A stretch of DNA of 64,000 bases from contig NC_018010.1 of the NCBI RefSeq assembly GCF_000265405.1, forward strand, positions 3,555,501-3,619,500. The letters run 5' to 3'. The translations under genes and the position numbers were made by a program. This stretch comes from Belliella baltica DSM 15883 (GTDB lineage Bacteria; Bacteroidota; Bacteroidia; Cytophagales; Cyclobacteriaceae). This document shows, piece by piece, positions 1-64,000 of this stretch (the stretch's first letter is position 1; every line of letters starts with the position of its first letter). Below the pieces are notes generated by a model, which did not search any database, was not told where the DNA came from, and saw only the letters and a program-made list of their open reading frames with translations.

Positions 1-2816
1 CTTGAATTGAGTGTGGATGCTGCAATTACCCTTGGGAAATCATTGGTGGGATTTTCAGGGGTCCATGGCTGCACCCCCCTTCTGTAATTACTATTGTCGT
101 CAAACCGGTCTACCAAACTTCTGTAACCATTATAAACTGTCGCTCCAAAAGATCCGAACCATTGCATGCTGAAATCAAAACCCTTGTAAGAAGCTCCCAT
201 GTTCAGACCCAACTCATAATTGGGCCAAGGACTCCCCACTACTGCTTTGTCTTCATTGGTAATCTGTCCGTCATCATTGTTGTCTTTGAACCTGATATCC
301 CCGGGCTGGGCATTGGGTTGGATGACCTGTCCCTGTGAGTTGGTATGGTTTTGAACTTCTTCGGCACTCTGAAAAATCCCATCCGTTTCCAATACAAACC
401 ACATCCCGATCGGCTGACCGATTTCAGTGACGGTATTGCCCGAGTAAATGTCGTTTCTGCCATATCCCAAAGACAAAACCTCATTGTTGAGTGTTGTCAA
501 ATTTGCTGTCACATAGTAGTTGAGCGGCTTGGCTGCTTCCCTAAATGTGGCTGTAAATTCAAAGCCCTTGTTTCTCAAAGATGCTGCGTTTACAAATGGA
601 TCCACTCCATCATTTCCGGTAGTCCTTGGAATCGGCATATTTGTCAATACATCCTCAGTCACTGAGATAAAATACTCAGCCGATACGGTCAGTTTATTTC
701 TGAAGAATCCTGCATCTACACCATAATTCTGTTGTGTCAGGATTTCCCATCTCAGGTTTTGGTTTGCCAATCTGACCTGGGTGGCACCGGGAATAATATT
801 CTGATCCATTCCCATGGCTATGGTAGGAAAGATATTTACAAGGTTCAAATAGTCCCAATATCCTATATTGCTGCTACCCAGCTTTCCATAACTTGCCCTG
901 ATTTTCAGATCCTCCACAATTTCGGAGGAATAAAATCCTTCTTCACTGATCCTCCACGCACCCGATATCGATGGAAAAGTCCCCCACCTATTGTCTCTGG
1001 ATAGTCTGGAAGTACCATCTCTACGGATGACGGCATTGATGAGGTATTTGTCAGCATAGCTGTATTCGATTCTTCCCAAGTAGGAAAGCAGTGCAGCCTC
1101 TTGTCTAAATCCACCCAATGCAGGAGTATCACCTTGATCCAATACAGTGTAATAATCACCCAAGGAGTTTCTTGGTATATTTCTCTTGTTGCCCCAAATC
1201 TGCGAATACTGAATATGCTGGTAAGTATGTCCTGCAAGAGCTTTGAAGGTATGATTGCCAAAAGTCCTGTCAAAGGCCAGTGTGTTCTCCACCAGTCCAT
1301 CAAAGTATTCAGCTCTGTTTTCTTCATATATGGCCGGATCATAGGGCTGGTTTTGAGTCCAGTTTCCTTCTTTTCTCAAAAACCTGAAATTATCATGGCT
1401 TGTATCCAATCCAAGGTTTAGCCTATAAGTCAATGAAGGATGGATTTTGACTTCAGACCAAAGATTGCCCCTGATCCTCAAATTACGGTTTTGCCTATCC
1501 TGAAGGTTGGCAGTGGCCACAGGGTTGGATCCAAATGTATTGCCCCTGGCAGGACTTCCATATCCAAAACCTCCGGGATTGTTTTCATCGTAAACTGGAA
1601 TAGTCGGAAGCATTCTGGTCACATCCGCTATCGGATTGCCAGCGATTTCATCCGTAGAGGAATGACTGATGGCCAAATTCTGACCAATGCTAAAAATCCC
1701 TTTATTTCCCTGGGTATTTACTCTTAAGCTATACCGGTCAAATCCAGTCCCTATCACAGCGCCTTTGTTGCCGAAGTAATTACCTGAAATCAGGTAGCTG
1801 CCACTTTGACCTCCTCCCGAAATCGTGGCATTGAAGTCATTCATACTTCCATTCAGGAATGCCGCATCCTGCCAATCCGTATTGATGGTCGGATCCAGGT
1901 TCTGCCTTGGAAGTCCGGCATTGTCATAGGCCATATTGTTGAGCCGGATAAATTCATCTGTTTCTGCCAGGTCAAATCTTGGAAGCATCTGGATACTGTT
2001 GCTTGATGAAAGCTCTACATTCATGGGGCCATCCTTGCCTCTTTTGGTCGTGATGATGATCACACCATTGGCCGCCCGGGAGCCATATATGGCAGCTGCG
2101 GATGCATCTTTCAAAATCTGAATCGACTCAATATCATTGGGATTAAAATCCCTGTTGGCAGTGGTAATCATACCATCTATTACATACAGTGGGCTGGCAT
2201 TGCTGAAATTGTTCAATCCCCTAATGACCACATTGGCTTCAGATCCCGGGCGGCCTCCCCCCCTTACGTTTACGCCTGTTGCTAGTCCTTGAAGTGCTTC
2301 ACCCACGGTGGTGGCCTGTCGTTTTTGCAATTCATCTCTGTTGACCACTGCCACGGCACCAGTCAGGTCTTTTTTCTGCTGTGTACCATAACCTATGACA
2401 ACCACCTCTTCCATGGATTTGGTATCCATTTCCAAGGTGATGTTGATCTCTGTTCTGTTTTGGATTGGAATTTCTTTTGTAGTATAGCCAATAAATGAAA
2501 AAACGATGGTTCCACTTTCGTTTCCATCAGGAACCGTCAAACTGTAATTGCCATCAATATCTGTGGCGACTCCAATACTGCTGCCTTTTAGGAGTACAGT
2601 AGCACCAGGAATCCCGACACCTTCCTCATCTATTACCTTGCCTCTTAAAGTCAGGTCAAACACTGCTTCAATTAGACTTTTGGGTTCTAGGTTCAAAGGT
2701 GTGTGGACATGGACTGTATTTGAAGCCCGGGCGATACCCAATGAAGAAAAGTAAAGAAAACCAATTGCAAGGACAGCTTTCCTCCTTACAAATAACATTG
2801 TAATGCTTCTTTTCAT
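1..2816 (-). CDS. SusC/RagA-family TonB-dependent outer-membrane transporter (3' end outside window)
   Basis: A single stop-free frame runs from an ATG at 2816 to the left edge (938 codons seen); the C-terminal barrel lies outside. It would import oligosaccharides across the outer membrane using TonB energy and normally pairs with a SusD lipoprotein, which would lie left of the window. Residues 1-35 give a basic, hydrophobic signal region. A CarboxypepD_reg-like domain follows (RGKVIDEEGVGIPGATVLLK), then the SusC hallmark VVVIGYGTQ, a plug domain (YVIDGM, AAAIYGSRAANGVIIITTKRG) and barrel strands. Divergent from the HTCS regulator at 3080, the usual arrangement in a regulated utilisation locus. 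Substrate unknown. I translated this frame by hand; no frameshift was seen. Confidence 0.93.
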   Translation of the reverse strand, partial: MKRSITMLFVRRKAVLAIGFLYFSSLGIARASNTVHVHTPLNLEPKSLIEAVFDLTLRGKVIDEEGVGIPGATVLLKGSSIGVATDIDGNYSLTVPDGNESGTIVFSFIGYTTKEIPIQNRTEINITLEMDTKSMEEVVVIGYGTQQKKDLTGAVAVVNRDELQKRQATTVGEALQGLATGVNVRGGGRPGSEANVVIRGLNNFSNASPLYVIDGMITTANRDFNPNDIESIQILKDASAAAIYGSRAANGVIIITTKRGKDGPMNVELSSSNSIQMLPRFDLAETDEFIRLNNMAYDNAGLPRQNLDPTINTDWQDAAFLNGSMNDFNATISGGGQSGSYLISGNYFGNKGAVIGTGFDRYSLRVNTQGNKGIFSIGQNLAISHSSTDEIAGNPIADVTRMLPTIPVYDENNPGGFGYGSPARGNTFGSNPVATANLQDRQNRNLRIRGNLWSEVKIHPSLTYRLNLGLDTSHDNFRFLRKEGNWTQNQPYDPAIYEENRAEYFDGLVENTLAFDRTFGNHTFKALAGHTYQHIQYSQIWGNKRNIPRNSLGDYYTVLDQGDTPALGGFRQEAALLSYLGRIEYSYADKYLINAVIRRDGTSRLSRDNRWGTFPSISGAWRISEEGFYSSEIVEDLKIRASYGKLGSSNIGYWDYLNLVNIFPTIAMGMDQNIIPGATQVRLANQNLRWEILTQQNYGVDAGFFRNKLTVSAEYFISVTEDVLTNMPIPRTTGNDGVDPFVNAASLRNKGFEFTATFREAAKPLNYYVTANLTTLNNEVLSLGYGRNDIYSGNTVTEIGQPIGMWFVLETDGIFQSAEEVQNHTNSQGQVIQPNAQPGDIRFKDNNDDGQITNEDKAVVGSPWPNYELGLNMGASYKGFDFSMQWFGSFGATVYNGYRSLVDRFDDNSNYRRGVQPWTPENPTNDFPRVIAASTLNS

Positions 2817-2901
2817 AATATGATTATTTAGGGTTGTTAATTGCGGATTTGGTTTTGGAGAATCTATTAAGATCAATCCTCCCTACCCAAATACAGCAAA
2901 T

Positions 2902-2909
2902 CAAACTTA
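2902..2909 (-). promoter_or_regulatory. -7 promoter box for the susC-like gene
   Basis: On the minus strand the bases read TAAGTTTG, matching the Bacteroidetes -7 consensus TAnnTTTG, about 90 bases before the susC ATG. No clean -33 TTTG is seen at ideal spacing. The 263-base divergent intergenic region also has to hold the binding site of the neighbouring HTCS; I could not pick it out. Confidence 0.45.
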
Positions 2910-3079
2910 GTGTATAAGCCTCTTTTTGAACTTTCAACTTTTATCATTTTACCTTCAATCCTTCTCAATTTCCCTCAACAATCCTCATTTAGGGCAAATT
3001 GTGAGACAATCTCAATGTGGGTGGGTCGATTTGTTAGGATTTACTTTGTAATTTGGTAGCCGAAACAACAAGACCCAAA

Positions 3080-6000
3080 ATGCGCTTTTACCTTACCTTG
3101 CTTCTTGTAACCATTGGCTGGAAACTGGCACTGGGCGATCCTTATTATTTTAAACACTACCAGGTCGAACAGGGACTGTCACACAACACGGTCACTTCTA
3201 TTGTCCAGGACAAAGAAGGCTTTATGTGGTTTGGCACCAAGGATGGTCTCAACAGGTTTGACGGTTATCAGTTCAAGACATTCAGGTACACTGAAAATGA
3301 CCCCAACAGCCTGGGAAGTAATTTTATTATTTCCCTGTATGTGGGTAAAGATTATATTTGGGTAGGTACAGATAGGGGTTTGTACATATATGATAAAAGA
3401 AAAGAAAATTTTGAAATTGTCCCTGTCAGTACCAACAGCTATATCAGGGAGATCAAAGAAGATATCAATGGAAATTTATGGTTTATTGCTGGGTTTACTT
3501 TACACAGAAAAGAAAAAGTAAGCAACAAAATCAAAGCTTATGATCCAAAATCACATTTTGAGGCCATGTCACTGTGCATGGACAAAACCGGAAACATCTG
3601 GGCTGCTTCTACCAATGGATTGATCAATAGATATGACCCCGAAACTGACAGCTTTGTGGGAGTAGATGTCTTCGCAAACTCAGAACAAGTAAGCAATAAA
3701 GCAATTGAAAAACTGTACTATGGTGATATAACCAAGATTCTAATCGGAACACAAAGCCAGGGAATCAAGGTATTCAATCCCATCAATGGTGAGTATAAAG
3801 ATTACATTTCGCAGAGCGGTGACAACTCGGGCCTTTTTGTCAGGGATTTTATCAAGGTTTCGGACACAGAATTTTGGGCAGCAACCGAGTCAGGGTTATA
3901 CATACTTGACCTGGAAAAAGAATCCATAAAAAATCTCCGCAAAAACAACAATGATCCATTTTCTCTTTCTGACAATGCCCTTTATGCATTGCTCAAGGAC
4001 AATGAAGGCGGAGTTTGGGCAGGCAGCTATTTTGGTGGGGTCAATTACTTCCCAAAGCAGTATACGCCCTTCAAAAGATTTTTTCCAAAGACCGGTGAGA
4101 ATTCAATCAGTGGAAATGCTGTCAGGGAAATTCGGAAAGACCGTTATGGCAACCTTTGGATCGGAACAGAAGATGCCGGGCTGAACAAATATGATCCGGT
4201 CCGGAATGAATTTATCAATTACCCTTTTACCGGGGAAAACGGAAAACTTTCACATTACAACATACATGGATTGATGCTGGTAGGAGACGAGTTGTGGGTC
4301 GGTACATTTTTTCATGGACTGAATGTTTTGGATGTAAAATCCGGAAAAGTAATCAGGAAATACACTGCCGACAATAAGCCCGGATCATTGAAGCACGATT
4401 TCATCTATGCCCTGCACCAAAGCAGTGACCGCAAAATTTACCTTGCAACCAATTCAGGAATACTGGAATACATAGCGGACATGGACAATTTCGCTATCCT
4501 GAGTTCCTTTCCGGAAAACCTTCATTACACCTGCTTAAAGGAAGACAGTAATGGTATTTTTTGGGCGGGCAGTTACAGAGATGGGCTCTATTTTTATGAC
4601 CCAATCACTGACAGTAAGGGTTTTTACAAAAAAGATTCTGACCACCAACCGAACATTAGCAGTGATGCCATCAACGGGATTTTTGAAGACAGTAAAAAAA
4701 ACCTATGGATATCTACTTCTGATGGACTTAACAAGTTGGATTCCAAAAATAAATCTGTCGTAAGATTTTCAATGGAACATGGTTTTCCCAGTAATGTGAT
4801 CTATAGAGTTGAAGAGGACAGTAATCATAAATTATGGGTAAGCACCTCCAAAGGCCTTGTTCGATTTGATCCTGAAACAATGGAAACCGAAATATTTACC
4901 AAAGACCATGGCTTACTCAGTGACCAATTAAATTACAGTTCATCATTTATGGACGAAAACGGCAAAATGTATTTTGGTTCCGTCAAAGGTCTTGTTAGTT
5001 TTGATCATGCCGAGTTCATCCAAAACAATTATGTCCCTCCTGTATTTTTGACAGGTTTTCAAGTCCACAATGAAGAAATGCCAATAGGTGTAAAGAATTC
5101 TCCCCTGTACAACTCAATTTCATTCATGGACAAAATAAAACTCAGGCATGATGAGTCTTCTTTCAGCATCGACTTTGCTGCATTGAGTTATACAGCTCCG
5201 GAAATTGCCGAATATGCATTTAAATTGGATGGATTTGACAAGGACTGGACCTATATCAAAACCAACAGGAAGGTGTTTTTCACCAAACTACGTCCTGGGA
5301 ATTACACATTTTTGGTAAAAGCCTCAAACAGTAGCGGTATCTGGAATGAGGATACCAGAAAGCTGGAAATCATCATTTCTCCTCCATTCTGGGCAACGGT
5401 ATGGGCTTACATATTTTACTTTTTGCTGGGACTTTCACTCACTTGCTATTTAGTGTATTCTTACCATAAAAGTTCTGAGAAGAAGAACAGGGAAAAAATC
5501 AACATGCTTGAAAGGGAGAAAGAAAAGGAAATTTATAATGCAAAAATCAAGTTTTTCACCAATATAGCACATGAAATCAGAACCCCACTGACTCTGATTA
5601 AAGGTCCCTTGGAAAAAGTAATAGATATGGCACCTGGAGTCCCTCAAATGAAGGACTATTTACTGGTCATGGAAAAAAACACTTCCAGACTCTTGGATTT
5701 GGTCAACCAATTGATGGACTTCCGCAAAACCGAAAACAAAGATTTCAGCCTCAGTTTTGTAAAAGTCAATCTGGTGGAATTGGTCAAGGGTACATATTTC
5801 AGGTTTGGCCCCATTGCGGAACAGAAAAAATTATTTGTCAAAATAGTATTGCCCGAAGTACCTTTGTTTGCCTATATAGACCACGAAGCATTTACAAAAG
5901 TCCTCAGCAATCTATTCAATAATGCCCTGAAATTTTCGGAGGACCGTGTTGAAATCCATTTGGAAAGCAATCCGGAAAACGGAAGCTTTTGCATCACCGT

Positions 6001-7075
6001 CAAAAATGACGGACACCTGATTGAGGAAGGGGACAGGGAAAAAATCTTCACACCATTTTACAGGGCGACCCAGACTGAGAATGTTTCGGGAACAGGTATA
6101 GGATTGCCTTTGGCAAAAAGTTTGGTAGAACTCCATTCGGGCATTCTTACATTGGAAAAACCAGAAGAAAACCTGAACGTATTTATGGTAAAAATGCCCT
6201 TGAACCAAGACCGGAAATTTGAGCTTCTGGAAGAAGCTTCACCATTGGATAATGAGGAAGTAGAAATACATATCCCTGAGCTAATGGAGACCGGAAAACC
6301 GGCCATACTTCTGGTTGAAGACAATCGGGAATTATTGGATTTTATAGCTGAGGAGCTCTCAAATGATTACCAAATCTACAAAGCTTTGGATGGAGAATCA
6401 GCCCTCAGTATATTGAAATCGTCTTCCATCCAACTTGTAGTGAGTGATATAACCATGCCTGCAATGGATGGAATAAGTCTCTGCAGATTTCTTAAATCAA
6501 ATATTGATTACAGCCACATCCCCATAATTCTGCTGACAGCAAAATCAACCCTCCAATCAAGGATAGAAGGACTGGAATCCGGAGCAGATGCCTATATGGA
6601 AAAACCATTTTCTCCTGATCATTTAAGAGTTCAGATTGCAAACCTGCTTTTGAACAAAACCAAGATCAAAGAATTTTATGCCAGTTCTCCATTGGCTCAC
6701 ATCAAAACAATTGCATATTCCAAAGCTGATGAGGAATTTCTTGAAACATTAAATGAAATTATCATCAATAAAATCGCTGATCCCGAACTCAATGTAGATT
6801 ACCTTGCCGACAAAATGAACATGAGCCGGCCTACCCTTTACAGGAAAATCAAAGCAGTTTCTGACCTTACTCCCAATGAACTGATTAACTTGGCAAGGTT
6901 GAAAAAAGCAGCAGAGTTATTGTCTGAGGGTAATTTAAAAATCTATGAAATAGCAACTTTGGTCGGGTATAATTCCCAGAACAGTTTCAGCAGGAATTTC
7001 CAAAAACAATTTGGCTCAACCCCTACTGAGTATCTAAATTCAAGAAAACAGCCCCATACCCGAGTCAATTCGTAA
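3080..7075 (+). CDS. Hybrid two-component system regulator (HTCS), sensor kinase plus AraC output
   Basis: One-piece signal transducer that senses a periplasmic glycan fragment and activates the adjacent utilisation genes. About 1331 aa. Signal peptide (residues 1-20), a long periplasmic two-propeller sensor built of Reg_prop repeats (recurring D..GNLWIGT and GLN.yD), a Y_Y_Y domain before one membrane helix (about 775-795), HisKA with phospho-acceptor His near 831 (HEIRTPL), HATPase with N box (NLFNNALKF) and G box (GTGIGLPLAKSL), a receiver with Asp near 1122 (VVSDITMPAMDG), and a C-terminal AraC-type HTH (about 1220-1327). A TTG at 3053 would add nine residues; I chose ATG 3080 because the signal peptide starts there. 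All catalytic motifs look intact. Confidence 0.95.
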   Translation: MRFYLTLLLVTIGWKLALGDPYYFKHYQVEQGLSHNTVTSIVQDKEGFMWFGTKDGLNRFDGYQFKTFRYTENDPNSLGSNFIISLYVGKDYIWVGTDRGLYIYDKRKENFEIVPVSTNSYIREIKEDINGNLWFIAGFTLHRKEKVSNKIKAYDPKSHFEAMSLCMDKTGNIWAASTNGLINRYDPETDSFVGVDVFANSEQVSNKAIEKLYYGDITKILIGTQSQGIKVFNPINGEYKDYISQSGDNSGLFVRDFIKVSDTEFWAATESGLYILDLEKESIKNLRKNNNDPFSLSDNALYALLKDNEGGVWAGSYFGGVNYFPKQYTPFKRFFPKTGENSISGNAVREIRKDRYGNLWIGTEDAGLNKYDPVRNEFINYPFTGENGKLSHYNIHGLMLVGDELWVGTFFHGLNVLDVKSGKVIRKYTADNKPGSLKHDFIYALHQSSDRKIYLATNSGILEYIADMDNFAILSSFPENLHYTCLKEDSNGIFWAGSYRDGLYFYDPITDSKGFYKKDSDHQPNISSDAINGIFEDSKKNLWISTSDGLNKLDSKNKSVVRFSMEHGFPSNVIYRVEEDSNHKLWVSTSKGLVRFDPETMETEIFTKDHGLLSDQLNYSSSFMDENGKMYFGSVKGLVSFDHAEFIQNNYVPPVFLTGFQVHNEEMPIGVKNSPLYNSISFMDKIKLRHDESSFSIDFAALSYTAPEIAEYAFKLDGFDKDWTYIKTNRKVFFTKLRPGNYTFLVKASNSSGIWNEDTRKLEIIISPPFWATVWAYIFYFLLGLSLTCYLVYSYHKSSEKKNREKINMLEREKEKEIYNAKIKFFTNIAHEIRTPLTLIKGPLEKVIDMAPGVPQMKDYLLVMEKNTSRLLDLVNQLMDFRKTENKDFSLSFVKVNLVELVKGTYFRFGPIAEQKKLFVKIVLPEVPLFAYIDHEAFTKVLSNLFNNALKFSEDRVEIHLESNPENGSFCITVKNDGHLIEEGDREKIFTPFYRATQTENVSGTGIGLPLAKSLVELHSGILTLEKPEENLNVFMVKMPLNQDRKFELLEEASPLDNEEVEIHIPELMETGKPAILLVEDNRELLDFIAEELSNDYQIYKALDGESALSILKSSSIQLVVSDITMPAMDGISLCRFLKSNIDYSHIPIILLTAKSTLQSRIEGLESGADAYMEKPFSPDHLRVQIANLLLNKTKIKEFYASSPLAHIKTIAYSKADEEFLETLNEIIINKIADPELNVDYLADKMNMSRPTLYRKIKAVSDLTPNELINLARLKKAAELLSEGNLKIYEIATLVGYNSQNSFSRNFQKQFGSTPTEYLNSRKQPHTRVNS

Positions 7076-7191
7076 CCATTACCTATCGCACCATTATAAT
7101 TAATTTAAGTACATCAGTCAATATTTTTTTGAATGATACGAATTGAAACAATTTCGATAAAATTCGAATAATTAGTTTTAGGCTATTAGGT

Positions 7192-7199
7192 TAAGTTTG
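7192..7199 (+). promoter_or_regulatory. -7 promoter box ahead of the sialidase-fold lipoprotein gene
   Basis: TAAGTTTG matches TAnnTTTG, 70 bases before the ATG at 7269. It suggests the gene is transcribed on its own and not by read-through from the HTCS gene. The 193-base gap also holds a small CCCG/CGGG hairpin near 7210-7227. Confidence 0.45.
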
Positions 7200-7268
7200 G
7201 TCTAATTATTCCCGGAATTTTCACGGGACATATAATCCAATCGAACTGTAAATAAACTCCGAAATTCC

Positions 7269-8435
7269 ATGAAAAATTCAATCCTTTTTTTACCATTCTT
7301 ATTCCTGATATTTTCTATTTCCTGTCAGTCTGAAACAAGTGACCCATTCCAAGAGGAAGAAAAAGAAAAAGGATTAAGAATCATTTGGGACCAAACTTCC
7401 CTTAGAAGAATTTCCTCAGAAGGATATTATCCCAGAATGAGGGTTTTGAAGGATAAATCCCTGCTCCTGGTATATGAAAATTTCAATGGGGACATTAAAG
7501 TTAAAAGAAGTACTGACGGAATCCAATGGGAAGATTTAGGTGTGGCTTTTCGAAGTTTTTTATTCAATCATCCGGAAAATGGGAATTCCGTCTTGGTCAG
7601 GGCCACAAATCCAGAAATAATTCAACTGGAAAATGGTGATATTTTATTGGCAACAAATTTACGCCCTACAGCCGATGGCATTTATCCGTTTTCTATCGCA
7701 ATCAAAAGGAGCCTTGACAATGGTGTAAATTGGACAAATGATGACATTGTATATAAAGGAGGTAACAGGTTTGACAACGGATGTTGGGAACCTGCATTTT
7801 TGGCTTTGCCCAATGGTGATATTCAAATCTATTTTGCAAATGAAACTCCATTTCCCAATAACAATGACCAAGAAATTTCAATTATAACCTCTAAAGACAA
7901 CGGACACACTTGGACAGAAGATTTCCTTAGGGCCAGCTATCGGGAAGGACATCGGGATGGGATGCCTGTTCCCGTACATGACGGAGAAAATATTTATGTC
8001 TCGATTGAAGACAATATAAGTGGTCAATTTAAACCCTATATAATTAAAAATTCTCTCCAAGATAATTGGCAGTTTCCAGTGAATGGTAATTCACTTAATC
8101 GGTATAATGCATTAGCTGACCAATTGCCAAACAGTGTGTATGCAGGTGCTCCATATTTGATCAGAACCCAAACAGGATTATTTATCCTTTCGTACCAAAC
8201 AACAGAAAACAGATCCAATAATTGGGAATTATCCACAATGGAAGTAGTCATCAGTGAAACCCCTTCAAATTTCTTAAATCCAACTAGGCCGTTTAACGTT
8301 CCTTTCTCCAAAGAAGCAAAATGGAATTCGATAACCGATTTAGGCAATGACGAAGTTGCAGCTCTTTCTACTACAAATTTTCAATCAAACCAAGTCGAGA
8401 TCTGGATGATAAAAGGGAAAATTGAGAGAAATTGA
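7269..8435 (+). CDS. Secreted lipoprotein with sialidase/BNR-type beta-propeller (glycoside hydrolase-like)
   Basis: 388 aa with a signal peptide ending in a lipobox (FSISC, Cys near 19), so probably anchored in the outer membrane or periplasm. It shows Asp-box motifs of the form S.D.G..W (STDGIQW, SLDNGVNW, SKDNGHTW), typical of six-bladed sialidase-like propellers. Conserved acidic patches (CWEPAFLALPNGD, HRDGMP) resemble clan GH-E exo-enzymes such as GH33 or GH93, but the specificity cannot be read. It lies just downstream of the HTCS and probably acts on the same glycan as the susC-like transporter. No sorting domain at the C-terminus. Confidence 0.7.
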   Translation: MKNSILFLPFLFLIFSISCQSETSDPFQEEEKEKGLRIIWDQTSLRRISSEGYYPRMRVLKDKSLLLVYENFNGDIKVKRSTDGIQWEDLGVAFRSFLFNHPENGNSVLVRATNPEIIQLENGDILLATNLRPTADGIYPFSIAIKRSLDNGVNWTNDDIVYKGGNRFDNGCWEPAFLALPNGDIQIYFANETPFPNNNDQEISIITSKDNGHTWTEDFLRASYREGHRDGMPVPVHDGENIYVSIEDNISGQFKPYIIKNSLQDNWQFPVNGNSLNRYNALADQLPNSVYAGAPYLIRTQTGLFILSYQTTENRSNNWELSTMEVVISETPSNFLNPTRPFNVPFSKEAKWNSITDLGNDEVAALSTTNFQSNQVEIWMIKGKIERN

Positions 8436-8650
8436 AAGGGTATTTCTGATAAAAAAATCGATAGCCAAATTAAAATCTATATGATTAAATTGCTGATTGG
8501 TGGTTAAAATGGGTTAATAATTCTTAACTTAATTTTAAATTATCATCAAATACCTTAAATTTACTCTAGAATTTGAAAAGCAGGTTCAGACCCAAAGCGT
8601 CAATCGTGGCGTAGGCAAAAATACAATAATGTAATTAATTGGAAAATAGA

Positions 8651-8690
8651 CAGTTGTGGACAGGGTTCGAATCCCCCACTCTCTGCACTG
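8651..8690 (+). other. tRNA 3'-end-like remnant
   Basis: GGGTTCGAATCCC (8663-8675) is a T-arm signature and is followed by an acceptor-like tail CCACTCTCTGCA. No matching 5' half (D arm, anticodon arm, or a complement of the acceptor) is seen in the 215 bases after the lipoprotein gene. It looks like the 3' piece of a tRNA left by integration or recombination. The rest of 8436-8650 shows nothing recognisable. Confidence 0.5.
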
Positions 8691-8700
8691 GTACCAAAAT

Positions 8701-8774
8701 CGGGGTGTAGCGTAGCCCGGTATCGCGCCTCGTTTGGGACGAGGAGGTCGTAGGTTCGAATCCTGCCACCCCGA
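8701..8774 (+). tRNA. tRNA-Pro (anticodon UGG), host gene of the integrated element
   Basis: Cloverleaf by eye: acceptor CGGGGTG pairs with CACCCCG, anticodon arm CCTCG-TTTGGGA-CGAGG gives anticodon TGG, T arm GTAGG-TTCGAAT-CCTGC, discriminator A, no encoded CCA. The gene is intact because the element restores its 3' end. The last 16 bases plus two more are duplicated at 19003-19020. Confidence 0.95.
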
Positions 8775-8776
8775 CC
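8759..8776 (+). repeat. attL core, 18-bp direct repeat inside tRNA-Pro
   Basis: AATCCTGCCACCCCGACC covers the T-stem and acceptor 3' strand of tRNA-Pro and is repeated exactly at 19003-19020. This is the normal footprint of tRNA-targeting tyrosine recombinases. Confidence 0.9.
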
Positions 8777-8799
8777 GAGAAGCCTACAAAGGCGGTCAA

Positions 8800-8829
8800 A
8801 ACCCCTCTAATTGTATGATTAGAGGGGTT
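8800..8829 (+). terminator. Rho-independent terminator after tRNA-Pro
   Basis: Perfect 12-bp stem AACCCCTCTAAT / ATTAGAGGGGTT with a 6-base loop, followed by a T-rich tail. It lies inside the element, so it replaces the chromosomal terminator that was displaced to 19023. Confidence 0.85.
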
Positions 8830-8875
8830 ATTTATTTTTTATTACCCCAAATTGTTCAAGTAAAACCAAAGAAAA

Positions 8876-9018
8876 GGTGACCTATTCGGTTACCCATTTT
8901 CTATTCCTAATTTTGGGTCACCAGAAATGGTTCAATATCTAAAAATCAGTTTGTTGTAGTTGTTTGTTTTGATGCTTTTTGTAGCTGTTTGATACAAGGA
9001 TTTTACCGATTGGTGACC
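8876..9018. promoter_or_regulatory. Cluster of GGTNACC sites, candidate integrase arm/accessory sites
   Basis: The palindromic heptamer GGTNACC occurs four times: 8876-8882, 8888-8894, 8916-8922 and 9012-9018. One is embedded in the 16-mer GACCTATTCGGTTACC (8879-8894), which recurs at 18928-18943 near the other end. Placement between att core and integrase fits binding sites for integrase or an excision factor. Confidence 0.5.
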
Positions 9019-9085
9019 CCTTTTTATATCAAATCCGAGCAAATAGTGCCAGAACACGGATATGCAACCATTAAAGTAAGTTGAT

Positions 9086-10321
9086 ATGAAAGCACAAAAT
9101 TGCACATTCGGGGTTGTCTTTTACCTCAAGAAACAGAAAACAACAGCGCAGGGAACGACTCCCATCTATGCAAGGGTAACGGTGAACGGAAAACGCACGG
9201 AAATATCCATCAAACGTTCCGTAGCCGTTTCGGGATGGGATGCAAAAAAGGGCTTGGCAAAGGGAAGCCGTCAAGAGACGGCAGAACTTAACCGCTTCCT
9301 TGACCGCTTCAAGGCAAAAATCATTGATGCCTACCAAGAATTGGTATTATCGGGAAATACGGTAGATGGTACGGTCATCCGTGAACGTGTAACGGGGGCT
9401 TCAAAATCAGAGCCAACGCTCGGCGGTCTGATGGAGTACCATAATAATGAGCAGGGGAGCAAACTTGCACACGGTACGATGAAGAACTATTATACCACGC
9501 AAAGCTATATCAAATGCTTTCTGAAAGAAAAGTACCGCCGTACAGATATGGCACTTTCGGAACTAAGCTATACGTTTATCTCCGATTTTGAACATTACCT
9601 GCGTACCTATAAACCGAAAGACCACCACCGACCGTTGAACAACAACGGTATCATGAAGCACATCGAGCGTCTCCGCAAGATGGTAAACATGGCGGTCACG
9701 ATGGATTGGCTTGCAAAAGACCCATTTGCGAAGTTTAGGAAACATTTTGACAAAGTGGAACGTGAAAGCCTAACAAAGCAGGAACTTGCCAAGCTCGAAA
9801 AGAAACGGTTTAGGGTTGAGCGTTTGCAACAGGTATTGGATATGTTCGTTTTCAGTTGCTACACGGGGCTTGCCTATATTGACCTTGCCGAACTTACGCC
9901 CGATAACATCATTACAGGCATCGATGGTAACCTCTGGATATTTACAAGCAGGGCAAAGACCGACACGAGTGTCCGTATCCCCCTATTGCCAAAGGCAAGG
10001 GAACTGATGGAAAAATATAGCGATGACCCAAGAGCGGTCAGTAACGGAACGGTATTCCCTGTCATCTCCAACCAACGGATGAACGGCTACCTAAAGGAAA
10101 TAGCGGAGATATGCGAAATAAACAAAGACCTTACGTTCCATATCGCACGGCACACGTTTGCCACTACGGTCACATTGAGCAACGGCGTACCCATTGAATC
10201 GGTGAGCAAGATGCTCGGACACACGAGCATCCGAACCACACAGATTTATGCCAAAGTAGTGGAAAGCAAGTTGAGCGAGGACATGGGCAGGTTGCAGGAG
10301 CGCATGGCATCGGGAAGCTAA
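9086..10321 (+). CDS. Tyrosine-type site-specific integrase of the element
   Basis: 411 aa. N-terminal arm-binding domain (VFYLKKQKTTAQGTTPIYAR), SAM-like core-binding domain (about 115-215), and a C-terminal catalytic domain with HIARHTFAT (near 351), LGHTSIRTTQ and the nucleophile Tyr near 387. The first catalytic Arg position reads TGLAYIDL, so Ala stands where many recombinases have Arg. Some Bacteroidetes integrases, including that of CTnDOT, also lack this Arg, so it need not mean inactivity. Catalyses insertion into and excision from tRNA-Pro. It lies about 300 bases from attL and points inward. Confidence 0.93.
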   Translation: MKAQNCTFGVVFYLKKQKTTAQGTTPIYARVTVNGKRTEISIKRSVAVSGWDAKKGLAKGSRQETAELNRFLDRFKAKIIDAYQELVLSGNTVDGTVIRERVTGASKSEPTLGGLMEYHNNEQGSKLAHGTMKNYYTTQSYIKCFLKEKYRRTDMALSELSYTFISDFEHYLRTYKPKDHHRPLNNNGIMKHIERLRKMVNMAVTMDWLAKDPFAKFRKHFDKVERESLTKQELAKLEKKRFRVERLQQVLDMFVFSCYTGLAYIDLAELTPDNIITGIDGNLWIFTSRAKTDTSVRIPLLPKARELMEKYSDDPRAVSNGTVFPVISNQRMNGYLKEIAEICEINKDLTFHIARHTFATTVTLSNGVPIESVSKMLGHTSIRTTQIYAKVVESKLSEDMGRLQERMASGS

Positions 10322-10356
10322 AAAGACCGCCATTCCCCTAAACAGTTCAAATTCAG

Positions 10357-10392
10357 TATATTTGTTAGAGGTAGTACAAAGGTGCTACCTCT
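10357..10392 (+). promoter_or_regulatory. Promoter-like -7 box followed by a hairpin, between integrase and next gene
   Basis: TATATTTG (10357-10364) fits the -7 consensus. It is directly followed by an 8-bp inverted repeat AGAGGTAG (10367-10374) / CTACCTCT (10385-10392). This may be an integrase terminator or a leader hairpin of the gene at 10447. Confidence 0.35.
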
Positions 10393-10446
10393 TTCCATTG
10401 ATACCGGTAAGGTAGGAATGTTGGTCACGGTAAAACAGATAGGATT

Positions 10447-11217
10447 ATGAAAGAGAGAGCATATTTTAAGATTCGCCCCCGATTTGGGAAAGCACAGAAT
10501 CCGTTTGATATCGGTATGCCTTTCTTTTGGTGGAAAGGACATTATGACCTGCATTTTCTAAAAAGGCTTTACGAGCGCACACAGGATGAATTTGGCGCAT
10601 ATTATGACCACCATCTGCAATTCTTTTTGCAGGAGAATGAAGAAGCGACCGAAATCGAATTTTTCAGACACGTGAACGATATTGCGAGCGATGAACTTAA
10701 CAAGCTCATAGCGGACGATAAACGGGAATCCAAGTCAAAGCACAAGAGCATCGTACAACAGAAAAAAATGCTAAGGGCATTCCTTGATTATCTCGTTTTG
10801 ATAGACCAATGGAACACCACCAAGACGAAAGACGAAATTATAGCGGAAAAGGAAAGCGAGATTAAAGAATTAAAGGGGGTCGTGGAACAACTCACCCAAG
10901 AACTTAAAGAAGCTCAAAAACTCGAAACGGAGGGATTTATCAATATCCCCGAGAGTTACGTTTTAACGGTAGTTGACCTTTTTGTAAAACTAAGGAAACA
11001 GGAACTGAAAGACGGGCGTGAACTCGCTTTCGCCCAATTCGGTATAGTATGGGTAAAGATGATATGCCGATATTTCCGAGAAGATAAGCAACCTATCAGT
11101 ATAGATACCATACGGCGGTATTTTCCCGCAGACCTAAAAGATCTGAAAGAAAAATACGCCGAAATCCCGTCAAAAAATAAGCTTTTCGATATTGTTCCTG
11201 CGAAAAAAAGGCGGTGA
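10447..11217 (+). CDS. Hypothetical element-encoded protein
   Basis: 256 aa, not recognised with confidence. Aromatic N-terminus (MPFFWWKGHYDLHFLKRLYE), a charged middle with an obvious coiled coil (about 138-162, EKESEIKELKGVVEQLTQEL) and a basic C-terminus ending KKRR. No signal peptide or membrane helix, so cytoplasmic. It lies between the integrase and the HTH gene, where Bacteroidetes mobilizable elements often carry an accessory regulatory or replication-type gene, but nothing visible fixes its role. Confidence 0.75.
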   Translation: MKERAYFKIRPRFGKAQNPFDIGMPFFWWKGHYDLHFLKRLYERTQDEFGAYYDHHLQFFLQENEEATEIEFFRHVNDIASDELNKLIADDKRESKSKHKSIVQQKKMLRAFLDYLVLIDQWNTTKTKDEIIAEKESEIKELKGVVEQLTQELKEAQKLETEGFINIPESYVLTVVDLFVKLRKQELKDGRELAFAQFGIVWVKMICRYFREDKQPISIDTIRRYFPADLKDLKEKYAEIPSKNKLFDIVPAKKRR

Positions 11218-11264
11218 TACCGATATACTTAAAAAATCAACCTAAACCTAACCGATTTCTTAAT

Positions 11265-11322
11265 CTTCTGTAAGCCAATACAGAAGCATGTCAAAAATGA
11301 CCATTCGGGAAGCAATGGTCAT
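11265..11322. repeat. Two consecutive hairpins in the intergenic region
   Basis: CTTCTGTA (11265-11272) pairs with TACAGAAG (11279-11286), and ATGACCAT (11297-11304) pairs with ATGGTCAT (11315-11322); all arms are perfect 8-mers. Neither is followed by a T tract, so they look like protein-binding or DNA-processing sites rather than terminators. Confidence 0.4.
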
Positions 11323-11431
11323 GACCGTATTGCCCTATTCTATTTTTTTGTATCGAAAGCGGTCGGAAATGTACCATGTGTTTCCGTCCGCAGGATAACA
11401 GAGTTTTTAACGATAACAAAAAGGAGGAAAG

Positions 11432-11710
11432 ATGAATGTAGAGCTTATCACGAGGGATGACCTCGAAAAATTCAAAAAGGAACTGTTCGAGGAAATCAGA
11501 AAGCACCATCCTCACCCAAGACGACAGGAACACGAACCGAGGGCATGGCTTAAAAGTTTTGAGGTGCGCAAACTGCTCGGCATATCCGCAGGCACACTTC
11601 AAAACCTACGGGTGAACGGCACGCTGCCGTTCAAGAAAATCGGCGGACTCATGTACTACAAATACGAAGATATCCAAAAGCTGATGGAGGGAGGTGACGA
11701 TGGAGAATAG
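11432..11710 (+). CDS. Excisionase-like helix-turn-helix protein
   Basis: 92 aa. After a short charged N-terminus it carries a MerR/HTH_17-type winged helix: WLKSFEVRKLLGISAGTLQN, then L...G.LPFKKIGGLMYYKYEDIQKLM. This layout is shared by excision factors and small regulators of Bacteroidetes integrative elements. It is preceded by AAGGAGGAAAG, which could serve as an unusually good Shine-Dalgarno in a phylum that rarely uses one. Probable role: excision or control of mobilization genes. Confidence 0.8.
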   Translation: MNVELITRDDLEKFKKELFEEIRKHHPHPRRQEHEPRAWLKSFEVRKLLGISAGTLQNLRVNGTLPFKKIGGLMYYKYEDIQKLMEGGDDGE

Positions 11711-12022
11711 TATATGCAAAAAGCAGAGAGGGGATGAAATAATGATATATCGAAACAATGATATAGTGATATATCCAGCTATACTGTTAGCTATCTATCT
11801 GTATAAGCAGATAAGTAGCTGTTTCTTTCCGAAAGATTGCCGGAAAGACCACCGGAAAGACATACAGTCCGTCGTCAGTACTCCAAAGGTAAACCTTTGT
11901 CGCCCTGTAGGGAGCAAGTTTATTTTTTTGCAATGCAAAAAACCGTTCCCCCACGCTCCGCGGTGTGGGAAACGGCGGATGCTCCCGATGGTCGCAGGCC
12001 GTAAACTTGGGGAGGCTCGCCA
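11711..12022. other. Candidate origin of transfer upstream of the mobilization genes
   Basis: 312 bases without a convincing gene, dense in structure: AT-rich GATATATC-type repeats (11743-11780), the tandem CCGGAAAGACCA/CCGGAAAGACAT (about 11839-11861), palindrome CAAAGG-TAAA-CCTTTG (about 11884-11899), an interrupted hairpin CCGTT..CCCAC / GTGGG.AACGG (11943-11975), and the wide inverted repeat CAAGTTTA (11915-11922) / TAAACTTG (12002-12009). Position just ahead of the MobC-like gene is typical for oriT. No nic site could be assigned. Confidence 0.45.
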
Positions 12023-12403
12023 ATGAAAAAATTGGCGAATGAAAAGAAAACGGACGGAAAAACACGCAAGCGTGGCCGTCCGAAAAAGGCGATAACCCGA
12101 AGCGTTTCGCTCGTTGTCCGCTTGACCCCGACCGAACGTTTGGCGATTGCAGGGAAAGCAAGAAATGCGGGCATGCGGATAAGCGATTGGTTTCGGCAGT
12201 CCGCAAAGGTTGCCGTGATACGACCGAGGCTGTCAGAAAAAGAAACAGGACACCTGCGCACATTATCGGGCATGGCGAACAACCTCAACCAGTTGACCAA
12301 GCTTGCGCACAAGGGAGGGCTTGTGTCAATCATGACGAATCTGCGCGGGTTACTCAACGAAGTGGAGCGGTTAATGGAAAGGATGGGCAGGGATGATAGC
12401 TAA
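12023..12403 (+). CDS. MobC-like relaxosome accessory protein
   Basis: 126 aa. Basic N-terminus (KTRKRGRPKKAITRS), then a ribbon-helix-helix-like segment VSLVVRLTPTERLAIAGKAR and the MobC-type ending (GMANNLNQLTKLAHKGGL). Family members bind oriT and help the relaxase open it. The 3' end overlaps the relaxase start by 11 bases, so the two are translationally coupled. Cytoplasmic, DNA-binding. Confidence 0.88.
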   Translation: MKKLANEKKTDGKTRKRGRPKKAITRSVSLVVRLTPTERLAIAGKARNAGMRISDWFRQSAKVAVIRPRLSEKETGHLRTLSGMANNLNQLTKLAHKGGLVSIMTNLRGLLNEVERLMERMGRDDS

Positions 12404-13343
12404 GGTAATCACGGGCAAGAGTTTCGGCGGTTGCGTGCGTTACCTGTTGGAACGTGAAAAGTCTTTTGTTCTGGATTCGGCAGGTGTTAGGGATTACAGT
12501 ATCAAGGCGATTATTGCCGACCTCAACACACAGCGCAAGATGCGCCCACAGCTTGGCAATGCCGTGGGGCATACCGTGCTAAGTTGGAGCAACGAGGACG
12601 GGGATAAACTTACCTTAGAGAAAATGGCACAGCACGCACGGGAATACATGGAGAAGATGGGCATCAAGAATACCCAATACGTTACCGTACTTCATTCAGA
12701 CAAGAAGCACCCGCACTTGCATATCGTGTACAACCGTGTAGATAATGAGGGGAAGACCATTGGCAATTATAACCATTGGCACAAAAGCCGAAAGATATGC
12801 AGGGAAATAACGGAGCGATACGGCTACCATCTTGGCAAGGGCAAGGCAAAGGTTAACAGGCAGGCACTTCGGGGCAACGACAAACTTCGTTATGCCATAC
12901 ACGATTCGCTTAAATCCGTGATGGCGAAAGCCACCACATGGAAGCAGGTGGAAACGATGCTTGCAAGGCAGGGCATCGGGATGCATTACAAGTACCGTAG
13001 CGGTACAAATGAAGTGCAGGGCATTTCCTTTGAAAAGGACGGCGTGAAGTTCAAAGGCTCGGCAATCGACCGAAAATTCAGCTTTGCAGGGATGGAGAAA
13101 CAGCTAAGCGAAAACCGGGCAATGGGAATAACGCACTCCATCACGGAGAACCCTACACTTGCCGACCAGATAAGGGAGGTACTCGAACAACAGGAACAGC
13201 GGTCGGAGGCATACGAAACGGGATTGGGTCTGCTTGGTGACCTGTTGGACATGCCCGCTTCGATAGAACCCGATCCCGACCCGATATGGCGCAGGAAAAA
13301 GAAGAAACCGGAGCAAGAACAATCAAGAGGAATCAGCAGATAA
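12393..13343 (+). CDS. Relaxase / mobilization nuclease
   Basis: 316 aa, PF03432-type relaxase. It nicks oriT and pilots the single strand during mobilization. Candidate nucleophile Tyr17 (GGCVRYLLE), and the metal-binding histidine cluster HPHLHIVYNRVD (about 106-117) followed by GKTIGNYNHWHKSR. The C-terminal third is charged and ends in a basic tail. Overlaps the MobC-like gene by 11 bases. Length is normal for short relaxases of Bacteroidetes mobilizable elements. No conjugation coupling protein is present in the element. Confidence 0.93.
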   Translation: MIAKVITGKSFGGCVRYLLEREKSFVLDSAGVRDYSIKAIIADLNTQRKMRPQLGNAVGHTVLSWSNEDGDKLTLEKMAQHAREYMEKMGIKNTQYVTVLHSDKKHPHLHIVYNRVDNEGKTIGNYNHWHKSRKICREITERYGYHLGKGKAKVNRQALRGNDKLRYAIHDSLKSVMAKATTWKQVETMLARQGIGMHYKYRSGTNEVQGISFEKDGVKFKGSAIDRKFSFAGMEKQLSENRAMGITHSITENPTLADQIREVLEQQEQRSEAYETGLGLLGDLLDMPASIEPDPDPIWRRKKKKPEQEQSRGISR

Positions 13344-13355
13344 AACATTAAAGAA

Positions 13356-14012
13356 ATGAACGAACAGGAATTACAGGTCACCCTAAAAGACATACAGGAC
13401 GTAATGGTGAGTATGGACGGACGTATGCAACAGATCGAAAAACAGCAATCCGAAGCCAAGGACTATTCGGCGGAATTGGCAAGCATCAATGGAAAATTGG
13501 AGCATATCGTAAAGGATGAAACGCTTGCCGGACTGAAAGCATCCATGAGTAAGCTGGCTACCGCCAGCAGTAACCTCGTTACAGCTATCAGCGAGCAACA
13601 GATCATGCAGGAGACACTGATAAAGGAATTTCCACAAAAGATGAAGACCGAAATAGTACATCGGTTTACGGGCAGGCAGCAACCCTATATAATTACCGGT
13701 ATTGCCCTGGTTTTTATTACGATTTCCTCTCTTTTAGCCAGCGTACAGCTTTGGAGGAATAACTTAGCTTTACAAAGCAGCGATATTAAAATCCGGACAG
13801 TCAAATTGATATACCCGAAAGTGTTCTTGGACGTGGATACTTTTTACCATGAGAGCCCGAAGAAATTGGCAGCATGGGTGGAACAGGAAGAAGCAAGATT
13901 ATTTGCCATTATCAAAGCAGAAGAAGCGGCAAGGCAATCCAAGGAAAAGGCAGAGCGGGCAACCGAAAGATTAAACCGATTGAAAAAGCAAAAAAACAAG
14001 AATTCAAAATGA
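13356..14012 (+). CDS. Hypothetical single-pass membrane protein of the mobilization region
   Basis: 218 aa. A coiled-coil-rich N-terminal half (DIQDVMVSMDGRMQQIEKQQ), one membrane helix near 110-130 (YIITGIALVFITISSLLASV) and a charged, Lys/Glu-rich C-terminal helix ending in a poly-basic tail. No signal peptide. It begins 12 bases after the relaxase and its stop overlaps the next start (ATGA), so it belongs to the same transcript. Such small membrane proteins commonly follow relaxase genes in Bacteroidetes elements; the function is unknown. Confidence 0.8.
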   Translation: MNEQELQVTLKDIQDVMVSMDGRMQQIEKQQSEAKDYSAELASINGKLEHIVKDETLAGLKASMSKLATASSNLVTAISEQQIMQETLIKEFPQKMKTEIVHRFTGRQQPYIITGIALVFITISSLLASVQLWRNNLALQSSDIKIRTVKLIYPKVFLDVDTFYHESPKKLAAWVEQEEARLFAIIKAEEAARQSKEKAERATERLNRLKKQKNKNSK

Positions 14013-14491
14013 ACCATAAAATGATTAAATTTGTAACAGGCATGAATACAGACGTTATGAAACTAAAGGAAATAAGGGACGAAAAAGGTACATTGTCAGG
14101 GGTGCTTATCCCTGCCGACGATATCCGGGAATTAAAGGAAAGTCTGAAAACAGGTTCGAAATTCTTTGACTACTTCGATAGCCTGCAATCCGATAGGGAG
14201 AACGAAAAAAGAAACCTTGACCAGTTGATGCCCAATGGGTTGACGGTTGCCGGGACAAACGAGAAAACAGCAGAGCTCACCGAAAAAATCCACAGGAAAG
14301 CTTTTTCAATGGGTGTCCCCATGTTCTACCGCGACGAGCGGGCTAAAGCACCAAAGGAGTTTATCCGGGCGAACCCCGACGGCTCGGAAGATTTGGTCAG
14401 CTACGATCTGGCTACACGGAGCTATTCGGTATTGAAATCACTATTGCCAGCAGGCAAGGGGTATTGGTCGAAGCTATCCATCGCTAAATAA
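14009..14491 (+). CDS. Hypothetical protein coupled to the zeta-like kinase, possible antitoxin
   Basis: 160 aa from the ATG at 14009, which overlaps the preceding stop as ATGA; this coupling decides the start (the open frame begins further upstream but inside the previous gene). Helical and charged, with no recognisable DNA-binding motif and no similarity that I can see to epsilon antitoxins. It ends 6 bases before the zeta-like gene. Its position just upstream of a P-loop toxin-like gene is the only reason to propose an antitoxin role. Confidence 0.7.
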   Translation: MNHKMIKFVTGMNTDVMKLKEIRDEKGTLSGVLIPADDIRELKESLKTGSKFFDYFDSLQSDRENEKRNLDQLMPNGLTVAGTNEKTAELTEKIHRKAFSMGVPMFYRDERAKAPKEFIRANPDGSEDLVSYDLATRSYSVLKSLLPAGKGYWSKLSIAK

Positions 14492-14497
14492 CCGGCC

Positions 14498-15184
14498 ATG
14501 AGACCGCAGTTTTTTATCCTTGCCGGTCCGAACGGGGCGGGCAAGTCAACCTATGGGCACGAACACGTTCCGAAAGACACAATTATCTTCAATGGTGACT
14601 TGGTTTATGCAGAATTGTTGCAAAAGTATCCCGACTACGACCCCGAAAAGCTAAAAGGTGGAGTACCTGCCCGCTTGGAAAAGGAAAGGGACGAGGCCAT
14701 CTTACAGCACAGGGATTTTGCCTTTGAAAGCAACTACTCCAACGACCTTGCCATCGAGATAACCGATATATTCAAAAATGCAGGGTACCAAATCAACCTT
14801 ATCTATTTCGGGTTGGACGACGTGGAAACAGCTTCGTTACGTGTGGATACCCGTGTTGCGTTGGGAGGACATTTTATAGACACGGACGAGATTATTTTCA
14901 ATTATGAGGAGGGTATACAACGGGTACGCGAAAATATGCACCGCTATGACCGCGTGAAATTTGTGGACACAGGCATAAGGGGAGTAGCCCCCCTGATAGC
15001 CTACTATCTGAAAGAAAATGGAAAGCATGCGGTGTTGAACTCCAATATCGGCTGGTTTAATTCCCAATTTGATGATAGATTGCTTGAAATAGCTATCCAA
15101 CGGATTAACGACCTCTCTTCTTATGATGAAAACAGAAAGAGCACCGATCAAAAGGTAAATAAACGATGGAGACCCAAGCGTTAA
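14498..15184 (+). CDS. Zeta-toxin-like P-loop kinase
   Basis: 228 aa. Walker A GPNGAGKST (10-18), an acidic FNGD.VYAELLQKYPDYDPE motif like the substrate-binding Asp of zeta toxins, and R..TRVALGGHFIDTDEI, close to the RVA.GGH motif of the family. Zeta toxins phosphorylate UDP-N-acetylglucosamine and block wall synthesis; related non-toxic kinases also exist, so activity is unproven. It is the last gene of the mobilization transcript and could stabilise the element. It lies just before the cargo boundary repeat. Confidence 0.8.
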   Translation: MRPQFFILAGPNGAGKSTYGHEHVPKDTIIFNGDLVYAELLQKYPDYDPEKLKGGVPARLEKERDEAILQHRDFAFESNYSNDLAIEITDIFKNAGYQINLIYFGLDDVETASLRVDTRVALGGHFIDTDEIIFNYEEGIQRVRENMHRYDRVKFVDTGIRGVAPLIAYYLKENGKHAVLNSNIGWFNSQFDDRLLEIAIQRINDLSSYDENRKSTDQKVNKRWRPKR

Positions 15185-15286
15185 TTAGATTATCGAATTC
15201 GAATAGACATAAGAAACGCGTTTAACAGCGGAAGAATAATAAATATTCATAGTATCATACCCAATTAGAAAACCGAGAACTTTGTC

Positions 15287-15311
15287 TCTTTATGATAACA
15301 AAGTACATTGA
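15287..15311 (+). repeat. Left copy of 25-bp direct repeat framing the cargo cassette
   Basis: Begins TCTTTATG, ends AACAAAGTACATTGA; recurs at 18841-18865 with only two differing bases (AT here, GC there). It lies between the last backbone gene and the first cargo gene. Confidence 0.8.
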
Positions 15312-15325
15312 GCTAATTATGCTTT

Positions 15326-16030
15326 TTATAAAATTAATTTATCTACTTTTCCCTTTACGTCACCAACGAATTCTCCTTTTATTATTTTTGTCAAATCTCC
15401 AAATCGAGACTTATCAAAGCTTTGTGAAAGCTGCTTGTCCTTTACTAAAATCACTTTGTCTGCATGGTGGAGAATTGTTTCTAAAATATGCGAAGATAAT
15501 AATATAGTACTCCCTGTTTCTTTTAGCCGTTCAATGATAATATTGACTATTTCACTCGTTTTTAGATCTAAACCGTTAAACGGTTCATCCATAATAATTA
15601 TTTTCTTATCCAGTAATAGAATGCCCATGATCGATAGCTTCTTTTGCATTCCAGTAGAATAGTTATGAATATATTCCTTTAAAGGTAGCTGAAAGATGGA
15701 ATTCCATACGTTTACTTTTTCGTATGAATATTGACCCACAATTTTGAGATATTCTAAACCTGTCATATATGGATAGAAATAAGGGGTTGCCTGTAGAAAA
15801 GCTATATCTTTAGGAAGAGGCAATGTTTGATTTTCTTTGTCAACATCAATATTCCCGCTAATAATATTAAATAGGGTTGTTTTGCCTGCCCCATTGTCAC
15901 CCACAATGCCGTATATTTGACCGTTTTCGATACCCAGACTCACATTGTCAAATATTGGTTTCCTCCCATAAGCAAATGTGAATTGTTCTAATTTAATAAT
16001 GCTCTCAGATTTTCTCGGTTCTTTCTCCAT
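15326..16030 (-). CDS. ABC transporter ATP-binding protein of the peptide cluster
   Basis: 234 aa, full-length ABC ATPase. Walker A GDNGAGKTT (44-52), signature YSTGMQ (124-129, a variant of LSGGQ), Walker B IIIMDEP (144-150) with the D loop NGLD, and a switch His (LLSSH). It probably powers export or immunity for the peptide made by the upstream genes. Its start lies inside the 3' end of the permease gene (43-base overlap), so the two are coupled. Last gene of the cassette. Confidence 0.88.
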   Translation of the reverse strand: MEKEPRKSESIIKLEQFTFAYGRKPIFDNVSLGIENGQIYGIVGDNGAGKTTLFNIISGNIDVDKENQTLPLPKDIAFLQATPYFYPYMTGLEYLKIVGQYSYEKVNVWNSIFQLPLKEYIHNYSTGMQKKLSIMGILLLDKKIIIMDEPFNGLDLKTSEIVNIIIERLKETGSTILLSSHILETILHHADKVILVKDKQLSQSFDKSRFGDLTKIIKGEFVGDVKGKVDKLIL

Positions 16031-16923
16031 ACTTTGTAAAGTAAATATAATGATACAGGAAGGACTGGCGTTAAGATAAAATAAAGCGTAATCGGTATAG
16101 TATTCTGAACCTTGGTGCTTATTGTTTTTAGCGTATACTTTAACAGGAAGGCGTATATAAGCACCATATTAAACAATATGGCACATCCTACCAGTATTAG
16201 GATTTGAGGGGTAGTATATAGAAAGACAAACAGAATATAATGTGGCAGAAATAATAGGTTGCATGCCAATAAAATACTCTTTATCTTCTGTTCGTAAAAA
16301 TATTTATGCGTCCTATACGATTGTACTATCTCCCGGGCTTCTAAATACGCGTAAAACTCTCCTGAAAATGTCATCCAGTAGAGCATCATAATAGGAGTTA
16401 TGGGGAAGAAAAACAACAAGATTATCCCAACTATATAGCTGGACAAAAAAAGTAGTGGACTTTGTCTGATTCCCGATCTCCATTCAAACGCATGCAATGG
16501 TAAAGCACGAGTTAATTTTCTGATAAAGTAGAACTTTTTAATTTTTCTTTTGAATATTGATTGATATACTGCCATAGCGAAAATTAACAAAAGAGGGAGT
16601 GTCATCAAAAAATCAATGCTATGCACGGATAGTGCAAAAAGTTCTAAGAATAGATAAAGCGTCAAATATTCTATCAAAAAAATAAGCAAGGTCCTGTTTT
16701 TAAATACGGAACTTAAAAACTCGGTATCTTTGCGTTTTAATCCTAAAGACAACAAAATTATGGCGATCATTATCTGCGTTCCCTCTACTCCCACATTGGT
16801 CAATACTTTGTTTAAATAGAATAGCAATATTAGTGCAAAAGGAACCAGTATAAAAAGGTTGCCACCCGCTGCTGATAGGTATCGAAACAGTTGTTTAAAT
16901 CTAAAAGTAAAATACTCAAACAT
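15988..16923 (-). CDS. Multi-pass membrane protein, ABC permease of the peptide cluster
   Basis: 311 aa with about eight hydrophobic helices and short basic loops; no peptidase or nucleotide-binding domain. It starts one base after the stop of the dehydrogenase gene (TAG-G-ATG) and overlaps the ATPase gene, so it is the membrane partner of that ATPase. Sequence alone does not tell export from self-immunity. Low GC like the rest of the cargo. Confidence 0.8.
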   Translation of the reverse strand: MFEYFTFRFKQLFRYLSAAGGNLFILVPFALILLFYLNKVLTNVGVEGTQIMIAIILLSLGLKRKDTEFLSSVFKNRTLLIFLIEYLTLYLFLELFALSVHSIDFLMTLPLLLIFAMAVYQSIFKRKIKKFYFIRKLTRALPLHAFEWRSGIRQSPLLFLSSYIVGIILLFFFPITPIMMLYWMTFSGEFYAYLEAREIVQSYRTHKYFYEQKIKSILLACNLLFLPHYILFVFLYTTPQILILVGCAILFNMVLIYAFLLKYTLKTISTKVQNTIPITLYFILTPVLPVSLYLLYKVWRKNRENLRALLN

Positions 16924-16924
16924 C

Positions 16925-18142
16925 CTATCTTACAATTTCATGTTTTAAGAAATCAGGTTCTAATAGATTAACACTTTCATTGGCTAATGGAATTCCACAA
17001 CCAACAACGAGAGTAGCTCCTTCAGTAAAGCCGTCTAGAGACAGTTCCTGTTCAATCAGCGATGTGTTTATAGCTCCTGTTACGAAACTTCCCAGATTTT
17101 CTTTAGCTGCATTTAAATAAAACATTTGGCTTAGGTGCCCTGTGTCCAATAAAGTGACTTTATATGCTAAAGTATGTTGTTGATATTTCCAAAAGTTTCT
17201 AAAGTATCGAGTAGTCATAAGAACAAGAAAACCAGCATCTTTGACATAATGTTGTCCAGCCACAAATTTGTTAGCAAAATCCTTCGCTTCCTCTGCATTG
17301 TATATTTTAACCAAATCTAAACTATGCATTTCAACATTATAATGATAAATTCCAGGTTCTAACGATTCAACGTTTAATCATAGAATGTACGCTTCCGTTG
17401 GGTGTAGTGACCCTCCTGAGGGAACTGTTTTATGTAATAACGTTAACTGCTTGTGCATGTCATACTTTCCATGACATCCGAACGTATAAAGTAGCACGGT
17501 TGATAAAGTCTCCAATTTTACAGAAATGTTCTTGTTGAAGATTCGACTGGTCTTTCTTTTTAGGATAGTCTGATAATAAGTATCATCAGACAAATCTTCA
17601 AGGGGTAACATAGTTCTATTTTCGAAATTTATTTTGTGAAAATGAGTTGGTGGAACGCCATTTTTTTTAATTATGTTATCCATTCCTTGCTCATATAGAT
17701 CCATATTATCATCACCCTCGTAATCTTCGGTAACCATCTCAACATCCACTTTACTCCATTTTGTTAAGTAGTGGAAGAAAGCTGCATATATGTTCCATTT
17801 GGACTTGTTTAAAATATCTTCTTTTCGAATATATTGTGCAAATTCCTCCTGCCCATTATCAAATAGTAATATTCCTACTGAAGCAAATTTTTCAAGAAAC
17901 TCAAGAGTAAAACCTAGATTTTCATTGAATTCTACCCATTCAGTTATCGAAATAGATTTTAATATTTCGAATTCTTCGTCTGACACAACAATCTCTTCCC
18001 CATTTAAAACAGGAAAAGCCAACATTTTCCGCGATTCAATTTGTTGAATTTTTCCTTTCAATAACTCTTGGATATCAAGTGTTTTTCCGTTTTTATGATA
18101 GAAAAACACAAACTCACTTCTTTTAATTTTTTTTGACTTCAT
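16925..18142 (-). pseudogene. SagB-like peptide-maturation dehydrogenase with one in-frame TGA (codon 255)
   Basis: 405 codons in one frame from ATG 18142 to TAG 16925, broken only by TGA at 17380-17378. Before it, PSGGSLHPTEAYIL gives the FMN-binding core of SagB/nitroreductase dehydrogenases; after it the same frame continues LNVESLEPGIYHY, exactly as in intact relatives, to VVGCGIPLANESV. The N-terminal region (FFHYLTKWSKVD, GVPPTHFHK) recalls the putative peptide maturation dehydrogenase family I remember as TIGR04511, which accompanies leader-type precursors. SagB enzymes oxidise azolines; no YcaO partner is seen here. Either a nonsense mutation, a sequence error or read-through. An internal ATG at 17329 could restart a 134-aa piece, unlikely to work alone. 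Confidence 0.8.
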
Positions 18143-18167
18143 AACCTGTTCTAAAAATGATTAATAT

Positions 18168-18181
18168 AGGAGTTTATCAAG
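18168..18181 (+). repeat. Left arm of 14-bp inverted repeat flanking the precursor gene
   Basis: AGGAGTTTATCAAG, perfectly complementary to 18579-18592. GATTAAG follows at a similar distance on both sides when read in the same orientation, so the similarity runs beyond 14 bases with an indel. Confidence 0.7.
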
Positions 18182-18188
18182 TTGGCGA

Positions 18189-18530
18189 TTAAGCTACATT
18201 TTTCATCTTTGCACTGGATGTCATGGGTAAAAAAACAAATACAACAGTGATAGCGAATGCTAGCGGAAGCCCCATCTGAACGTTAGATTGGGCAGGAAAT
18301 GCAAATTTCTCTCTTTCCATGAATTCTGCAACCGCCTCTCTAAATTTCTCCGTTTCTGGAAGTTTTATTAGTTCATCAATGGCTGAATCTTCAATGTGAA
18401 TACCGTAATTAGAAAGCGTTTTCTTGGTATTTTCTTCTAATTCTTTCTTGAAAGAATCATCTGTCAATAGACTGCTTAGAAAACTAACAAGTTTTCTTGG
18501 TGCCAAATTGTTTAAATTTTGAGTCTCCAT
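18189..18530 (-). CDS. Putative modified-peptide precursor (RiPP precursor-like)
   Basis: 113 aa. Residues about 14-48 (LVSFLSSLLTDDSF... LSNYGIHI) follow the pattern of NHLP/Nif11-like leader peptides: L..D..F...L......L..YGI. A second acidic helix follows, then a tail from about residue 75 with a strongly hydrophobic stretch (MGLPLAFAITVVFVFLP) and a short polar end (MTSSAKMKNVA). There is no Cys, so lanthionine or thiazole chemistry is unlikely; Ser/Thr or backbone modification, or membrane insertion, is possible. First gene of the cassette, 46 bases ahead of the dehydrogenase. No obvious cleavage site (no GG). Confidence 0.72.
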   Translation of the reverse strand: METQNLNNLAPRKLVSFLSSLLTDDSFKKELEENTKKTLSNYGIHIEDSAIDELIKLPETEKFREAVAEFMEREKFAFPAQSNVQMGLPLAFAITVVFVFLPMTSSAKMKNVA

Positions 18531-18578
18531 AATAGTAAAGTTTTAATTAGTGCTCTAAATCATTATGTTTACTTAATC

Positions 18579-18592
18579 CTTGATAAACTCCT
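18579..18592 (-). repeat. Right arm of 14-bp inverted repeat flanking the precursor gene
   Basis: CTTGATAAACTCCT on the plus strand. It lies in the 5' leader region of the precursor gene, about 50 bases ahead of its ATG; the mate lies just past its stop. Confidence 0.7.
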
Positions 18593-18840
18593 GTTGCTAA
18601 TCTAACCAACTATTTCAATAAATACAAGTATTTTTCTTTCATTATGAGTTGTTTATAAAGTAAATAGCCAGCATTTATTCGCAATCCCTCCTTTCTGTTT
18701 GTTGTTTTCCTCCGCTCATTAGTGGCTTGCGAAACCCCACCGCTCTTGGCCTGCGCTGTTCTCGCTTTGGGCATTTACGGGATTGGTTTGGCGACTAAAT
18801 TCTATGAAAAAAGGATTTTAGTTATCGGGGAGCTTTTTTA
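18593..18840. other. Non-coding stretch upstream of the precursor gene
   Basis: No gene seen. The first part is AT-rich and should hold the cassette promoter on the minus strand; no clear TAnnTTTG box, only a weak TAGATTAG near 18600. Bases about 18675-18795 are abruptly GC-richer (for example CCACCGCTCTTGGCCTGCG), resembling the element backbone, so cargo and backbone pieces seem mixed here. Confidence 0.4.
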
Positions 18841-18865
18841 TCTTTATGGCAACAAAGTACATTGA
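18841..18865 (+). repeat. Right copy of 25-bp direct repeat framing the cargo cassette
   Basis: Same sequence as 15287-15311 apart from two adjacent bases. The two copies enclose 3.5 kb holding exactly the four cargo genes. Confidence 0.8.
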
Positions 18866-18927
18866 CTGATTGGAACTGGTGTTATCAAGAGGCCTCAAAG
18901 CCCGACAAAGTAGGATACATTAAATGA

Positions 18928-18943
18928 GACCTATTCGGTTACC
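18928..18943 (+). repeat. Right copy of 16-bp end repeat (candidate integrase site)
   Basis: GACCTATTCGGTTACC, identical to 8879-8894 and in the same orientation, 59 bases inside attR. It contains one GGTNACC heptamer. Confidence 0.6.
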
Positions 18944-19002
18944 TATCTTGATAGTTTACTTGCTAACAATAACAAAATCAACGAATTAGAGGAGTGGTGG
19001 AA

Positions 19003-19020
19003 AATCCTGCCACCCCGACC
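19003..19020 (+). repeat. attR core, 18-bp direct repeat
   Basis: Exact copy of the 3' end of tRNA-Pro, with no upstream tRNA body. It marks the right boundary of the element. Confidence 0.9.
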
Positions 19021-19022
19021 AA

Positions 19023-19050
19023 AAGACTTCTTCTTGATTGAAGGAGTCTT
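19023..19050 (+). terminator. Original tRNA-Pro terminator, displaced by the element
   Basis: AAGACTTCTTC / GAAGGAGTCTT stem (one wobble pair) followed by seven T. It starts three bases after attR, as expected for the terminator that once followed the tRNA. Confidence 0.8.
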
Positions 19051-19223
19051 TTTTTATTTTAACATCACTCCTTCTTTTTTTCAACTTACCAAATATGTCT
19101 TTAGTGATTATTAAGACAATCAAGATCCCTAAGTGAAGAAAACAATCACTTAGACTTCGTCAATTTTTATAGGAACTGATTTGACCACATTTGCAAATTA
19201 TAACTCTGAAGTTTTAGGAAATA

Positions 19224-19257
19224 AAAAAAGACCGGTCCAAAATGACAGGTCTTTTTT
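19224..19257 (-). terminator. Terminator of the DUF4394 lipoprotein gene
   Basis: AAAAAAGACC (19224-19233) and GGTCTTTTTT (19248-19257) form a hairpin with a U tail on the minus strand, 20 bases past the stop codon at 19278. Confidence 0.6.
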
Positions 19258-19277
19258 ATGCTTAATTGAATTAAAAA

Positions 19278-20801
19278 TTAGAACCCTAACCCTACTGCCA
19301 TTGCAGTCGCATTGATGTTGAAATCTGAAACTTTTGTAGCTGCTCCAGAAGTCAAGTTAATTGAATACACTCCTGTTGATCCTGCAACATCTAGCAGAGC
19401 GAAAGCCATATTTGAATCTCCACCGATATCAAATCCATTATCAGATGTGAAATCAACTCCCAAACTTCCTATTGCGACCAAACCACCATCATTTGGAGGA
19501 TCCTGTCTGTAAAGCATATTTGTCTCACTATCCAAAACAAATAATACAGTAGTAGTGGCATTTGCGACACTGTTTGTATATGCTGCTCCATTTACCAGTG
19601 GTGAACCAGGATTTAAATTCCCATCAATCGCAACTACAGTTCCCAAATCTGGGTGTAACCTGAGATTTTGACCTAAATTACTTACCAACCTGATTCTATC
19701 GACTGTTGGATTAAAGTCAAAACCGAAACTAGTTCCCAATAAAAGTGGATTCAGGGGGTTACCAACTGCGGTTAGCTGCCCGTTTGCTGTATTCACCGTC
19801 ATAATTCTGCTTGTACTTGTAATTGCATAAAGCTGTCCATTTGCTGGTCTAAAATCAAGCCCAACAACTGATTCTCCAGTAACTAAACCTTGGAATGCAA
19901 CTGAATTCATTTCTGGATCAGTAGGGTCAAATCTGTAAAGCATATTGTCCTCAGAAGCTGCATAAGCTACTGGGTTAGTCTTGAAAGCAATTCCGATTAC
20001 CGGCATATCAAAAGTTCCTACCCATATTGCTCTACCAGAGGATAAGTTGATGGTGTAAAGTTTGGATTCATTTTCATGACTAGTCACCGCCAATGCAATG
20101 CTATTGTCGGCTATAATGTCAAAGTTACCTGTTCCCATAAAGTCGATTCCCAAATCTCCAACTTCTTCAAGCCCTCCATCATTTGGTGGGTTTTGTAGGT
20201 ATAATTTGTCTTGAGAAAAATCTATGTCATACAATTGTGTAGAACTTGCATCAGCTGTACTATTCGTATAGGCAACTGCACCGATCATTGGATTCATTCC
20301 ACCATTGATGCTTCCATCAGTTGCTACAACTGTACCGAGCTCAGGATGTAATCTTAAATTTTGTCCTGTAGCAGTTACCAATCTGATTCTATCCACTGTA
20401 GGATTAAAATCTATAGAAGCATTGTCCCCACTAATTGCTGGAGAAAATGAAGTTTCACCTAGAGCAGTTGCTTCACCATTATTTTCATTGATGATATAAA
20501 GTCTGCTAGAAGCACCAAGTGCATAAAGTTGCCCTGTAGCCGGTCTATAATCTATACTTACAATTTTATCACCGGAGCTTAGCCCGGTAATACTCATTAC
20601 CTCCATCGATGCATTTAGTTCTCTTGCATCGTACTTTGCAATTCTATTTCCAGAAACCAAAGCAGTAAACTCTACTTCTGGCGCTTGTCCAGGCACATCC
20701 ATTGTAGGAAGTGGATCTTCTTCGTTGCAGCTGAAAATTGCTGCTGAGATGGTCAAAATCGAAAAAACTCTAAGTCCTTTCATCCAATTGTTCTTTTTCA
20801 T
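19278..20801 (-). CDS. Lipoprotein with two tandem DUF4394 domains
   Basis: 507 aa from ATG 20801; an upstream ATG at 20873 exists, but the signal peptide starts at 20801 (MKKNNWMKGLRVFS, lipobox AAIFSC). Two halves of about 235 residues repeat the same motif series: DYRPATGQLYAL / DFRPANGQLYAI, DFNPTVDRIRLV (both), GQNLRLHPELGTVVA / GQNLRLHPDLGTVVA, PPNDGGL (both). This is the DUF4394 beta-propeller-like domain, of unknown function, duplicated inside one gene. Predicted to be surface or periplasmic. It stands alone, converging on the element's right end. Confidence 0.88.
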   Translation of the reverse strand: MKKNNWMKGLRVFSILTISAAIFSCNEEDPLPTMDVPGQAPEVEFTALVSGNRIAKYDARELNASMEVMSITGLSSGDKIVSIDYRPATGQLYALGASSRLYIINENNGEATALGETSFSPAISGDNASIDFNPTVDRIRLVTATGQNLRLHPELGTVVATDGSINGGMNPMIGAVAYTNSTADASSTQLYDIDFSQDKLYLQNPPNDGGLEEVGDLGIDFMGTGNFDIIADNSIALAVTSHENESKLYTINLSSGRAIWVGTFDMPVIGIAFKTNPVAYAASEDNMLYRFDPTDPEMNSVAFQGLVTGESVVGLDFRPANGQLYAITSTSRIMTVNTANGQLTAVGNPLNPLLLGTSFGFDFNPTVDRIRLVSNLGQNLRLHPDLGTVVAIDGNLNPGSPLVNGAAYTNSVANATTTVLFVLDSETNMLYRQDPPNDGGLVAIGSLGVDFTSDNGFDIGGDSNMAFALLDVAGSTGVYSINLTSGAATKVSDFNINATAMAVGLGF

Positions 20802-20935
20802 AATAGTTAATTTGTTGGTTACATAATTCTCATTTACGAAGTGTGGTATAAAACTGGATTTTAGAATTATCATATTTTAAAAAAATCATTTCGCTTTTGG
20901 TTGTCATGACTGCTCTTATTTCTAGTAACTTTGTG

Positions 20936-20943
20936 AACCTTTC
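20936..20943 (+). promoter_or_regulatory. -7 promoter box for mnmA
   Basis: TAACTTTG, a perfect TAnnTTTG match 70 bases before the mnmA ATG. No good -33 box at the usual distance. Confidence 0.45.
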
Positions 20944-21012
20944 AAACAAAAGCAATTGTTTGTAGGTATCATTAAACCTCATGGACCTTGAATCCATGAA
21001 AATTTAATACAG

Positions 21013-22224
21013 ATGAATCAAAGAAAAAGAGTTGTCGTCGGTCTATCCGGCGGAGTGGACAGTTCCGTTGCCGCATATTTATTAAAAGAGCAAGGTTACG
21101 AAGTCATTGGGATGTTTATGAAAAACTGGCATGATGAGTCAGTGACCATTTCCAATGAATGTCCATGGATGGAAGACAGCACAGATGCAATGCTCGTGGC
21201 AGAAAAATTAGGCATTCCATTTCAAGCCCTTGATCTAAGCGAAGAATACCGCGAAAGAATTGTGGATTATATGTTTGCTGAATACAAAGCAGGTAGAACT
21301 CCCAACCCAGATATTCTTTGTAATAGGGAGATCAAGTTTGATATTTTTCTAAAAGCAGCTCAAAAGCTTAAAGCTGATTTTGTAGCAACAGGTCACTATT
21401 GTCAAAAGGGGGAAATTAATGTAAATGGAAATCCTGTATTTCAATTACTAGCGGGAGCAGATCCAAACAAGGATCAAAGCTATTTCCTTTGCCAACTCAA
21501 TCAAGAACAACTTGCTAAAGCGCTATTTCCGATAGGACATCTACAAAAATCAGAGGTAAGAAAAATTGCCAAAGAACAGGATTTGATTACGGCTGACAAA
21601 AAAGATAGTCAAGGTTTGTGCTTTATCGGAAAAGTCAGATTACCCGATTTTCTTCAACAACAACTCAAACCCAAAAAAGGAGATATCCTGGTAGTTTCAG
21701 AGGAACTTTCCATTTTTGATAAGAAGAAAATTCCAGCAGGGATGTCTTTTGAGGATTTGGATTTGGAAACTTTGGATGGGATTTGTATGCCCGAAATTTA
21801 CGATGTAAGTCAGGGAAAGAAAATCGCCGAACACAATGGTGCCCATTACTTTACCGTTGGACAAAGAAAAGGCTTACAAGTTGGTGGGACAGGAAAACCT
21901 TTGTTTGTGATCGCAACGGATACGAGTTCGAACGTCATCTATACAGGACTTGGGGAGGATCATCCAGGATTATTGAGAAATGGACTTTTTGTCAAGCATG
22001 AAGATATCCATTGGATCAGGGAAGATTTAAAGCTTCAAATTGGTGAAACTGCAAAGTATCAAGCTAGAATCAGATACAGACAACCATTGAGTTCTGCCAC
22101 TTTATTGATGAAAGAGAATGGGCTATATGTGATTTTTGACACCCCTCAAAAAGGTGTTGCCTCAGGGCAGTTTGTAGCTTGGTATGATGGTGAAGAAAGT
22201 ATAGGTTCAGGAACCATATTTTGA
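21013..22224 (+). CDS. mnmA: tRNA-specific 2-thiouridylase
   Basis: 403 aa. It transfers sulfur to U34 of Lys, Glu and Gln tRNAs in the cytoplasm, activating the base with ATP. PP-loop GLSGGVDSS (10-18), catalytic Cys pair near 103 ([12 protein letters not shown]) and 204 ([14 protein letters not shown]), ATGHYC in between, and a C-terminal beta-barrel region ([12 protein letters not shown]). Length is slightly above the usual 360-380 because of an insertion near 235-265 ([15 protein letters not shown]...). The stop is 4 bases before the next ATG, so it forms an operon with the pseudouridine synthase. Confidence 0.97.
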
Positions 22225-22228
22225 TTTT

Positions 22229-22927
22229 ATGGTTTTAGAGATTCTTTTTGAAGACGATTATTATATCGCTATCAATAAACCTGCGGGACTTTTGGTCCAC
22301 AAAACCAAGTTGGCAAAGGACGAGGTTCCAGTTTTTGCGATGCAATTGCTGCGTGATCAGATTGGACAGTGGGTCTATCCATTACATAGAATCGATAGAC
22401 CTACTTCCGGAGTTTTGTTATTTGCAAAATCACCTGAAGCAGCAGCCTTGTTACAACCTGAATTTGCCACCACCAATATTAAAAAGTACTATCTCACAGT
22501 AGTTAGAGGTATTCCGGCCGAAGATCATTTTATCATAGATCATCCTTTGAAGAAAGATCTGGATGGTGCATTACAGGATTGTAAAACAGAATTCTGGAAA
22601 TTGTCAGAAACCGAAATCCCTTTTGCCTCTACTCCCAAATATCCAACTAGTCGGTATTCCCTCTTAAAAGCTTATCCGCACACCGGAAGGATGCATCAAA
22701 TCAGAAGGCATCTTGCACATGCAAGGCATTATATTATTGGGGATAGTTCTCACGGAGAAAATAAGCAAAATAGATTTTTTAGAGAACAATTTGACTCAAA
22801 CAATATGCTTCTTCATGCATCTAAATTAATTTTCATTCATCCAGTGTGCAAAGCTGAAATTACAATCTCTGCTCCTATTCCAGATTATTTTCAAAAAATT
22901 CTTCTTGATATTTATCTAGATTTATAG
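22229..22927 (+). CDS. truC: RluA-family pseudouridine synthase, probably TruC (tRNA U65)
   Basis: 232 aa. Catalytic motif HRIDRPTSGVLLFAKS with Asp near 55; substrate loop GRMHQIRRHLAHARHYIIGD. No N-terminal S4 domain, and the short length fits the TruC subgroup that modifies tRNA position 65; an rRNA target (RluA-type) is the alternative. Starts 4 bases after mnmA, so two tRNA-modification genes are coupled. Confidence 0.82.
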   Translation: MVLEILFEDDYYIAINKPAGLLVHKTKLAKDEVPVFAMQLLRDQIGQWVYPLHRIDRPTSGVLLFAKSPEAAALLQPEFATTNIKKYYLTVVRGIPAEDHFIIDHPLKKDLDGALQDCKTEFWKLSETEIPFASTPKYPTSRYSLLKAYPHTGRMHQIRRHLAHARHYIIGDSSHGENKQNRFFREQFDSNNMLLHASKLIFIHPVCKAEITISAPIPDYFQKILLDIYLDL

Positions 22928-23106
22928 AACATTACACGAAATATTTATTCCTATTCGTGTATACTTTAATCAAATTAATAATCCAATTTACATTGTTCGG
23001 TTGAAAAAATATATCCAAATATGGACAATCTTTTGTTACCTGTTTAAAACCCTTTGTCCTCCCTCATTATTCTTTATATATTGAACAAATTTTATTTATA
23101 GATCAA

Positions 23107-24588
23107 ATGAAAAAAACCCACTTATCACTAATTGGACTTCTTTTTTTAGGTTCTCTTAGTCTGAACGCTCAAAGCTCTAAAGAAGCCATTGAAGCAAATT
23201 TCAACGAAAGAGAATCTATTTCACATTTCAGGTACCTAGCATCTGATGAACTGATGGGACGAGATCCTATTCGCCCTGAAATCGATGCAGCGGCAAGGTA
23301 TATTGCAGAACAGTTCTGGAAATATGGTGCTAAAGAAATTGATGGCGCCAATGGATATTATCAGCACATCCCTTTCCGACTTTCTGCTCCACCTACCAAA
23401 GGTGAAGTTGTCTTAGGCAAGAAAACTTTCACGCAAGGTGACGATCTGCTGGTCCTCGATGGTCCTTCAATCAATGGTGATTATGAAATGATAGTTCTTG
23501 GGTTCGGAATGGAAGCCGACTATGTAGGAAAAGATGTAAAAGGCAAAATTGTCATCACCAATGTGGGTGCTCCTGATCGATTGACTCCAAGTGATCTTTT
23601 TGCAGCGGGAAGAGAGAAAGTTTCATTGGCTCAATCAAAAGGCGCGGTAGCCCTAATAGAGATGTATAACATACCTTCTCCTTGGAATTTCGCAGCGAGA
23701 ACACTCAATCGAACCCAATTGACAGTTGACAATACTGGAGGAAAAGCCAGTATACCATACATTTGGTTGAGTGATACCAAAAATGAATCTATCAATGCTA
23801 TTGGAAAAGGAGAGATCAAATCTGCTAAAGTGGAAGTTGCAGGAAAAATCAATCGTGAAATCGTTGGAAAAAATGTAGTAGCAGTGATTGAAGGAACCGA
23901 TCCACTTTTGAAAGATCAGTATGTGATGCTATCTGCGCACTATGACCATGTGGGCGTTGGAAGACCAGATGCTAATGGAGATTCGATCTACAATGGTGCA
24001 AGAGACAATGCAGTAGGAACTGTTGCTGTTATGAATGCTGCACGCTATTTTGCAGAAAACCCACCAAAGCGCTCCATCCTTTTGTGTGCTTGGACAGCTG
24101 AAGAAAAAGGACTTTTAGGAAGTCGCTATTTTGCAGATAATCCACTGATTCCTTTGGACAAAATCATCTATAATTTCAATATTGATAATGGTGGTTACAA
24201 TGATACTTCTATCATCACTGTGATTGGTTTGGGCAGAACATCTGCTGATCCATTAATTGCGAAAGCTACGCAAGAATTTGGATTGGAGGCAATTGCTGAT
24301 CCATCACCAGAACAAGGATTGTATGACCGCTCAGACAATGTGAATTTCGCTAGAAAAGGAATTCCATCTCCTACTTTCAGCTTAGGTTTCCGAGCATTTG
24401 ATGATGAAATCAACAAATATTATCACCAACCCGCCGATCAAGTTGATAATTTTGACTTGGACTATGCGGTGAAATATTGGAAGTCTTATATTCTATCAGC
24501 TTTATATATTGCTAACACTGCAGAACAGCCAGTATGGAAAGCTGGGGATAAATATGAGGAAGTTGGAAAAAAACTATATGGAAATTAA
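23107..24588 (+). CDS. Secreted M28-family zinc aminopeptidase
   Basis: 493 aa with an N-terminal signal peptide (LIGLLFLGSLSLNAQ). A PA-type insert lies at about 120-240, and the catalytic M28 domain carries the zinc ligands SAHYDHVG (His near 277), GARDNAVG (Asp near 300) and the catalytic EE of WTAEEKGLLG (near 331). It probably releases N-terminal residues from peptides in the periplasm or outside. No T9SS sorting tail. Own transcript, 179 bases after the previous gene. Confidence 0.93.
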   Translation: MKKTHLSLIGLLFLGSLSLNAQSSKEAIEANFNERESISHFRYLASDELMGRDPIRPEIDAAARYIAEQFWKYGAKEIDGANGYYQHIPFRLSAPPTKGEVVLGKKTFTQGDDLLVLDGPSINGDYEMIVLGFGMEADYVGKDVKGKIVITNVGAPDRLTPSDLFAAGREKVSLAQSKGAVALIEMYNIPSPWNFAARTLNRTQLTVDNTGGKASIPYIWLSDTKNESINAIGKGEIKSAKVEVAGKINREIVGKNVVAVIEGTDPLLKDQYVMLSAHYDHVGVGRPDANGDSIYNGARDNAVGTVAVMNAARYFAENPPKRSILLCAWTAEEKGLLGSRYFADNPLIPLDKIIYNFNIDNGGYNDTSIITVIGLGRTSADPLIAKATQEFGLEAIADPSPEQGLYDRSDNVNFARKGIPSPTFSLGFRAFDDEINKYYHQPADQVDNFDLDYAVKYWKSYILSALYIANTAEQPVWKAGDKYEEVGKKLYGN

Positions 24589-24616
24589 TTCATAAGAGTT
24601 CAAAAAAAGCACAGCC

Positions 24617-25075
24617 ATGGAACATTCATCTTTAAATCAGAGAGTTGATAACTTGATAAGCTTGATCAATCAAAAAGCTCAAGAATATAGAAGAAAACAA
24701 ATTCAACAATATGAAATTGAAGCAATGAAAAGGTTACCGCAAAAATTTGGAACGGTTATTCCAGAAAAAGAGGTGGAAATCTGGATGGAAAAATTTGAAA
24801 AAGTGATTCAAAAACTACCCTCTTCTACAGAAAAAGGAACACCTTATGTGAAAGCTAAAAATGAACTCTTTAGAGATTTAAACAAAAAATACAAAATCCA
24901 AAGAAAAGGACAATGGACAGCAATTATGCTTCCTGTTTTTATGAGTTCGATCGGTGTGGCTATTGGAGCAAGCACCGGCAATCTTGCTCTTTGGATTCCT
25001 ATAGGCATCATTATTGGTTTTGTCGTAGGAAGATCTATAGATAAAAATGCAGAAAAAAAAGGCTTGGTTTTCTAA
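24617..25075 (+). CDS. Small hypothetical membrane protein
   Basis: 152 aa, family not recognised. The first 100 residues are charged and helical (YRRKQIQQYEIEAMKRLPQ), followed by two hydrophobic helices (about 103-121 and 126-144) with a Gly-rich turn, ending in a basic tail. It follows the M28 peptidase gene by 28 bases and may share its transcript. The stop codon lies inside the stem of a bidirectional terminator. Confidence 0.8.
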   Translation: MEHSSLNQRVDNLISLINQKAQEYRRKQIQQYEIEAMKRLPQKFGTVIPEKEVEIWMEKFEKVIQKLPSSTEKGTPYVKAKNELFRDLNKKYKIQRKGQWTAIMLPVFMSSIGVAIGASTGNLALWIPIGIIIGFVVGRSIDKNAEKKGLVF

Positions 25076-25088
25076 CCAAGCCTTTTTT
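25055..25088. terminator. Bidirectional terminator between convergent genes
   Basis: Perfect 15-bp stem AAAAAAGGCTTGGTT / AACCAAGCCTTTTTT with a 4-base loop, A/T tracts on both sides. It serves the small membrane protein gene and the acyltransferase gene; both stops fall within it. Confidence 0.9.
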
Positions 25089-25647
25089 ATTTGATACCTT
25101 TCTCTGGATATTTAGCTGTAACTGTTCTCCCAAATGCTTTCAATTCTTCGATTTGAGCATCCATATTTCCATCAGGTTGGAGGATGGTTCCTAGTCCAGC
25201 TTCTTTTTTCTTATAATCTAAATATCCAATAACTATTGGAACATCTGCACCAAGAGCAATATGATAAAATCCTGATTTCCATCTAGGCGCATAGCTTCTT
25301 GTTCCTTCAGGTGTAACCATGATTACGAGTTCATCGGTTTCTTTCAGGAGATTCACCATGAGTTCAGTGTAGGTTTGCTTTCTTTTTCCAGACACTCGCT
25401 TTCTATCAATTGCTATTCCTCCTAAGGATTTGATTAACCAGCCCAAAGGTCCTACCATGACTTCCTTTTTTATAGTAAACTTTACTGGAATATCCATCAA
25501 ATAGAATGCAGCTCTTGCATAAAGTAAGTCCCAATTGCTAGTGTGAGGTATAGCAATCAACACTGCCTTTTTGAGTTCTTTTGGCCAGACTGAAACAAAT
25601 TTCCATCCTGTCAACCAAAAAACAATTTTTGATAAGAATTTCATCAT
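25087..25647 (-). CDS. PlsC-like 1-acylglycerol-3-phosphate acyltransferase
   Basis: 186 aa. Motif I HTSNWD (H....D catalytic pair), motif II-like GGIAIDRK, motif III PEGTRSYAPRWKSGFYHIA. It acylates a lysophosphatidate-type acceptor at the inner membrane. The short form is typical of Bacteroidetes paralogues, so the acceptor could be a different lipid such as an ornithine lipid precursor. Third gene of an operon with an MBL hydrolase and a patatin; the gap to the patatin stop is 5 bases. Confidence 0.88.
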   Translation of the reverse strand: MMKFLSKIVFWLTGWKFVSVWPKELKKAVLIAIPHTSNWDLLYARAAFYLMDIPVKFTIKKEVMVGPLGWLIKSLGGIAIDRKRVSGKRKQTYTELMVNLLKETDELVIMVTPEGTRSYAPRWKSGFYHIALGADVPIVIGYLDYKKKEAGLGTILQPDGNMDAQIEELKAFGRTVTAKYPEKGIK

Positions 25648-25652
25648 ATCAC

Positions 25653-26447
25653 TTATAACTTGACCGTATTTTGTCCTAATTCCTTAAATTCTGGATGTGT
25701 ATTGATAAACTCAAGTGTAGCCTGATATCCTGCTTCGAAAATTTCATTCGCTTTTTTAATATCAAACACACCATACCTTGCTAATCCTTTTGGTTCAATA
25801 AAAAAATCACATTTACTTTTTCTACTATACACATTATAATTCATAGACATGATTACAGTGCGCTCGATCAAATTTTTTATATTCTTGATATTATGTTCTT
25901 CAGGAAGATGATTGCAATTCACTCCAATGACAACATCACAAATTCCTTCATGCGGTTCAACGGGTAAATTATTCAAAACACCACCATCAACATAGAAGTT
26001 GTCCCCAATTTCGATTGGGTCAAACATCCCAGGAATGCAAGAAGATGCCATGATTGGTTTGATTAAATTTCCTTCAGAAAAATACACCACTTTTCCTCTT
26101 TTGATATCAGTGGCAGCCACAACTAATGGAATCTTTAATGATGAAAAATCATTTTCTGGTAAATACTTCTCATAAAGCTGAAGTACACTATCCATTTTAA
26201 GAATACCAGTCCAGCTGATTGCTGGTCTCATAAATTTGAAATAGTTGGTCTTTACGATGATATCCATGATCTCCTCTGGGTCATATCCGCTGCAATACAT
26301 GGATCCAACAATAGCTCCTGCGCTTGTCCCACTCACTTGAGTTGGATAAATATTATTTTCATTGAGTGCTTTTAAAACACCCAAATGAGAGATTCCCCTA
26401 ACTCCTCCACCTGAAAAAGCTATCCCTATTTTTTTATCAGATTTCAT
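25653..26447 (-). CDS. Patatin-like phospholipase
   Basis: 264 aa from ATG 26447; a TTG at 26468 would add seven residues, but the domain begins right after the ATG. Oxyanion motif GGGVRG, nucleophile elbow GTSAG, and the catalytic Asp in DGGVLNN form the Ser-Asp dyad of RssA/patatin acyl hydrolases. No signal peptide, so cytoplasmic. The start overlaps the stop of the upstream MBL gene by 11 bases (ATGAAATCTGA), so translation is coupled. The operon context suggests lipid turnover. Confidence 0.92.
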   Translation of the reverse strand: MKSDKKIGIAFSGGGVRGISHLGVLKALNENNIYPTQVSGTSAGAIVGSMYCSGYDPEEIMDIIVKTNYFKFMRPAISWTGILKMDSVLQLYEKYLPENDFSSLKIPLVVAATDIKRGKVVYFSEGNLIKPIMASSCIPGMFDPIEIGDNFYVDGGVLNNLPVEPHEGICDVVIGVNCNHLPEEHNIKNIKNLIERTVIMSMNYNVYSRKSKCDFFIEPKGLARYGVFDIKKANEIFEAGYQATLEFINTHPEFKELGQNTVKL

Positions 26448-27282
26448 CCAATGAAAATGTTTGATCAAGACGTACGCCTTTGTCCGTCATTTTGACGGTA
26501 CAACATTCGTTTTCAGAATCATGTTCCAAAAAGATGATATACTCATTTTCGGCCGCTTCTTCCAAAAACTTCTTTTTTTCTGTCAATGTAATCAAGGGTC
26601 TTGTATCATATCCCATCACATATGGTAAAGGAATATGTCCAACTGAAGGCAAAAGGTCTGCTGCAAAAACAATTGTTTTACCTTTATAATTGATTTTAGG
26701 AATCATCTGCTTGTCTGTATGCCCATCAGCTGTGAAAAATTCAAACCCATCAAAAAGTTTTCCTTCATTTAAGTCCAAAAACTGTAACTGACCACTATCT
26801 TGCATAGGAAGGATATTTTCTTTCAGGAAAGACGCTTTCTCTCTTGCGTTTGGAACTGTGGCCCATTGCCAATGCTCAGCATTTGTCCAATATTTCGCAT
26901 TTTCAAAGACCATTTGGTATTTGTTCTTGTCATCATTTTTGTAAGCAACTCCTCCACCACAGTGATCAAAATGAAGGTGTGTCAAAAAATTATCTGTGAT
27001 ATCCTTAAAGTCAAGCCCAATTTTATTTAGAGATGATTTCAGCGAATCATTTCCATGCAGGTAATAGTGAGAGAAAAACTTAGCATCTTGCTTGTCCCCT
27101 ATTCCGTTGTCAATCAAAACTAATCTACTATTATCTTCCACCAATAAGCATCTCATCGCCCAAGTACAAAGATTATTTTCGTCAGCCGGATTGGTTCTTG
27201 ACCAAAGAGATTTCGGTACTACTCCAAACATCGCCCCCCCATCAAGTTTAAAAAACCCAGTATTGACAACATGTAAGTTCAT
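26437..27282 (-). CDS. Metallo-beta-lactamase-fold hydrolase
   Basis: 281 aa. Metal motif THLHFDHCGGG (H.H.DH), downstream ligands in ADGHTDKQ and FLEHDSE. The form GDKQDAKFFSHYY near the N-terminus resembles lactonase-like (AHL-lactonase family) or esterase members, but the substrate is not evident. Cytoplasmic. First gene of the MBL-patatin-acyltransferase operon. Confidence 0.88.
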   Translation of the reverse strand: MNLHVVNTGFFKLDGGAMFGVVPKSLWSRTNPADENNLCTWAMRCLLVEDNSRLVLIDNGIGDKQDAKFFSHYYLHGNDSLKSSLNKIGLDFKDITDNFLTHLHFDHCGGGVAYKNDDKNKYQMVFENAKYWTNAEHWQWATVPNAREKASFLKENILPMQDSGQLQFLDLNEGKLFDGFEFFTADGHTDKQMIPKINYKGKTIVFAADLLPSVGHIPLPYVMGYDTRPLITLTEKKKFLEEAAENEYIIFLEHDSENECCTVKMTDKGVRLDQTFSLDEI

Positions 27283-27314
27283 AATTTTCTTTTTTTAATA
27301 AGAGAAAACAAAAA

Positions 27315-27372
27315 ATCCTATAATTTGAAATATCATAACTTAAAACCGTTTTAATATTTCAAATCATAGGAT
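27315..27372 (-). terminator. Long hairpin terminator of accA
   Basis: 19-base arms, 27315-27333 (begins ATCCTATAATTTG) and 27354-27372 (ends CATAGGAT), with one mismatch and a 20-base loop. On the minus strand the hairpin follows the accA stop and is followed by a T-rich run. The loop is unusually long. Confidence 0.75.
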
Positions 27373-27386
27373 CTGCAATTTTTTGA

Positions 27387-28334
27387 TTATTCTACGACTA
27401 CACCCATAGAGCAGAATTTATCTATTCTTTGATCAATTCTTTTTTCCGGTTTGATTTTATCAAGTTCTTTTAAAGCATCTAAAATTGCAGCCTTAATTGT
27501 CTTTGACATTTTTCTCATATCTTTATGAGCACCACCAAGCGGTTCTTCAATAATCCCATCTATCAAGCCATTGGCTTTCATATCAATAGCAGTTAGTTTC
27601 AGCGCTTCGGCTGCCTGCTCTTTATAATCCCAACTTCTCCATAGTATAGACGAGCAAGATTCAGGTGAAATTACAGAATACCAAGTATTTTCTAACATCA
27701 TTACTCGATCTCCTATTGCTATTCCTAATGCTCCTCCTGATGCCCCTTCACCAATGATAATGCAAATCACTGGTACTTTTAGCATAAACATTTCTTTGAG
27801 GTTTCTGGCTATTGCCTCTCCTTGACCTCGCTCTTCAGCTTCTAAACCTGGAAAAGCACCCGGAGTATCTATTAAAGTTACTATTGGCTTTCCGAATTTT
27901 TCAGCCATTTTCATGAGTCGGAGTGCTTTTCTGTAACCTTCGGGATTTGCCATTCCAAAATTTCGTTCTTGGCGTTGTTTGGTATTCCTCCCTTTCTGCT
28001 GTCCTATAAACATTACCGATCTGCCATCAATATCTCCAAGACCACCAATCATAGCCTTATCATCTTTTACTGAGCGATCACCATGCAACTCTATAAAATC
28101 GTTGGTCATTTCGTAAATATAATCCAACGCATAAGGTCGATCTGCATGTCTAGAAAGCTGAACCCTCTGCCATCTAGTCAAATTTTGGAATGTCTCCTTT
28201 TTCAAAGTTTGTATCTTTTCTTCCAAAGACTGAATATCTGAGGTTAAATCAATATTTCTCCCCTTAGCCAAGTCTTTCATTTCTTGTAACTTAAGCTCCA
28301 AATCAGCAATTGGTTTTTCGAATTCTAATACCAT
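27387..28334 (-). CDS. accA: Acetyl-CoA carboxylase carboxyltransferase alpha subunit
   Basis: 315 aa from ATG 28334; an upstream TTG at 28358 would add eight residues that are not conserved in the family. It transfers the carboxyl group from biotin to acetyl-CoA, the first step of fatty-acid synthesis, together with AccD (not in this window). Landmarks: helical N-terminus ([15 protein letters not shown]), [45 protein letters not shown] and [20 protein letters not shown]. Normal length. Confidence 0.96.
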
Positions 28335-28608
28335 AGTAAGCGTTTTTGACTTAGGCAAAGATAAAAATATATTCTCTAATAGAAACTTTTTTTCTGAGGG
28401 TGGAATTTAAAAGTCTATCTTGATATAGGATGTTTAACTATAAGAAAATTCGAAAAACCGAAATGAAAGTAATCAATTTAGCGATGTCAAAATTATCTAT
28501 TTGAAAATTAGAAGGATATCGATAGAAGTAAGTTTTTTTTTATTTGAATATTTGCAATGCACCTTCAAAACATTACCTTTGCATCACTTCAAACGAGAAG
28601 GAGAAAAA

Positions 28609-28682
28609 GGAGTGGTAGTTCAGCTGGTTAGAATGCCTGCCTGTCACGCAGGAGGTCGCGGGTTCGAGTCCCGTCCATTCCG
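28609..28682 (+). tRNA. tRNA-Asp (anticodon GUC), copy 1
   Basis: Acceptor GGAGTGG / CCATTCC, anticodon arm CCTGC-CTGTCAC-GCAGG with anticodon GTC, T arm GCGGG-TTCGAGT-CCCGT, discriminator G, no encoded CCA. Confidence 0.96.
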
Positions 28683-28741
28683 CATAAACTTAACTTGTTT
28701 AGTGTTTCAAGTAAAGTTCTTAATTTAAAAAGCACAACAAT

Positions 28742-28815
28742 GGAGTGGTAGTTCAGCTGGTTAGAATGCCTGCCTGTCACGCAGGAGGTCGCGGGTTCGA
28801 GTCCCGTCCATTCCG
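28742..28815 (+). tRNA. tRNA-Asp (anticodon GUC), copy 2
   Basis: Identical to copy 1 over all 74 bases, 59 bases downstream, so a tandem duplication with an unrelated spacer. Likely one transcript, ending at the terminator beginning at 28817. Confidence 0.96.
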
Positions 28816-28816
28816 C

Positions 28817-28842
28817 AAAGTCTCAAAGAAATTTGAGACTTT
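28817..28842 (+). terminator. Terminator of the tRNA-Asp pair
   Basis: AAAGTCTCAAA / TTTGAGACTTT, perfect 11-bp stem, 4-base loop, then a T run. Confidence 0.88.
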
Positions 28843-28943
28843 TTTTATGTCTAATTTTTTAAAAACAAAAATAGCCCTTCTAATACAAAGGGCTATTTTA
28901 AATTTACAATCTTTCAGTTGTCGTAAAGTTAATTTTTGACAAT

Positions 28944-29960
28944 TTATATTCCTGAAAGCTTTTTCTGCCAGTTCCAAGAATCTCTCAGACTGTCTTCAAG
29001 TGTATATTTAGCAGTCCAACCCAAGAGATTATTTACTTTATCTGTATTTGCCCATACTTTTTCAATATCCCCTGGTCTTCTTGGACCAATTTCATAATTC
29101 AATTTTTGATTTGATACCTTTTCAAATGCTTGAACAACCTCCAATACTGTATTACCATTACCAGTTCCTACATTGAAAATATCTATAAAATTATCTTCTT
29201 GCTTTTCTAAATATTCCAATGCCTTGACATGAGCGTCAGCAAGATCTAATACATGTATATAATCACGTACACATGTTCCATCTTTTGTATTATAGTCATT
29301 TCCAAATACAGTGATTTTCTCCCTAATTCCTGCAGCAGTCTGTGTTACAAATGGGATTAGGTTAGCAGGCACACCAAGTGGCAACTCTCCTATCTCGGCA
29401 CTTGGATGTGCTCCTATTGGATTGAAATACCTTAATCCTATTGCTTTTGTATTTGGCTTGCTTTTGATATGATCATGCAAAATATCTTCACAAATCTTCT
29501 TTGTATTTCCATAAGGACTTTCAGCTTCCTTTCTAGGAGTAGACTCTAAAACTGGAAGATGATCAGGTTGACCATAAACTGTGCAAGAGGAAGAAAAAAC
29601 AATGTTTTTAACCCCATATTTTTTCATAACCTCTAATATTACCAATAGAGAATTAATATTATTGGAATAATATTTTAAAGGTATTTGAGTACTCTCCCCT
29701 ACTGCTTTACTAGCTGCAAAATGAATAATTCCAGAAATTTCGTTTTCCTTAAAAATCTTATCTACTAAAGCTTTGTTATTACAATCCCCTTCATAGGACT
29801 TCACATCTTTAGAAAGAATCTTCTTTAATCCCTTCAAAACTCCTTTTTCGGAATTTGAAAAGTCATCCAAGATAATTGGATTATAACCTGATTCAACTAA
29901 GGCAACAGCAGTGTGGGAACCGATATAACCTGCTCCTCCCGTAATCAAAATATTCTTCAT
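28944..29960 (-). CDS. galE: UDP-glucose 4-epimerase
   Basis: 338 aa from ATG 29960 (a TTG three codons upstream is less likely). Interconverts UDP-glucose and UDP-galactose in the cytoplasm. NAD-binding GGAGYIGS (about 7-14), catalytic SSSCTVYG (Ser/Thr region) and YGNTKK (Tyr...Lys), substrate-binding RYFNPIGAHPS, and the extended-SDR ending. Supplies galactose units for surface polysaccharides. Single gene between the tRNA-Asp pair and a broken surface-protein gene. Confidence 0.96.
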   Translation of the reverse strand: MKNILITGGAGYIGSHTAVALVESGYNPIILDDFSNSEKGVLKGLKKILSKDVKSYEGDCNNKALVDKIFKENEISGIIHFAASKAVGESTQIPLKYYSNNINSLLVILEVMKKYGVKNIVFSSSCTVYGQPDHLPVLESTPRKEAESPYGNTKKICEDILHDHIKSKPNTKAIGLRYFNPIGAHPSAEIGELPLGVPANLIPFVTQTAAGIREKITVFGNDYNTKDGTCVRDYIHVLDLADAHVKALEYLEKQEDNFIDIFNVGTGNGNTVLEVVQAFEKVSNQKLNYEIGPRRPGDIEKVWANTDKVNNLLGWTAKYTLEDSLRDSWNWQKKLSGI

Positions 29961-30023
29961 TTGTTTCAATAGGTTTAATTAAATACAAGTATAAGCAGAT
30001 CTCGTCAAGGAATAAAGATAAAT

Positions 30024-31987
30024 CTATTTTACCAAAACAAACCCTCCTTTGATCTGATCACTTTTTGGTATTCCATTGAGTAAATATTCATAGCTGAAAA
30101 CGTAAGTGTAATTGCCAGCTGGAGCATCTTCGTTATTGACTTTCCCATCCCATCCAGTATTTCCAAAATAAATTAATTCTCCCCAAAGATTATACACCAT
30201 AAGTTCATAAATCAAAGTACAATTTGCAACCGCTTCAAAGAGACCTTCTCGAGGATCAAAACCTGTAGGCATTCTTGCAATTGGGTCAGCTTCAACCATC
30301 TCTCCAGTACCGAAGCTTACACATCCTCTACTATCGACTACTGTTACTTCATGTATTCCTCTTGGCACTCCCTGAAGCAAAAACTGGGTAGAGTTATCAA
30401 AATCCCATAGATAAGTAAAAGGACCATCTCCCCCTTTTGGTTCTGCAAGAAGGTCCCCATTTGCTTCTCCAGGGCAAGCAAATTTTTCAATTCTCACATC
30501 TACTTCCAGTGGCAAGGGTGAGTCGATCATAAAATTGATGGGTAAAACACAGCCATTAGCATCAGTTATCTCAAGTTCATATAGTCGGCCTTCCAAATCA
30601 AACAGATTGATTTGATTTCCATTGATTTGATTTGTTGGGAGATTGATGGAGTAAGGAGCTGTTCCACCAGTTAGCTCAATGAAAGCTTCTCCATCAGCCC
30701 TACCAAAACAAGATGTCGCTATGGTATTTATAGCTTCTACTTCTAGCAACGGAGGCTCCACAATATTGATATTTTCCAAAACAATTTCACATCCAAACGT
30801 GTGTTCTGTACCGAAACTGTCGCCGTGATGATGTTGACATAATGGAAACTAATTGAAGGCAATTGTAATGCATTGAAAGTAATTTGACTGAGAAGCTGTT
30901 GATTTGGACTATATGTGATCATAAATGGATCACCTATGTTGCTTCCCGGCCCCGGTAGATTACAGTCCATGCTTTTCGCAAATCCAGTAACAGAAATTGG
31001 CTTATCACTTGATATTGAAACTGCTTCCGTACTTGAAAAATCTCTAGACAGAAATGCTCCAGACCCTATAGTGCCAACGCTAGTTCCATTGATGAATATT
31101 TCGCTATCATCTTCTGAAGCTAATATTTTCACTAATTCTCCCGAATTCCTACCAGCCAAGGGAACATGCAAAAAATCATTCCCCCAAGTGTTTACAGGAT
31201 AGGCTTGTTGAAATAGATGATCATTGGCTTGACCACAATTACCAACACCTGTCCATTTATTCCCTCCAAAAACAGCTATATTTTTACAGTTTTGAGCATC
31301 AGCTCCAATCACCCGAACTCTTGATCCAGTCAAATCCCCTCTTGCTTTTAACTGATAAGATTGACCTGTATTTAAATTTATTGAATAAGGAACACCTGTA
31401 GTTTGGCCAGATATTGTATTTACTTTTGGAGTAATTTCTATTTCTGTATTATCCTCTACTGCTACTACTAGAAGCGTACTTTCATTATTGGAGTTTGGAT
31501 CAAAATTCACTTGTGCCGTTACTTCCTCAAAATGCGAAGTGATATAATGATCTTTACCTAAAGTAGTGGTAGGAAGAACTACTGTCCCATCAGCACTTCT
31601 AAATCTTTCATTAAATGCATAGACAGAAATATTGCCTGAGGAAAGTATATAGACTCCTTTATTTTCAACAATGCCAGAAGTTCTATGAAGTATATCAAAA
31701 TTCTCAATTCTCTGTACAAATTGTTGACCTGCTTGAAGGTTGAAAATCTGAGTACTTCCGGGATACTCAATAATTCCCTCCGCTGCTTCACTTGCGGTTA
31801 TTACTATAATTCCAATATCAGGTGCTCCGTCAGAATTCGGGCTAGGCGGAACTCTATTATTCTCCATAAAACCTACCCAAAACTCTTTTCCTACAGTGGT
31901 TACTTGAGCCGAAATATTATTTAAAATTGCAAAGGAAAGAAATAGGGAGATCGTTAAAATTAATCCTTTAGAATAAAGGTGCTTCAT
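30024..31987 (-). pseudogene. Broken surface protein: IgGFc-binding-like N-terminus plus T9SS type B C-terminus
   Basis: The first part (31987-30743) starts with a signal peptide and an IgGFc-binding-type domain (GKEFWVGFMEN, FGGNKWTGVGNC, MITYSPNQQLLSQITFNALQL). After about NTRLDV, near 30790, that frame becomes nonsense and stops. The second part (open to 30024, usable start only TTG 30779) lies in another frame with SprB-like repeats (AINTIATSCFGRADGEAFIELTGG... repeated as CPGEANGDL), and a type B sorting domain (LMVYNLWGELIYFG, PAGNYTYVF). Intact relatives usually have more sequence between the two domains, so an internal deletion with a frameshift is likely. A cell-surface adhesin-like role is expected for the ancestor. 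Confidence 0.72.
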
Positions 31988-32125
31988 TGAATTGTAATTA
32001 ATTAGAAATCAGCATTCAATATAAAGCTATTCTAAAAAAAATTATTCAATATGACTTTTTATTTCTAAAAAAATAGAATTTACTTCTGGACAAAAGTTTA
32101 CTTTCAAGGTTTTGGGATTTTTTGT

Positions 32126-32133
32126 TAAATTTG
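32126..32133 (+). promoter_or_regulatory. -7 promoter box for the merR-dprA pair
   Basis: TAAATTTG fits TAnnTTTG and lies 29 bases before the GTG start at 32162. Confidence 0.4.
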
Positions 32134-32161
32134 ATTTAGTATTCTTAAAATTATTATTGTC

Positions 32162-32512
32162 GTGCCATACAAAGAACGTGAAATAGAGAAAAAATACTTT
32201 TCAATTGGTGAAGTTGCAACTATGTTTAAGGTAGCTCCCTCTTTGATTCGATATTGGGAAGGGGAATTTGATATCATAAATCCAAAAAAAGATAAGAAAG
32301 GTAATAGAAGATTCACGAAGGAAGATATTGAGAAAATTCGATATATCTATCAATTGGTTAAGGTGAAAGGCTTCACACTTCAAGGAGCACAAGAAGTAAT
32401 TAAGAAGGAACAAAATCATGTTTTTGACAAAGTGGCGACAATCAACAAACTCCATCAAATTAAAAAATTTTTAGCAGAAATAAGGGAAAATATTCATGTC
32501 AAATCTGAATGA
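32162..32512 (+). CDS. MerR-family transcriptional regulator
   Basis: 116 aa, GTG start (no in-frame ATG before the domain). N-terminal winged helix YFSIGEVATMFKVAPSLIRY (about 12-31), then W.GEFDIINPKKDKKGNRRFTKEDIEKI and a short coiled-coil helix. No effector domain, so the signal is unclear. This type (MerR just before dprA) recurs in Bacteroidetes. Its last 17 bases overlap dprA. Confidence 0.9.
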   Translation: MPYKEREIEKKYFSIGEVATMFKVAPSLIRYWEGEFDIINPKKDKKGNRRFTKEDIEKIRYIYQLVKVKGFTLQGAQEVIKKEQNHVFDKVATINKLHQIKKFLAEIRENIHVKSE

Positions 32513-33614
32513 AACTATACATCATGAATTAGCATTGAGCTTGGTTCCAAAGATTGGACCTGCCATTTTTAGAGGTATCCTTGCATACGCTGGCGATGCC
32601 AAAAATTTCCTTAAAATCCCTAAAGGTAAAGCTGAGAAAATCCCTCGAATCAGCAAACAAATCATTTCAATTAGAAATGAATTTGAGTCCAAATTAAAAA
32701 TAGCAGATGATATCATCAATGACTGCTTGAAAAAGGGGATTCAAGTGGCTACTTTTTCTAGTGAATCTTTTCCTGAGAGGCTAAAAAACATAGAAGATTT
32801 CCCTCTTGTACTTTTTGTAAAGGGAAATGCTGATCTCAATCCATCCCGAGCAATTGGAATCGTAGGTACTAGAAACTGCACAGAATATGGAAGAAGTGTC
32901 ACTAGAAAAGTTATCGAAGACCTTATACCCTACAAACCCACTATCATCAGTGGCCTAGCATACGGAATTGATATAGAAGCCCATCGAGCAGCTCTCCAAT
33001 TTGATCTACCAACCATCGGAGTTTTGGGTTCTTCGGTAGATTCAGTTTACCCTTCAGTTCATAAAAATACTGCAAAAGAAATGCTTGAAAATGGAGGATT
33101 GATTAGCGAATACCTTCCAGGTTCTCAAATGCATCCAAGCAACTTCCCTCAAAGAAATCGAATTATAGCGGGACTTTCTGATGCCTTAGTTGTGGTAGAA
33201 GCTGCCATCAAAGGTGGTGCTTTAATTACAGCAGAAATTGCTTATGGTTATAATAAAGAAGTATTTGCTATTCCAGGCAACTTGCAATCTCCCTTAAGTG
33301 AGGGTTGTAATAATTTGATTAGTAAAATGAAAGCTTCTATTTACACAGGAGTAAAAAACATTGAAGAAGCTCTTTCTTGGTCCAAGGAAAACCCACAAGA
33401 GAGTAAATTCACAAAAGAAAAAAGCTGGATAAACTTTCCGAAGGAAGAACAGGATATTCTGAAATTGATTAAAGACAAGGGCGAAATTGAAATTGATCAA
33501 CTGGCAATGCTCACCAATCTTTCAAATACATCACTTTCTTCAAAGCTTCTCAATCTAGAATTTGAAGGTTTGATTAAGTCCAAGCCTGGCAAACGATATG
33601 CTTTGGTATTTTAA
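32496..33614 (+). CDS. dprA: DNA processing protein A, competence/recombination mediator
   Basis: 372 aa. Binds incoming single-stranded DNA and loads RecA during natural transformation. N-terminal HhH-like region, Rossmann core IGIVGTRNCTEYGRS, ISGLAYGIDIEAH, GVLGSSVDSVYPS, QRNRIIAGLSDALVVVEA, KGGALITAEIAY and IPGNL, and a C-terminal winged helix (about 300-370). Full length. Overlaps the MerR gene, so probably co-transcribed. No other competence genes are nearby. Confidence 0.95.
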   Translation: MSNLNETIHHELALSLVPKIGPAIFRGILAYAGDAKNFLKIPKGKAEKIPRISKQIISIRNEFESKLKIADDIINDCLKKGIQVATFSSESFPERLKNIEDFPLVLFVKGNADLNPSRAIGIVGTRNCTEYGRSVTRKVIEDLIPYKPTIISGLAYGIDIEAHRAALQFDLPTIGVLGSSVDSVYPSVHKNTAKEMLENGGLISEYLPGSQMHPSNFPQRNRIIAGLSDALVVVEAAIKGGALITAEIAYGYNKEVFAIPGNLQSPLSEGCNNLISKMKASIYTGVKNIEEALSWSKENPQESKFTKEKSWINFPKEEQDILKLIKDKGEIEIDQLAMLTNLSNTSLSSKLLNLEFEGLIKSKPGKRYALVF

Positions 33615-33625
33615 TCTTTTTTAAA

Positions 33626-33663
33626 AAAAACAGCTCTTGATCAATAAATCAAGAGCTGTTTTT
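33626..33663. terminator. Bidirectional terminator between dprA and ffh
   Basis: Perfect 16-bp stem: AAAAACAGCTCTTGAT / ATCAAGAGCTGTTTTT, 6-base loop. Convergent genes end on both sides. Confidence 0.9.
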
Positions 33664-33687
33664 ATTGTGAATATATAATTCAAGGGA

Positions 33688-35025
33688 TTACCTTCTACCC
33701 ATATTAGGCATGATATTGCCAAGAGCTTTTTGAGCTCCTCCCATTTTATTCATTTGCTTCATTAACTTTCTCATATCTCCAAATTGCTTCATCAGGTTGT
33801 TGACCTCAGTGATAGTTCTTCCGCTACCTGTTGCGATTCTTTTTCTTCTGCTACCATCGATGACATCTGGATTCTCACGTTCCAATGGCGTCATGCTTCT
33901 GATAATGGCTTCAATAGGTCTGAATGAATCATCATCAATATCCAATCCTTTCATAGCTTTGCCCATTCCCGGAATCATGCCCATCAGGTCTTTGATATTA
34001 CCCATCTTTTTGATTTGTTCCAATTGAGAAAGGAAATCATCAAAATTGAATTGGTTCTTCCTGATTTTAGCGTTGATTCTCTTGGCTTCATCTTCGTCGA
34101 AAGTTTGCTGTGCTCTTTCTACCAAAGAGATCACATCACCCATTCCAAGTATTCTTTGTGCCATTCTATCTGGATGGAAGACATCCAGATTTTCCATTTT
34201 TTCACCCGTGGAGATGAATTTGATTGGCTTGTTGACTACGTGCCTGATCGAAATGGCTGCACCACCTCTGGTATCACCATCGAGTTTGGTCAATACAACA
34301 CCATCAAAATTCAATCGCTCGTCAAAAGTCTTAGCTGTGTTGACTGCATCCTGACCCGTCATCGCATCCACGACAAACAAAGTCTCTGATGGATTCAAAG
34401 CTTTTTTCAAAGCTTCGATTTCTTTCATCATTTGTTCATCAACAGCGAGACGACCTGCAGTATCGACGATTACCGTCTTTTTGCCAGTTTTCTTTGCATA
34501 AGCAATTGCATTGTTCGCAATTTCTAAGGCATTCTTATTTTCAGGTTCAGAATAAACTTCAACGCCAATTTGCTCACCCAATACTTTCAACTGATCAATC
34601 GCAGCAGGCCTATAGATATCACAAGCCACCAAAAGCACTTGTCTTCCTTGTTTTTTAAGATAACTGGCGAATTTACCAGAAAAAGTAGTCTTACCAGAAC
34701 CCTGAAGACCTGAGATCAACACCACAGCTGGATCACCTTTGATATTGACGTCCACCTTGGTTTCACCCATCAATTTTGTCAATTCTTCTTGTGTGATTTT
34801 GATCAACAATTGACCTGGAGAAACTGCAATAAGTACATCTCTACCTAAAGCCTCTTCTTTGATTGTGTCAGTTACTTCCTTGGCTACTTTATAGTTAACG
34901 TCAGCATCGATCAAGGCTCTTCTAATTTCCTTTACCGTAGTAGCTACGTTGATTTCAGTGATTTTACCAGTCCCTTTGAGGGTCTTAAAAGCTTTATCTA
35001 ATTTTAAATTCAGATTATCAAACAT
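33688..35025 (-). CDS. ffh: Signal recognition particle protein (SRP54)
   Basis: 445 aa. GTPase that delivers ribosome-nascent chains to the membrane with SRP RNA and FtsY. N domain (1-90), G domain with P-loop GLQGSGKTT (106-114), DTAGR, TKLDGDTRGG, and the Met-rich M domain (MGMIPGMGKAMKG... MRKLMKQMNKMGGAQ) ending in the basic NMGRR. Single gene, full length. The SRP RNA gene is not in this window as far as I can see. Confidence 0.97.
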   Translation of the reverse strand: MFDNLNLKLDKAFKTLKGTGKITEINVATTVKEIRRALIDADVNYKVAKEVTDTIKEEALGRDVLIAVSPGQLLIKITQEELTKLMGETKVDVNIKGDPAVVLISGLQGSGKTTFSGKFASYLKKQGRQVLLVACDIYRPAAIDQLKVLGEQIGVEVYSEPENKNALEIANNAIAYAKKTGKKTVIVDTAGRLAVDEQMMKEIEALKKALNPSETLFVVDAMTGQDAVNTAKTFDERLNFDGVVLTKLDGDTRGGAAISIRHVVNKPIKFISTGEKMENLDVFHPDRMAQRILGMGDVISLVERAQQTFDEDEAKRINAKIRKNQFNFDDFLSQLEQIKKMGNIKDLMGMIPGMGKAMKGLDIDDDSFRPIEAIIRSMTPLERENPDVIDGSRRKRIATGSGRTITEVNNLMKQFGDMRKLMKQMNKMGGAQKALGNIMPNMGRR

Positions 35026-35206
35026 GCCTTTTTTATTCTATTTGATGCAAAAATAGAAATTTATTTGGGAAAAGGGATTGCTTATTGCAAAGGTTTTGAC
35101 TTCTCTTGATTTTACTTTGAGGAAAGTTAATTCTGTTCATTTCCCTCCACATTCTTTTTATTTTTTTAATTTGCGAACATTCTTAAAAAATGAAATCCGA
35201 AATCAA

Positions 35207-37630
35207 ATGCATATCAATCTAAAGAAAGATATTTTACCACATGTTATCAGTGTGATTATTTTCTATTTGATCGTTCTGTTTTACTTTTCACCTGCTGTTT
35301 TTGATGGTAAAATTATATTTCAAAATGACATCCTTCAGTGGGAAGGAGGCGCAAAAGAAATAATCGACCATAGGGCTGAAACTGGTGAGGAAGCACTTTG
35401 GACGAATAGTATGTTTGGAGGTATGCCAGCTTATTTGGTAAGCTTTGAAATCGCAGGAGACATTACGAATCATATTACCAAGGTCTTGACACTTGGTTTA
35501 CCACACCCTATCAATGCGATTTTCTTCGGAATGGTGGCGATGTACATTCTTTTGTTAAGTTTCAAAGTTCGCCCTGAATTCTCGGTCATTGGATCAATTG
35601 CTTTTGCATTCAACACTTTTCATATTATTTCCATTGATGCAGGACATAATGCCAAAATTTGGGCTATTTGTTTAATTCCATTAATTCTTGCTGGGATTCA
35701 TTTGGCATTCAATCAGAAAAAGCTGCTTGGATTGGCACTTTTCACTTTGGGATTGATGCTGCAGCTCAAATTCAATCACCTTCAAATTACCTATTACACA
35801 GTCATCATTGTCTTCATTTATTTGATTGCGGTGATTTATGAAAATTACAAATCCAGACAGCTGCCCGAATTTGGTAAAGTCGCTTTGATTCTAGTTCTTG
35901 GGACCCTAATCGCTGTTGGAGGGAATATCAGTAGATTTTTGAGCGTATATGAATATGGGAAATACTCAACAAGAGGAGCACCGAATCTGGAAACTGGAAC
36001 AAATTCTCAAGCAGGATTGGATAAAGATTATGCTTTCAATTGGTCCCAAGGAAAAGCGGAAACACTCACCTTGCTCGTTCCATTTTTTTATGGTGGCGGG
36101 AGTGGTGAAGCTCTTCCCGAAAATTCAAATACAGAAGCAGCGCTTCGTGCAAATGGTGTTGATAATGCTCAGATAAGGGGTTTTATCCAGGCTGCCCCAA
36201 CATATTGGGGAGATCAGCCAGGTACAGGTGGACCAATTTATGGCGGTGCAATTATGATCTTTTTGTTTGTACTCGGCTTACTTTATGCCCAAAAATCTTA
36301 CAGATATGCATTCCTTTCCATCACAATTTTATCTTTACTTTTAGCTTGGGGAAAAAATCTAGAATGGTTTAATTATGCAGTCTTCGATTATTTGCCTGGG
36401 TACAACAAATTCAGAGCAGTCTCTATGGCTTTGTGTCTTGCTTTGTTTTCTATTCCTGTATTAGGAGCCTTAGGTTTAGAAGGCTTATTTGCTGAAAAGT
36501 TTGATAAAAAGACCCTTAAAAATCTTGCCATTGCTTTGGGAAGTACAGCTGGTATCGCTTTGCTTTTGGCAGTATTTGCAGGTACATTTGGTTTTCGCGG
36601 AGCAGTTGATTTGAATTTACCAGATTGGTTGGTATCAGCAGTTCAAGAGGATCGAAAAGCATTCCTAAGATCGAGTGCTTTCAAGAGCTTTATTTTCATT
36701 GCTCTTTCAGGAGCATTGATCTTTTTTGCTTTGAAAAATAAAATTTCTATTCAACTGGCAGGTTTGGGGGTTGTAATTCTATTGACCATTGATCTTTGGA
36801 TGATCAACAAGCGTTACCTGAACGATGATTCTTTCCAAATTAATCCTTCTCAGCAATTCTTTGCTGCCACTCCAGCAGACAAGATGATCCTTCAAGATCC
36901 TGGCTATTTTAGAGTATTGAATTTAGCCAATCCTTTTAATGATGCGAGAACCTCCTATTTCTTCAATAGTGTTGGAGGATATCATGGGGCTAAAATGAGG
37001 AGATATCAGGAATTGATAGAAAACGTCATCAGTCCAGAAATGAATCAATTCATTCAAAAAGCGCAGGAAGGAAATTTTGACTTCGAAAGCCTCAATGCAC
37101 TCAACATGCTCAACACTAAATACATCATGGCAGGCGAGGCTGAAAATGCTGTTTTTGAAAATCCATTGGCAAATGGACCTGCATGGTTTCCTTCCAGAAT
37201 TATAGAAACCAAGAGCAATGATGAGGAAATCAAACTCATTGCTGAAATCAATACACGACAAGAAGCGACAGTCAACGTACAAGAATTTCAAAATATAAAA
37301 ACAGGTTCTGGTACCATTAGACTTGAGCAACAAAGCCCAAACCAATTTACTTATGAAGTCAATGCTGAAGCGGCAGGTCTTGTTGTGTTCTCCGAAATCT
37401 ATTACCCACTTGGTTGGAAAGCGACGATTAATGGTCAAGAAGCAGAAATCATAAGAACCAATTATCTCTTGAGAGGAATCGAAGTTCCATCAGGTCAAAG
37501 TACGATCGAAATGAAATTCGAACCAAAGAGTTATTTCAATACAAAAGGTATCAATGTTATTTCTCAATATTTATGGCTAGCCTTATTTTTAGTCAGTCTA
37601 TTCTTCACCTTTAAATCAGAAAAATCATGA
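35207..37630 (+). CDS. YfhO-family multi-pass membrane protein
   Basis: 807 aa from ATG 35207; a TTG at 35078 opens the same frame, but the first membrane helix follows the ATG. About 12-14 membrane helices, a large conserved periplasmic segment (NSMFGGMPAYLVSF, AFNTFHIISIDAGHNAK, YFFNSVGGYHGAKMRRYQE) and a beta-rich C-terminal domain. YfhO-like proteins resemble GT-C glycosyltransferases acting on lipid-linked sugars; in Bacteroidetes they are common near polysaccharide genes. The stop overlaps the next start (ATGA). Confidence 0.88.
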   Translation: MHINLKKDILPHVISVIIFYLIVLFYFSPAVFDGKIIFQNDILQWEGGAKEIIDHRAETGEEALWTNSMFGGMPAYLVSFEIAGDITNHITKVLTLGLPHPINAIFFGMVAMYILLLSFKVRPEFSVIGSIAFAFNTFHIISIDAGHNAKIWAICLIPLILAGIHLAFNQKKLLGLALFTLGLMLQLKFNHLQITYYTVIIVFIYLIAVIYENYKSRQLPEFGKVALILVLGTLIAVGGNISRFLSVYEYGKYSTRGAPNLETGTNSQAGLDKDYAFNWSQGKAETLTLLVPFFYGGGSGEALPENSNTEAALRANGVDNAQIRGFIQAAPTYWGDQPGTGGPIYGGAIMIFLFVLGLLYAQKSYRYAFLSITILSLLLAWGKNLEWFNYAVFDYLPGYNKFRAVSMALCLALFSIPVLGALGLEGLFAEKFDKKTLKNLAIALGSTAGIALLLAVFAGTFGFRGAVDLNLPDWLVSAVQEDRKAFLRSSAFKSFIFIALSGALIFFALKNKISIQLAGLGVVILLTIDLWMINKRYLNDDSFQINPSQQFFAATPADKMILQDPGYFRVLNLANPFNDARTSYFFNSVGGYHGAKMRRYQELIENVISPEMNQFIQKAQEGNFDFESLNALNMLNTKYIMAGEAENAVFENPLANGPAWFPSRIIETKSNDEEIKLIAEINTRQEATVNVQEFQNIKTGSGTIRLEQQSPNQFTYEVNAEAAGLVVFSEIYYPLGWKATINGQEAEIIRTNYLLRGIEVPSGQSTIEMKFEPKSYFNTKGINVISQYLWLALFLVSLFFTFKSEKS

Positions 37631-38337
37631 GCACTGAAAAAAATAAAATTCAGGGGTTTTATGATGAGTTTTCGGAGAAACAGGTAAAAACAGGTGTCAA
37701 TTCCAGACATTTAAATATTATTAACAAGCTTGTTTCATCTGGTCTGAAGTCAACGCATCAAGTTCTTGAAGTCGGGTGTGGAATCGGCACAGTTAGTCAA
37801 CTTATCGCAAAAGTAGTCAGTAAAGGAAATGTGCTTGCTGTAGATATTAGCGAAAAAAGCATCCAAAAAGCAAGTGAAATCTGGCAAAAACATGCAAATC
37901 TAACATTTGAGGTTTCCGACATGAGTGACTTTAATAAATCCGGAAAAACTTTTGATTATTTTGTTTTCCCGGATGTATTGGAGCATATTCCTGTTGAGCA
38001 ACATCCTAACTTATTTGCGAATATTACAAAGCATTCCCATGAAAACTCGGTGGTATTTGTTCATATTCCTTCTCCTCGGTTTTTGGAATGGATGATTCGA
38101 AATGAACCTGAAAAGCTCCAGATTATTGACCAACCCTTGGATACTTCAAAGCTGATCGGAGTCTTGCAACAGTTTGGTTTTTATCTTGAAGAAATGAAAA
38201 CCTATTCGGTTTTTTATGAAGAGAAGGATTACCAATATTTCGTCTTCAGGAAAAACAAAGCGATAGAAAAAACGACTCCAAGAGATAAGTGGGTGATTTT
38301 GAAAGAAAGAATAAGTATAAAATTAAATATTCGGTAA
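37627..38337 (+). CDS. Class I SAM-dependent methyltransferase
   Basis: 236 aa. SAM-binding motif VLEVGCGIGTVSQLIA (about 40-55), the acidic VDISEKS loop, and FDYFVFPDVLEHIP. Length and context (overlapping YfhO, ahead of a glycosyltransferase) suggest methylation of a glycan or lipid-linked intermediate, but the substrate cannot be read. Cytoplasmic. Confidence 0.88.
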   Translation: MSTEKNKIQGFYDEFSEKQVKTGVNSRHLNIINKLVSSGLKSTHQVLEVGCGIGTVSQLIAKVVSKGNVLAVDISEKSIQKASEIWQKHANLTFEVSDMSDFNKSGKTFDYFVFPDVLEHIPVEQHPNLFANITKHSHENSVVFVHIPSPRFLEWMIRNEPEKLQIIDQPLDTSKLIGVLQQFGFYLEEMKTYSVFYEEKDYQYFVFRKNKAIEKTTPRDKWVILKERISIKLNIR

Positions 38338-38370
38338 GTAAATGTACAATTCTTCAATTTTGGCTTTCGC

Positions 38371-39396
38371 ATGATTGTTTATATCTATCCGGTAAAGACG
38401 GCATTTACTGAACGTGATATACTCATGTTGAGATCTGAACACAGGGTAAAACCGCTCCCATTTACACAATCTCCCATACTGCTTCCACTTTTTTTTATCT
38501 TACAATTCTTTCAATTGCTGCTCTTACTTCCTTTTACTACACATTACATGTGCTTTTTTGGTGGATATCATAGTGTGATCCCAGTGTTTCTTGGAAAGCT
38601 ATTTTCCATTCCAACTTTTATACAAGCAGGTGGTACTGACGCTGTCAATATGCCAAGCATCAATTATGGGAATTATAGAAAAAAATGGTTGAAAAAAGCC
38701 ACAACCTATAGTTTTCTGAATTGCACCAAAATACTTCCTGTAGCAGAAAGTCTTGTTGCTTATGATTATTCTTATGATTCAAGTATTCCAAAGAAGCAGG
38801 GGTTAAAAAATCTAATCCCAAATCTAAAAACACCAATAGAAGTCATTTACAATGGATTTGATGCTGAACTCTGGAAGGATTTAGGAAAGAAAAGAACCCC
38901 CTACTCTTTTATCACAGTCGCTAAAGGAATTTCAAAAATACAGAGAGCTAAAGTTAAAGGAATCGACTTAATTGAAAATCTAGCCAAAGAATTTCCTGAT
39001 TTCCATTTCACCTTGATTGGTGACGCTTCATACTTACCGAAAAGAAAGAACATAAAGGTTGTCGGTTCATTAAACCAAACGGAAATAGTAGCTATTTTGA
39101 ATGAACATCAATACTATCTTCAACTTTCAACTTCCGAAGGCTTTCCAAATGCTTTAGCAGAGGCCATGCTTTGTGGATGCGTGCCCATTGGGTCCGCTGT
39201 TGGAGATATTCCAAATATCATTGCAGATACAGGTGTTATTTTGGAAAGTAGAGATATCAAAAATTTAAAAAATATCATTTCTTCTCTCGATCAGAGCCTG
39301 TTTGATTTGAAAAGTGAAATGGCAAGAAAAAGGATAATTTTAAACTTCTCTTTTGAGAAAAGGCGAAATGCTCTGCTATCTTTATTTCAATCTTAA
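38371..39396 (+). CDS. Glycosyltransferase, GT4-like
   Basis: 341 aa. N-terminal half with a hydrophobic stretch (PLFFILQFFQLLLLLPF) that may associate with the membrane, acceptor-side motif QAGGTDAVNMPS, and a C-terminal GT-B donor domain with KGIDLIENLAKEFPDFHFTL and the E-x7-E region STSEGFPNALAEAMLCGC. Transfers a sugar from a nucleotide donor during surface-polysaccharide assembly; sugar unknown. Lies between the methyltransferase and the flippase. Confidence 0.9.
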   Translation: MIVYIYPVKTAFTERDILMLRSEHRVKPLPFTQSPILLPLFFILQFFQLLLLLPFTTHYMCFFGGYHSVIPVFLGKLFSIPTFIQAGGTDAVNMPSINYGNYRKKWLKKATTYSFLNCTKILPVAESLVAYDYSYDSSIPKKQGLKNLIPNLKTPIEVIYNGFDAELWKDLGKKRTPYSFITVAKGISKIQRAKVKGIDLIENLAKEFPDFHFTLIGDASYLPKRKNIKVVGSLNQTEIVAILNEHQYYLQLSTSEGFPNALAEAMLCGCVPIGSAVGDIPNIIADTGVILESRDIKNLKNIISSLDQSLFDLKSEMARKRIILNFSFEKRRNALLSLFQS

Positions 39397-39425
39397 ATAT
39401 TTTTAAATTTTAGTATAATCAATCC

Positions 39426-40904
39426 ATGAAGCCCATCGCACGTCAAAGCATCTTAACCACCTTATCTTCCTATTTAGGAGTGGTGATTGGGTATTTCAAT
39501 GTACTTTGGCTTTTACCATATGCCCTTGATCCCGAGCAAATTGGTATCTTTCGGACGATTCAAGACATGGCTTTACTTTTCGTTCCTTTTGCCCAATTGG
39601 GCGTTGGAAATGGAATAACGAGATTTTATCCAAAAGTCAAATCTTCCCAATTTTCGTTTTTCACGCTAAGCCTCATGATGGCTCTGATTGGATTTGTGAT
39701 TGTTGCGGGTCTATTTTTCTTCTTCAAAGAAACACTAGTTTCAGCTTTTGCCACCAACTCACCCGAGGTGATAGATTTCTTTGGCGTCGTTTTATTCATC
39801 ACCTTATTTTCTGTTCTCAATACTATTTTGGACGCATTTTGTAGGTCATTTCTGAAAGTTGCTGTTCCTGCATTTTTCAGAGAAGTGGTTTTAAGATTAT
39901 TGGTTGCGATCTTAATCAGCTCCTATTTATTAAGCTGGTTAAGTTTTGACATGTTCATGTGGGGATTAGCGCTGACCTACTTTATTGCACTTTTCGGGAT
40001 GATTATTTATATGTTGAATATCAAACTTTTTAAGTTGAATTTCAAATTCACTGACTTTCCAAAAGGCTTTTTAAAAGAATTTATCAAGTACAATTTGATT
40101 ACACTTTTGGGAACTACAGGCGCAATTTTGATCATGAAAATTGACAGCTTAATGGTCAGTTCCATGATTGGATTGGACGCCAATGCCATTTACACCATAG
40201 CATTTTCTATTGCTGTGGTGATTGAAATGCCTAGAAGAGCCATTTCTCAAGTGATCATGCCTGTAGTCGCAGAACATTTTGAAAAAGGTGAATTGAAAGA
40301 AATCAATAAGCTTTATAAGCAAGTTGCGGTGCATCAACTTTTGATTTGTTTACTGCTATTTCTAGGGATTTGGTCGAGTATTGACAGTCTTTATCACTTT
40401 GTGCCAAATAGTGAGATTTATGAAGTTGGAAAATGGGTGGTTTTTTGGATTGGTTTGGGAAAATTATCAGATGTGATTTTTTCAATCAATGGAGAAATTA
40501 TCGTATTCTCCAAATATTATTTATTCAACATTACTGCAACTTTGATTATGAGCATTGCAGTGATTTTCTTGAATTTATTCTTAATTCCCATTATGGGCAT
40601 TGAAGGTGCAGCTTTAGCATCATTTTTAGCTATGTTTTTATTCAACTTTATAAAGTATATTTTTGTTAAGGGAAGGTTGAATTTTGATCCTTTCTCAGCC
40701 GATATATTCAAAATCATATTTTTAGGCTTAATGACTTTTGCTATTCAGTTCTATATATTCCAAAATTGGGAATTAGGAATCCTGAATATATCTTTGAGAT
40801 CACTAACAGTGATTATTATTTATGTGGGTGGGGCTTTTCTCTTAAATATTGCTAAAGACAGCAGAGATAGACTATTCAAAAAATTAAAAAGAACCGGATC
40901 TTAG
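39426..40904 (+). CDS. Oligosaccharide flippase (Wzx/RfbX-like, MOP superfamily)
   Basis: 492 aa with about 14 hydrophobic helices spread over the whole length. N-terminal ILTTLSSYLGVVIGYFNVLW and a long GTTGAILIMKIDSLMVSSMIG segment fit MOP-family exporters that flip lipid-linked oligosaccharides across the inner membrane. Thirty bases after the glycosyltransferase; last gene of this run. No polymerase or ligase gene is present here. Confidence 0.9.
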   Translation: MKPIARQSILTTLSSYLGVVIGYFNVLWLLPYALDPEQIGIFRTIQDMALLFVPFAQLGVGNGITRFYPKVKSSQFSFFTLSLMMALIGFVIVAGLFFFFKETLVSAFATNSPEVIDFFGVVLFITLFSVLNTILDAFCRSFLKVAVPAFFREVVLRLLVAILISSYLLSWLSFDMFMWGLALTYFIALFGMIIYMLNIKLFKLNFKFTDFPKGFLKEFIKYNLITLLGTTGAILIMKIDSLMVSSMIGLDANAIYTIAFSIAVVIEMPRRAISQVIMPVVAEHFEKGELKEINKLYKQVAVHQLLICLLLFLGIWSSIDSLYHFVPNSEIYEVGKWVVFWIGLGKLSDVIFSINGEIIVFSKYYLFNITATLIMSIAVIFLNLFLIPIMGIEGAALASFLAMFLFNFIKYIFVKGRLNFDPFSADIFKIIFLGLMTFAIQFYIFQNWELGILNISLRSLTVIIIYVGGAFLLNIAKDSRDRLFKKLKRTGS

Positions 40905-41430
40905 AGTGTTACAAACCTCTTTATAGACAAGATTTGAGCTGCCTTGAAATCGCAAACTTCCACTGTTATCCTGACTCTTGCGAGACGAGGTCCTGATTGC
41001 TCAGGATGAGGCCTGTTTTTGAAAAGGGCTTCACTCGGTAATTTATGTTAATTGTGAAGTTTGAACATGTCGGCGACCCGGTTCAATGCTCAAATATACG
41101 GATAAAATAGTGACTTGTTTTACCTAGTCCAATCAATCTTACTTTTCTCAAACCAAGGAAACCAAAGAATCTTTAAGCTATTGACCACTAATAAAAAAAA
41201 ACAATGTGGATTTTCTCAAATAGTAATAATAAGTAATTTTATAAAGACTTAAATCAGAATAAATAAATTATCATTTGATTTTAAAATATTTGAAACGATA
41301 TGTCAAAATGCCTTTAAAAAGTCATTTTGACAGCCAAATATTATTCTGTTTACACGAAATAATATTTCCTTGAATTGAAAATATCAATTTAATTATCAAT
41401 AATTTTGCAGCTATAAAAGCACTATAAAAA
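40905..41430. other. Intergenic region without a gene
   Basis: 526 bases. A small hairpin TCCTGA-TTGC-TCAGGA (40991-41006) lies in a GC-richer patch (40960-41030) and could be a repeated intergenic element or weak terminator. The rest is AT-rich; TAATTTTG (41400-41407) is a -7-like box 24 bases before the stress-protein ATG. Confidence 0.5.
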
Positions 41431-42354
41431 ATGTATCAAATCAAAAAACTCATTGTTTGTCTTGATCAAAGTGAATTGGATGAAACCTTGGTCAAATTCG
41501 CTTCTTTTGTGGCAAGGGTAAATCAGACTAAGAAAATTTACTTTACCAATGTGATTAGAAACCTCAATATCCCAAAGGAGGTTCTTGAAGAGTTCCCCAA
41601 TTTGATTGATAATATTGTTGAGGAAAGAAAAACCAAGATGAGAGATTTGGTTACCCAAACTTTGGGGAAAATAAAAGATTTAGAAATTTCATACATAGTC
41701 AAGGAAGGACAACTATCAAAAAAGATTTTGAAACTTGCTCATGAAAAATCCGCAGATATGATCATTTTAGGCAGAAAAGTTGATCTTACAGGTACTGGAG
41801 TACTTTCTCAGCGTTTGGCAAGAAGAGCTAGTTGCTCCCTACTGATTGTACCAGAAAATTCAGTTCCAAAAATTGATAAGCTTTTGGTACCAAGTGATTT
41901 TTCCGATTACTCCAAGGATGCTATGGAAGAAGCAGTAATGATTGTCGAAAAGTATGGAGGTAAAGCTGAGATTTTTTGTCAAAATGTATTTTCTATCCCA
42001 TCAGGTTATCATTTTACTGGAAAAACTTACGAAGAATTCTCTTCGATTATGCAAATGCACGCAGAGATAAATTTTAAAAAATTCATTCGAAAGATCGATA
42101 CTAAAGACATAAAAATCACACCTCTGTATACGAAAGACGAAGATGATGATCCTGTTGAAGATATTTTAGCTAAAGCAGAAGAAATCAATGCAGATGGAAT
42201 CATCATTGGTGCAAAAGGAAGGACAGCTGCTACAGCACTTTTCATCGGAAGTATGGCTGAGAGATTGATTCAAATGAATCACAAAATCCCTCTCCTAGTC
42301 ACAAGACCTAAAGGTAAGAACGCAGGAATTTTAGATTATATTTTGGAGATTTAG
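41431..42354 (+). CDS. Universal stress protein with two UspA domains
   Basis: 307 aa, tandem UspA folds (about 1-145 and 150-295). The second domain has the ATP-binding pattern GAKGRTAATALFIGSMAE (G..G, nine residues, G-S); the first is degenerate (ILGRKVDLTGTG). Cytoplasmic, likely induced by stress or starvation. Single-gene transcript ending in a hairpin at 42390. Confidence 0.92.
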   Translation: MYQIKKLIVCLDQSELDETLVKFASFVARVNQTKKIYFTNVIRNLNIPKEVLEEFPNLIDNIVEERKTKMRDLVTQTLGKIKDLEISYIVKEGQLSKKILKLAHEKSADMIILGRKVDLTGTGVLSQRLARRASCSLLIVPENSVPKIDKLLVPSDFSDYSKDAMEEAVMIVEKYGGKAEIFCQNVFSIPSGYHFTGKTYEEFSSIMQMHAEINFKKFIRKIDTKDIKITPLYTKDEDDDPVEDILAKAEEINADGIIIGAKGRTAATALFIGSMAERLIQMNHKIPLLVTRPKGKNAGILDYILEI

Positions 42355-42389
42355 GATAAGCAATATCTCAAATCATTTATTGTTAGAAA

Positions 42390-42423
42390 AAAAAGGAGCT
42401 ATGCTTTAAGCTAGTTCCTTTTT
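42390..42423 (+). terminator. Terminator of the universal stress protein gene
   Basis: AAAAAGGAGCTA / TAGTTCCTTTTT stem with one wobble pair, 10-base loop, T tail. Confidence 0.8.
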
Positions 42424-42644
42424 GTAGTTAAAGAGTCTATCATTTCAAATGATGAATTAAAGCTTATTCATTTTTTTTAAACATGCTACTAAGATTAACA
42501 ACTGAATTGAATCTAGTAACTCTAACTTTTATATCATAAACATTGTTTCTTTATACTTTCTCTTTTATCCTATCAAATTCATCGTTCAAAAGTTTTTTGG
42601 GCATTCAATTAAACTAATCGATATCTTGTTTGTCTAATCAAACA

Positions 42645-43193
42645 ATGATGTCACTCAGCGATCTTGATATTTTAAAATTAATTCAAGAACCCCAAACTCG
42701 GGACAAAGGATATAGACTTTTGTTAAGTGCTTATCAAAAACGAGTTTACCACGTCATCAGAAAAATGGTAATCATACACGAAGATGCTGATGACATCACC
42801 CAAAACACTTTTATCAAAGCATTCAAAAACCTAGGCAACTTTAACAGCAATTCTTCCTTATTTACTTGGCTTTATAGAATTGCTATTAATGAAAGTTTGA
42901 ATTTTCTTGAAAAGAAAAAACGCAGATTCTTCTTTCCTATAGAGGACCACGAAGAGGTAATGAAGAATTATATTGATGATTCTTACTACATTGATGGAGA
43001 AGAGATTGATAGAAGGTTACAAAAGTCATTACTTCATCTACCTGATAAACAAAGACTTGTATTTAACTTAAAGTATTTTGAAGATTTAAGTTACGAAGAT
43101 ATCAGTAAGATAACCGACACATCTGTTGGAGCCCTCAAGGCGAGTTATCACCATGCTGTGAAAAAAATAGAAAATGAATTGAAATCAGAATAA
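42645..43193 (+). CDS. RNA polymerase sigma factor, ECF type
   Basis: 182 aa from ATG 42645 (a TTG at 42630 would add five residues; ATG 42648 is also possible). Region 2: YQKRVYHVIRKMVIIHEDADDITQNTFIKAF, with SSLFTWLYRIAINESLNF; region 4: LPDKQRLVFNLKYFEDLSYE and GALKASYHHAVKKIE. It redirects RNA polymerase to an unknown regulon. It is followed at 35 bases by two small envelope-protein genes, which are probably its regulator and target. Confidence 0.93.
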   Translation: MMSLSDLDILKLIQEPQTRDKGYRLLLSAYQKRVYHVIRKMVIIHEDADDITQNTFIKAFKNLGNFNSNSSLFTWLYRIAINESLNFLEKKKRRFFFPIEDHEEVMKNYIDDSYYIDGEEIDRRLQKSLLHLPDKQRLVFNLKYFEDLSYEDISKITDTSVGALKASYHHAVKKIENELKSE

Positions 43194-43228
43194 ACCTCAG
43201 CCTTTAAATTCTGTCTAATAAACAAGTT

Positions 43229-43600
43229 ATGAAAAATCTACCCAAAAAGAATATCTTCAAAGTTCCAGAAAACTACTTTGAAAATCTTTCAGATCAGATT
43301 CTTGAAAAAAACTCCAGTAAGAAGAGTAAAATGATAATTCTTAGGAATATGGCTGCAGCCGCTGTCGTATTGCTAAGTGTAGCTTTATTTGTCTTTAGAC
43401 AAGAAGTAAATCCTAATGAAAATATTCAGACAAGCATATCTGAGGACATCAATTTATATATCAATGCTGGATATTGGGGAGCTGAAGAAATGCTTTATTT
43501 GGCAGATGATCCCAACTTGATTTTAGATCAGATTATTACAGAAGAGTGGGGAAATTACAATGTCAATGAATTGGAATATGAAGAAGATATTTGGTATTAA
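43229..43600 (+). CDS. Small single-pass membrane protein, possible anti-sigma factor
   Basis: 123 aa. Short cytoplasmic N-terminus with the motif IFKVPENYFENLSDQIL, often seen in small Bacteroidetes proteins placed after ECF sigma genes, one membrane helix (about 38-58), then an acidic periplasmic tail (NVNELEYEEDIWY). Position and topology suggest it holds the sigma factor at the membrane; no zinc-binding anti-sigma motif is present, so this is inferred. Confidence 0.78.
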   Translation: MKNLPKKNIFKVPENYFENLSDQILEKNSSKKSKMIILRNMAAAAVVLLSVALFVFRQEVNPNENIQTSISEDINLYINAGYWGAEEMLYLADDPNLILDQIITEEWGNYNVNELEYEEDIWY

Positions 43601-43610
43601 TTATTAGAAA

Positions 43611-44063
43611 ATGAAAAACATAAAATATTTACTTACCTTCCTTCTTGCTGTTTTGAGTTTTAGTGTCTTTTCACAAAGAGAACAAAAACAATTTGATAGA
43701 GAAAAATACGAATCAGCAAGAGTTGCTTTCATTACAAATAGACTAGACTTGAAAACTAATCAAGCAGAAAAATTCTGGCCTATTTTCAATAAGTATAATG
43801 AAGAAAAGGAAAAAATGATTCGTAATATGTCTGCCATCAATAAAGAATCTGAAGGAGATGTAACAGAAGCCAAAGCAAAAGAATTGATCGCAAGACGCTT
43901 TGATATTCAAGAAGAAATCCTTGATTTAGAAAAAAAATTCATGAATGATGTCACTTCAGTCTTGAGCCATACTCAAGCGCTCAAGCTTGGTGGCGTTAAC
44001 CGTGATTTTGTAAGACAAATCTACAGGATGAATCAGCGTGGTGGGCAAAGAGGAAATAACTAA
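43611..44063 (+). CDS. Secreted helical protein, Spy/CpxP-like
   Basis: 150 aa with a clear signal peptide (YLLTFLLAVLSFSVFSQ). The mature part is almost wholly charged helix (LDLKTNQAEKFWPIFNKYNEEKEKMI), and ends Gly/Arg/Asn-rich (RMNQRGGQRGNN). The arrangement recalls periplasmic Spy/CpxP chaperones that sense or buffer envelope stress. Ten bases after the membrane protein; same transcript as the sigma factor. Confidence 0.78.
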   Translation: MKNIKYLLTFLLAVLSFSVFSQREQKQFDREKYESARVAFITNRLDLKTNQAEKFWPIFNKYNEEKEKMIRNMSAINKESEGDVTEAKAKELIARRFDIQEEILDLEKKFMNDVTSVLSHTQALKLGGVNRDFVRQIYRMNQRGGQRGNN

Positions 44064-44090
44064 AAAAGGAGTCAAATTGACTCCTTTTTT
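44062..44090. terminator. Bidirectional terminator between the sigma-factor operon and mscL
   Basis: AAAAAAGGAGTC / GACTCCTTTTTT, perfect 12-bp stem with a 5-base loop. Confidence 0.88.
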
Positions 44091-44110
44091 ACATCTTATA
44101 TAGTCAAAGA

Positions 44111-44521
44111 TTATTTTTTCAATAAATCCCGAATCTCTTCCAATAAAAGTTCTGACTTTGGTGGAGCTGCTGGTGGTGCAGGTGCTGCTTCTACTTTTTT
44201 CTTTCTAGAGTTGATCGCTTTAATTGCTAAGAAAATTACAAATGCAATAATTACAAAATCTACGACATTCTGAATAAAATTACCATAACTTAACACTACA
44301 GCAGGAAAATCTACTCCCTCTTCAGTATATGCTTCTTTCAAAGTAAGAGCTAAATCTTTAAAATCTACACCTCCAAGAAGGACTCCCAAAGGTGGCATTA
44401 TGATATCATTTACAAAAGAGGTAACTATTTTACCAAAGGCTCCTCCGATAATGACCGCAACTGCTAAATCAACTACATTACCTTTGACTGCGAATTCTTT
44501 AAATTCTTTTAACATTCCCAT
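44111..44521 (-). CDS. mscL: Large-conductance mechanosensitive channel
   Basis: 136 aa. Homopentameric inner-membrane channel that opens under hypo-osmotic stress. N-terminal amphipathic helix [21 protein letters not shown], pore helix TM1 ([21 protein letters not shown]), TM2 (about 80-103) and the cytoplasmic bundle ([12 protein letters not shown]) preceded by a Pro/Ala linker. Standard length. Confidence 0.96.
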
Positions 44522-44692
44522 AGATGTGTGAGTTTATTTTTAAAATGGTTTTATAAAACGATGTAAAATACAAACAAATCTACAATTATAAAATATAATT
44601 CTTCTCTTGGAAAATAAAGAACCTCGATACTTACCAACTAATCATGTCTTAACTAATAGATTCATTTAAAGATTAATTGGGGGTATAATGAC

Positions 44693-44720
44693 TTGAAATT
44701 TATAATTTTTTCTAACTTTG
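44693..44720 (+). promoter_or_regulatory. Promoter of mgsA-pfkA
   Basis: TTG (44693-44695) and TAACTTTG (44713-44720) are spaced 17 bases apart, matching the Bacteroidetes -33/-7 arrangement, 24 bases before the mgsA ATG. Confidence 0.6.
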
Positions 44721-44744
44721 AGCCATAACCTATTAAACTAAAAT

Positions 44745-45122
44745 ATGAAAATTGCATTAATTGCACATGATGGAAAAAAAGCCGATCTGGTACATTTTCT
44801 ATCTGGATTCAAAGATGAATTATTACAAAAAGACATAAGCTTAGTCGCAACAGGCACAACGGGTTCCCACATAGAAAAGGCTGGATTTAAAGTAAATAAA
44901 TTACTCTCGGGACCTCTTGGTGGAGATGCTCAAATAGCTGCCATGGCAGCACAAAAAGAGTTGGATTTGGTTATTTTTTTTAGAGACCCACTAGATAAAC
45001 ACCCACACGAGCCTGATGTGCAGATGTTGATGCGAATATGTGACGTGCACAATATTCCCTTGGCTACAAATCCAGCTGCAGCAAATATGATTTTTAAACA
45101 TGTTATTTCGCTAAGACACTAA
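44745..45122 (+). CDS. mgsA: Methylglyoxal synthase
   Basis: 125 aa. Converts dihydroxyacetone phosphate to methylglyoxal and phosphate, a bypass when triose phosphates pile up. Conserved IALIAHDGKK (His/Asp), ATGTTGSHIE phosphate site, GPLGGDAQIAA with catalytic Asp, and FFRDPLDKHPHEPDV with the catalytic His/Asp. Shorter than the E. coli enzyme at the ends, but all active-site motifs are present. Shares one base with pfkA (TAATG), so the two are coupled. Confidence 0.95.
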   Translation: MKIALIAHDGKKADLVHFLSGFKDELLQKDISLVATGTTGSHIEKAGFKVNKLLSGPLGGDAQIAAMAAQKELDLVIFFRDPLDKHPHEPDVQMLMRICDVHNIPLATNPAAANMIFKHVISLRH

Positions 45123-46108
45123 TGGAACCAAAAACAATAAAAAAAATAGGTGTATTAACTTCAGGAGGAGATGCTCCTGGGATGAATGCAGCCATAAGAG
45201 CTACCGTGAGAGCAGGATTCTTTTATAACTTAGAAATGTACGGAATATACAGAGGTTATGAAGGAATGATTAATAATGAGATCAAAAAACTTGAAAGTAA
45301 AAATATTGCTCACATTTTGGAACGTGGCGGTACATTTCTCAAATCAGCAAGAAGTGCAGAATTCAGAACTTCTGAAGGAAGAAAAAAAGCCTATGAAAAC
45401 CTTCAAAAACATGGCATCGATGCTTTGGTGGTTATAGGAGGAGATGGCTCTTTGACAGGAGCTCATTTGTTTTTTCAAGAATTTGGAATTCCTGCAATCG
45501 GACTTCCGGGTACTATAGACAATGATTTGTCAGGTACAGACAGTACAATTGGCTTTGATACAGCTTGTAATACAGCCATTCAAGCAATTGATAAAATTAG
45601 AGATACTGCTACTTCTCATGATAGACTTTTCTTTGTAGAAGTAATGGGAAGAGATGCAGGCTTTATTGCTATCAATGCCGGAATTGGAAGTGCGGCGGCA
45701 GCAACTTTGATTCCAGAGAAGAAAATGCCCATTGAAAGGCTAGTAGAAAGGCTAAAAGCTAGGACAAAAGCATTAAAACAATCTAATATCGTGATTGTAG
45801 CTGAAGGAGGTAAAAGTGGTGGAGCAGCTGAAATAGCTACAAAAATCAAAAAGCTACTTCCTTATTACGATATCAAGGTCACAATTTTAGGGCATTTGCA
45901 ACGCGGTGGTTCACCAAGCTCATTTGACAGAGTCCTTGCAAGCAAACTTGGAGTAGCAGCCGTAGAGGGTCTAATGCAAGGTAAATATGATGTGATGGCA
46001 GGAGTAATTAACAATAAGATTGTCTTTACTCCTATTACCAAAGCTATAGTCGATGACAAAGAAGTAGATGAAGATGATTTTCGAATTGCAAAAATACTTT
46101 CAACCTAA
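45122..46108 (+). CDS. pfkA: 6-phosphofructokinase
   Basis: 328 aa, bacterial PfkA type. Phosphorylates fructose 6-phosphate to the 1,6-bisphosphate. Motifs GVLTSGGDAPGMNAAIR, GGDGSLTGA, PGTIDNDLSGTDSTIGFDTA with catalytic Asp, EVMGRDAGFIA and GHLQRGGSPS. The start overlaps the mgsA stop by one base; this coupling puts entry into lower glycolysis next to its methylglyoxal overflow route. Confidence 0.97.
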   Translation: MEPKTIKKIGVLTSGGDAPGMNAAIRATVRAGFFYNLEMYGIYRGYEGMINNEIKKLESKNIAHILERGGTFLKSARSAEFRTSEGRKKAYENLQKHGIDALVVIGGDGSLTGAHLFFQEFGIPAIGLPGTIDNDLSGTDSTIGFDTACNTAIQAIDKIRDTATSHDRLFFVEVMGRDAGFIAINAGIGSAAAATLIPEKKMPIERLVERLKARTKALKQSNIVIVAEGGKSGGAAEIATKIKKLLPYYDIKVTILGHLQRGGSPSSFDRVLASKLGVAAVEGLMQGKYDVMAGVINNKIVFTPITKAIVDDKEVDEDDFRIAKILST

Positions 46109-46111
46109 AAA

Positions 46112-46135
46112 AAGGAGGCACAGATTAGCCTCCTT
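46112..46135. terminator. Terminator between pfkA and the lipoprotein amylase gene
   Basis: AAGGAGGC / GCCTCCTT stem with an 8-base loop, A and T runs on either side; convergent genes. Confidence 0.8.
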
Positions 46136-46163
46136 ATTTTTTTAGAAAATCTATATTAGAACT

Positions 46164-47714
46164 TTATTTTTCAAGAATTATGGAGGCATATCCAGGCAGT
46201 CTTACAATATTATTTTCTAAAGATCCATTACCAAGAGAAAATAAAACAGCTTGAAAGGATTCAGGTACATTTATACTTTGTTCTTCTTGACCTAAATTAT
46301 GAATTACAAACAATTCTTGTCCTTCATACTTTCTAAGAAACGCCATTACAGGCTTTGATAAATCTTCACTATAAAATTCTAAATCACCAAGTGCTAATGC
46401 CCTATTTGTATTTCTTAATTTTATAATTTCCCTATAATGATTAAAATAACTGGTACTCATTGATTTTTGAATTGCAAGAGGAGTCACCACATCATCTTTA
46501 GAATATTCTGCATCTATCCATGTTGCCCTACCAGAATCATTTGCACGAATATCCCAAAGAAATGGTTCTCGAATATTTTCATCAGGTTTCTTTCCCATCA
46601 TTCCAATTTCTTCACCATAATATAGGTAAGGTGCACCCGGCATAGACATTAGAATAGTAACGGCCTGCTTCAATTTCTTTGGATTTTCATCCAAAGAATT
46701 TAGTAATCTTGGCTGATCATGATTAGATGAAAAAGTAGCATCTATAAATTCATCAGTAATATCTTTATAAAAATCTAAAATTTCTTTTTGCTTCCTGACC
46801 AATAGCATCCCATCCTCTTTCTTATAAGATTCTAAGAGGGTGTAATGAAAATCAAAATTAAATAAAGCTGGTAGTCCAGGTAAATAAGGAGCCACCACTT
46901 CTTTCATATCGTAAACTTCACCTACTAAGTAAACATCTGGCTTAATCTTAGTCATCTCACTTCTAAACTCTTTCCAAAACGCATGATTATCTTTTGGCCG
47001 ATCATCTGTATAAATATGCTTTGCAGCATCCAATCGAAACCCATCTACACCAACTTCCTCTAGCCAAAACCTTCCTATTTCATAGATTTCTTCTCTTACT
47101 TTCGGATTATCAAAATTCAAATCTGGCATTCCTCCAATAAAAAAGCCATAATAAAAATCCTCTCCATTTCCAGGGTCGTGCCACTGTCTGATATTATCAC
47201 TATCTAATGTTATCGTTTTCTTATTGATAAAGTCGGCTATAGTATCTTTTTGAGCCCAAACATAATAATCTCTGTAAGGATTATCTCTTCCTTTTTTTGA
47301 CTCTATAAACCAAGGATGCTCACTACTGGTATGATTAATAATCAAATCAATGACTACTTTGATATTTTTCTCATGTGCTGACTTTAACATATTTTTGAAG
47401 TCATCCATAGTTCCATAGTCAGGATGAATACCATTATAATCTGTGACATCATATTTGTGATAACTAGGTGATGGCATGATTGGCATAAACCAAATTGCAT
47501 TCGCTCCTAGCTCTTTAACATGGTCTAATTTTTTAGTCACGCCATTTATATCACCTATACCATCCCCATTGGAATCGTAAAAGGATTGAATAAATATTTC
47601 ATAAGTTATTCCTGCATGAGGCCAGTGATTCTCCACTTTACTATTTGAAGTTGTATCACAAGAGGTTAATATTGTCAAGACAGATAAAATGGGAGCTAGT
47701 AAATGTTTTTTCAT
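46164..47714 (-). CDS. Alpha-amylase family lipoprotein (GH13)
   Basis: 516 aa. Lipobox LTSC near residue 19, so membrane-anchored, probably periplasmic. GH13 (beta/alpha)8 barrel: GDINGVTKKLDHVKELGANA, nucleophile in GFRLDAAKHIY, acid/base in YLVGEVYD, third acid in FSSNHDQPR, and a C-terminal beta domain. Likely trims maltodextrins after import. It follows the fba gene on the same strand, but a terminator-like hairpin lies between. Confidence 0.92.
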   Translation of the reverse strand: MKKHLLAPILSVLTILTSCDTTSNSKVENHWPHAGITYEIFIQSFYDSNGDGIGDINGVTKKLDHVKELGANAIWFMPIMPSPSYHKYDVTDYNGIHPDYGTMDDFKNMLKSAHEKNIKVVIDLIINHTSSEHPWFIESKKGRDNPYRDYYVWAQKDTIADFINKKTITLDSDNIRQWHDPGNGEDFYYGFFIGGMPDLNFDNPKVREEIYEIGRFWLEEVGVDGFRLDAAKHIYTDDRPKDNHAFWKEFRSEMTKIKPDVYLVGEVYDMKEVVAPYLPGLPALFNFDFHYTLLESYKKEDGMLLVRKQKEILDFYKDITDEFIDATFSSNHDQPRLLNSLDENPKKLKQAVTILMSMPGAPYLYYGEEIGMMGKKPDENIREPFLWDIRANDSGRATWIDAEYSKDDVVTPLAIQKSMSTSYFNHYREIIKLRNTNRALALGDLEFYSEDLSKPVMAFLRKYEGQELFVIHNLGQEEQSINVPESFQAVLFSLGNGSLENNIVRLPGYASIILEK

Positions 47715-47733
47715 GGGTGATCAAATAAAAAAG

Positions 47734-47758
47734 AAAAAGTCACCTGTAAGTGACCTTT
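47734..47758 (-). terminator. Terminator after fba
   Basis: On the minus strand AAAGGTCAC / GTGACTTTTT forms a stem with a 6-base loop and a long T-rich tail, between the fba stop (47783) and the amylase start (47714). Confidence 0.7.
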
Positions 47759-47782
47759 TCTCATTGAGGCAAGTAATTTTTC

Positions 47783-48844
47783 TTAATTTCTATTGACAGC
47801 ATTAAGCATATCAAAAGCAACTTCTAATCTTTTCACAAAATTTTCTTCTCCCTTTCTCATCCAAGCTCTAGGGTCATAGAATTTCTTGTTCGGACTATCA
47901 GGGCCATTTGGGTTTCCTAGTTGAGTCTGTAAGAAGCCTTCATTGCTTTGGTAGTACTTTAGAACACCTTCCCAGAATGCCCACTGCATATCTGTATCAA
48001 TATTCATTTTAATGGAACCATAGCTATTTGCCTCTCTTATTTCTTCTACTGTAGAACCAGATCCTCCATGGAATACAAAAAATAATGGCTTACCTGAAGT
48101 TCCATATTTTTGATTGATATAATCTTGAGAGTTTTTCAAAATTACAGGTTTCAAACTTACATTTCCTGGCTTATAGACACCGTGAACATTCCCAAAAGCA
48201 GCAGCCACTGTAAATAAGTCTCCTACTTGCTTTAGATTTTCATAAGCGTAAGCTACTTCTTCAGGTTGCGTATATAATTTTGAACTATCAATATCTGTAT
48301 TATCTACACCATCTTCTTCTCCTCCTGTAACACCAAGTTCTATTTCTATAGCCATCTGAAGTTTATTGAACTCTCTAAAGTATTTCACAGAAGTTTCAAC
48401 ATTCTCTTCTAGAGTTTCTTCTGAAAGATCGAGCATGTGAGAACTGTAAAGCGGTCTTTTAAAAGCATCATAATATGCTTTTCCCTCAGCCAACATACCA
48501 TCAATCCATGGTAATAATTTTTTGGCTGCATGGTCTGTATGTAAAATTACCGGCACACCGTAAGCTTCAGCCATTTTATGAACATGCAAGGCACCAGAAA
48601 TGGCTCCTACTACGCTTGCTTGTTGTTTATCATTAGGAAGAGATTTACCTGCATAAAACTGTGCACCTCCATTAGAAAATTGAATAATTACAGGGGAATT
48701 AACTTTTTTAGCTGTTTCCAAAACACCATTGATCGTACTCGTATTGATTACGTTGACTGCAGGAAGTGCAAATTCACTTTCCTTGGCATATTCTAAAAGA
48801 TCCTTTAGTTCTTCACCGTACTTTACTCCTGGTTTGAATTTCAT
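47783..48844 (-). CDS. fbaA: Class II fructose-bisphosphate aldolase
   Basis: 353 aa, zinc-dependent. Cleaves fructose 1,6-bisphosphate to the two triose phosphates. Metal and catalytic motifs VILHTDHAAKKLLPW, GVTGGEEDGVDN, FVFHGGSGSTVEEI (phosphate loop and zinc His) and KMNIDTDMQWA. Length fits the class IIA, E. coli FbaA type. Placed 21 bases downstream of the secreted amylase gene, so probably on its transcript, which is an unusual companion. Confidence 0.96.
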   Translation of the reverse strand: MKFKPGVKYGEELKDLLEYAKESEFALPAVNVINTSTINGVLETAKKVNSPVIIQFSNGGAQFYAGKSLPNDKQQASVVGAISGALHVHKMAEAYGVPVILHTDHAAKKLLPWIDGMLAEGKAYYDAFKRPLYSSHMLDLSEETLEENVETSVKYFREFNKLQMAIEIELGVTGGEEDGVDNTDIDSSKLYTQPEEVAYAYENLKQVGDLFTVAAAFGNVHGVYKPGNVSLKPVILKNSQDYINQKYGTSGKPLFFVFHGGSGSTVEEIREANSYGSIKMNIDTDMQWAFWEGVLKYYQSNEGFLQTQLGNPNGPDSPNKKFYDPRAWMRKGEENFVKRLEVAFDMLNAVNRN

Positions 48845-48865
48845 GTTGTTGATTTAATGGTTTGA

Positions 48866-51661
48866 TTATTTCTTTATAAACCGTTTTCTTACTAATTGAC
48901 GGTTGTCATTTAGCTCAAAGATATAAAGACCTGCCTTAAAATCCTTTATTTCTAACTCTAAATTATTACTTACTCCAGATTCTTCCCCTTCCAATAACAC
49001 TCTCCCTGTTAGATCTAAAACCCTATAATTGAATTGATTGAATCCATTAGGCATAGAAATATTCAGCATATCACTGCTTGGGTTGGGATAAATTTTAAAG
49101 GCTAAATCATCAATATTTTCTTCCTCAACAGAGGTTATAATATCTTCTAAAATCTGTCCTTCTGGCATAGGAAGCTTTTGATTTGTATATAAAACAAATT
49201 GATTTCCTCTCAATCGTTGTGTGATAGAATTAGAAGTTAAATTAATTTCTTCTCCAGTAAAATAGTTGTACCAAGTACCAGTGCTAGGGAAAGTTAGTGA
49301 TGCATTATTTACATCCGTCAACCCAAAATTTCCATAAAGAACAACACTCAGATCTCCTTCTTCAACTTTTATAGATTTTACTACTTGGGTTAAGGATAAA
49401 GTTGCTTCATCTGGTTCATTGAAAAAATTGTAATCATTTTTCAATTGAATCATAGCTCGATAAAGATTGAACAGCCTTTGTCTTTCTGGATTATCAAGGT
49501 AATTCCATCGTGTAGGTTTCACACCGAGACGATCATTATTCAATTCTAAATCATAGCCAAATTCTTCAAATTGCCAAAGCATTTTTGGACCTGGAATTGC
49601 AAAAAAGAAAGTAGCCATTAATTGATTTCTATTTGTAGCATGATTCAACTCTCTAATATCTATAGGTGACCTTTGACCATAATTTATAGATTCCCACATG
49701 GTTCGTTCTTCATCTTGACTTTCCATATAAGTGACCAGGTTACTTTGCTCCCAGCCTCTGGTTTTATAATAACCCCAATCGAAATTTCTATTTTCACCTT
49801 TGGCCATAGCACGGAAATCACCATTCATATTGCCCCAAAACATCAACCCATAATTAGCCAGCTCAGTTTCTTCCGAATTATCTGCAAAATGTTCTAAAAT
49901 CACATAGGCATCTGGAAAATCCTTTTTGATATTGTCATAGATGTTCTTCCAGATGGCAATTCTAGATTCATCTCGCTGACTCCAAAAACTCACATTGTCT
50001 CCTGAGTTGACCTGCGTGAAACCTTTACTCAAATCAAATCGATAACCATCAAATTTATATTCTGACAACCAATAGTGATTCACTGTATCTACAAAAGCCT
50101 TGGTATACTCACTTTCATGATTGAAATCATAGCCCACATTAAATGGGTGTCTTGCTACTCTATTGAACCAAGGGTTATCCTCAGTCGGAGCTCCATAATC
50201 TCCATCATTGTATAATCTTACCATAGGATTTTGACCAAAAGCATGGTTGAGAACCATGTCAAGGATCACTACCATATCTCTTTTATGCGCCTCATCTATT
50301 AGTTCTTTAAGGTCATTTTTGGGACCATAAACCTTGTCTGCGGCAAAGAAAAATGATGGATTATAACCCCAAGATAAGTTTCCTTCAAACTCCTTGATGG
50401 GCATCAATTCAATCGCATTGATCCCTAAATCTTTCAAATAATCAAGACGCTCTGTTACTGCCTTGTAAGTCCTCCTATCATCAAAATCTCTAACCAAAAG
50501 TTCATAAACGACCAACTCCTCTGGTTTGGGTTTATTGTAATCTAAGTACTTCCATTCATAAGGCTGCTGTGCTGTTTGTAGATAAGAAGCCTGAAATTCA
50601 GTCTTTCCTTGAGGGTAAGGTTTTAATTCTGGATATCTATTCTGATCGATTATTTCCTGATCATTAAATGGATCAGAAGTCTTATCAGCATAAGGGTCTC
50701 CAATTCTAATACTCCCATCTACTAGATATTGAAAAATATACTCTTCTCCTGGATTAAGATCGGTAATTCTAAGCCAAAACATTTCTTTGTTTGTTGTTTG
50801 AAACATTTGATAGCTAGGTAGAATTTGCCAGTCATTGAAGTCCCCAATTACAAAAACATTCTTCTTCTTAGGAGCTTCAAGCACCAAAATCACCTCTGTA
50901 TCCGAAATGTAATTGATTCCTTTTCTTACTCCTTCAGGTAACTCCGCTTGTGGACTTTGTCCTACTACATTTATAGATATATCGGCTGTTGCTTCTTGGT
51001 CACCAGAAATTGCTTTAGCTTGAATCTCAAAAACTCCTTCCGTAGTTGCATTAAAAGTGTAATCCAAAGTTTCAGATTCCAAAGAAGAAGCTACCTCGGA
51101 GTTGTTGATTGTTATACTCAAATTCGAAGCTTCAGAAGCTACAATTGAAATTTCTTGACTCTCTCCAATTTCTAACAACATGGAAGAAGTCAAGGGATTC
51201 GTAAAGCTTACATCAAATCCCTGACTAAGATTTACAAAAAAATCACCATTGGTAGCAGTTTTACCCTCTCTATTCCCTGTAGCATTTCTAAAAACCATCC
51301 CTAAACGGAAGACAGTCTGGTCTCCAGAAATTTCAAAAAGTTCATTGGGGGTCAGTTCCCATTCCCATAAATCAGACTCCCCTTCTACCTTAGACATTCT
51401 TGCATCTGGATTGGCAGTACCCCATTCAAATGGGACAATTGACCAAGTTGTAGAAGTTGGACCTTGAGTGACGGCTCCTATATGAATATACACAGGGTCT
51501 TCTCCGACTAAACCTGATGATCCCTGAGTTGCATCATAGATAATTTTTACTTTTTGATCTGCTCTAGGAAAACCGGGTTGGGTAGTAACTTGCGCGATTG
51601 CCGAACTAGAAAAAAATAAAAGTACGAGTAAATAAATGGATATGGTAATTCTGGATTTCAT
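48866..51661 (-). CDS. Secreted multidomain alpha-amylase with T9SS type A sorting domain
   Basis: 931 aa. Signal peptide (VLLFFSSSAIAQ), a beta-sandwich N-terminal part (about 25-235), an E-set/CBM48-like domain (VFVIGDFNDWQ... FQYLVDG), then a GH13 barrel: GINAIELMPIKEFEGNLSWG, nucleophile GYRFDLSKG, acid/base VILEHFAD, third acid YMESQDEER. The C-terminus (FKIYPNPSSDMLNISMPNG ... GLYIFELNDN) is a type A T9SS signal, so the enzyme is exported across the outer membrane and likely held on the surface or released. Degrades starch outside the cell. Confidence 0.93.
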   Translation of the reverse strand: MKSRITISIYLLVLLFFSSSAIAQVTTQPGFPRADQKVKIIYDATQGSSGLVGEDPVYIHIGAVTQGPTSTTWSIVPFEWGTANPDARMSKVEGESDLWEWELTPNELFEISGDQTVFRLGMVFRNATGNREGKTATNGDFFVNLSQGFDVSFTNPLTSSMLLEIGESQEISIVASEASNLSITINNSEVASSLESETLDYTFNATTEGVFEIQAKAISGDQEATADISINVVGQSPQAELPEGVRKGINYISDTEVILVLEAPKKKNVFVIGDFNDWQILPSYQMFQTTNKEMFWLRITDLNPGEEYIFQYLVDGSIRIGDPYADKTSDPFNDQEIIDQNRYPELKPYPQGKTEFQASYLQTAQQPYEWKYLDYNKPKPEELVVYELLVRDFDDRRTYKAVTERLDYLKDLGINAIELMPIKEFEGNLSWGYNPSFFFAADKVYGPKNDLKELIDEAHKRDMVVILDMVLNHAFGQNPMVRLYNDGDYGAPTEDNPWFNRVARHPFNVGYDFNHESEYTKAFVDTVNHYWLSEYKFDGYRFDLSKGFTQVNSGDNVSFWSQRDESRIAIWKNIYDNIKKDFPDAYVILEHFADNSEETELANYGLMFWGNMNGDFRAMAKGENRNFDWGYYKTRGWEQSNLVTYMESQDEERTMWESINYGQRSPIDIRELNHATNRNQLMATFFFAIPGPKMLWQFEEFGYDLELNNDRLGVKPTRWNYLDNPERQRLFNLYRAMIQLKNDYNFFNEPDEATLSLTQVVKSIKVEEGDLSVVLYGNFGLTDVNNASLTFPSTGTWYNYFTGEEINLTSNSITQRLRGNQFVLYTNQKLPMPEGQILEDIITSVEEENIDDLAFKIYPNPSSDMLNISMPNGFNQFNYRVLDLTGRVLLEGEESGVSNNLELEIKDFKAGLYIFELNDNRQLVRKRFIKK

Positions 51662-51719
51662 CTTGAAAGTAGATAATATTTGTGTCAGGACTTTGGACGC
51701 CTGATTTAATTAAAAGAAG

Positions 51720-51747
51720 AAAAGTACCGGCTAAAACCGATACTTTT
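51720..51747 (-). terminator. Terminator after the SusE-like gene
   Basis: AAAAGTACCGG / CCGATACTTTT (one wobble pair), 6-base loop, T-rich on the minus-strand side. Separates the SusE-like gene from the amylase gene. Confidence 0.7.
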
Positions 51748-51765
51748 CTTAAAAATTAATATGTA

Positions 51766-52818
51766 TTAGTTTTTAGTAACAGAGTATCTAATTTCCCAAG
51801 GAGTTTTCAAGTCAAACGTTATAGTATAATTACCAGCCTCAGCAATTGGAATATCAGCGCCGTCATTATTAAACCCAGCAACACCTTCCTCCGAACTCAT
51901 CCCATAATTCATATCCCATGTTTGAGTTCTAAATTTAAACGCTCCAGGAACTAAATCGATTGTTATTTTTAATATATTCTCATCTCTATCGAAAGTCATA
52001 GGTGTCTCTGTATCCCATCCACCTGGAGTAGCATCACCGATGATCCCCCAAATACCTACTCTTTCCAATTCATAAGTCAAATCATTTAGGTCCACTTTAA
52101 CACTGTATGTCCCATACTGATTTTGAGGAATTAATAAATCAGCACCTTTTTCTACTAAAGTTCCAGCTGCATCACCTCTACCAAAATCTGGGAACTCATC
52201 CCAAGCTGGACCAGTAATAAACTTAAATGCACCAGATCCTGAAAGTATATGAACAAAACCTTCATAAACATCGTCAGAGCTTTCCGAATAGATGATAGTA
52301 TTATCATTATCTGGGTTCCAGCCTTGATATTCACCCGGAACTCTTAAAAATGGTAATTCAACTTCTGTCGAATATGGAGTAACTGAGATGGAAACCCCTT
52401 CCCCAGTAATCGCTGGTAATCCTGTTCTTGATGGCGTAGCGTTTACTCTAAATTCTAAATTACCTGGCTCACCAGCCACTAAGCCTTTTGCAATCGCTCT
52501 TCTATTTAGATCATCAACTTTTACTTCTACAGTAGTGGTTGTAGAAGAACCTATCCCAACAGGTGCAGCAAAGTTATTTCCAACAGCATCTACTTGAATC
52601 TCATAGGTGGTTTCAGACACACTCACACCAAAATCAGCTGAATTCAAATTAAATACAATAAAATCATCTGCATCATCAATGCTCAAGACTAAATTCGAAG
52701 GCACACCTGATAATGTAGCTCCAGTTTGCTCAATAATTCTAGGTTGCTCAAGAGGCTCACATGACCAAATAAGTGGTAGTGCAAAGACTACAAATAGAAG
52801 TTTACTAAATACTTTCAT
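51766..52818 (-). CDS. SusE-like outer-membrane starch-binding lipoprotein
   Basis: 350 aa. Signal peptide with lipobox PLIWSC. N-terminal SusE-type Ig-like domain (about 35-150), followed by two starch-binding domains of the SusE/SusF type: YQGWNPDNDNTIIYS... FKFITGPAWDEFPDFG, and WGIIGDATPGGWDTETPM... FKFRTQTWDMNYG. Binds maltodextrins at the surface to pass to a SusCD importer. Unusually there is no susC or susD next to it: the LacI gene lies upstream and the amylase downstream. Confidence 0.9.
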   Translation of the reverse strand: MKVFSKLLFVVFALPLIWSCEPLEQPRIIEQTGATLSGVPSNLVLSIDDADDFIVFNLNSADFGVSVSETTYEIQVDAVGNNFAAPVGIGSSTTTTVEVKVDDLNRRAIAKGLVAGEPGNLEFRVNATPSRTGLPAITGEGVSISVTPYSTEVELPFLRVPGEYQGWNPDNDNTIIYSESSDDVYEGFVHILSGSGAFKFITGPAWDEFPDFGRGDAAGTLVEKGADLLIPQNQYGTYSVKVDLNDLTYELERVGIWGIIGDATPGGWDTETPMTFDRDENILKITIDLVPGAFKFRTQTWDMNYGMSSEEGVAGFNNDGADIPIAEAGNYTITFDLKTPWEIRYSVTKN

Positions 52819-53007
52819 AATGATAAATTTTGGTATAGATTGTTAATTCGATAATAATGTTTTTTTAATATTTTTACTTATTTTATTAATACCATGAATT
52901 AGATTTCAACTTAAACTAAAAATAAGTCATGATAGATATATATCTATATTAAATAATCATGCTTACCTAAGCAAGTCTTTAATGAATAAAATAATTAAAA
53001 AATATTG

Positions 53008-53033
53008 TGCAAACGTCGCCGCAATCGTTTGCA
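53008..53033. promoter_or_regulatory. Tandem LacI-family operator between the SusE-like gene and lacI-type gene
   Basis: Half-sites TGCAAACG (53008-53015) and CGTTTGCA (53026-53033) face each other. The right part CGCAATCGTTTGCA matches 12 of 14 bases of the ideal palindrome TGCAAACGTTTGCA. Lies in the 348-base divergent region, which holds no gene and is otherwise very AT-rich. Confidence 0.65.
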
Positions 53034-53166
53034 TAAAATAAAAATCAAGAAGTTATCAATGCTTAAAACTCTTCAATTTGAAAAAATTCAAATTTTATAT
53101 CTGTATCAAAAAACCTTTTTGAAGGAAATTCTCTTATCTTTAAATTCTTAGAATAATATAATTTTT

Positions 53167-54195
53167 ATGAAATTAGGACAAGTAACAATAAAAGACATCG
53201 CTCGTGAGCTAAACGTATCAACTTCAACTGTTTCTAGAGCTCTCAAAGACTACCCAGGTATCAGTGATGACACCAAAAAAAAGGTAAAAGACTTAGCCGA
53301 AAAACTTAATTACAGACCAAATGCTGTTGCTCTAAGTTTAAGGAAAAGCAAATCGTTTACGATTGGGGTGATTATTCCTGAGGTGGTACACTTTTTTTTC
53401 TCCACAGTAATCAGTGGTATTGAAGAAGTAGCATATGCAAATGGATATAATGTTATTCTTTGCCAAACAAATGAAAAATTACAAAGAGAGTTGAGCAGCA
53501 TTGAAACAATGCTTGATAATCAGATTGACGGTCTTTTGGTAAGTTTCTCAAAAGAAACTGAAAATTTTGATCATTTCACCAGATTGATGAATCAAAACTT
53601 CCCTATTGTATTTTTTGATCGAGTTCCTGATATTGAAAATACAGTGAATGTAACTGTAAATGATTTTAATGGAGCTTACGAAGCAACTAAGCACCTTGTT
53701 GATCAAGGATACAAAAAAATCATCCACTTAGCTGGGCCAAAAACGCTTACTATCAGTAAGAAAAGAATTGATGGATACAAAGCAGCACTTCAAGACCATC
53801 ATTTAAAACAAAAACCTGATTGGATAATTCCCTGTCCTATTGGAACACAGCAAGAGAGTTACGAAATTACAAAATCAATTTTTAAAAATAATAAAGAACT
53901 TCCTGATGGTATTTTTGCAAGTAATGACATCGCAGCAGCAGGCGCCATGATGGCTGTAAAAGAACTAGGCTTGAAAGTACCCGAAGATGTAGGCATTGTT
54001 GGTTTTTCGAATTGGCAATTTTCTTCTATGATTGACCCCCCTTTATCTAGTGTAGCACAACCTGGTTTTGAAATGGGAGAAAAAGCGACTGAAATACTTT
54101 TAGAAATAATCGAAAAGAAAAAAGAAGCCAACTGGGAACCTAAAACAATTGTTTTAGAGACTGAACTACTCGTAAGGAAATCTTCAAAAAAATAA
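53167..54195 (+). CDS. LacI-family transcriptional regulator of the starch/maltose genes
   Basis: 342 aa. N-terminal HTH VTIKDIARELNVSTSTVSRAL (about 6-26) with hinge NYRPNAVALSLR, then a periplasmic-binding-protein-like effector domain (IGVIIPEVVHFFFSTVISGIEEVA, FDRVPDIE, ASNDIAAAGAM). Probably binds a maltodextrin-derived ligand and controls the divergent SusE side and the downstream GH31-transporter genes through the TGCAAACGTTTGCA-like sites on both sides of the gene. Confidence 0.95.
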   Translation: MKLGQVTIKDIARELNVSTSTVSRALKDYPGISDDTKKKVKDLAEKLNYRPNAVALSLRKSKSFTIGVIIPEVVHFFFSTVISGIEEVAYANGYNVILCQTNEKLQRELSSIETMLDNQIDGLLVSFSKETENFDHFTRLMNQNFPIVFFDRVPDIENTVNVTVNDFNGAYEATKHLVDQGYKKIIHLAGPKTLTISKKRIDGYKAALQDHHLKQKPDWIIPCPIGTQQESYEITKSIFKNNKELPDGIFASNDIAAAGAMMAVKELGLKVPEDVGIVGFSNWQFSSMIDPPLSSVAQPGFEMGEKATEILLEIIEKKKEANWEPKTIVLETELLVRKSSKK

Positions 54196-54230
54196 TTCAA
54201 TAAAATTTGAAGCATTTTTAAAGGTATTTA

Positions 54231-54244
54231 TGCAAACGTTTGAA
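54231..54244. promoter_or_regulatory. LacI-family operator upstream of the GH31 gene
   Basis: TGCAAACGTTTGAA contains the perfect palindrome CAAACGTTTG and is nearly identical to the sites at 53008-53033. It lies 166 bases ahead of the GH31 start. Confidence 0.7.
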
Positions 54245-54297
54245 TAGGTCTTGGTTCAAAAAAAACAAAGATTTTTCCACTCTTTTAGAAGATTATT

Positions 54298-54405
54298 GTG
54301 CTATCAGACCATATCAAGCAATTTTTTACTTTAATTTTACTTTCTAATTTAGCTTTAGGACAAAAAAGCCGAATGCTAATTCAAGCATTCCAAAAACAAC
54401 TTTGA
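54298..54405 (+). pseudogene. Possible signal-peptide remnant or leader ORF before the GH31 gene
   Basis: A 35-codon frame from GTG 54298 to TGA 54405 reads DHIKQFFTLILLSNLALGQKS and then a short tail. This looks like a Bacteroidetes secretion signal (hydrophobic core, then A.GQ), but it stops after the signal. It ends 4 bases before the GH31 ATG. It may be the 5' scrap of a deleted secreted enzyme, or chance. Confidence 0.35.
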
Positions 54406-54409
54406 TTCA

Positions 54410-56833
54410 ATGACATTAGCCTCAAAAACAAGAAATTCAAAACGAAATCTACACTTAGGAAATGTGGAGCATTGGGAAAAAACAGATTTTGGTATTTCTG
54501 GGAAAACAAGTAATGGATTTTTTAAGATTACGGTTTTTGAACATGACACAATAAGAATTCAAGCCAGTCAAGAAGATACATTCTTCTCAAATCCTTACAG
54601 TGTAGTTTCTCAACCAAGACATGAAGGTTTCTCAATTGAAGAATTAGATCAATTACTTGTTATCAAGACTAAGACCGTTGAGCTTAAACTCTTTCTTAAT
54701 CCATTTCACCTAAAGTTTTATGATAAAAATGGAAAGTTATTGAATGAAGACGACCCTTCATTTTCTATCTCTTGGCTTGGAACAGAAGTAACGAATTACA
54801 AGAAATTACAACCTCAAGAAAAGTTTGTTGGTCTTGGTGAAAAAACTGGTAATCTTAATCGTGCTGGAAAAGCATATACAAATTGGAATACAGATTATTT
54901 TGCATACGGAATTGGCGATGACCCTTTATATATGTCTATTCCATTTTATATAGGAATTCATGATGAAGTTGCCTACGGAATCTTTTTTGATAATACACAT
55001 AAATCTGTTTTTAACTTTGGAGCCTCGAATAATCGATTCATGTATTTTTCAGCAGAAGATGGTGAAATCGATTATTATTTCATGCATGATGACCATGTTA
55101 GTAAAATCTTAAGTGCCTACACAAAACTTACGGGTCGAATGGAAATGCCACCAATGTGGTCTTTAGGGTTTCAGCAATGTCGCTATTCTTACTATCCTGA
55201 ATCAGAAGTCCTGAATCTTGCTCAAACTTTCAGAGAAAAGGATATGCCTGCCGATGTGATTTACCTTGATATCCATCACATGGAAAAGTACAAGGTTTTC
55301 ACATTTGACAATGAAAAATTTACCAATCCAAAAGCTATGATCACGAAGCTAAAAGAAAAAGGCTTCAAAGTGGTGGTCATTATGGACCCAGGAATCAAGA
55401 CTGAAGCGCATTATGCTCCTTATGTTGAAGGATTAGGAAAAGACTTATTTGTGAAATATCCCGACGGAGAAATTTATGAAGGCCAAGTTTGGCCTGGATG
55501 GTGCGCTTTTCCTGATTTCACTAAAGAAGAAACAAGAACTTGGTGGGGTGAAAAAATGAAATTCTACAAAGATGCAGGAGTAGATGGATACTGGACCGAT
55601 ATGAACGAACCAGCTTCTTGGGGACAGCATACACCTAATTTGATTGATTTTCATTATGAAGGCGAAATAGTGAGTCATCGAAAAGCTAGGAATATTTACG
55701 GAATGCAAATGGCTAAGGCAGCAAAAGAAGGGAGTGAAATGCAAGCTCCAAATCAACGGCCGTTTGTATTAACTCGCTCAGGATTTTCAGGAATTCAACG
55801 ATACGCAGCTGCTTGGACTGGTGATAATGTCTCTAGTGAAGAGCATATGTTGGCCGGTGTCAGATTGGTTAACAGTCTTGGGTTGAGTGGAGTATCGTTT
55901 TCTGGATATGACATTGGGGGATTTGCAGGAGAAGCCTCTAAATCTTTGTTTGCAAGGTGGATTAGTATCGCCACTTTCTCTCCATTCTACAGAGCACACT
56001 CAATGATCAATAGCTGTGATTCAGAGCCTTGGTCTTTTGGAGAAGAAGTAGAAGAAATCTCAAGGAACTATATGAAATTGAGATATCAAATGCTTCCTAC
56101 TTTGTACAGCCACTTTTATAAAAGCACAGAATCAGGTCTTCCTGTAGCAAAAAGCTTGGTGCTTGACTTTCCACATGAAGCTAAAGTTTACGAAGAAGCA
56201 TTCCAAAATCAATACATTTTTTGCGAATCCTTACTTATTGCCCCCATAGAAAGTACCAAGGAAATCACTAAGGTTTATCTTCCGGAAGGCGACTGGTATT
56301 ATTTCTTCAATGATCAAAAGTACTCAGGCAATCAGATAATTTATGTAGATACACCATTGAGCTATTTACCTGTTTTTGCTAAAGCGGGATCAATCATCGC
56401 TATGCAAAGTGCCATATCACATACTGATGCTACACATGAAGGAGTTTTAAAACTTCATATTTATAAGGGAAAAGGGTCATCGACCTACCTTCATTATGAA
56501 GATGATGGATTCAGTAAGAATTATCAAAAAGCTGAATTCTTCAAAAGGGAAATAACTTGGAATTCAGATAAACAAGAACTCCAATTTGGACCTGTCGAAG
56601 GGAATTACGAATCAGCATTTAAGGAAGTTCAGCTTTACTTTCATGGCATTGACAAGGATTCAATTTCATTGGGTGATCAGGAAATAAAAGGTGAAAAAGA
56701 AAATCTAGCATTTTTGGGACGTTTGACAGAATTCGATCCTTTACCTGATTATTCTCAACCCTATTATGAAGTGGAGAATATAAATTCCTTTAGATTCACC
56801 CATCAATCCGATGAATTCAAAGTCAAAATCTAA
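54410..56833 (+). CDS. Alpha-glucosidase, glycoside hydrolase family 31
   Basis: 807 aa, no signal peptide in this frame. N-terminal beta-sandwich (1-240), catalytic barrel with the nucleophile in VDGYWTDMNEPASWG (near 400) and the acid/base Asp in AAWTGDNVSSEEH (near 465), then C-terminal beta domains (DDGFSKNYQKAEF). It splits glucose from the non-reducing end of maltodextrins. As read it would be cytoplasmic and work after the symporter encoded next; a possible signal remnant lies just upstream. Confidence 0.95.
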   Translation: MTLASKTRNSKRNLHLGNVEHWEKTDFGISGKTSNGFFKITVFEHDTIRIQASQEDTFFSNPYSVVSQPRHEGFSIEELDQLLVIKTKTVELKLFLNPFHLKFYDKNGKLLNEDDPSFSISWLGTEVTNYKKLQPQEKFVGLGEKTGNLNRAGKAYTNWNTDYFAYGIGDDPLYMSIPFYIGIHDEVAYGIFFDNTHKSVFNFGASNNRFMYFSAEDGEIDYYFMHDDHVSKILSAYTKLTGRMEMPPMWSLGFQQCRYSYYPESEVLNLAQTFREKDMPADVIYLDIHHMEKYKVFTFDNEKFTNPKAMITKLKEKGFKVVVIMDPGIKTEAHYAPYVEGLGKDLFVKYPDGEIYEGQVWPGWCAFPDFTKEETRTWWGEKMKFYKDAGVDGYWTDMNEPASWGQHTPNLIDFHYEGEIVSHRKARNIYGMQMAKAAKEGSEMQAPNQRPFVLTRSGFSGIQRYAAAWTGDNVSSEEHMLAGVRLVNSLGLSGVSFSGYDIGGFAGEASKSLFARWISIATFSPFYRAHSMINSCDSEPWSFGEEVEEISRNYMKLRYQMLPTLYSHFYKSTESGLPVAKSLVLDFPHEAKVYEEAFQNQYIFCESLLIAPIESTKEITKVYLPEGDWYYFFNDQKYSGNQIIYVDTPLSYLPVFAKAGSIIAMQSAISHTDATHEGVLKLHIYKGKGSSTYLHYEDDGFSKNYQKAEFFKREITWNSDKQELQFGPVEGNYESAFKEVQLYFHGIDKDSISLGDQEIKGEKENLAFLGRLTEFDPLPDYSQPYYEVENINSFRFTHQSDEFKVKI

Positions 56834-56864
56834 TTTATAAGGCTTAATCAATAAACCCAAGCTA

Positions 56865-58199
56865 ATGCAAATAGAAGAAATAAAGCCAAGATTGAGCTTT
56901 TGGCAAATTTGGAATATGAGTTTTGGATTTCTCGGAATCCAATTTGCCTTTGCTTTGCAAGGAGGATTTATGTCTCGAATTTTTCAAACTCTCGGTGCGG
57001 AAAAGGATGATATTCCTATACTATGGCTTGCAGCTCCGCTTACAGGTCTGATCATACAGCCGATTGTAGGGTATTTGAGTGACAGAACATGGCATCCTAT
57101 CTTAGGTAGAAGAAGACCTTTTTTCTTTATTGGAGCAGTTTTTAGCACCATAGCCTTATTCTTTGCCCCCTACTCTAGCGCCTTGTGGATGGCGGCTTCT
57201 TCTTTATGGATTTTAGATGCTTCGATCAATATCAGCATGGAGCCATTCAGAGCCTTAGTTGCAGACAAACTTCCTGACAGTCAGCGTTCTTATGGATTTG
57301 TAGTACAGACATTGATTATTGGAATTGGAACTTGGATTGCCAGTAATTTACCATGGTTCATGACAAAGATTGGAGTTCCAAATACAGCAGCAGCGGGTGT
57401 AGTACCAGATTCGGTAAAATTTGCTTTTGGAATCGGAGCAATCGTGTTATTCACTTCAATCCTCTACACGATTCTCACCACGAAAGAATATCCACCAGAC
57501 AACTTAAAGAAATTTGAGAAAGAGAAGGCTGCAAGCAAAGGTTTCCTCAAAGGAATAAAAGAAATATTTGAAAATATTCTGGACATGCCAAAAGTAATGC
57601 TCAAGCTTGGTGTTGTGCAGTTTTTCTCTTGGTTTGCATTTTTTACCATGTGGACTTATGCAACACCAGCTATCACTGAGCATATTTTCAAGGCAACAGA
57701 TACCGCATCATTGGCTTACAATAATGCAGCAGATAGTGTTGGGAATTATTTGGGTACTTATGGACTAATCTCTATGTTTTTTGCCTTGATATTGGCTTTC
57801 GTCACTAGTAAGGTCAAAATCAATAGAAAACTAGTACACATGCTCAGTTTGATTTCGGGAGGTATTGGATTTATTTCCATATTCTATATAACCGAGCCTT
57901 GGATGCTTCACCTTTGTTTTGCCTTGGTTGGAATAGCATGGGCGAGCATTCTCTCTATGCCTTATGCCATGCTTTCTAGTTCTGTAGATCCAAATAAAAT
58001 GGGGATATACATGGGGATTTTCAACATGTTTATCGTGATTCCTCAGATCATTGCCTCTGTTGGTGGCATTACCACAACATATAAATTCCTTTTTGGTGAC
58101 GAGGTGATCTACACAATGGTCTTAGCTGGCACTTCTCTAATCTTGGCAGGATTTGCCAATCTCTTGATCACAGATAGGAATGCTACCCATGATGGATAA
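56865..58199 (+). CDS. MFS / SLC45-GPH-type sugar (maltose) symporter
   Basis: 444 aa with about 12 membrane helices. Signature segments: [46 protein letters not shown] (the conserved loop between helices 2 and 3), [20 protein letters not shown]. Related Bacteroidetes proteins take up maltose and short maltodextrins with protons. Starts 31 bases after GH31; one transcript, under the LacI regulator. Confidence 0.9.
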
Positions 58200-58305
58200 A
58201 ATATTTTAGCCTTTTAAGTTTAATAAATTTGAAATCCGATAATTTTTGTTTGTCGGATTTTCTTTTTTTAGCTGGTGTATCAATGCAATTGGATTAATTT
58301 TGACC

Positions 58306-59175
58306 ATGCAAAAAATTAGAATTACGGGTGTACCAGAGCATTTCAATTATCCTTGGTTGCAGGTGATTGAACAGCAGCCATTTTTAGACGAGGGAATTGA
58401 GTTAGTTTGGCAAGAAGAATCAAGGGGGTCTGGAGCGATGAACAGAGCCTTGAGAGACGGCAGTACAGATATTGCCCTAGTCCTAACAGAAAGCTTTATC
58501 AAAGATCGCATAGAAGGAAATCCATCAAGAATCATAGGATTCCATATTGCTTCCCCTTTGATTTGGGGGATTCATATATCAGCTAGATCACCTCAAAGCT
58601 CTTTAACTGAACTTGAAGATATTCCATTTTTGATCAGTCGATATGGCTCTGGATCACACTTGATGGCATTCCTATTGGCGCAGCGAGAAGGATGGGCTTC
58701 TGACAAATTGAAATTTGAAGTTATCGATAATCTTGATGGGGCAAAAAAAGCATTCGAAAATCCTGAACCAAAAATGTTCCTTTGGGAAAAGTACACCACC
58801 AAGCCACTTGTGGATGCAGGTCAATTCAAACGTGTAGGTGAGATCCCGACCCCTTGGCCTTGTTTTGTGATAGTGGTTACGGAGCAAATCTTAGAAACCC
58901 ATACTGAAGTACTCGTCCGATTACGAGATATGGTCTATGCCTTTGCTGCTAAGATGACTCAGGACAAGGATTTTCCTGCTACAATTTCCAAAACTTATGG
59001 AATCAAGGAAGAAGATATAAAAGCTTGGTTAAAACAAACTAGGTGGGAAACAAAAAATATTATTGAAGCAGAAAACTTAGTAAATACAATCAAAATTCTT
59101 AGAGGCCTTAATCTAATTAAAGCTGAAGTAACATTCTTAGATTTGATAGATGATAGAATCATCGAAATTAAATAA
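58306..59175 (+). CDS. Periplasmic-binding-protein-like substrate-binding domain protein
   Basis: 289 aa from ATG 58306; the frame is open upstream, but the fold begins at IRITGVPEHFNYPW. No signal peptide. The layout (ALRDGSTDIALVLTESF, SRYGSGSHLMAFLLAQREGW, GEIPTPWPCFVIVVTEQIL) is that of NMT1/thiamine-precursor-type binding proteins that here stay in the cytoplasm. Ligand unknown. No transporter genes alongside. Separate from the sugar operon by 106 bases. Confidence 0.82.
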   Translation: MQKIRITGVPEHFNYPWLQVIEQQPFLDEGIELVWQEESRGSGAMNRALRDGSTDIALVLTESFIKDRIEGNPSRIIGFHIASPLIWGIHISARSPQSSLTELEDIPFLISRYGSGSHLMAFLLAQREGWASDKLKFEVIDNLDGAKKAFENPEPKMFLWEKYTTKPLVDAGQFKRVGEIPTPWPCFVIVVTEQILETHTEVLVRLRDMVYAFAAKMTQDKDFPATISKTYGIKEEDIKAWLKQTRWETKNIIEAENLVNTIKILRGLNLIKAEVTFLDLIDDRIIEIK

Positions 59176-59223
59176 AAAAACCAAAGGTTAATATTAAAGA
59201 AATTTCACAATTTGTTTCAGTTT

Positions 59224-60462
59224 CTATTTGCCTCTAAAAGCAATCGGATCAGCCTTTCCTACCCAATTGAGAGAATATCCATCTGAATCGATATCTCCTA
59301 GTACCCTCAAGCCAGACACATGGGGTGCTGACATGGAAGTTCCTGTCTGATTACTATAACCACCTCCTCTCCAGGTTGATACCACGTTAACACCCGGAGC
59401 TGCATATTTGATAGGTTCACCATAGTGAGAAAACCAAGCTCTCCGATCTCTAGAGTCTATAGCTGACACGGTAATGGTATAGTTACCAACCACACGAGCT
59501 GGACTAAATGCTGTGGCCGGCAAGGCAGAATTACCAGAAGCTATGACCATCCAAATTCTTCTTTTTTCGGATACATTCAGCAAGGCATCATCTAGAACTC
59601 TGCTCTCATCGAAACCACCGAAACTCAGATTTGCGACATCTCCTGGAATACCTCGAACACCTAAGTGCTCAATACCAGCTACCATTCCTGAATAAGTGTA
59701 AGCTGCCCATGGACCAAAAAATATCTTAATAGGTACTACTGGCACACCTGCTGCTACACCTACTACACCAAAATGATTATCTAATGCTCCCACTGTACCC
59801 GCTACATGGGTACCATGTCCATGCTCGTCATTGAAGTTCCAATCTTTTCTAAATCTAGTGTAAGCATCAAATCCTTTTTGAGTATTTACATTCAAATCAG
59901 GATGATTCAAATCGATACCCGTATCTAAAATAAATACACTGTGCCTACCTGAATACTGAAAGGGTCCTCCGACTCTCTTAATGCCCCAAGGAATAGATTG
60001 TGTATTGACTACAGGCTCTTCTGGTTGATTTCTTGGATGATCAATGGGTCTTCCCAGCATGCCCATCCTATCCTGCTCTACATACTTTACCCTGGGGTCT
60101 GCACTAATTTCATGAATTTTTTCCTTGGATATTCTAGCTGTAAAACCAGTCAATGCCATGGTATAAGTTCGATCGAGATCCTCTTCACTCAACTTATACT
60201 GCGCTAAAAATGAAATGGCTTCTTTACGCATGGCTGCTTGTGCACCTTCGTAATCATCTGGATCAATTCTGAAATTGATTTGGTTGTCATGCAGAATTAC
60301 AAAGTATTGTCCATCGATAGGCGTGGTGCTGTAATTAGGAAAAGTCATATTTTCCTGAGCATCTGTCACTTCCACAGCTTCTTGATTATCCTCAGCACAA
60401 GACGTCATGCCAACCAATACGATTGCAGCAAAAGCAATACATCTATAAAAGTTTATTTTCAT
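59224..60462 (-). CDS. Subtilisin-like serine protease (S8) lipoprotein
   Basis: 412 aa. Signal peptide with lipobox VGMTSC. Inhibitor I9 propeptide (about 50-130, YFVILHDNQINF... ISADPRVKYVEQD), then the S8 catalytic domain: Asp in VFILDTGIDLNHPD, His in GHGTHVAGTVGA, Asn region VIASGNSA, Ser in GTSMSAPHVSG. The domain ends soon after the Ser motif, as in short Bacteroidetes members. Probably outer-membrane anchored, digesting proteins. No sorting domain. Confidence 0.94.
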   Translation of the reverse strand: MKINFYRCIAFAAIVLVGMTSCAEDNQEAVEVTDAQENMTFPNYSTTPIDGQYFVILHDNQINFRIDPDDYEGAQAAMRKEAISFLAQYKLSEEDLDRTYTMALTGFTARISKEKIHEISADPRVKYVEQDRMGMLGRPIDHPRNQPEEPVVNTQSIPWGIKRVGGPFQYSGRHSVFILDTGIDLNHPDLNVNTQKGFDAYTRFRKDWNFNDEHGHGTHVAGTVGALDNHFGVVGVAAGVPVVPIKIFFGPWAAYTYSGMVAGIEHLGVRGIPGDVANLSFGGFDESRVLDDALLNVSEKRRIWMVIASGNSALPATAFSPARVVGNYTITVSAIDSRDRRAWFSHYGEPIKYAAPGVNVVSTWRGGGYSNQTGTSMSAPHVSGLRVLGDIDSDGYSLNWVGKADPIAFRGK

Positions 60463-60564
60463 AAATCTCTATTTTCTATCAAATATATAAACAAAAATGT
60501 ATTTCATAGAAACTTAAATCATTATTAAATTGATTTTCTAAAATCATTTGACCTAATAAATAAT

Positions 60565-60594
60565 CAAGCCCTGATTTCATAAAATCAGGGCTTG
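60565..60594 (-). terminator. Hairpin terminator after the 60622-61173 gene
   Basis: CAAGCCCTGATTT / AAATCAGGGCTTG, perfect 13-bp stem with a CATA loop. It lies 28 bases past the stop on the minus strand; the trailing T-rich stretch is only moderate. Confidence 0.65.
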
Positions 60595-60621
60595 TTATCT
60601 AATGTTCACAAGGAAATAATT

Positions 60622-61173
60622 CTATAACTCTCTTCTAACAAAAGTTAAATTCTTTGGCATTATCATTTTTGCTTTTACTTTCCTTTCTTTACTTGGATCA
60701 TTTTTAGGCAGTATTATGACTATTCCCTCTCGAGTAGTATCTATCTCCATTTTCATTACATCATCTTTAATGTTCAAGATACCTTTCCCTATATGACTAT
60801 CATCTCCTTGACTTAATTCATAATAAGTAAAAATTAGTTTCCCATTCTTATCACCATTGTATTCTTCCAACAAGGCAAAATTTGAACCTAATTTTGGCCA
60901 GTAGTTATCAGAATTTAAATAAATTTTTCCAGATTCGTAATATTTAAAACTCAAAAGCAATACGTCAGCTGAAATACCAGTATCCTTGTCTCTAAACTTA
61001 AACGGGAATTTTTCTTCGTATTTCATTTCTAAAACGATGCTATCTCTATCATTAACATAAGCCACCCAAGTACCCTCAAAATGCTCTATACTCGCGCTTT
61101 CAATATATTGTGCATTTGAAATTAGAGGACAAAAACAAACAAATAATATCCTAAGCAATGATTTTAATTTCAT
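60622..61173 (-). CDS. Hypothetical secreted protein
   Basis: 183 aa, family not recognised. Signal peptide (LLRILFVCFCPLISNAQ). The mature part begins EGTWVAYVNDRDSIVLEM and continues as a mostly beta, lipocalin-like pattern with a conserved-looking FEGTW start seen in many small Bacteroidetes secreted proteins. Ends in basic residues. Lies downstream of surE on the same strand (59-base gap), so may share its transcript. Confidence 0.75.
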   Translation of the reverse strand: MKLKSLLRILFVCFCPLISNAQYIESASIEHFEGTWVAYVNDRDSIVLEMKYEEKFPFKFRDKDTGISADVLLLSFKYYESGKIYLNSDNYWPKLGSNFALLEEYNGDKNGKLIFTYYELSQGDDSHIGKGILNIKDDVMKMEIDTTREGIVIILPKNDPSKERKVKAKMIMPKNLTFVRREL

Positions 61174-61232
61174 CTATTTCTTAAAAGTCTAACCTAAAAA
61201 AACGGGTAAAAAAAACCCTTTCTAGACTTATA

Positions 61233-62015
61233 TTATAAATTATCCCAATCCCAGTCTTCATTCATTTGATTGATAGCATAATGAGCTGTCAAATCATACT
61301 GACATGGGACTATCGATACATAATTATTTGCAATAGCCCATTCATCGTTATCCTCACCTTTGTCAAAATTCACAAAGTTTCCAGCCATCCAAAAGTACTT
61401 TCTACCATTCGGGTCAAATCTTTCTGAAAATTCTTCCTGCCATTTGGCATGTGCTTGTCTACATACTTTGACACCTTTGATGGGTTCATTCCTCTTTGGC
61501 GGGAAATTCACATTCAAAGCGACACCCTTGGACATACCATGGTCAAGCACTTGCTTTGCTATTTTGTAGACGTATTCTTCCACATGAGAAAAGTCAGCTT
61601 TGGAAGAATAATCACAAAGGCTAAAACCAATAGAAGGATAGCCTTCTAAAGCACCTTCAATAGCCGCTGACATCGTACCAGAATATAAAACAGAAATAGA
61701 TGTATTGCTACCATGATTGATCCCACTGACAACTAAATCGACTTTGCGGTCTTTCAAAACATAGTGTTTGGCTAATTTGACACAGTCGGCTGGAGTACCA
61801 CTCGATTTGTATGCTTGTGTCTCATCGAAAATATCCTCCTCTGACAATCTAAGCGTTTCACCAATAGTAATCGCATGTCCCATTCCTGATTGTGGACTGT
61901 CAGGAGCGACAACAACAACCTCTCCCAATTTCTTCATTACGTTGACTAGAACTCTAATTCCTTTTGAAGTGATACCATCATCATTAGAAACTAGAATCAA
62001 GGGTCTTTTAGACAT
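61233..62015 (-). CDS. surE: 5'/3'-nucleotidase SurE
   Basis: 260 aa. Metal-dependent phosphatase of nucleoside monophosphates and short polyphosphate. N-terminal LVSNDDGITSKGIRVL with the metal Asp pair, PDSPQSGMGHAIT, SGTPADCVKLA, VSGINHGSNTSISVLYSGTM. Normal length. Starts 6 bases after the stop of the 62022-62657 gene, so co-transcribed with it. Confidence 0.96.
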   Translation of the reverse strand: MSKRPLILVSNDDGITSKGIRVLVNVMKKLGEVVVVAPDSPQSGMGHAITIGETLRLSEEDIFDETQAYKSSGTPADCVKLAKHYVLKDRKVDLVVSGINHGSNTSISVLYSGTMSAAIEGALEGYPSIGFSLCDYSSKADFSHVEEYVYKIAKQVLDHGMSKGVALNVNFPPKRNEPIKGVKVCRQAHAKWQEEFSERFDPNGRKYFWMAGNFVNFDKGEDNDEWAIANNYVSIVPCQYDLTAHYAINQMNEDWDWDNL

Positions 62016-62021
62016 AAAGTT

Positions 62022-62657
62022 TTATTTTATTTGGTTATAATAAGCAGTAATTCTTAATAGATCTCCTCTCTTATCATGCGAAAGTCTATTTTTCCTCATG
62101 TAAAGCTTCACCTCATCTTCCCGATCATCGAAAAATACCATCAAATCCTTTTTCTTTTGAGAATATTTTTGAATCTCTCCATCTTTGAAGAAAAAATAAT
62201 TAAAAGCTAGTCTGTAGCCCATTCCCATCATTGGGCCTCCCCACATTGGATTCATCATCATTGGACCATTCATCCCCATACCTCTATTGTCAGTAGCCAC
62301 ATATTCTCGACACAAAAGAGCTACTTCATCTCCTTGAGTTAAGACTTCAAAGAAAACAGGAGTTTGGTAATCTGTGGCTAAAGCATAGGGAAGAGAATAA
62401 AACGTCCGTATCCCACCATAAATTTCATCGAAAATCTCAAACTGAGAAACGTTAGAGGCACCAAAAGTTTCAACACTTTCTCTTTGAAGCTGTACAATAT
62501 TATTTTCTAAATCATACATGATCAAACCTGAATAAATCTGACCATCAGTCGCTACCACTTTGCCTTTATGCCAAATTTGAGATGGAAACTTATTTTGAGC
62601 CCACGATTGCGTCAATAGGAACGACATGAAAAAAAGAAATATAAGTATCTTTTTCAT
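62022..62657 (-). CDS. Hypothetical secreted protein upstream of surE
   Basis: 211 aa, not recognised. Signal peptide (ILIFLFFMSFLLTQSWAQ). Mature part beta-rich (IWHKGKVVATDGQIYSGLIM) with a Met/Gly/Pro-rich patch (GMGMNGPMMMNPMWGGPMMG, near 130-150), ending in a basic segment. Only 6 bases separate it from surE. Confidence 0.78.
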   Translation of the reverse strand: MKKILIFLFFMSFLLTQSWAQNKFPSQIWHKGKVVATDGQIYSGLIMYDLENNIVQLQRESVETFGASNVSQFEIFDEIYGGIRTFYSLPYALATDYQTPVFFEVLTQGDEVALLCREYVATDNRGMGMNGPMMMNPMWGGPMMGMGYRLAFNYFFFKDGEIQKYSQKKKDLMVFFDDREDEVKLYMRKNRLSHDKRGDLLRITAYYNQIK

Positions 62658-62836
62658 TTATTAAGTCTTTTGGTTTTGATGATATCATAGTAACGAATAA
62701 AAATAAAGATTGGTTGATACCATAGTTGATTAAGTTATTAGAGAATAGTTGATTGTTGATCAATATATTAAACTCAATATATAAAACATTTAATCAACCA
62801 TTCACTCAATTAACCTATAACTCTTTCAGTAAGAAA

Positions 62837-64000
62837 TCATTTATTCTTCATTATACTATGACCCATTTTATCTCTTTTAGTTTCAAGATATTTTTCATTA
62901 TGGGGGTTAGCATTAATTTCAATCGGTAACTGATCTATTATTTCCAAACCATATCCAAGAAGGCCAACACGCTTTGTTGGATTATTGGTAATCAATCTGA
63001 TTTTGCTTATACCCAAATCTCTCAAAATTTGGGCACCAACACCATAATCCCTTTTATCCATTGGGAATCCCAAAGCTAGGTTCGCTTGAATAGTATCCAT
63101 TCCTTGCTCTTGAAGTTTGTAGGCTTTTAACTTATTGATTAGCCCAATTCCCCTACCTTCTTGATTCATATAAAGTACTACCCCTTTTCCTTCTTTTTCG
63201 ACCATTTCCATTGCTTTGTGCAACTGCGGTCCACAATCACATCTGCAAGAACCAAAAATATCACCCGTTACACATGAAGAATGAACTCTAACCATCACAG
63301 GTTCATCCTCTTCCCATTCTCCTTTGATAAGAGCCATGTGAACCTCATCAGTATTAGTTTGCCTATAAGCAATTAGATCAAAATCACCGAATTCTGTTGG
63401 CATTTCAACACCAATTTCTCTTTTGATCAAAGATTCATTTTTCAATCTGTAAGCAATTAAATCTTTGATAGATACTAACTTCAAGTCAAAACGTTTGGCA
63501 ACCTCAAATAAATCGGAAAGTCTGGCCATTGTACCATCTTCATTCATGATTTCTACCAAAACTCCAGCGGGTTGAAGCCCTGCCAACCTTGAAAAATCAA
63601 TAGCTGCTTCTGTATGACCTGCTCTTCTAAGTACGCCTCCTCTTTTGGCTTTTAATGGAAAAATATGTCCAGGTTTACCTAGTTCATCTGGATGAATAGA
63701 ATCATCAACAAGTGCTCTGATAGTTTTTGCACGATCACTAGCGGAAATCCCCGTGGTACAACCATGACCTACCAAATCTACTGAAACAGTAAATGGAGTT
63801 TCAAAAGCTGCTGTATTGCTACCTACCATTAACTGAAGGCCTAATTTTTCGCATCTATCTTCTATCAAAGGCGCACAAATTAAACCACGCCCATGTGTAG
63901 CCATAAAGTTGATAATTTCTGGAGTTACTTTTTCTGCAGCACAAACAAAGTCACCTTCATTTTCTCTATCCTCATCATCTACGACAATGATCACTTCTCC
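62837..64000 (-). CDS. ribBA: Bifunctional riboflavin biosynthesis protein RibBA (5' end outside window)
   Basis: At least 387 codons; the frame runs to the right edge ([17 protein letters not shown]), so the true start lies beyond. The N-terminal part is DHBP synthase ([42 protein letters not shown]), making 3,4-dihydroxy-2-butanone 4-phosphate. The C-terminal part is GTP cyclohydrolase II with the zinc Cys set [15 protein letters not shown] and [13 protein letters not shown]. Both halves keep their key residues. Supplies the two precursors of riboflavin. Confidence 0.96.

Follow-up and report, generated by a model that had tools for sequence, protein, structure and literature searches.

The usual role of SagB-type enzymes is to oxidise azolines in whose formation YcaO proteins take part. 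Three NCBIfam families, named NHLP-related RiPP peptide (TIGR04509), putative peptide modification system cyclase (TIGR04510) and putative peptide maturation dehydrogenase (TIGR04511), form a set in Xanthomonadaceae and relatives, and the chemistry of TIGR04511 seems to be unreported. In the literature searched, which lay mostly outside subscription journals, neither "TIGR04511" nor "peptide modification system cyclase" occurs, and the phrase "peptide maturation dehydrogenase" is found in one paper, there applied to SagB. A precedent for nitroreductase chemistry in a YcaO-free setting comes from the pos/pfl clusters of Pseudomonas (Os1348–Os1351; PflA–PflF). According to a 2025 preprint, the nitroreductase domain of PflD, whose cluster lacks YcaO and encodes a precursor of the NHLP type, installs Z-dehydrophenylalanine in an ..AAIFDQ.. 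stretch. In Pseudomonas Os17, a mutant of the SagB-type gene gave no mass shift, which speaks against such a role, although a change of 2 Da lay below the reach of the method used.

Here we describe a four-gene cassette from Belliella baltica DSM 15883, located in a window of 64,000 nucleotides (the whole stretch of DNA analysed; NC_018010.1, 3,555,501–3,619,500, assembly GCF_000265405.1) to which all coordinates refer. Like the pos/pfl clusters, the cassette combines an NHLP-type precursor with a SagB/nitroreductase enzyme lacking YcaO or SagC/SagD partners and with transporters nearby, and Os1348 is the top, albeit non-significant, structural match of the B. baltica precursor model. In those clusters the nitroreductase occurs as a fusion with an MNIO domain, accompanied by a GNAT and a HEXXH enzyme, whereas here it stands alone; the likeness of PflD to TIGR04511 is drawn at the level of cluster content. 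With the TIGR04509/TIGR04510/TIGR04511 set the cassette shares the dehydrogenase family and a precursor that is a sub-cut-off relative of TIGR04509, and it differs in lacking TIGR04510, in having its own permease and ATPase, and in its hydrophobic near-invariant core. With SagBCD and microcin B17-type TOMM systems it has in common a dehydrogenase with a SagB domain (TIGR03605, whose cut-off the intact copy of Sphingobacterium sp. SGR-19 exceeds), and it differs from these by the absence of a YcaO match and of Cys from the precursor. The description "undescribed", given to the system in a sequence-only reading, may hold for the four-gene form, for which we found no paper, but not for YcaO-free nitroreductase chemistry, which has its precedent in the preprint, nor for the type of cluster, a similar one from Os17 being in print. 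The explanation we favour, and consider somewhat more likely than not, is that of a mobile RiPP-type cassette belonging with TIGR04511. It would occupy the far end of an integrative mobilizable element inserted at tRNA-Pro; its only modifying enzyme would be inactivated by a stop codon here, and its intact form would desaturate the core of the precursor and export the product or pump it out.

Results and Discussion

The cassette (15326–18530, all genes on the minus strand) comprises, in order, the precursor, dehydrogenase, permease and ATPase genes (Table 1). Gaps of 46 bases and 1 base separate the first three and the permease and ATPase genes overlap by 43 bases, so that the tight same-strand packing read from the sequence is confirmed by the ORF coordinates. 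The naming of a RiPP-type precursor, a SagB-like TIGR04511 dehydrogenase and an ABC transporter as its components is upheld as well. The element carries an integrase, a NikA/MobC-like protein and a relaxase, and the 3′ end of the tRNA is duplicated at both its ends, the features of an integrative mobilizable element; the earlier placement of the cassette on a mobilizable element is hereby upheld. The left-flank gene is present in two of the eight genomes of the genus (that of B. baltica included), the other copy lying at a contig end.

Table 1. Features of the cassette and its element (window coordinates).
Feature	Position	Strand	Basis or remark
tRNA-Pro (TGG), insertion site	8701..8776	+	last 18 bases (8759-8776) are one repeat copy
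Tyrosine integrase	9086..10321	+	PF17293, PF13102, PF00589
NikA/MobC-like mobilization protein	12023..12403	+	PF21983, PF05713
MobA/VirD2-type relaxase	12393..13343	+	PF03432, 118 bits
31-base direct repeat flanking cassette, copy 1	15281..15311	+	87% identity with copy 2
ABC transporter ATPase, 234 aa	15326..16030	-	PF00005 (ABC_tran), 70.9 bits
Membrane permease of unnamed family, 311 aa	15988..16923	-	homologues, 8 TM-like stretches
SagB-like TIGR04511 dehydrogenase gene, stop-interrupted	16925..18142	-	ORFs 17378-18142 and 16925-17329
In-frame TGA, codon 255	17378..17380	-	splits catalytic domain
Precursor peptide gene, 113 aa	18189..18530	-	NHLP/Os1348-like leader, hydrophobic C-terminal core; sub-cut-off profile scores
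Candidate core, residues 74-100	18231..18311	-	near-invariant; Phe at 76, 78, 92, 98, 100
31-base direct repeat flanking cassette, copy 2	18835..18865	+	repeat match
Second copy of tRNA-Pro 3′ end, far end of element	19003..19020	+	repeat match (18/18 bases)

The gene arrangement is not due to chance: all four genes recur in this order in Sphingobacterium sp. SGR-19, where the dehydrogenase frame is unbroken. The two cassettes are 98.7% identical over 3.7 kb whereas the CTP synthases of the two organisms are only 73% identical, which argues for recent transfer. Both cassettes sit at tRNA-Pro and are bracketed by its repeated 3′ end; in SGR-19 (locus L006), however, only some 165 bases lie between the ATPase gene and tRNA-Pro, which leaves no integrase/relaxase module there.

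The permease is matched by neither Pfam nor NCBIfam at E ≤ 1 and shows eight TM-like stretches by hydropathy. A search that scored the 7,996 candidates with the greatest word overlap gave 10 homologues, five of these at 65–92% identity; its structure model (pLDDT 52) is too poor for the fold to be named. Among NCBIfam families the ATPase comes closest to the lantibiotic-protection ATPase TIGR03740, a relationship from which one might take the ABC pair to be a self-protection pump acting against the product and not an exporter. The score of 99.1 bits is, however, far below the cut-off of 309.75, and the exporter ATPase PmtC follows almost level at 94.3 bits. We regard self-protection as possible if somewhat doubtful, and it is compatible with the remainder of the favoured explanation.

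In NCBIfam profile searches the precursor scored 22.3 bits against NF038399 (cut-off 40) and 21.7 bits against TIGR04509 (cut-off 34), both with E about 1e-4, and it stays below every curated cut-off of the NHLP-clan models. A search among 5.8 billion proteins yielded five relatives besides itself, and these (P0002–P0006) likewise score below the cut-offs or are without match, with P0005, one of the five, giving no match at E ≤ 0.01; both points weigh against our explanation. The lack of a leader-domain hit had been named beforehand as a point against a RiPP system; leader matches exist, but these are all sub-cut-off. Foldseek searches with the precursor model (mean pLDDT 56.7) returned Os1348 (6lk7), SonA and a proteusin precursor as best matches, all non-significant (lowest E 0.34; none of 42 at E ≤ 0.001). 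As first read, the precursor is free of Cys, and its C-terminus consists of a hydrophobic stretch and MTSSAKMKNVA. Since Thr95 is, moreover, the sole invariant Ser/Thr within residues 74–100, azole chemistry is unlikely. Invariant columns number 20 out of 27 in this candidate core, compared to 13 out of 71 scored in residues 1–73; a hyperconserved core behind a variable leader is the opposite of what many RiPPs show, and counts against our explanation.

Pairing of precursor and dehydrogenase was assessed in 79 TIGR04511 loci, obtained from the best 80 of 306 relatives, of which 78 are other than that of B. baltica. A model built from six family precursors gave 27 matches (E ≤ 0.01) among the 10,453 ORFs of these 78 loci, 26 of which overlap the dehydrogenase gene or lie within 600 nt of it, a placement shared by only 2,255 of the 10,453 ORFs, with one match elsewhere. 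The small gene beside a TIGR04511 gene, 46 bases away in B. baltica, thus has adjacent homologues in 26 of the 78 loci, with Acidobacteria, Actinobacteria, Gemmatimonadetes and Proteobacteria represented: homologous loci hold the two genes together, contrary to the unlinked arrangement that had been put forward as evidence against the system. An iterated model reached 65 of the 78 loci; because it was trained on adjacent matches, the pairing claim rests on the first-round model. Alternatively, the small protein could be an accessory of the ABC transporter or a tail-anchored membrane protein instead of a modified product, and the dehydrogenase would then act on something else. This view draws on the C-terminal block, which is both hydrophobic (19-residue mean hydropathy 2.07) and near-invariant and so resembles a functional membrane helix more than a variable core. 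We find it improbable, as precursor homologues adjoin TIGR04511 in loci of these four phyla, the permease profile has no match in any of the other 78 loci, and an adjacent precursor-like ORF in a Gemmatimonadetes locus (L017) carries 15 repeats of one core-like unit.

Precursor tails (65, deduplicated to 57) were compared for Phe content. Of the 14 precursors on the strand of the dehydrogenase, 12 have a hydrophobic residue plus Phe (hydrophobic-Phe) within their last 25 residues, against 422 of 2,589 other short ORFs. Among the 43 opposite-strand precursors only 18 have it (30 of 57 when the strands are pooled), and the four Xanthomonas loci lack Phe in the tail. The leader stretch from −75 to −51 is Phe-rich as well (hydrophobic-Phe in 18 of 57). 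With tail Phe not universal and the leader stretch also rich in it, the Phe count is weak evidence.

Rather than grouping with ordinary nitroreductases, the dehydrogenase scores 288 bits against TIGR04511 (cut-off 240) when read across the stop, its separate pieces scoring 120.7 and 129.5 bits, the intact SGR-19 copy 290.2 bits and the homologue P0008 284 bits. The original assignment as a SagB-like maturation dehydrogenase is therefore correct as to family but not as to an intact gene: the in-frame TGA leaves ORFs of 254 aa (17378-18142) and 134 aa (16925-17329) in place of a single frame, and uninterrupted homologues of about 400 aa are known. The stop cuts the SagB domain in two, leaving TIGR03605 positions 1–45 in one piece and 65–172 in the other, and the B. 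baltica genome contains no second TIGR04511 match at E ≤ 0.001. Owing to this stop, the cassette is probably dead in the B. baltica genome. Continued function, through TGA read as selenocysteine, leaky read-through, association of the two fragments, or a stop that is a sequencing error, strikes us as quite unlikely. The downstream fragment does have an ATG 16 codons past the stop, and the B. baltica and SGR-19 genes differ by just two synonymous bases and two changed codons, one being the stop, with no further decay; scant decay is, however, to be expected given such recent transfer. The break falls within the catalytic domain, and the stop position is occupied by various residues in relatives and is therefore no conserved catalytic site. 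A search limited to SelB found none over cut-off in the genome, the best candidate being an EF-Tu-like frame of 401 aa at 192.6 of 242.25 bits.

YcaO and TIGR04510 were searched for in 28 TIGR04511-bearing genomes, namely B. baltica and those of 27 of the 79 loci, several of these being MAGs in which absence is soft. The absence of a YcaO cyclodehydratase, first observed at the locus, extends to the whole genome: profile searches with PF02624 found no match in B. baltica or SGR-19, nor in 18 further genomes (20 of 28 in all), while among 14 control genomes it was positive in 5, including that of E. coli. A classical azole-forming (TOMM) system with its cyclodehydratase elsewhere in the genome, in which azoline oxidation alongside YcaO would be the usual SagB-type role (as the PflD preprint also says), is exceedingly improbable in view of the unmatched PF02624 in both genomes and the Cys-free precursor, unless an unrelated enzyme forms the rings. 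The dehydrogenase had also been said to lack its usual cyclase partner, a description that needs correction. The TIGR04510 "cyclase" resembles nucleotide cyclases joined to TPRs, not a cyclodehydratase, and it exceeds its cut-off in only 10 of the 28 genomes; at E ≤ 1e-40 it is found in 14 of the 28 and is absent from B. baltica and SGR-19. Its absence therefore removes no ring-forming step.

Proposed Mechanism and Implications

In the intact form, as in SGR-19, the NHLP/Os1348-like leader would bind the FMN dehydrogenase, which, without YcaO and following the PflD precedent, may take two hydrogens (−2 Da) from Cα–Cβ within the hydrophobic core to give a dehydroamino acid. The residue desaturated would most likely be an invariant core Phe. 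The permease/ATPase pair would then export the product or pump it out for protection, and a host protease might conceivably trim the leader. Given the sole modifying enzyme, the intact and nearly identical SGR-19 copy and the recent precedent for YcaO-free peptide desaturation, two genes in E. coli would suffice to put the chemistry to the test.

More tentatively, TIGR04511 enzymes could be stand-alone, YcaO-independent desaturases that act in many phyla on NHLP-clan precursors, placing residues of the dehydrophenylalanine type in their C-terminal cores, the tRNA-Pro form being a minimal four-gene version with a hyperconserved hydrophobic, possibly membrane-inserting product and a dedicated ABC exporter. 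The locus also records the recent move of such a cassette between distantly related bacteria and its breakage in one of them.

Cassette Layout and Interruption of the Dehydrogenase

The genes at 15326-18530, all on the minus strand, encode a precursor (113 aa), a SagB-like dehydrogenase, a permease (311 aa) and an ABC ATPase (234 aa), with the spacing that the sequence-only reading had given, gaps of 46 and 1 bases and then a 43-base overlap. What that reading missed is an in-frame TGA at codon 255, which splits the dehydrogenase frame within its SagB domain into ORFs of 254 and 134 aa. Scored separately against TIGR04511 the two pieces reach 120.7 and 129.5 bits, and scored across the stop the frame reaches 288 bits (cut-off 240), being the sole TIGR04511 match at E ≤ 0.001 in the 4.2-Mb genome. 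Other homologues, the Sphingobacterium sp. SGR-19 copy among them, have an uninterrupted frame of about 400 aa, and several different residues occupy the interrupted position in relatives, so that it is not a conserved catalytic site. Compared with SGR-19, the window shows 0 differences in the precursor gene and 3, all synonymous, in the permease gene; in the dehydrogenase gene 2 differences are synonymous and 2 codons are changed, the stop being one of them. Even with those of the ATPase (below) the differences are too few for a selection test. With so few differences the stop looks recent; it may also be a sequencing error. Decoding of the TGA as selenocysteine is unlikely, since no SelB scores over cut-off in the window genome.

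Mobile Element and Probable Recent Transfer

The claim of a mobilizable element holds, with an integrase, a NikA/MobC-like protein and a relaxase enclosed by repeated tRNA-Pro 3' ends and the cassette at the far end of the element. The integrase type and the comparison with SGR-19 suggest a host within Bacteroidota. Direct repeats flanking the cassette are perhaps the scar of its insertion into the element. Directly behind a small protein that belongs to no known family lies a zeta-toxin-like protein; together they may form a toxin-antitoxin pair or serve to maintain the element.

Features of the window and of two related loci (L006, SGR-19 cassette locus; L017, Gemmatimonadetes locus with a TIGR04511 match)
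Feature	Position	Strand	Remark
tRNA-Pro 3' end	8759-8776		exact 18-base copy recurs at 19003-19020
Tyrosine integrase	9086-10321		between the two tRNA-Pro 3'-end copies
NikA/MobC-like protein and MobA/VirD2-type relaxase			between the two tRNA-Pro 3'-end copies
Small protein and zeta-toxin-like protein (pair)	13874-15184	+
Zeta-toxin-like P-loop protein	14498-15184	+	PF06414 30.3 bits, cut-off 22.3
31-base direct repeat	15281-15311 and 18835-18865		87% identical; inside element
ABC ATPase	15326-16030	-	L006 counterpart at 10113-10817
In-frame TGA	17378-17380	-	dehydrogenase codon 255
tRNA-Pro 3'-end copies, SGR-19	L006:6971-7141 and 10953-10999		three copies
17 bases of repeat, SGR-19	L006 7001, 7125 and 10983		present three times
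320-aa ORF	L017 7025-7987	+	just upstream of dehydrogenase match

The SGR-19 cassette likewise adjoins a tRNA-Pro gene. Only about 165 bases separate its ATPase from that gene, and the integrase/relaxase module is therefore absent from that place. The tRNA-Pro 3'-end copies there carry differing terminator-like arms, a picture that repeated insertion of elements at a single tRNA, followed by their decay, might have left. Cassette DNA of the two genomes is 98.7% identical over 3,733 aligned columns, against 73% identity for CTP synthase, and in the flank that extends upstream from the precursor gene as far as and including the repeat 508 of 524 columns match; cassette and flank thus appear to have moved together, recently, between distant bacteria. 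Most coding differences fall in the ATPase (19 synonymous, 6 changed codons), and set against the near-identity of the other three genes they hint at recombination within the cassette.

Precursor Family and Gene Neighbourhood

A search needing shared five-residue words found 5 precursor relatives among 5.8 billion proteins. In their alignment 20 of 27 columns are invariant over residues 74-100 and 13 of 71 scored columns over residues 1-73, so that a conserved C-terminal block follows a variable N-terminal part, the opposite of the usual RiPP pattern. The block, of the FAFPA....QMGLPLAFAITVVFVF type, is hydrophobic and without Cys, and the candidate core holds five invariant Phe. One relative, P0003, extends 17 residues beyond the usual C-terminus. 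Precursor and dehydrogenase relatives P0003/P0009 (4152) and P0005/P0010 (3757) come from contigs of equal size and the same source, which suggests that each pair is linked. The proposed HMM comparison did return leader matches, to the NHLP-clan precursor models NF038399 and TIGR04509 at E about 1e-4, though below cut-off, and one of the five relatives has no leader-model match at E ≤ 0.01. A weak structure model (14-row alignment, mean pLDDT 56.7) gave Os1348, SonA and a proteusin precursor as top Foldseek matches, followed by unrelated chains, none significant (best E 0.34).

From the best 80 of 306 dehydrogenase relatives 79 loci were kept, SGR-19 at 96% identity and the remaining 78 at 28-39%. 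With only the six precursors as input, a profile matched 27 of the 10,453 ORFs in these 78 loci at E ≤ 0.01; 26 matches, in 26 loci, overlap the dehydrogenase or lie within 600 nt of it (as do 2,255 of all 10,453 ORFs) and one lies elsewhere. The permease profile matched 0 of 78 at the same threshold. Thus what recurs across phyla is the pair of precursor and TIGR04511, and the permease is peculiar to the window's branch.

Proposed Chemistry of a YcaO-Free Cassette

The sequence-only reading saw no YcaO cyclodehydratase with the four genes; the window genome as a whole has no YcaO (PF02624) match, and neither has SGR-19; YcaO is present in 8 of the 28 genomes tested (the window genome and 27 from the dehydrogenase-relative loci, several of them MAGs). 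The "usual cyclase partner" it found missing, TIGR04510, is over cut-off in only 10 of the 28 and absent from both cassette genomes. One Xanthomonas TIGR04510 protein resembles solved nucleotide cyclases in its N-terminal part (E 2.2e-10 to 2.7e-9) and TPR proteins in a later part, which gives it the look of a signalling-type protein rather than that of a cyclodehydratase. From these counts, a TIGR04511 dehydrogenase without YcaO is a common state, and not a cassette that lost its cyclase. Overall, the observation is confirmed in part and the RiPP reading supported in part: the cassette is a YcaO-free, RiPP-type variant of the TIGR04511 kind that has an ABC transporter of its own and has been mobile recently, with the dehydrogenase interrupted in the window genome.

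Its chemistry we can only infer. In Pseudomonas sp. Os17, by the cited account, loss of the Os1348 precursor lowers antibiotic activity, and the cluster carries a SagB-type gene for which the authors report finding no sagC or sagD homologues; the SagB-type mutant gave no mass shift, 2 Da being hard to detect according to them (PMC7726476). In a 2025 preprint on pfl/pos clusters the PflD nitroreductase domain is shown to make Z-dehydrophenylalanine, and the authors say of other YcaO-free nitroreductases that their products may be different dehydroamino acids (PMC12636437). By analogy, TIGR04511 would act like this domain, forming a dehydroamino acid from an invariant core Phe. In L017 the ORF beside the dehydrogenase has a leader-like start followed by 15 YGPASYA copies spaced 12-14 residues, suggestive of a multi-core precursor that contains Tyr. 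Of the 14 deduplicated precursors encoded on the same strand as the dehydrogenase, 12 have a hydrophobic residue plus Phe among their last 25 residues (control tails, 422 of 2,589), but only 18 of 43 on the opposite strand do, which makes 30 of 57 overall; the stretch from -75 to -51 has such a pair in 18 of these 57 precursors. Phe is thus a fair guess for the modified residue in the window's branch, and not a rule for the TIGR04511 family.
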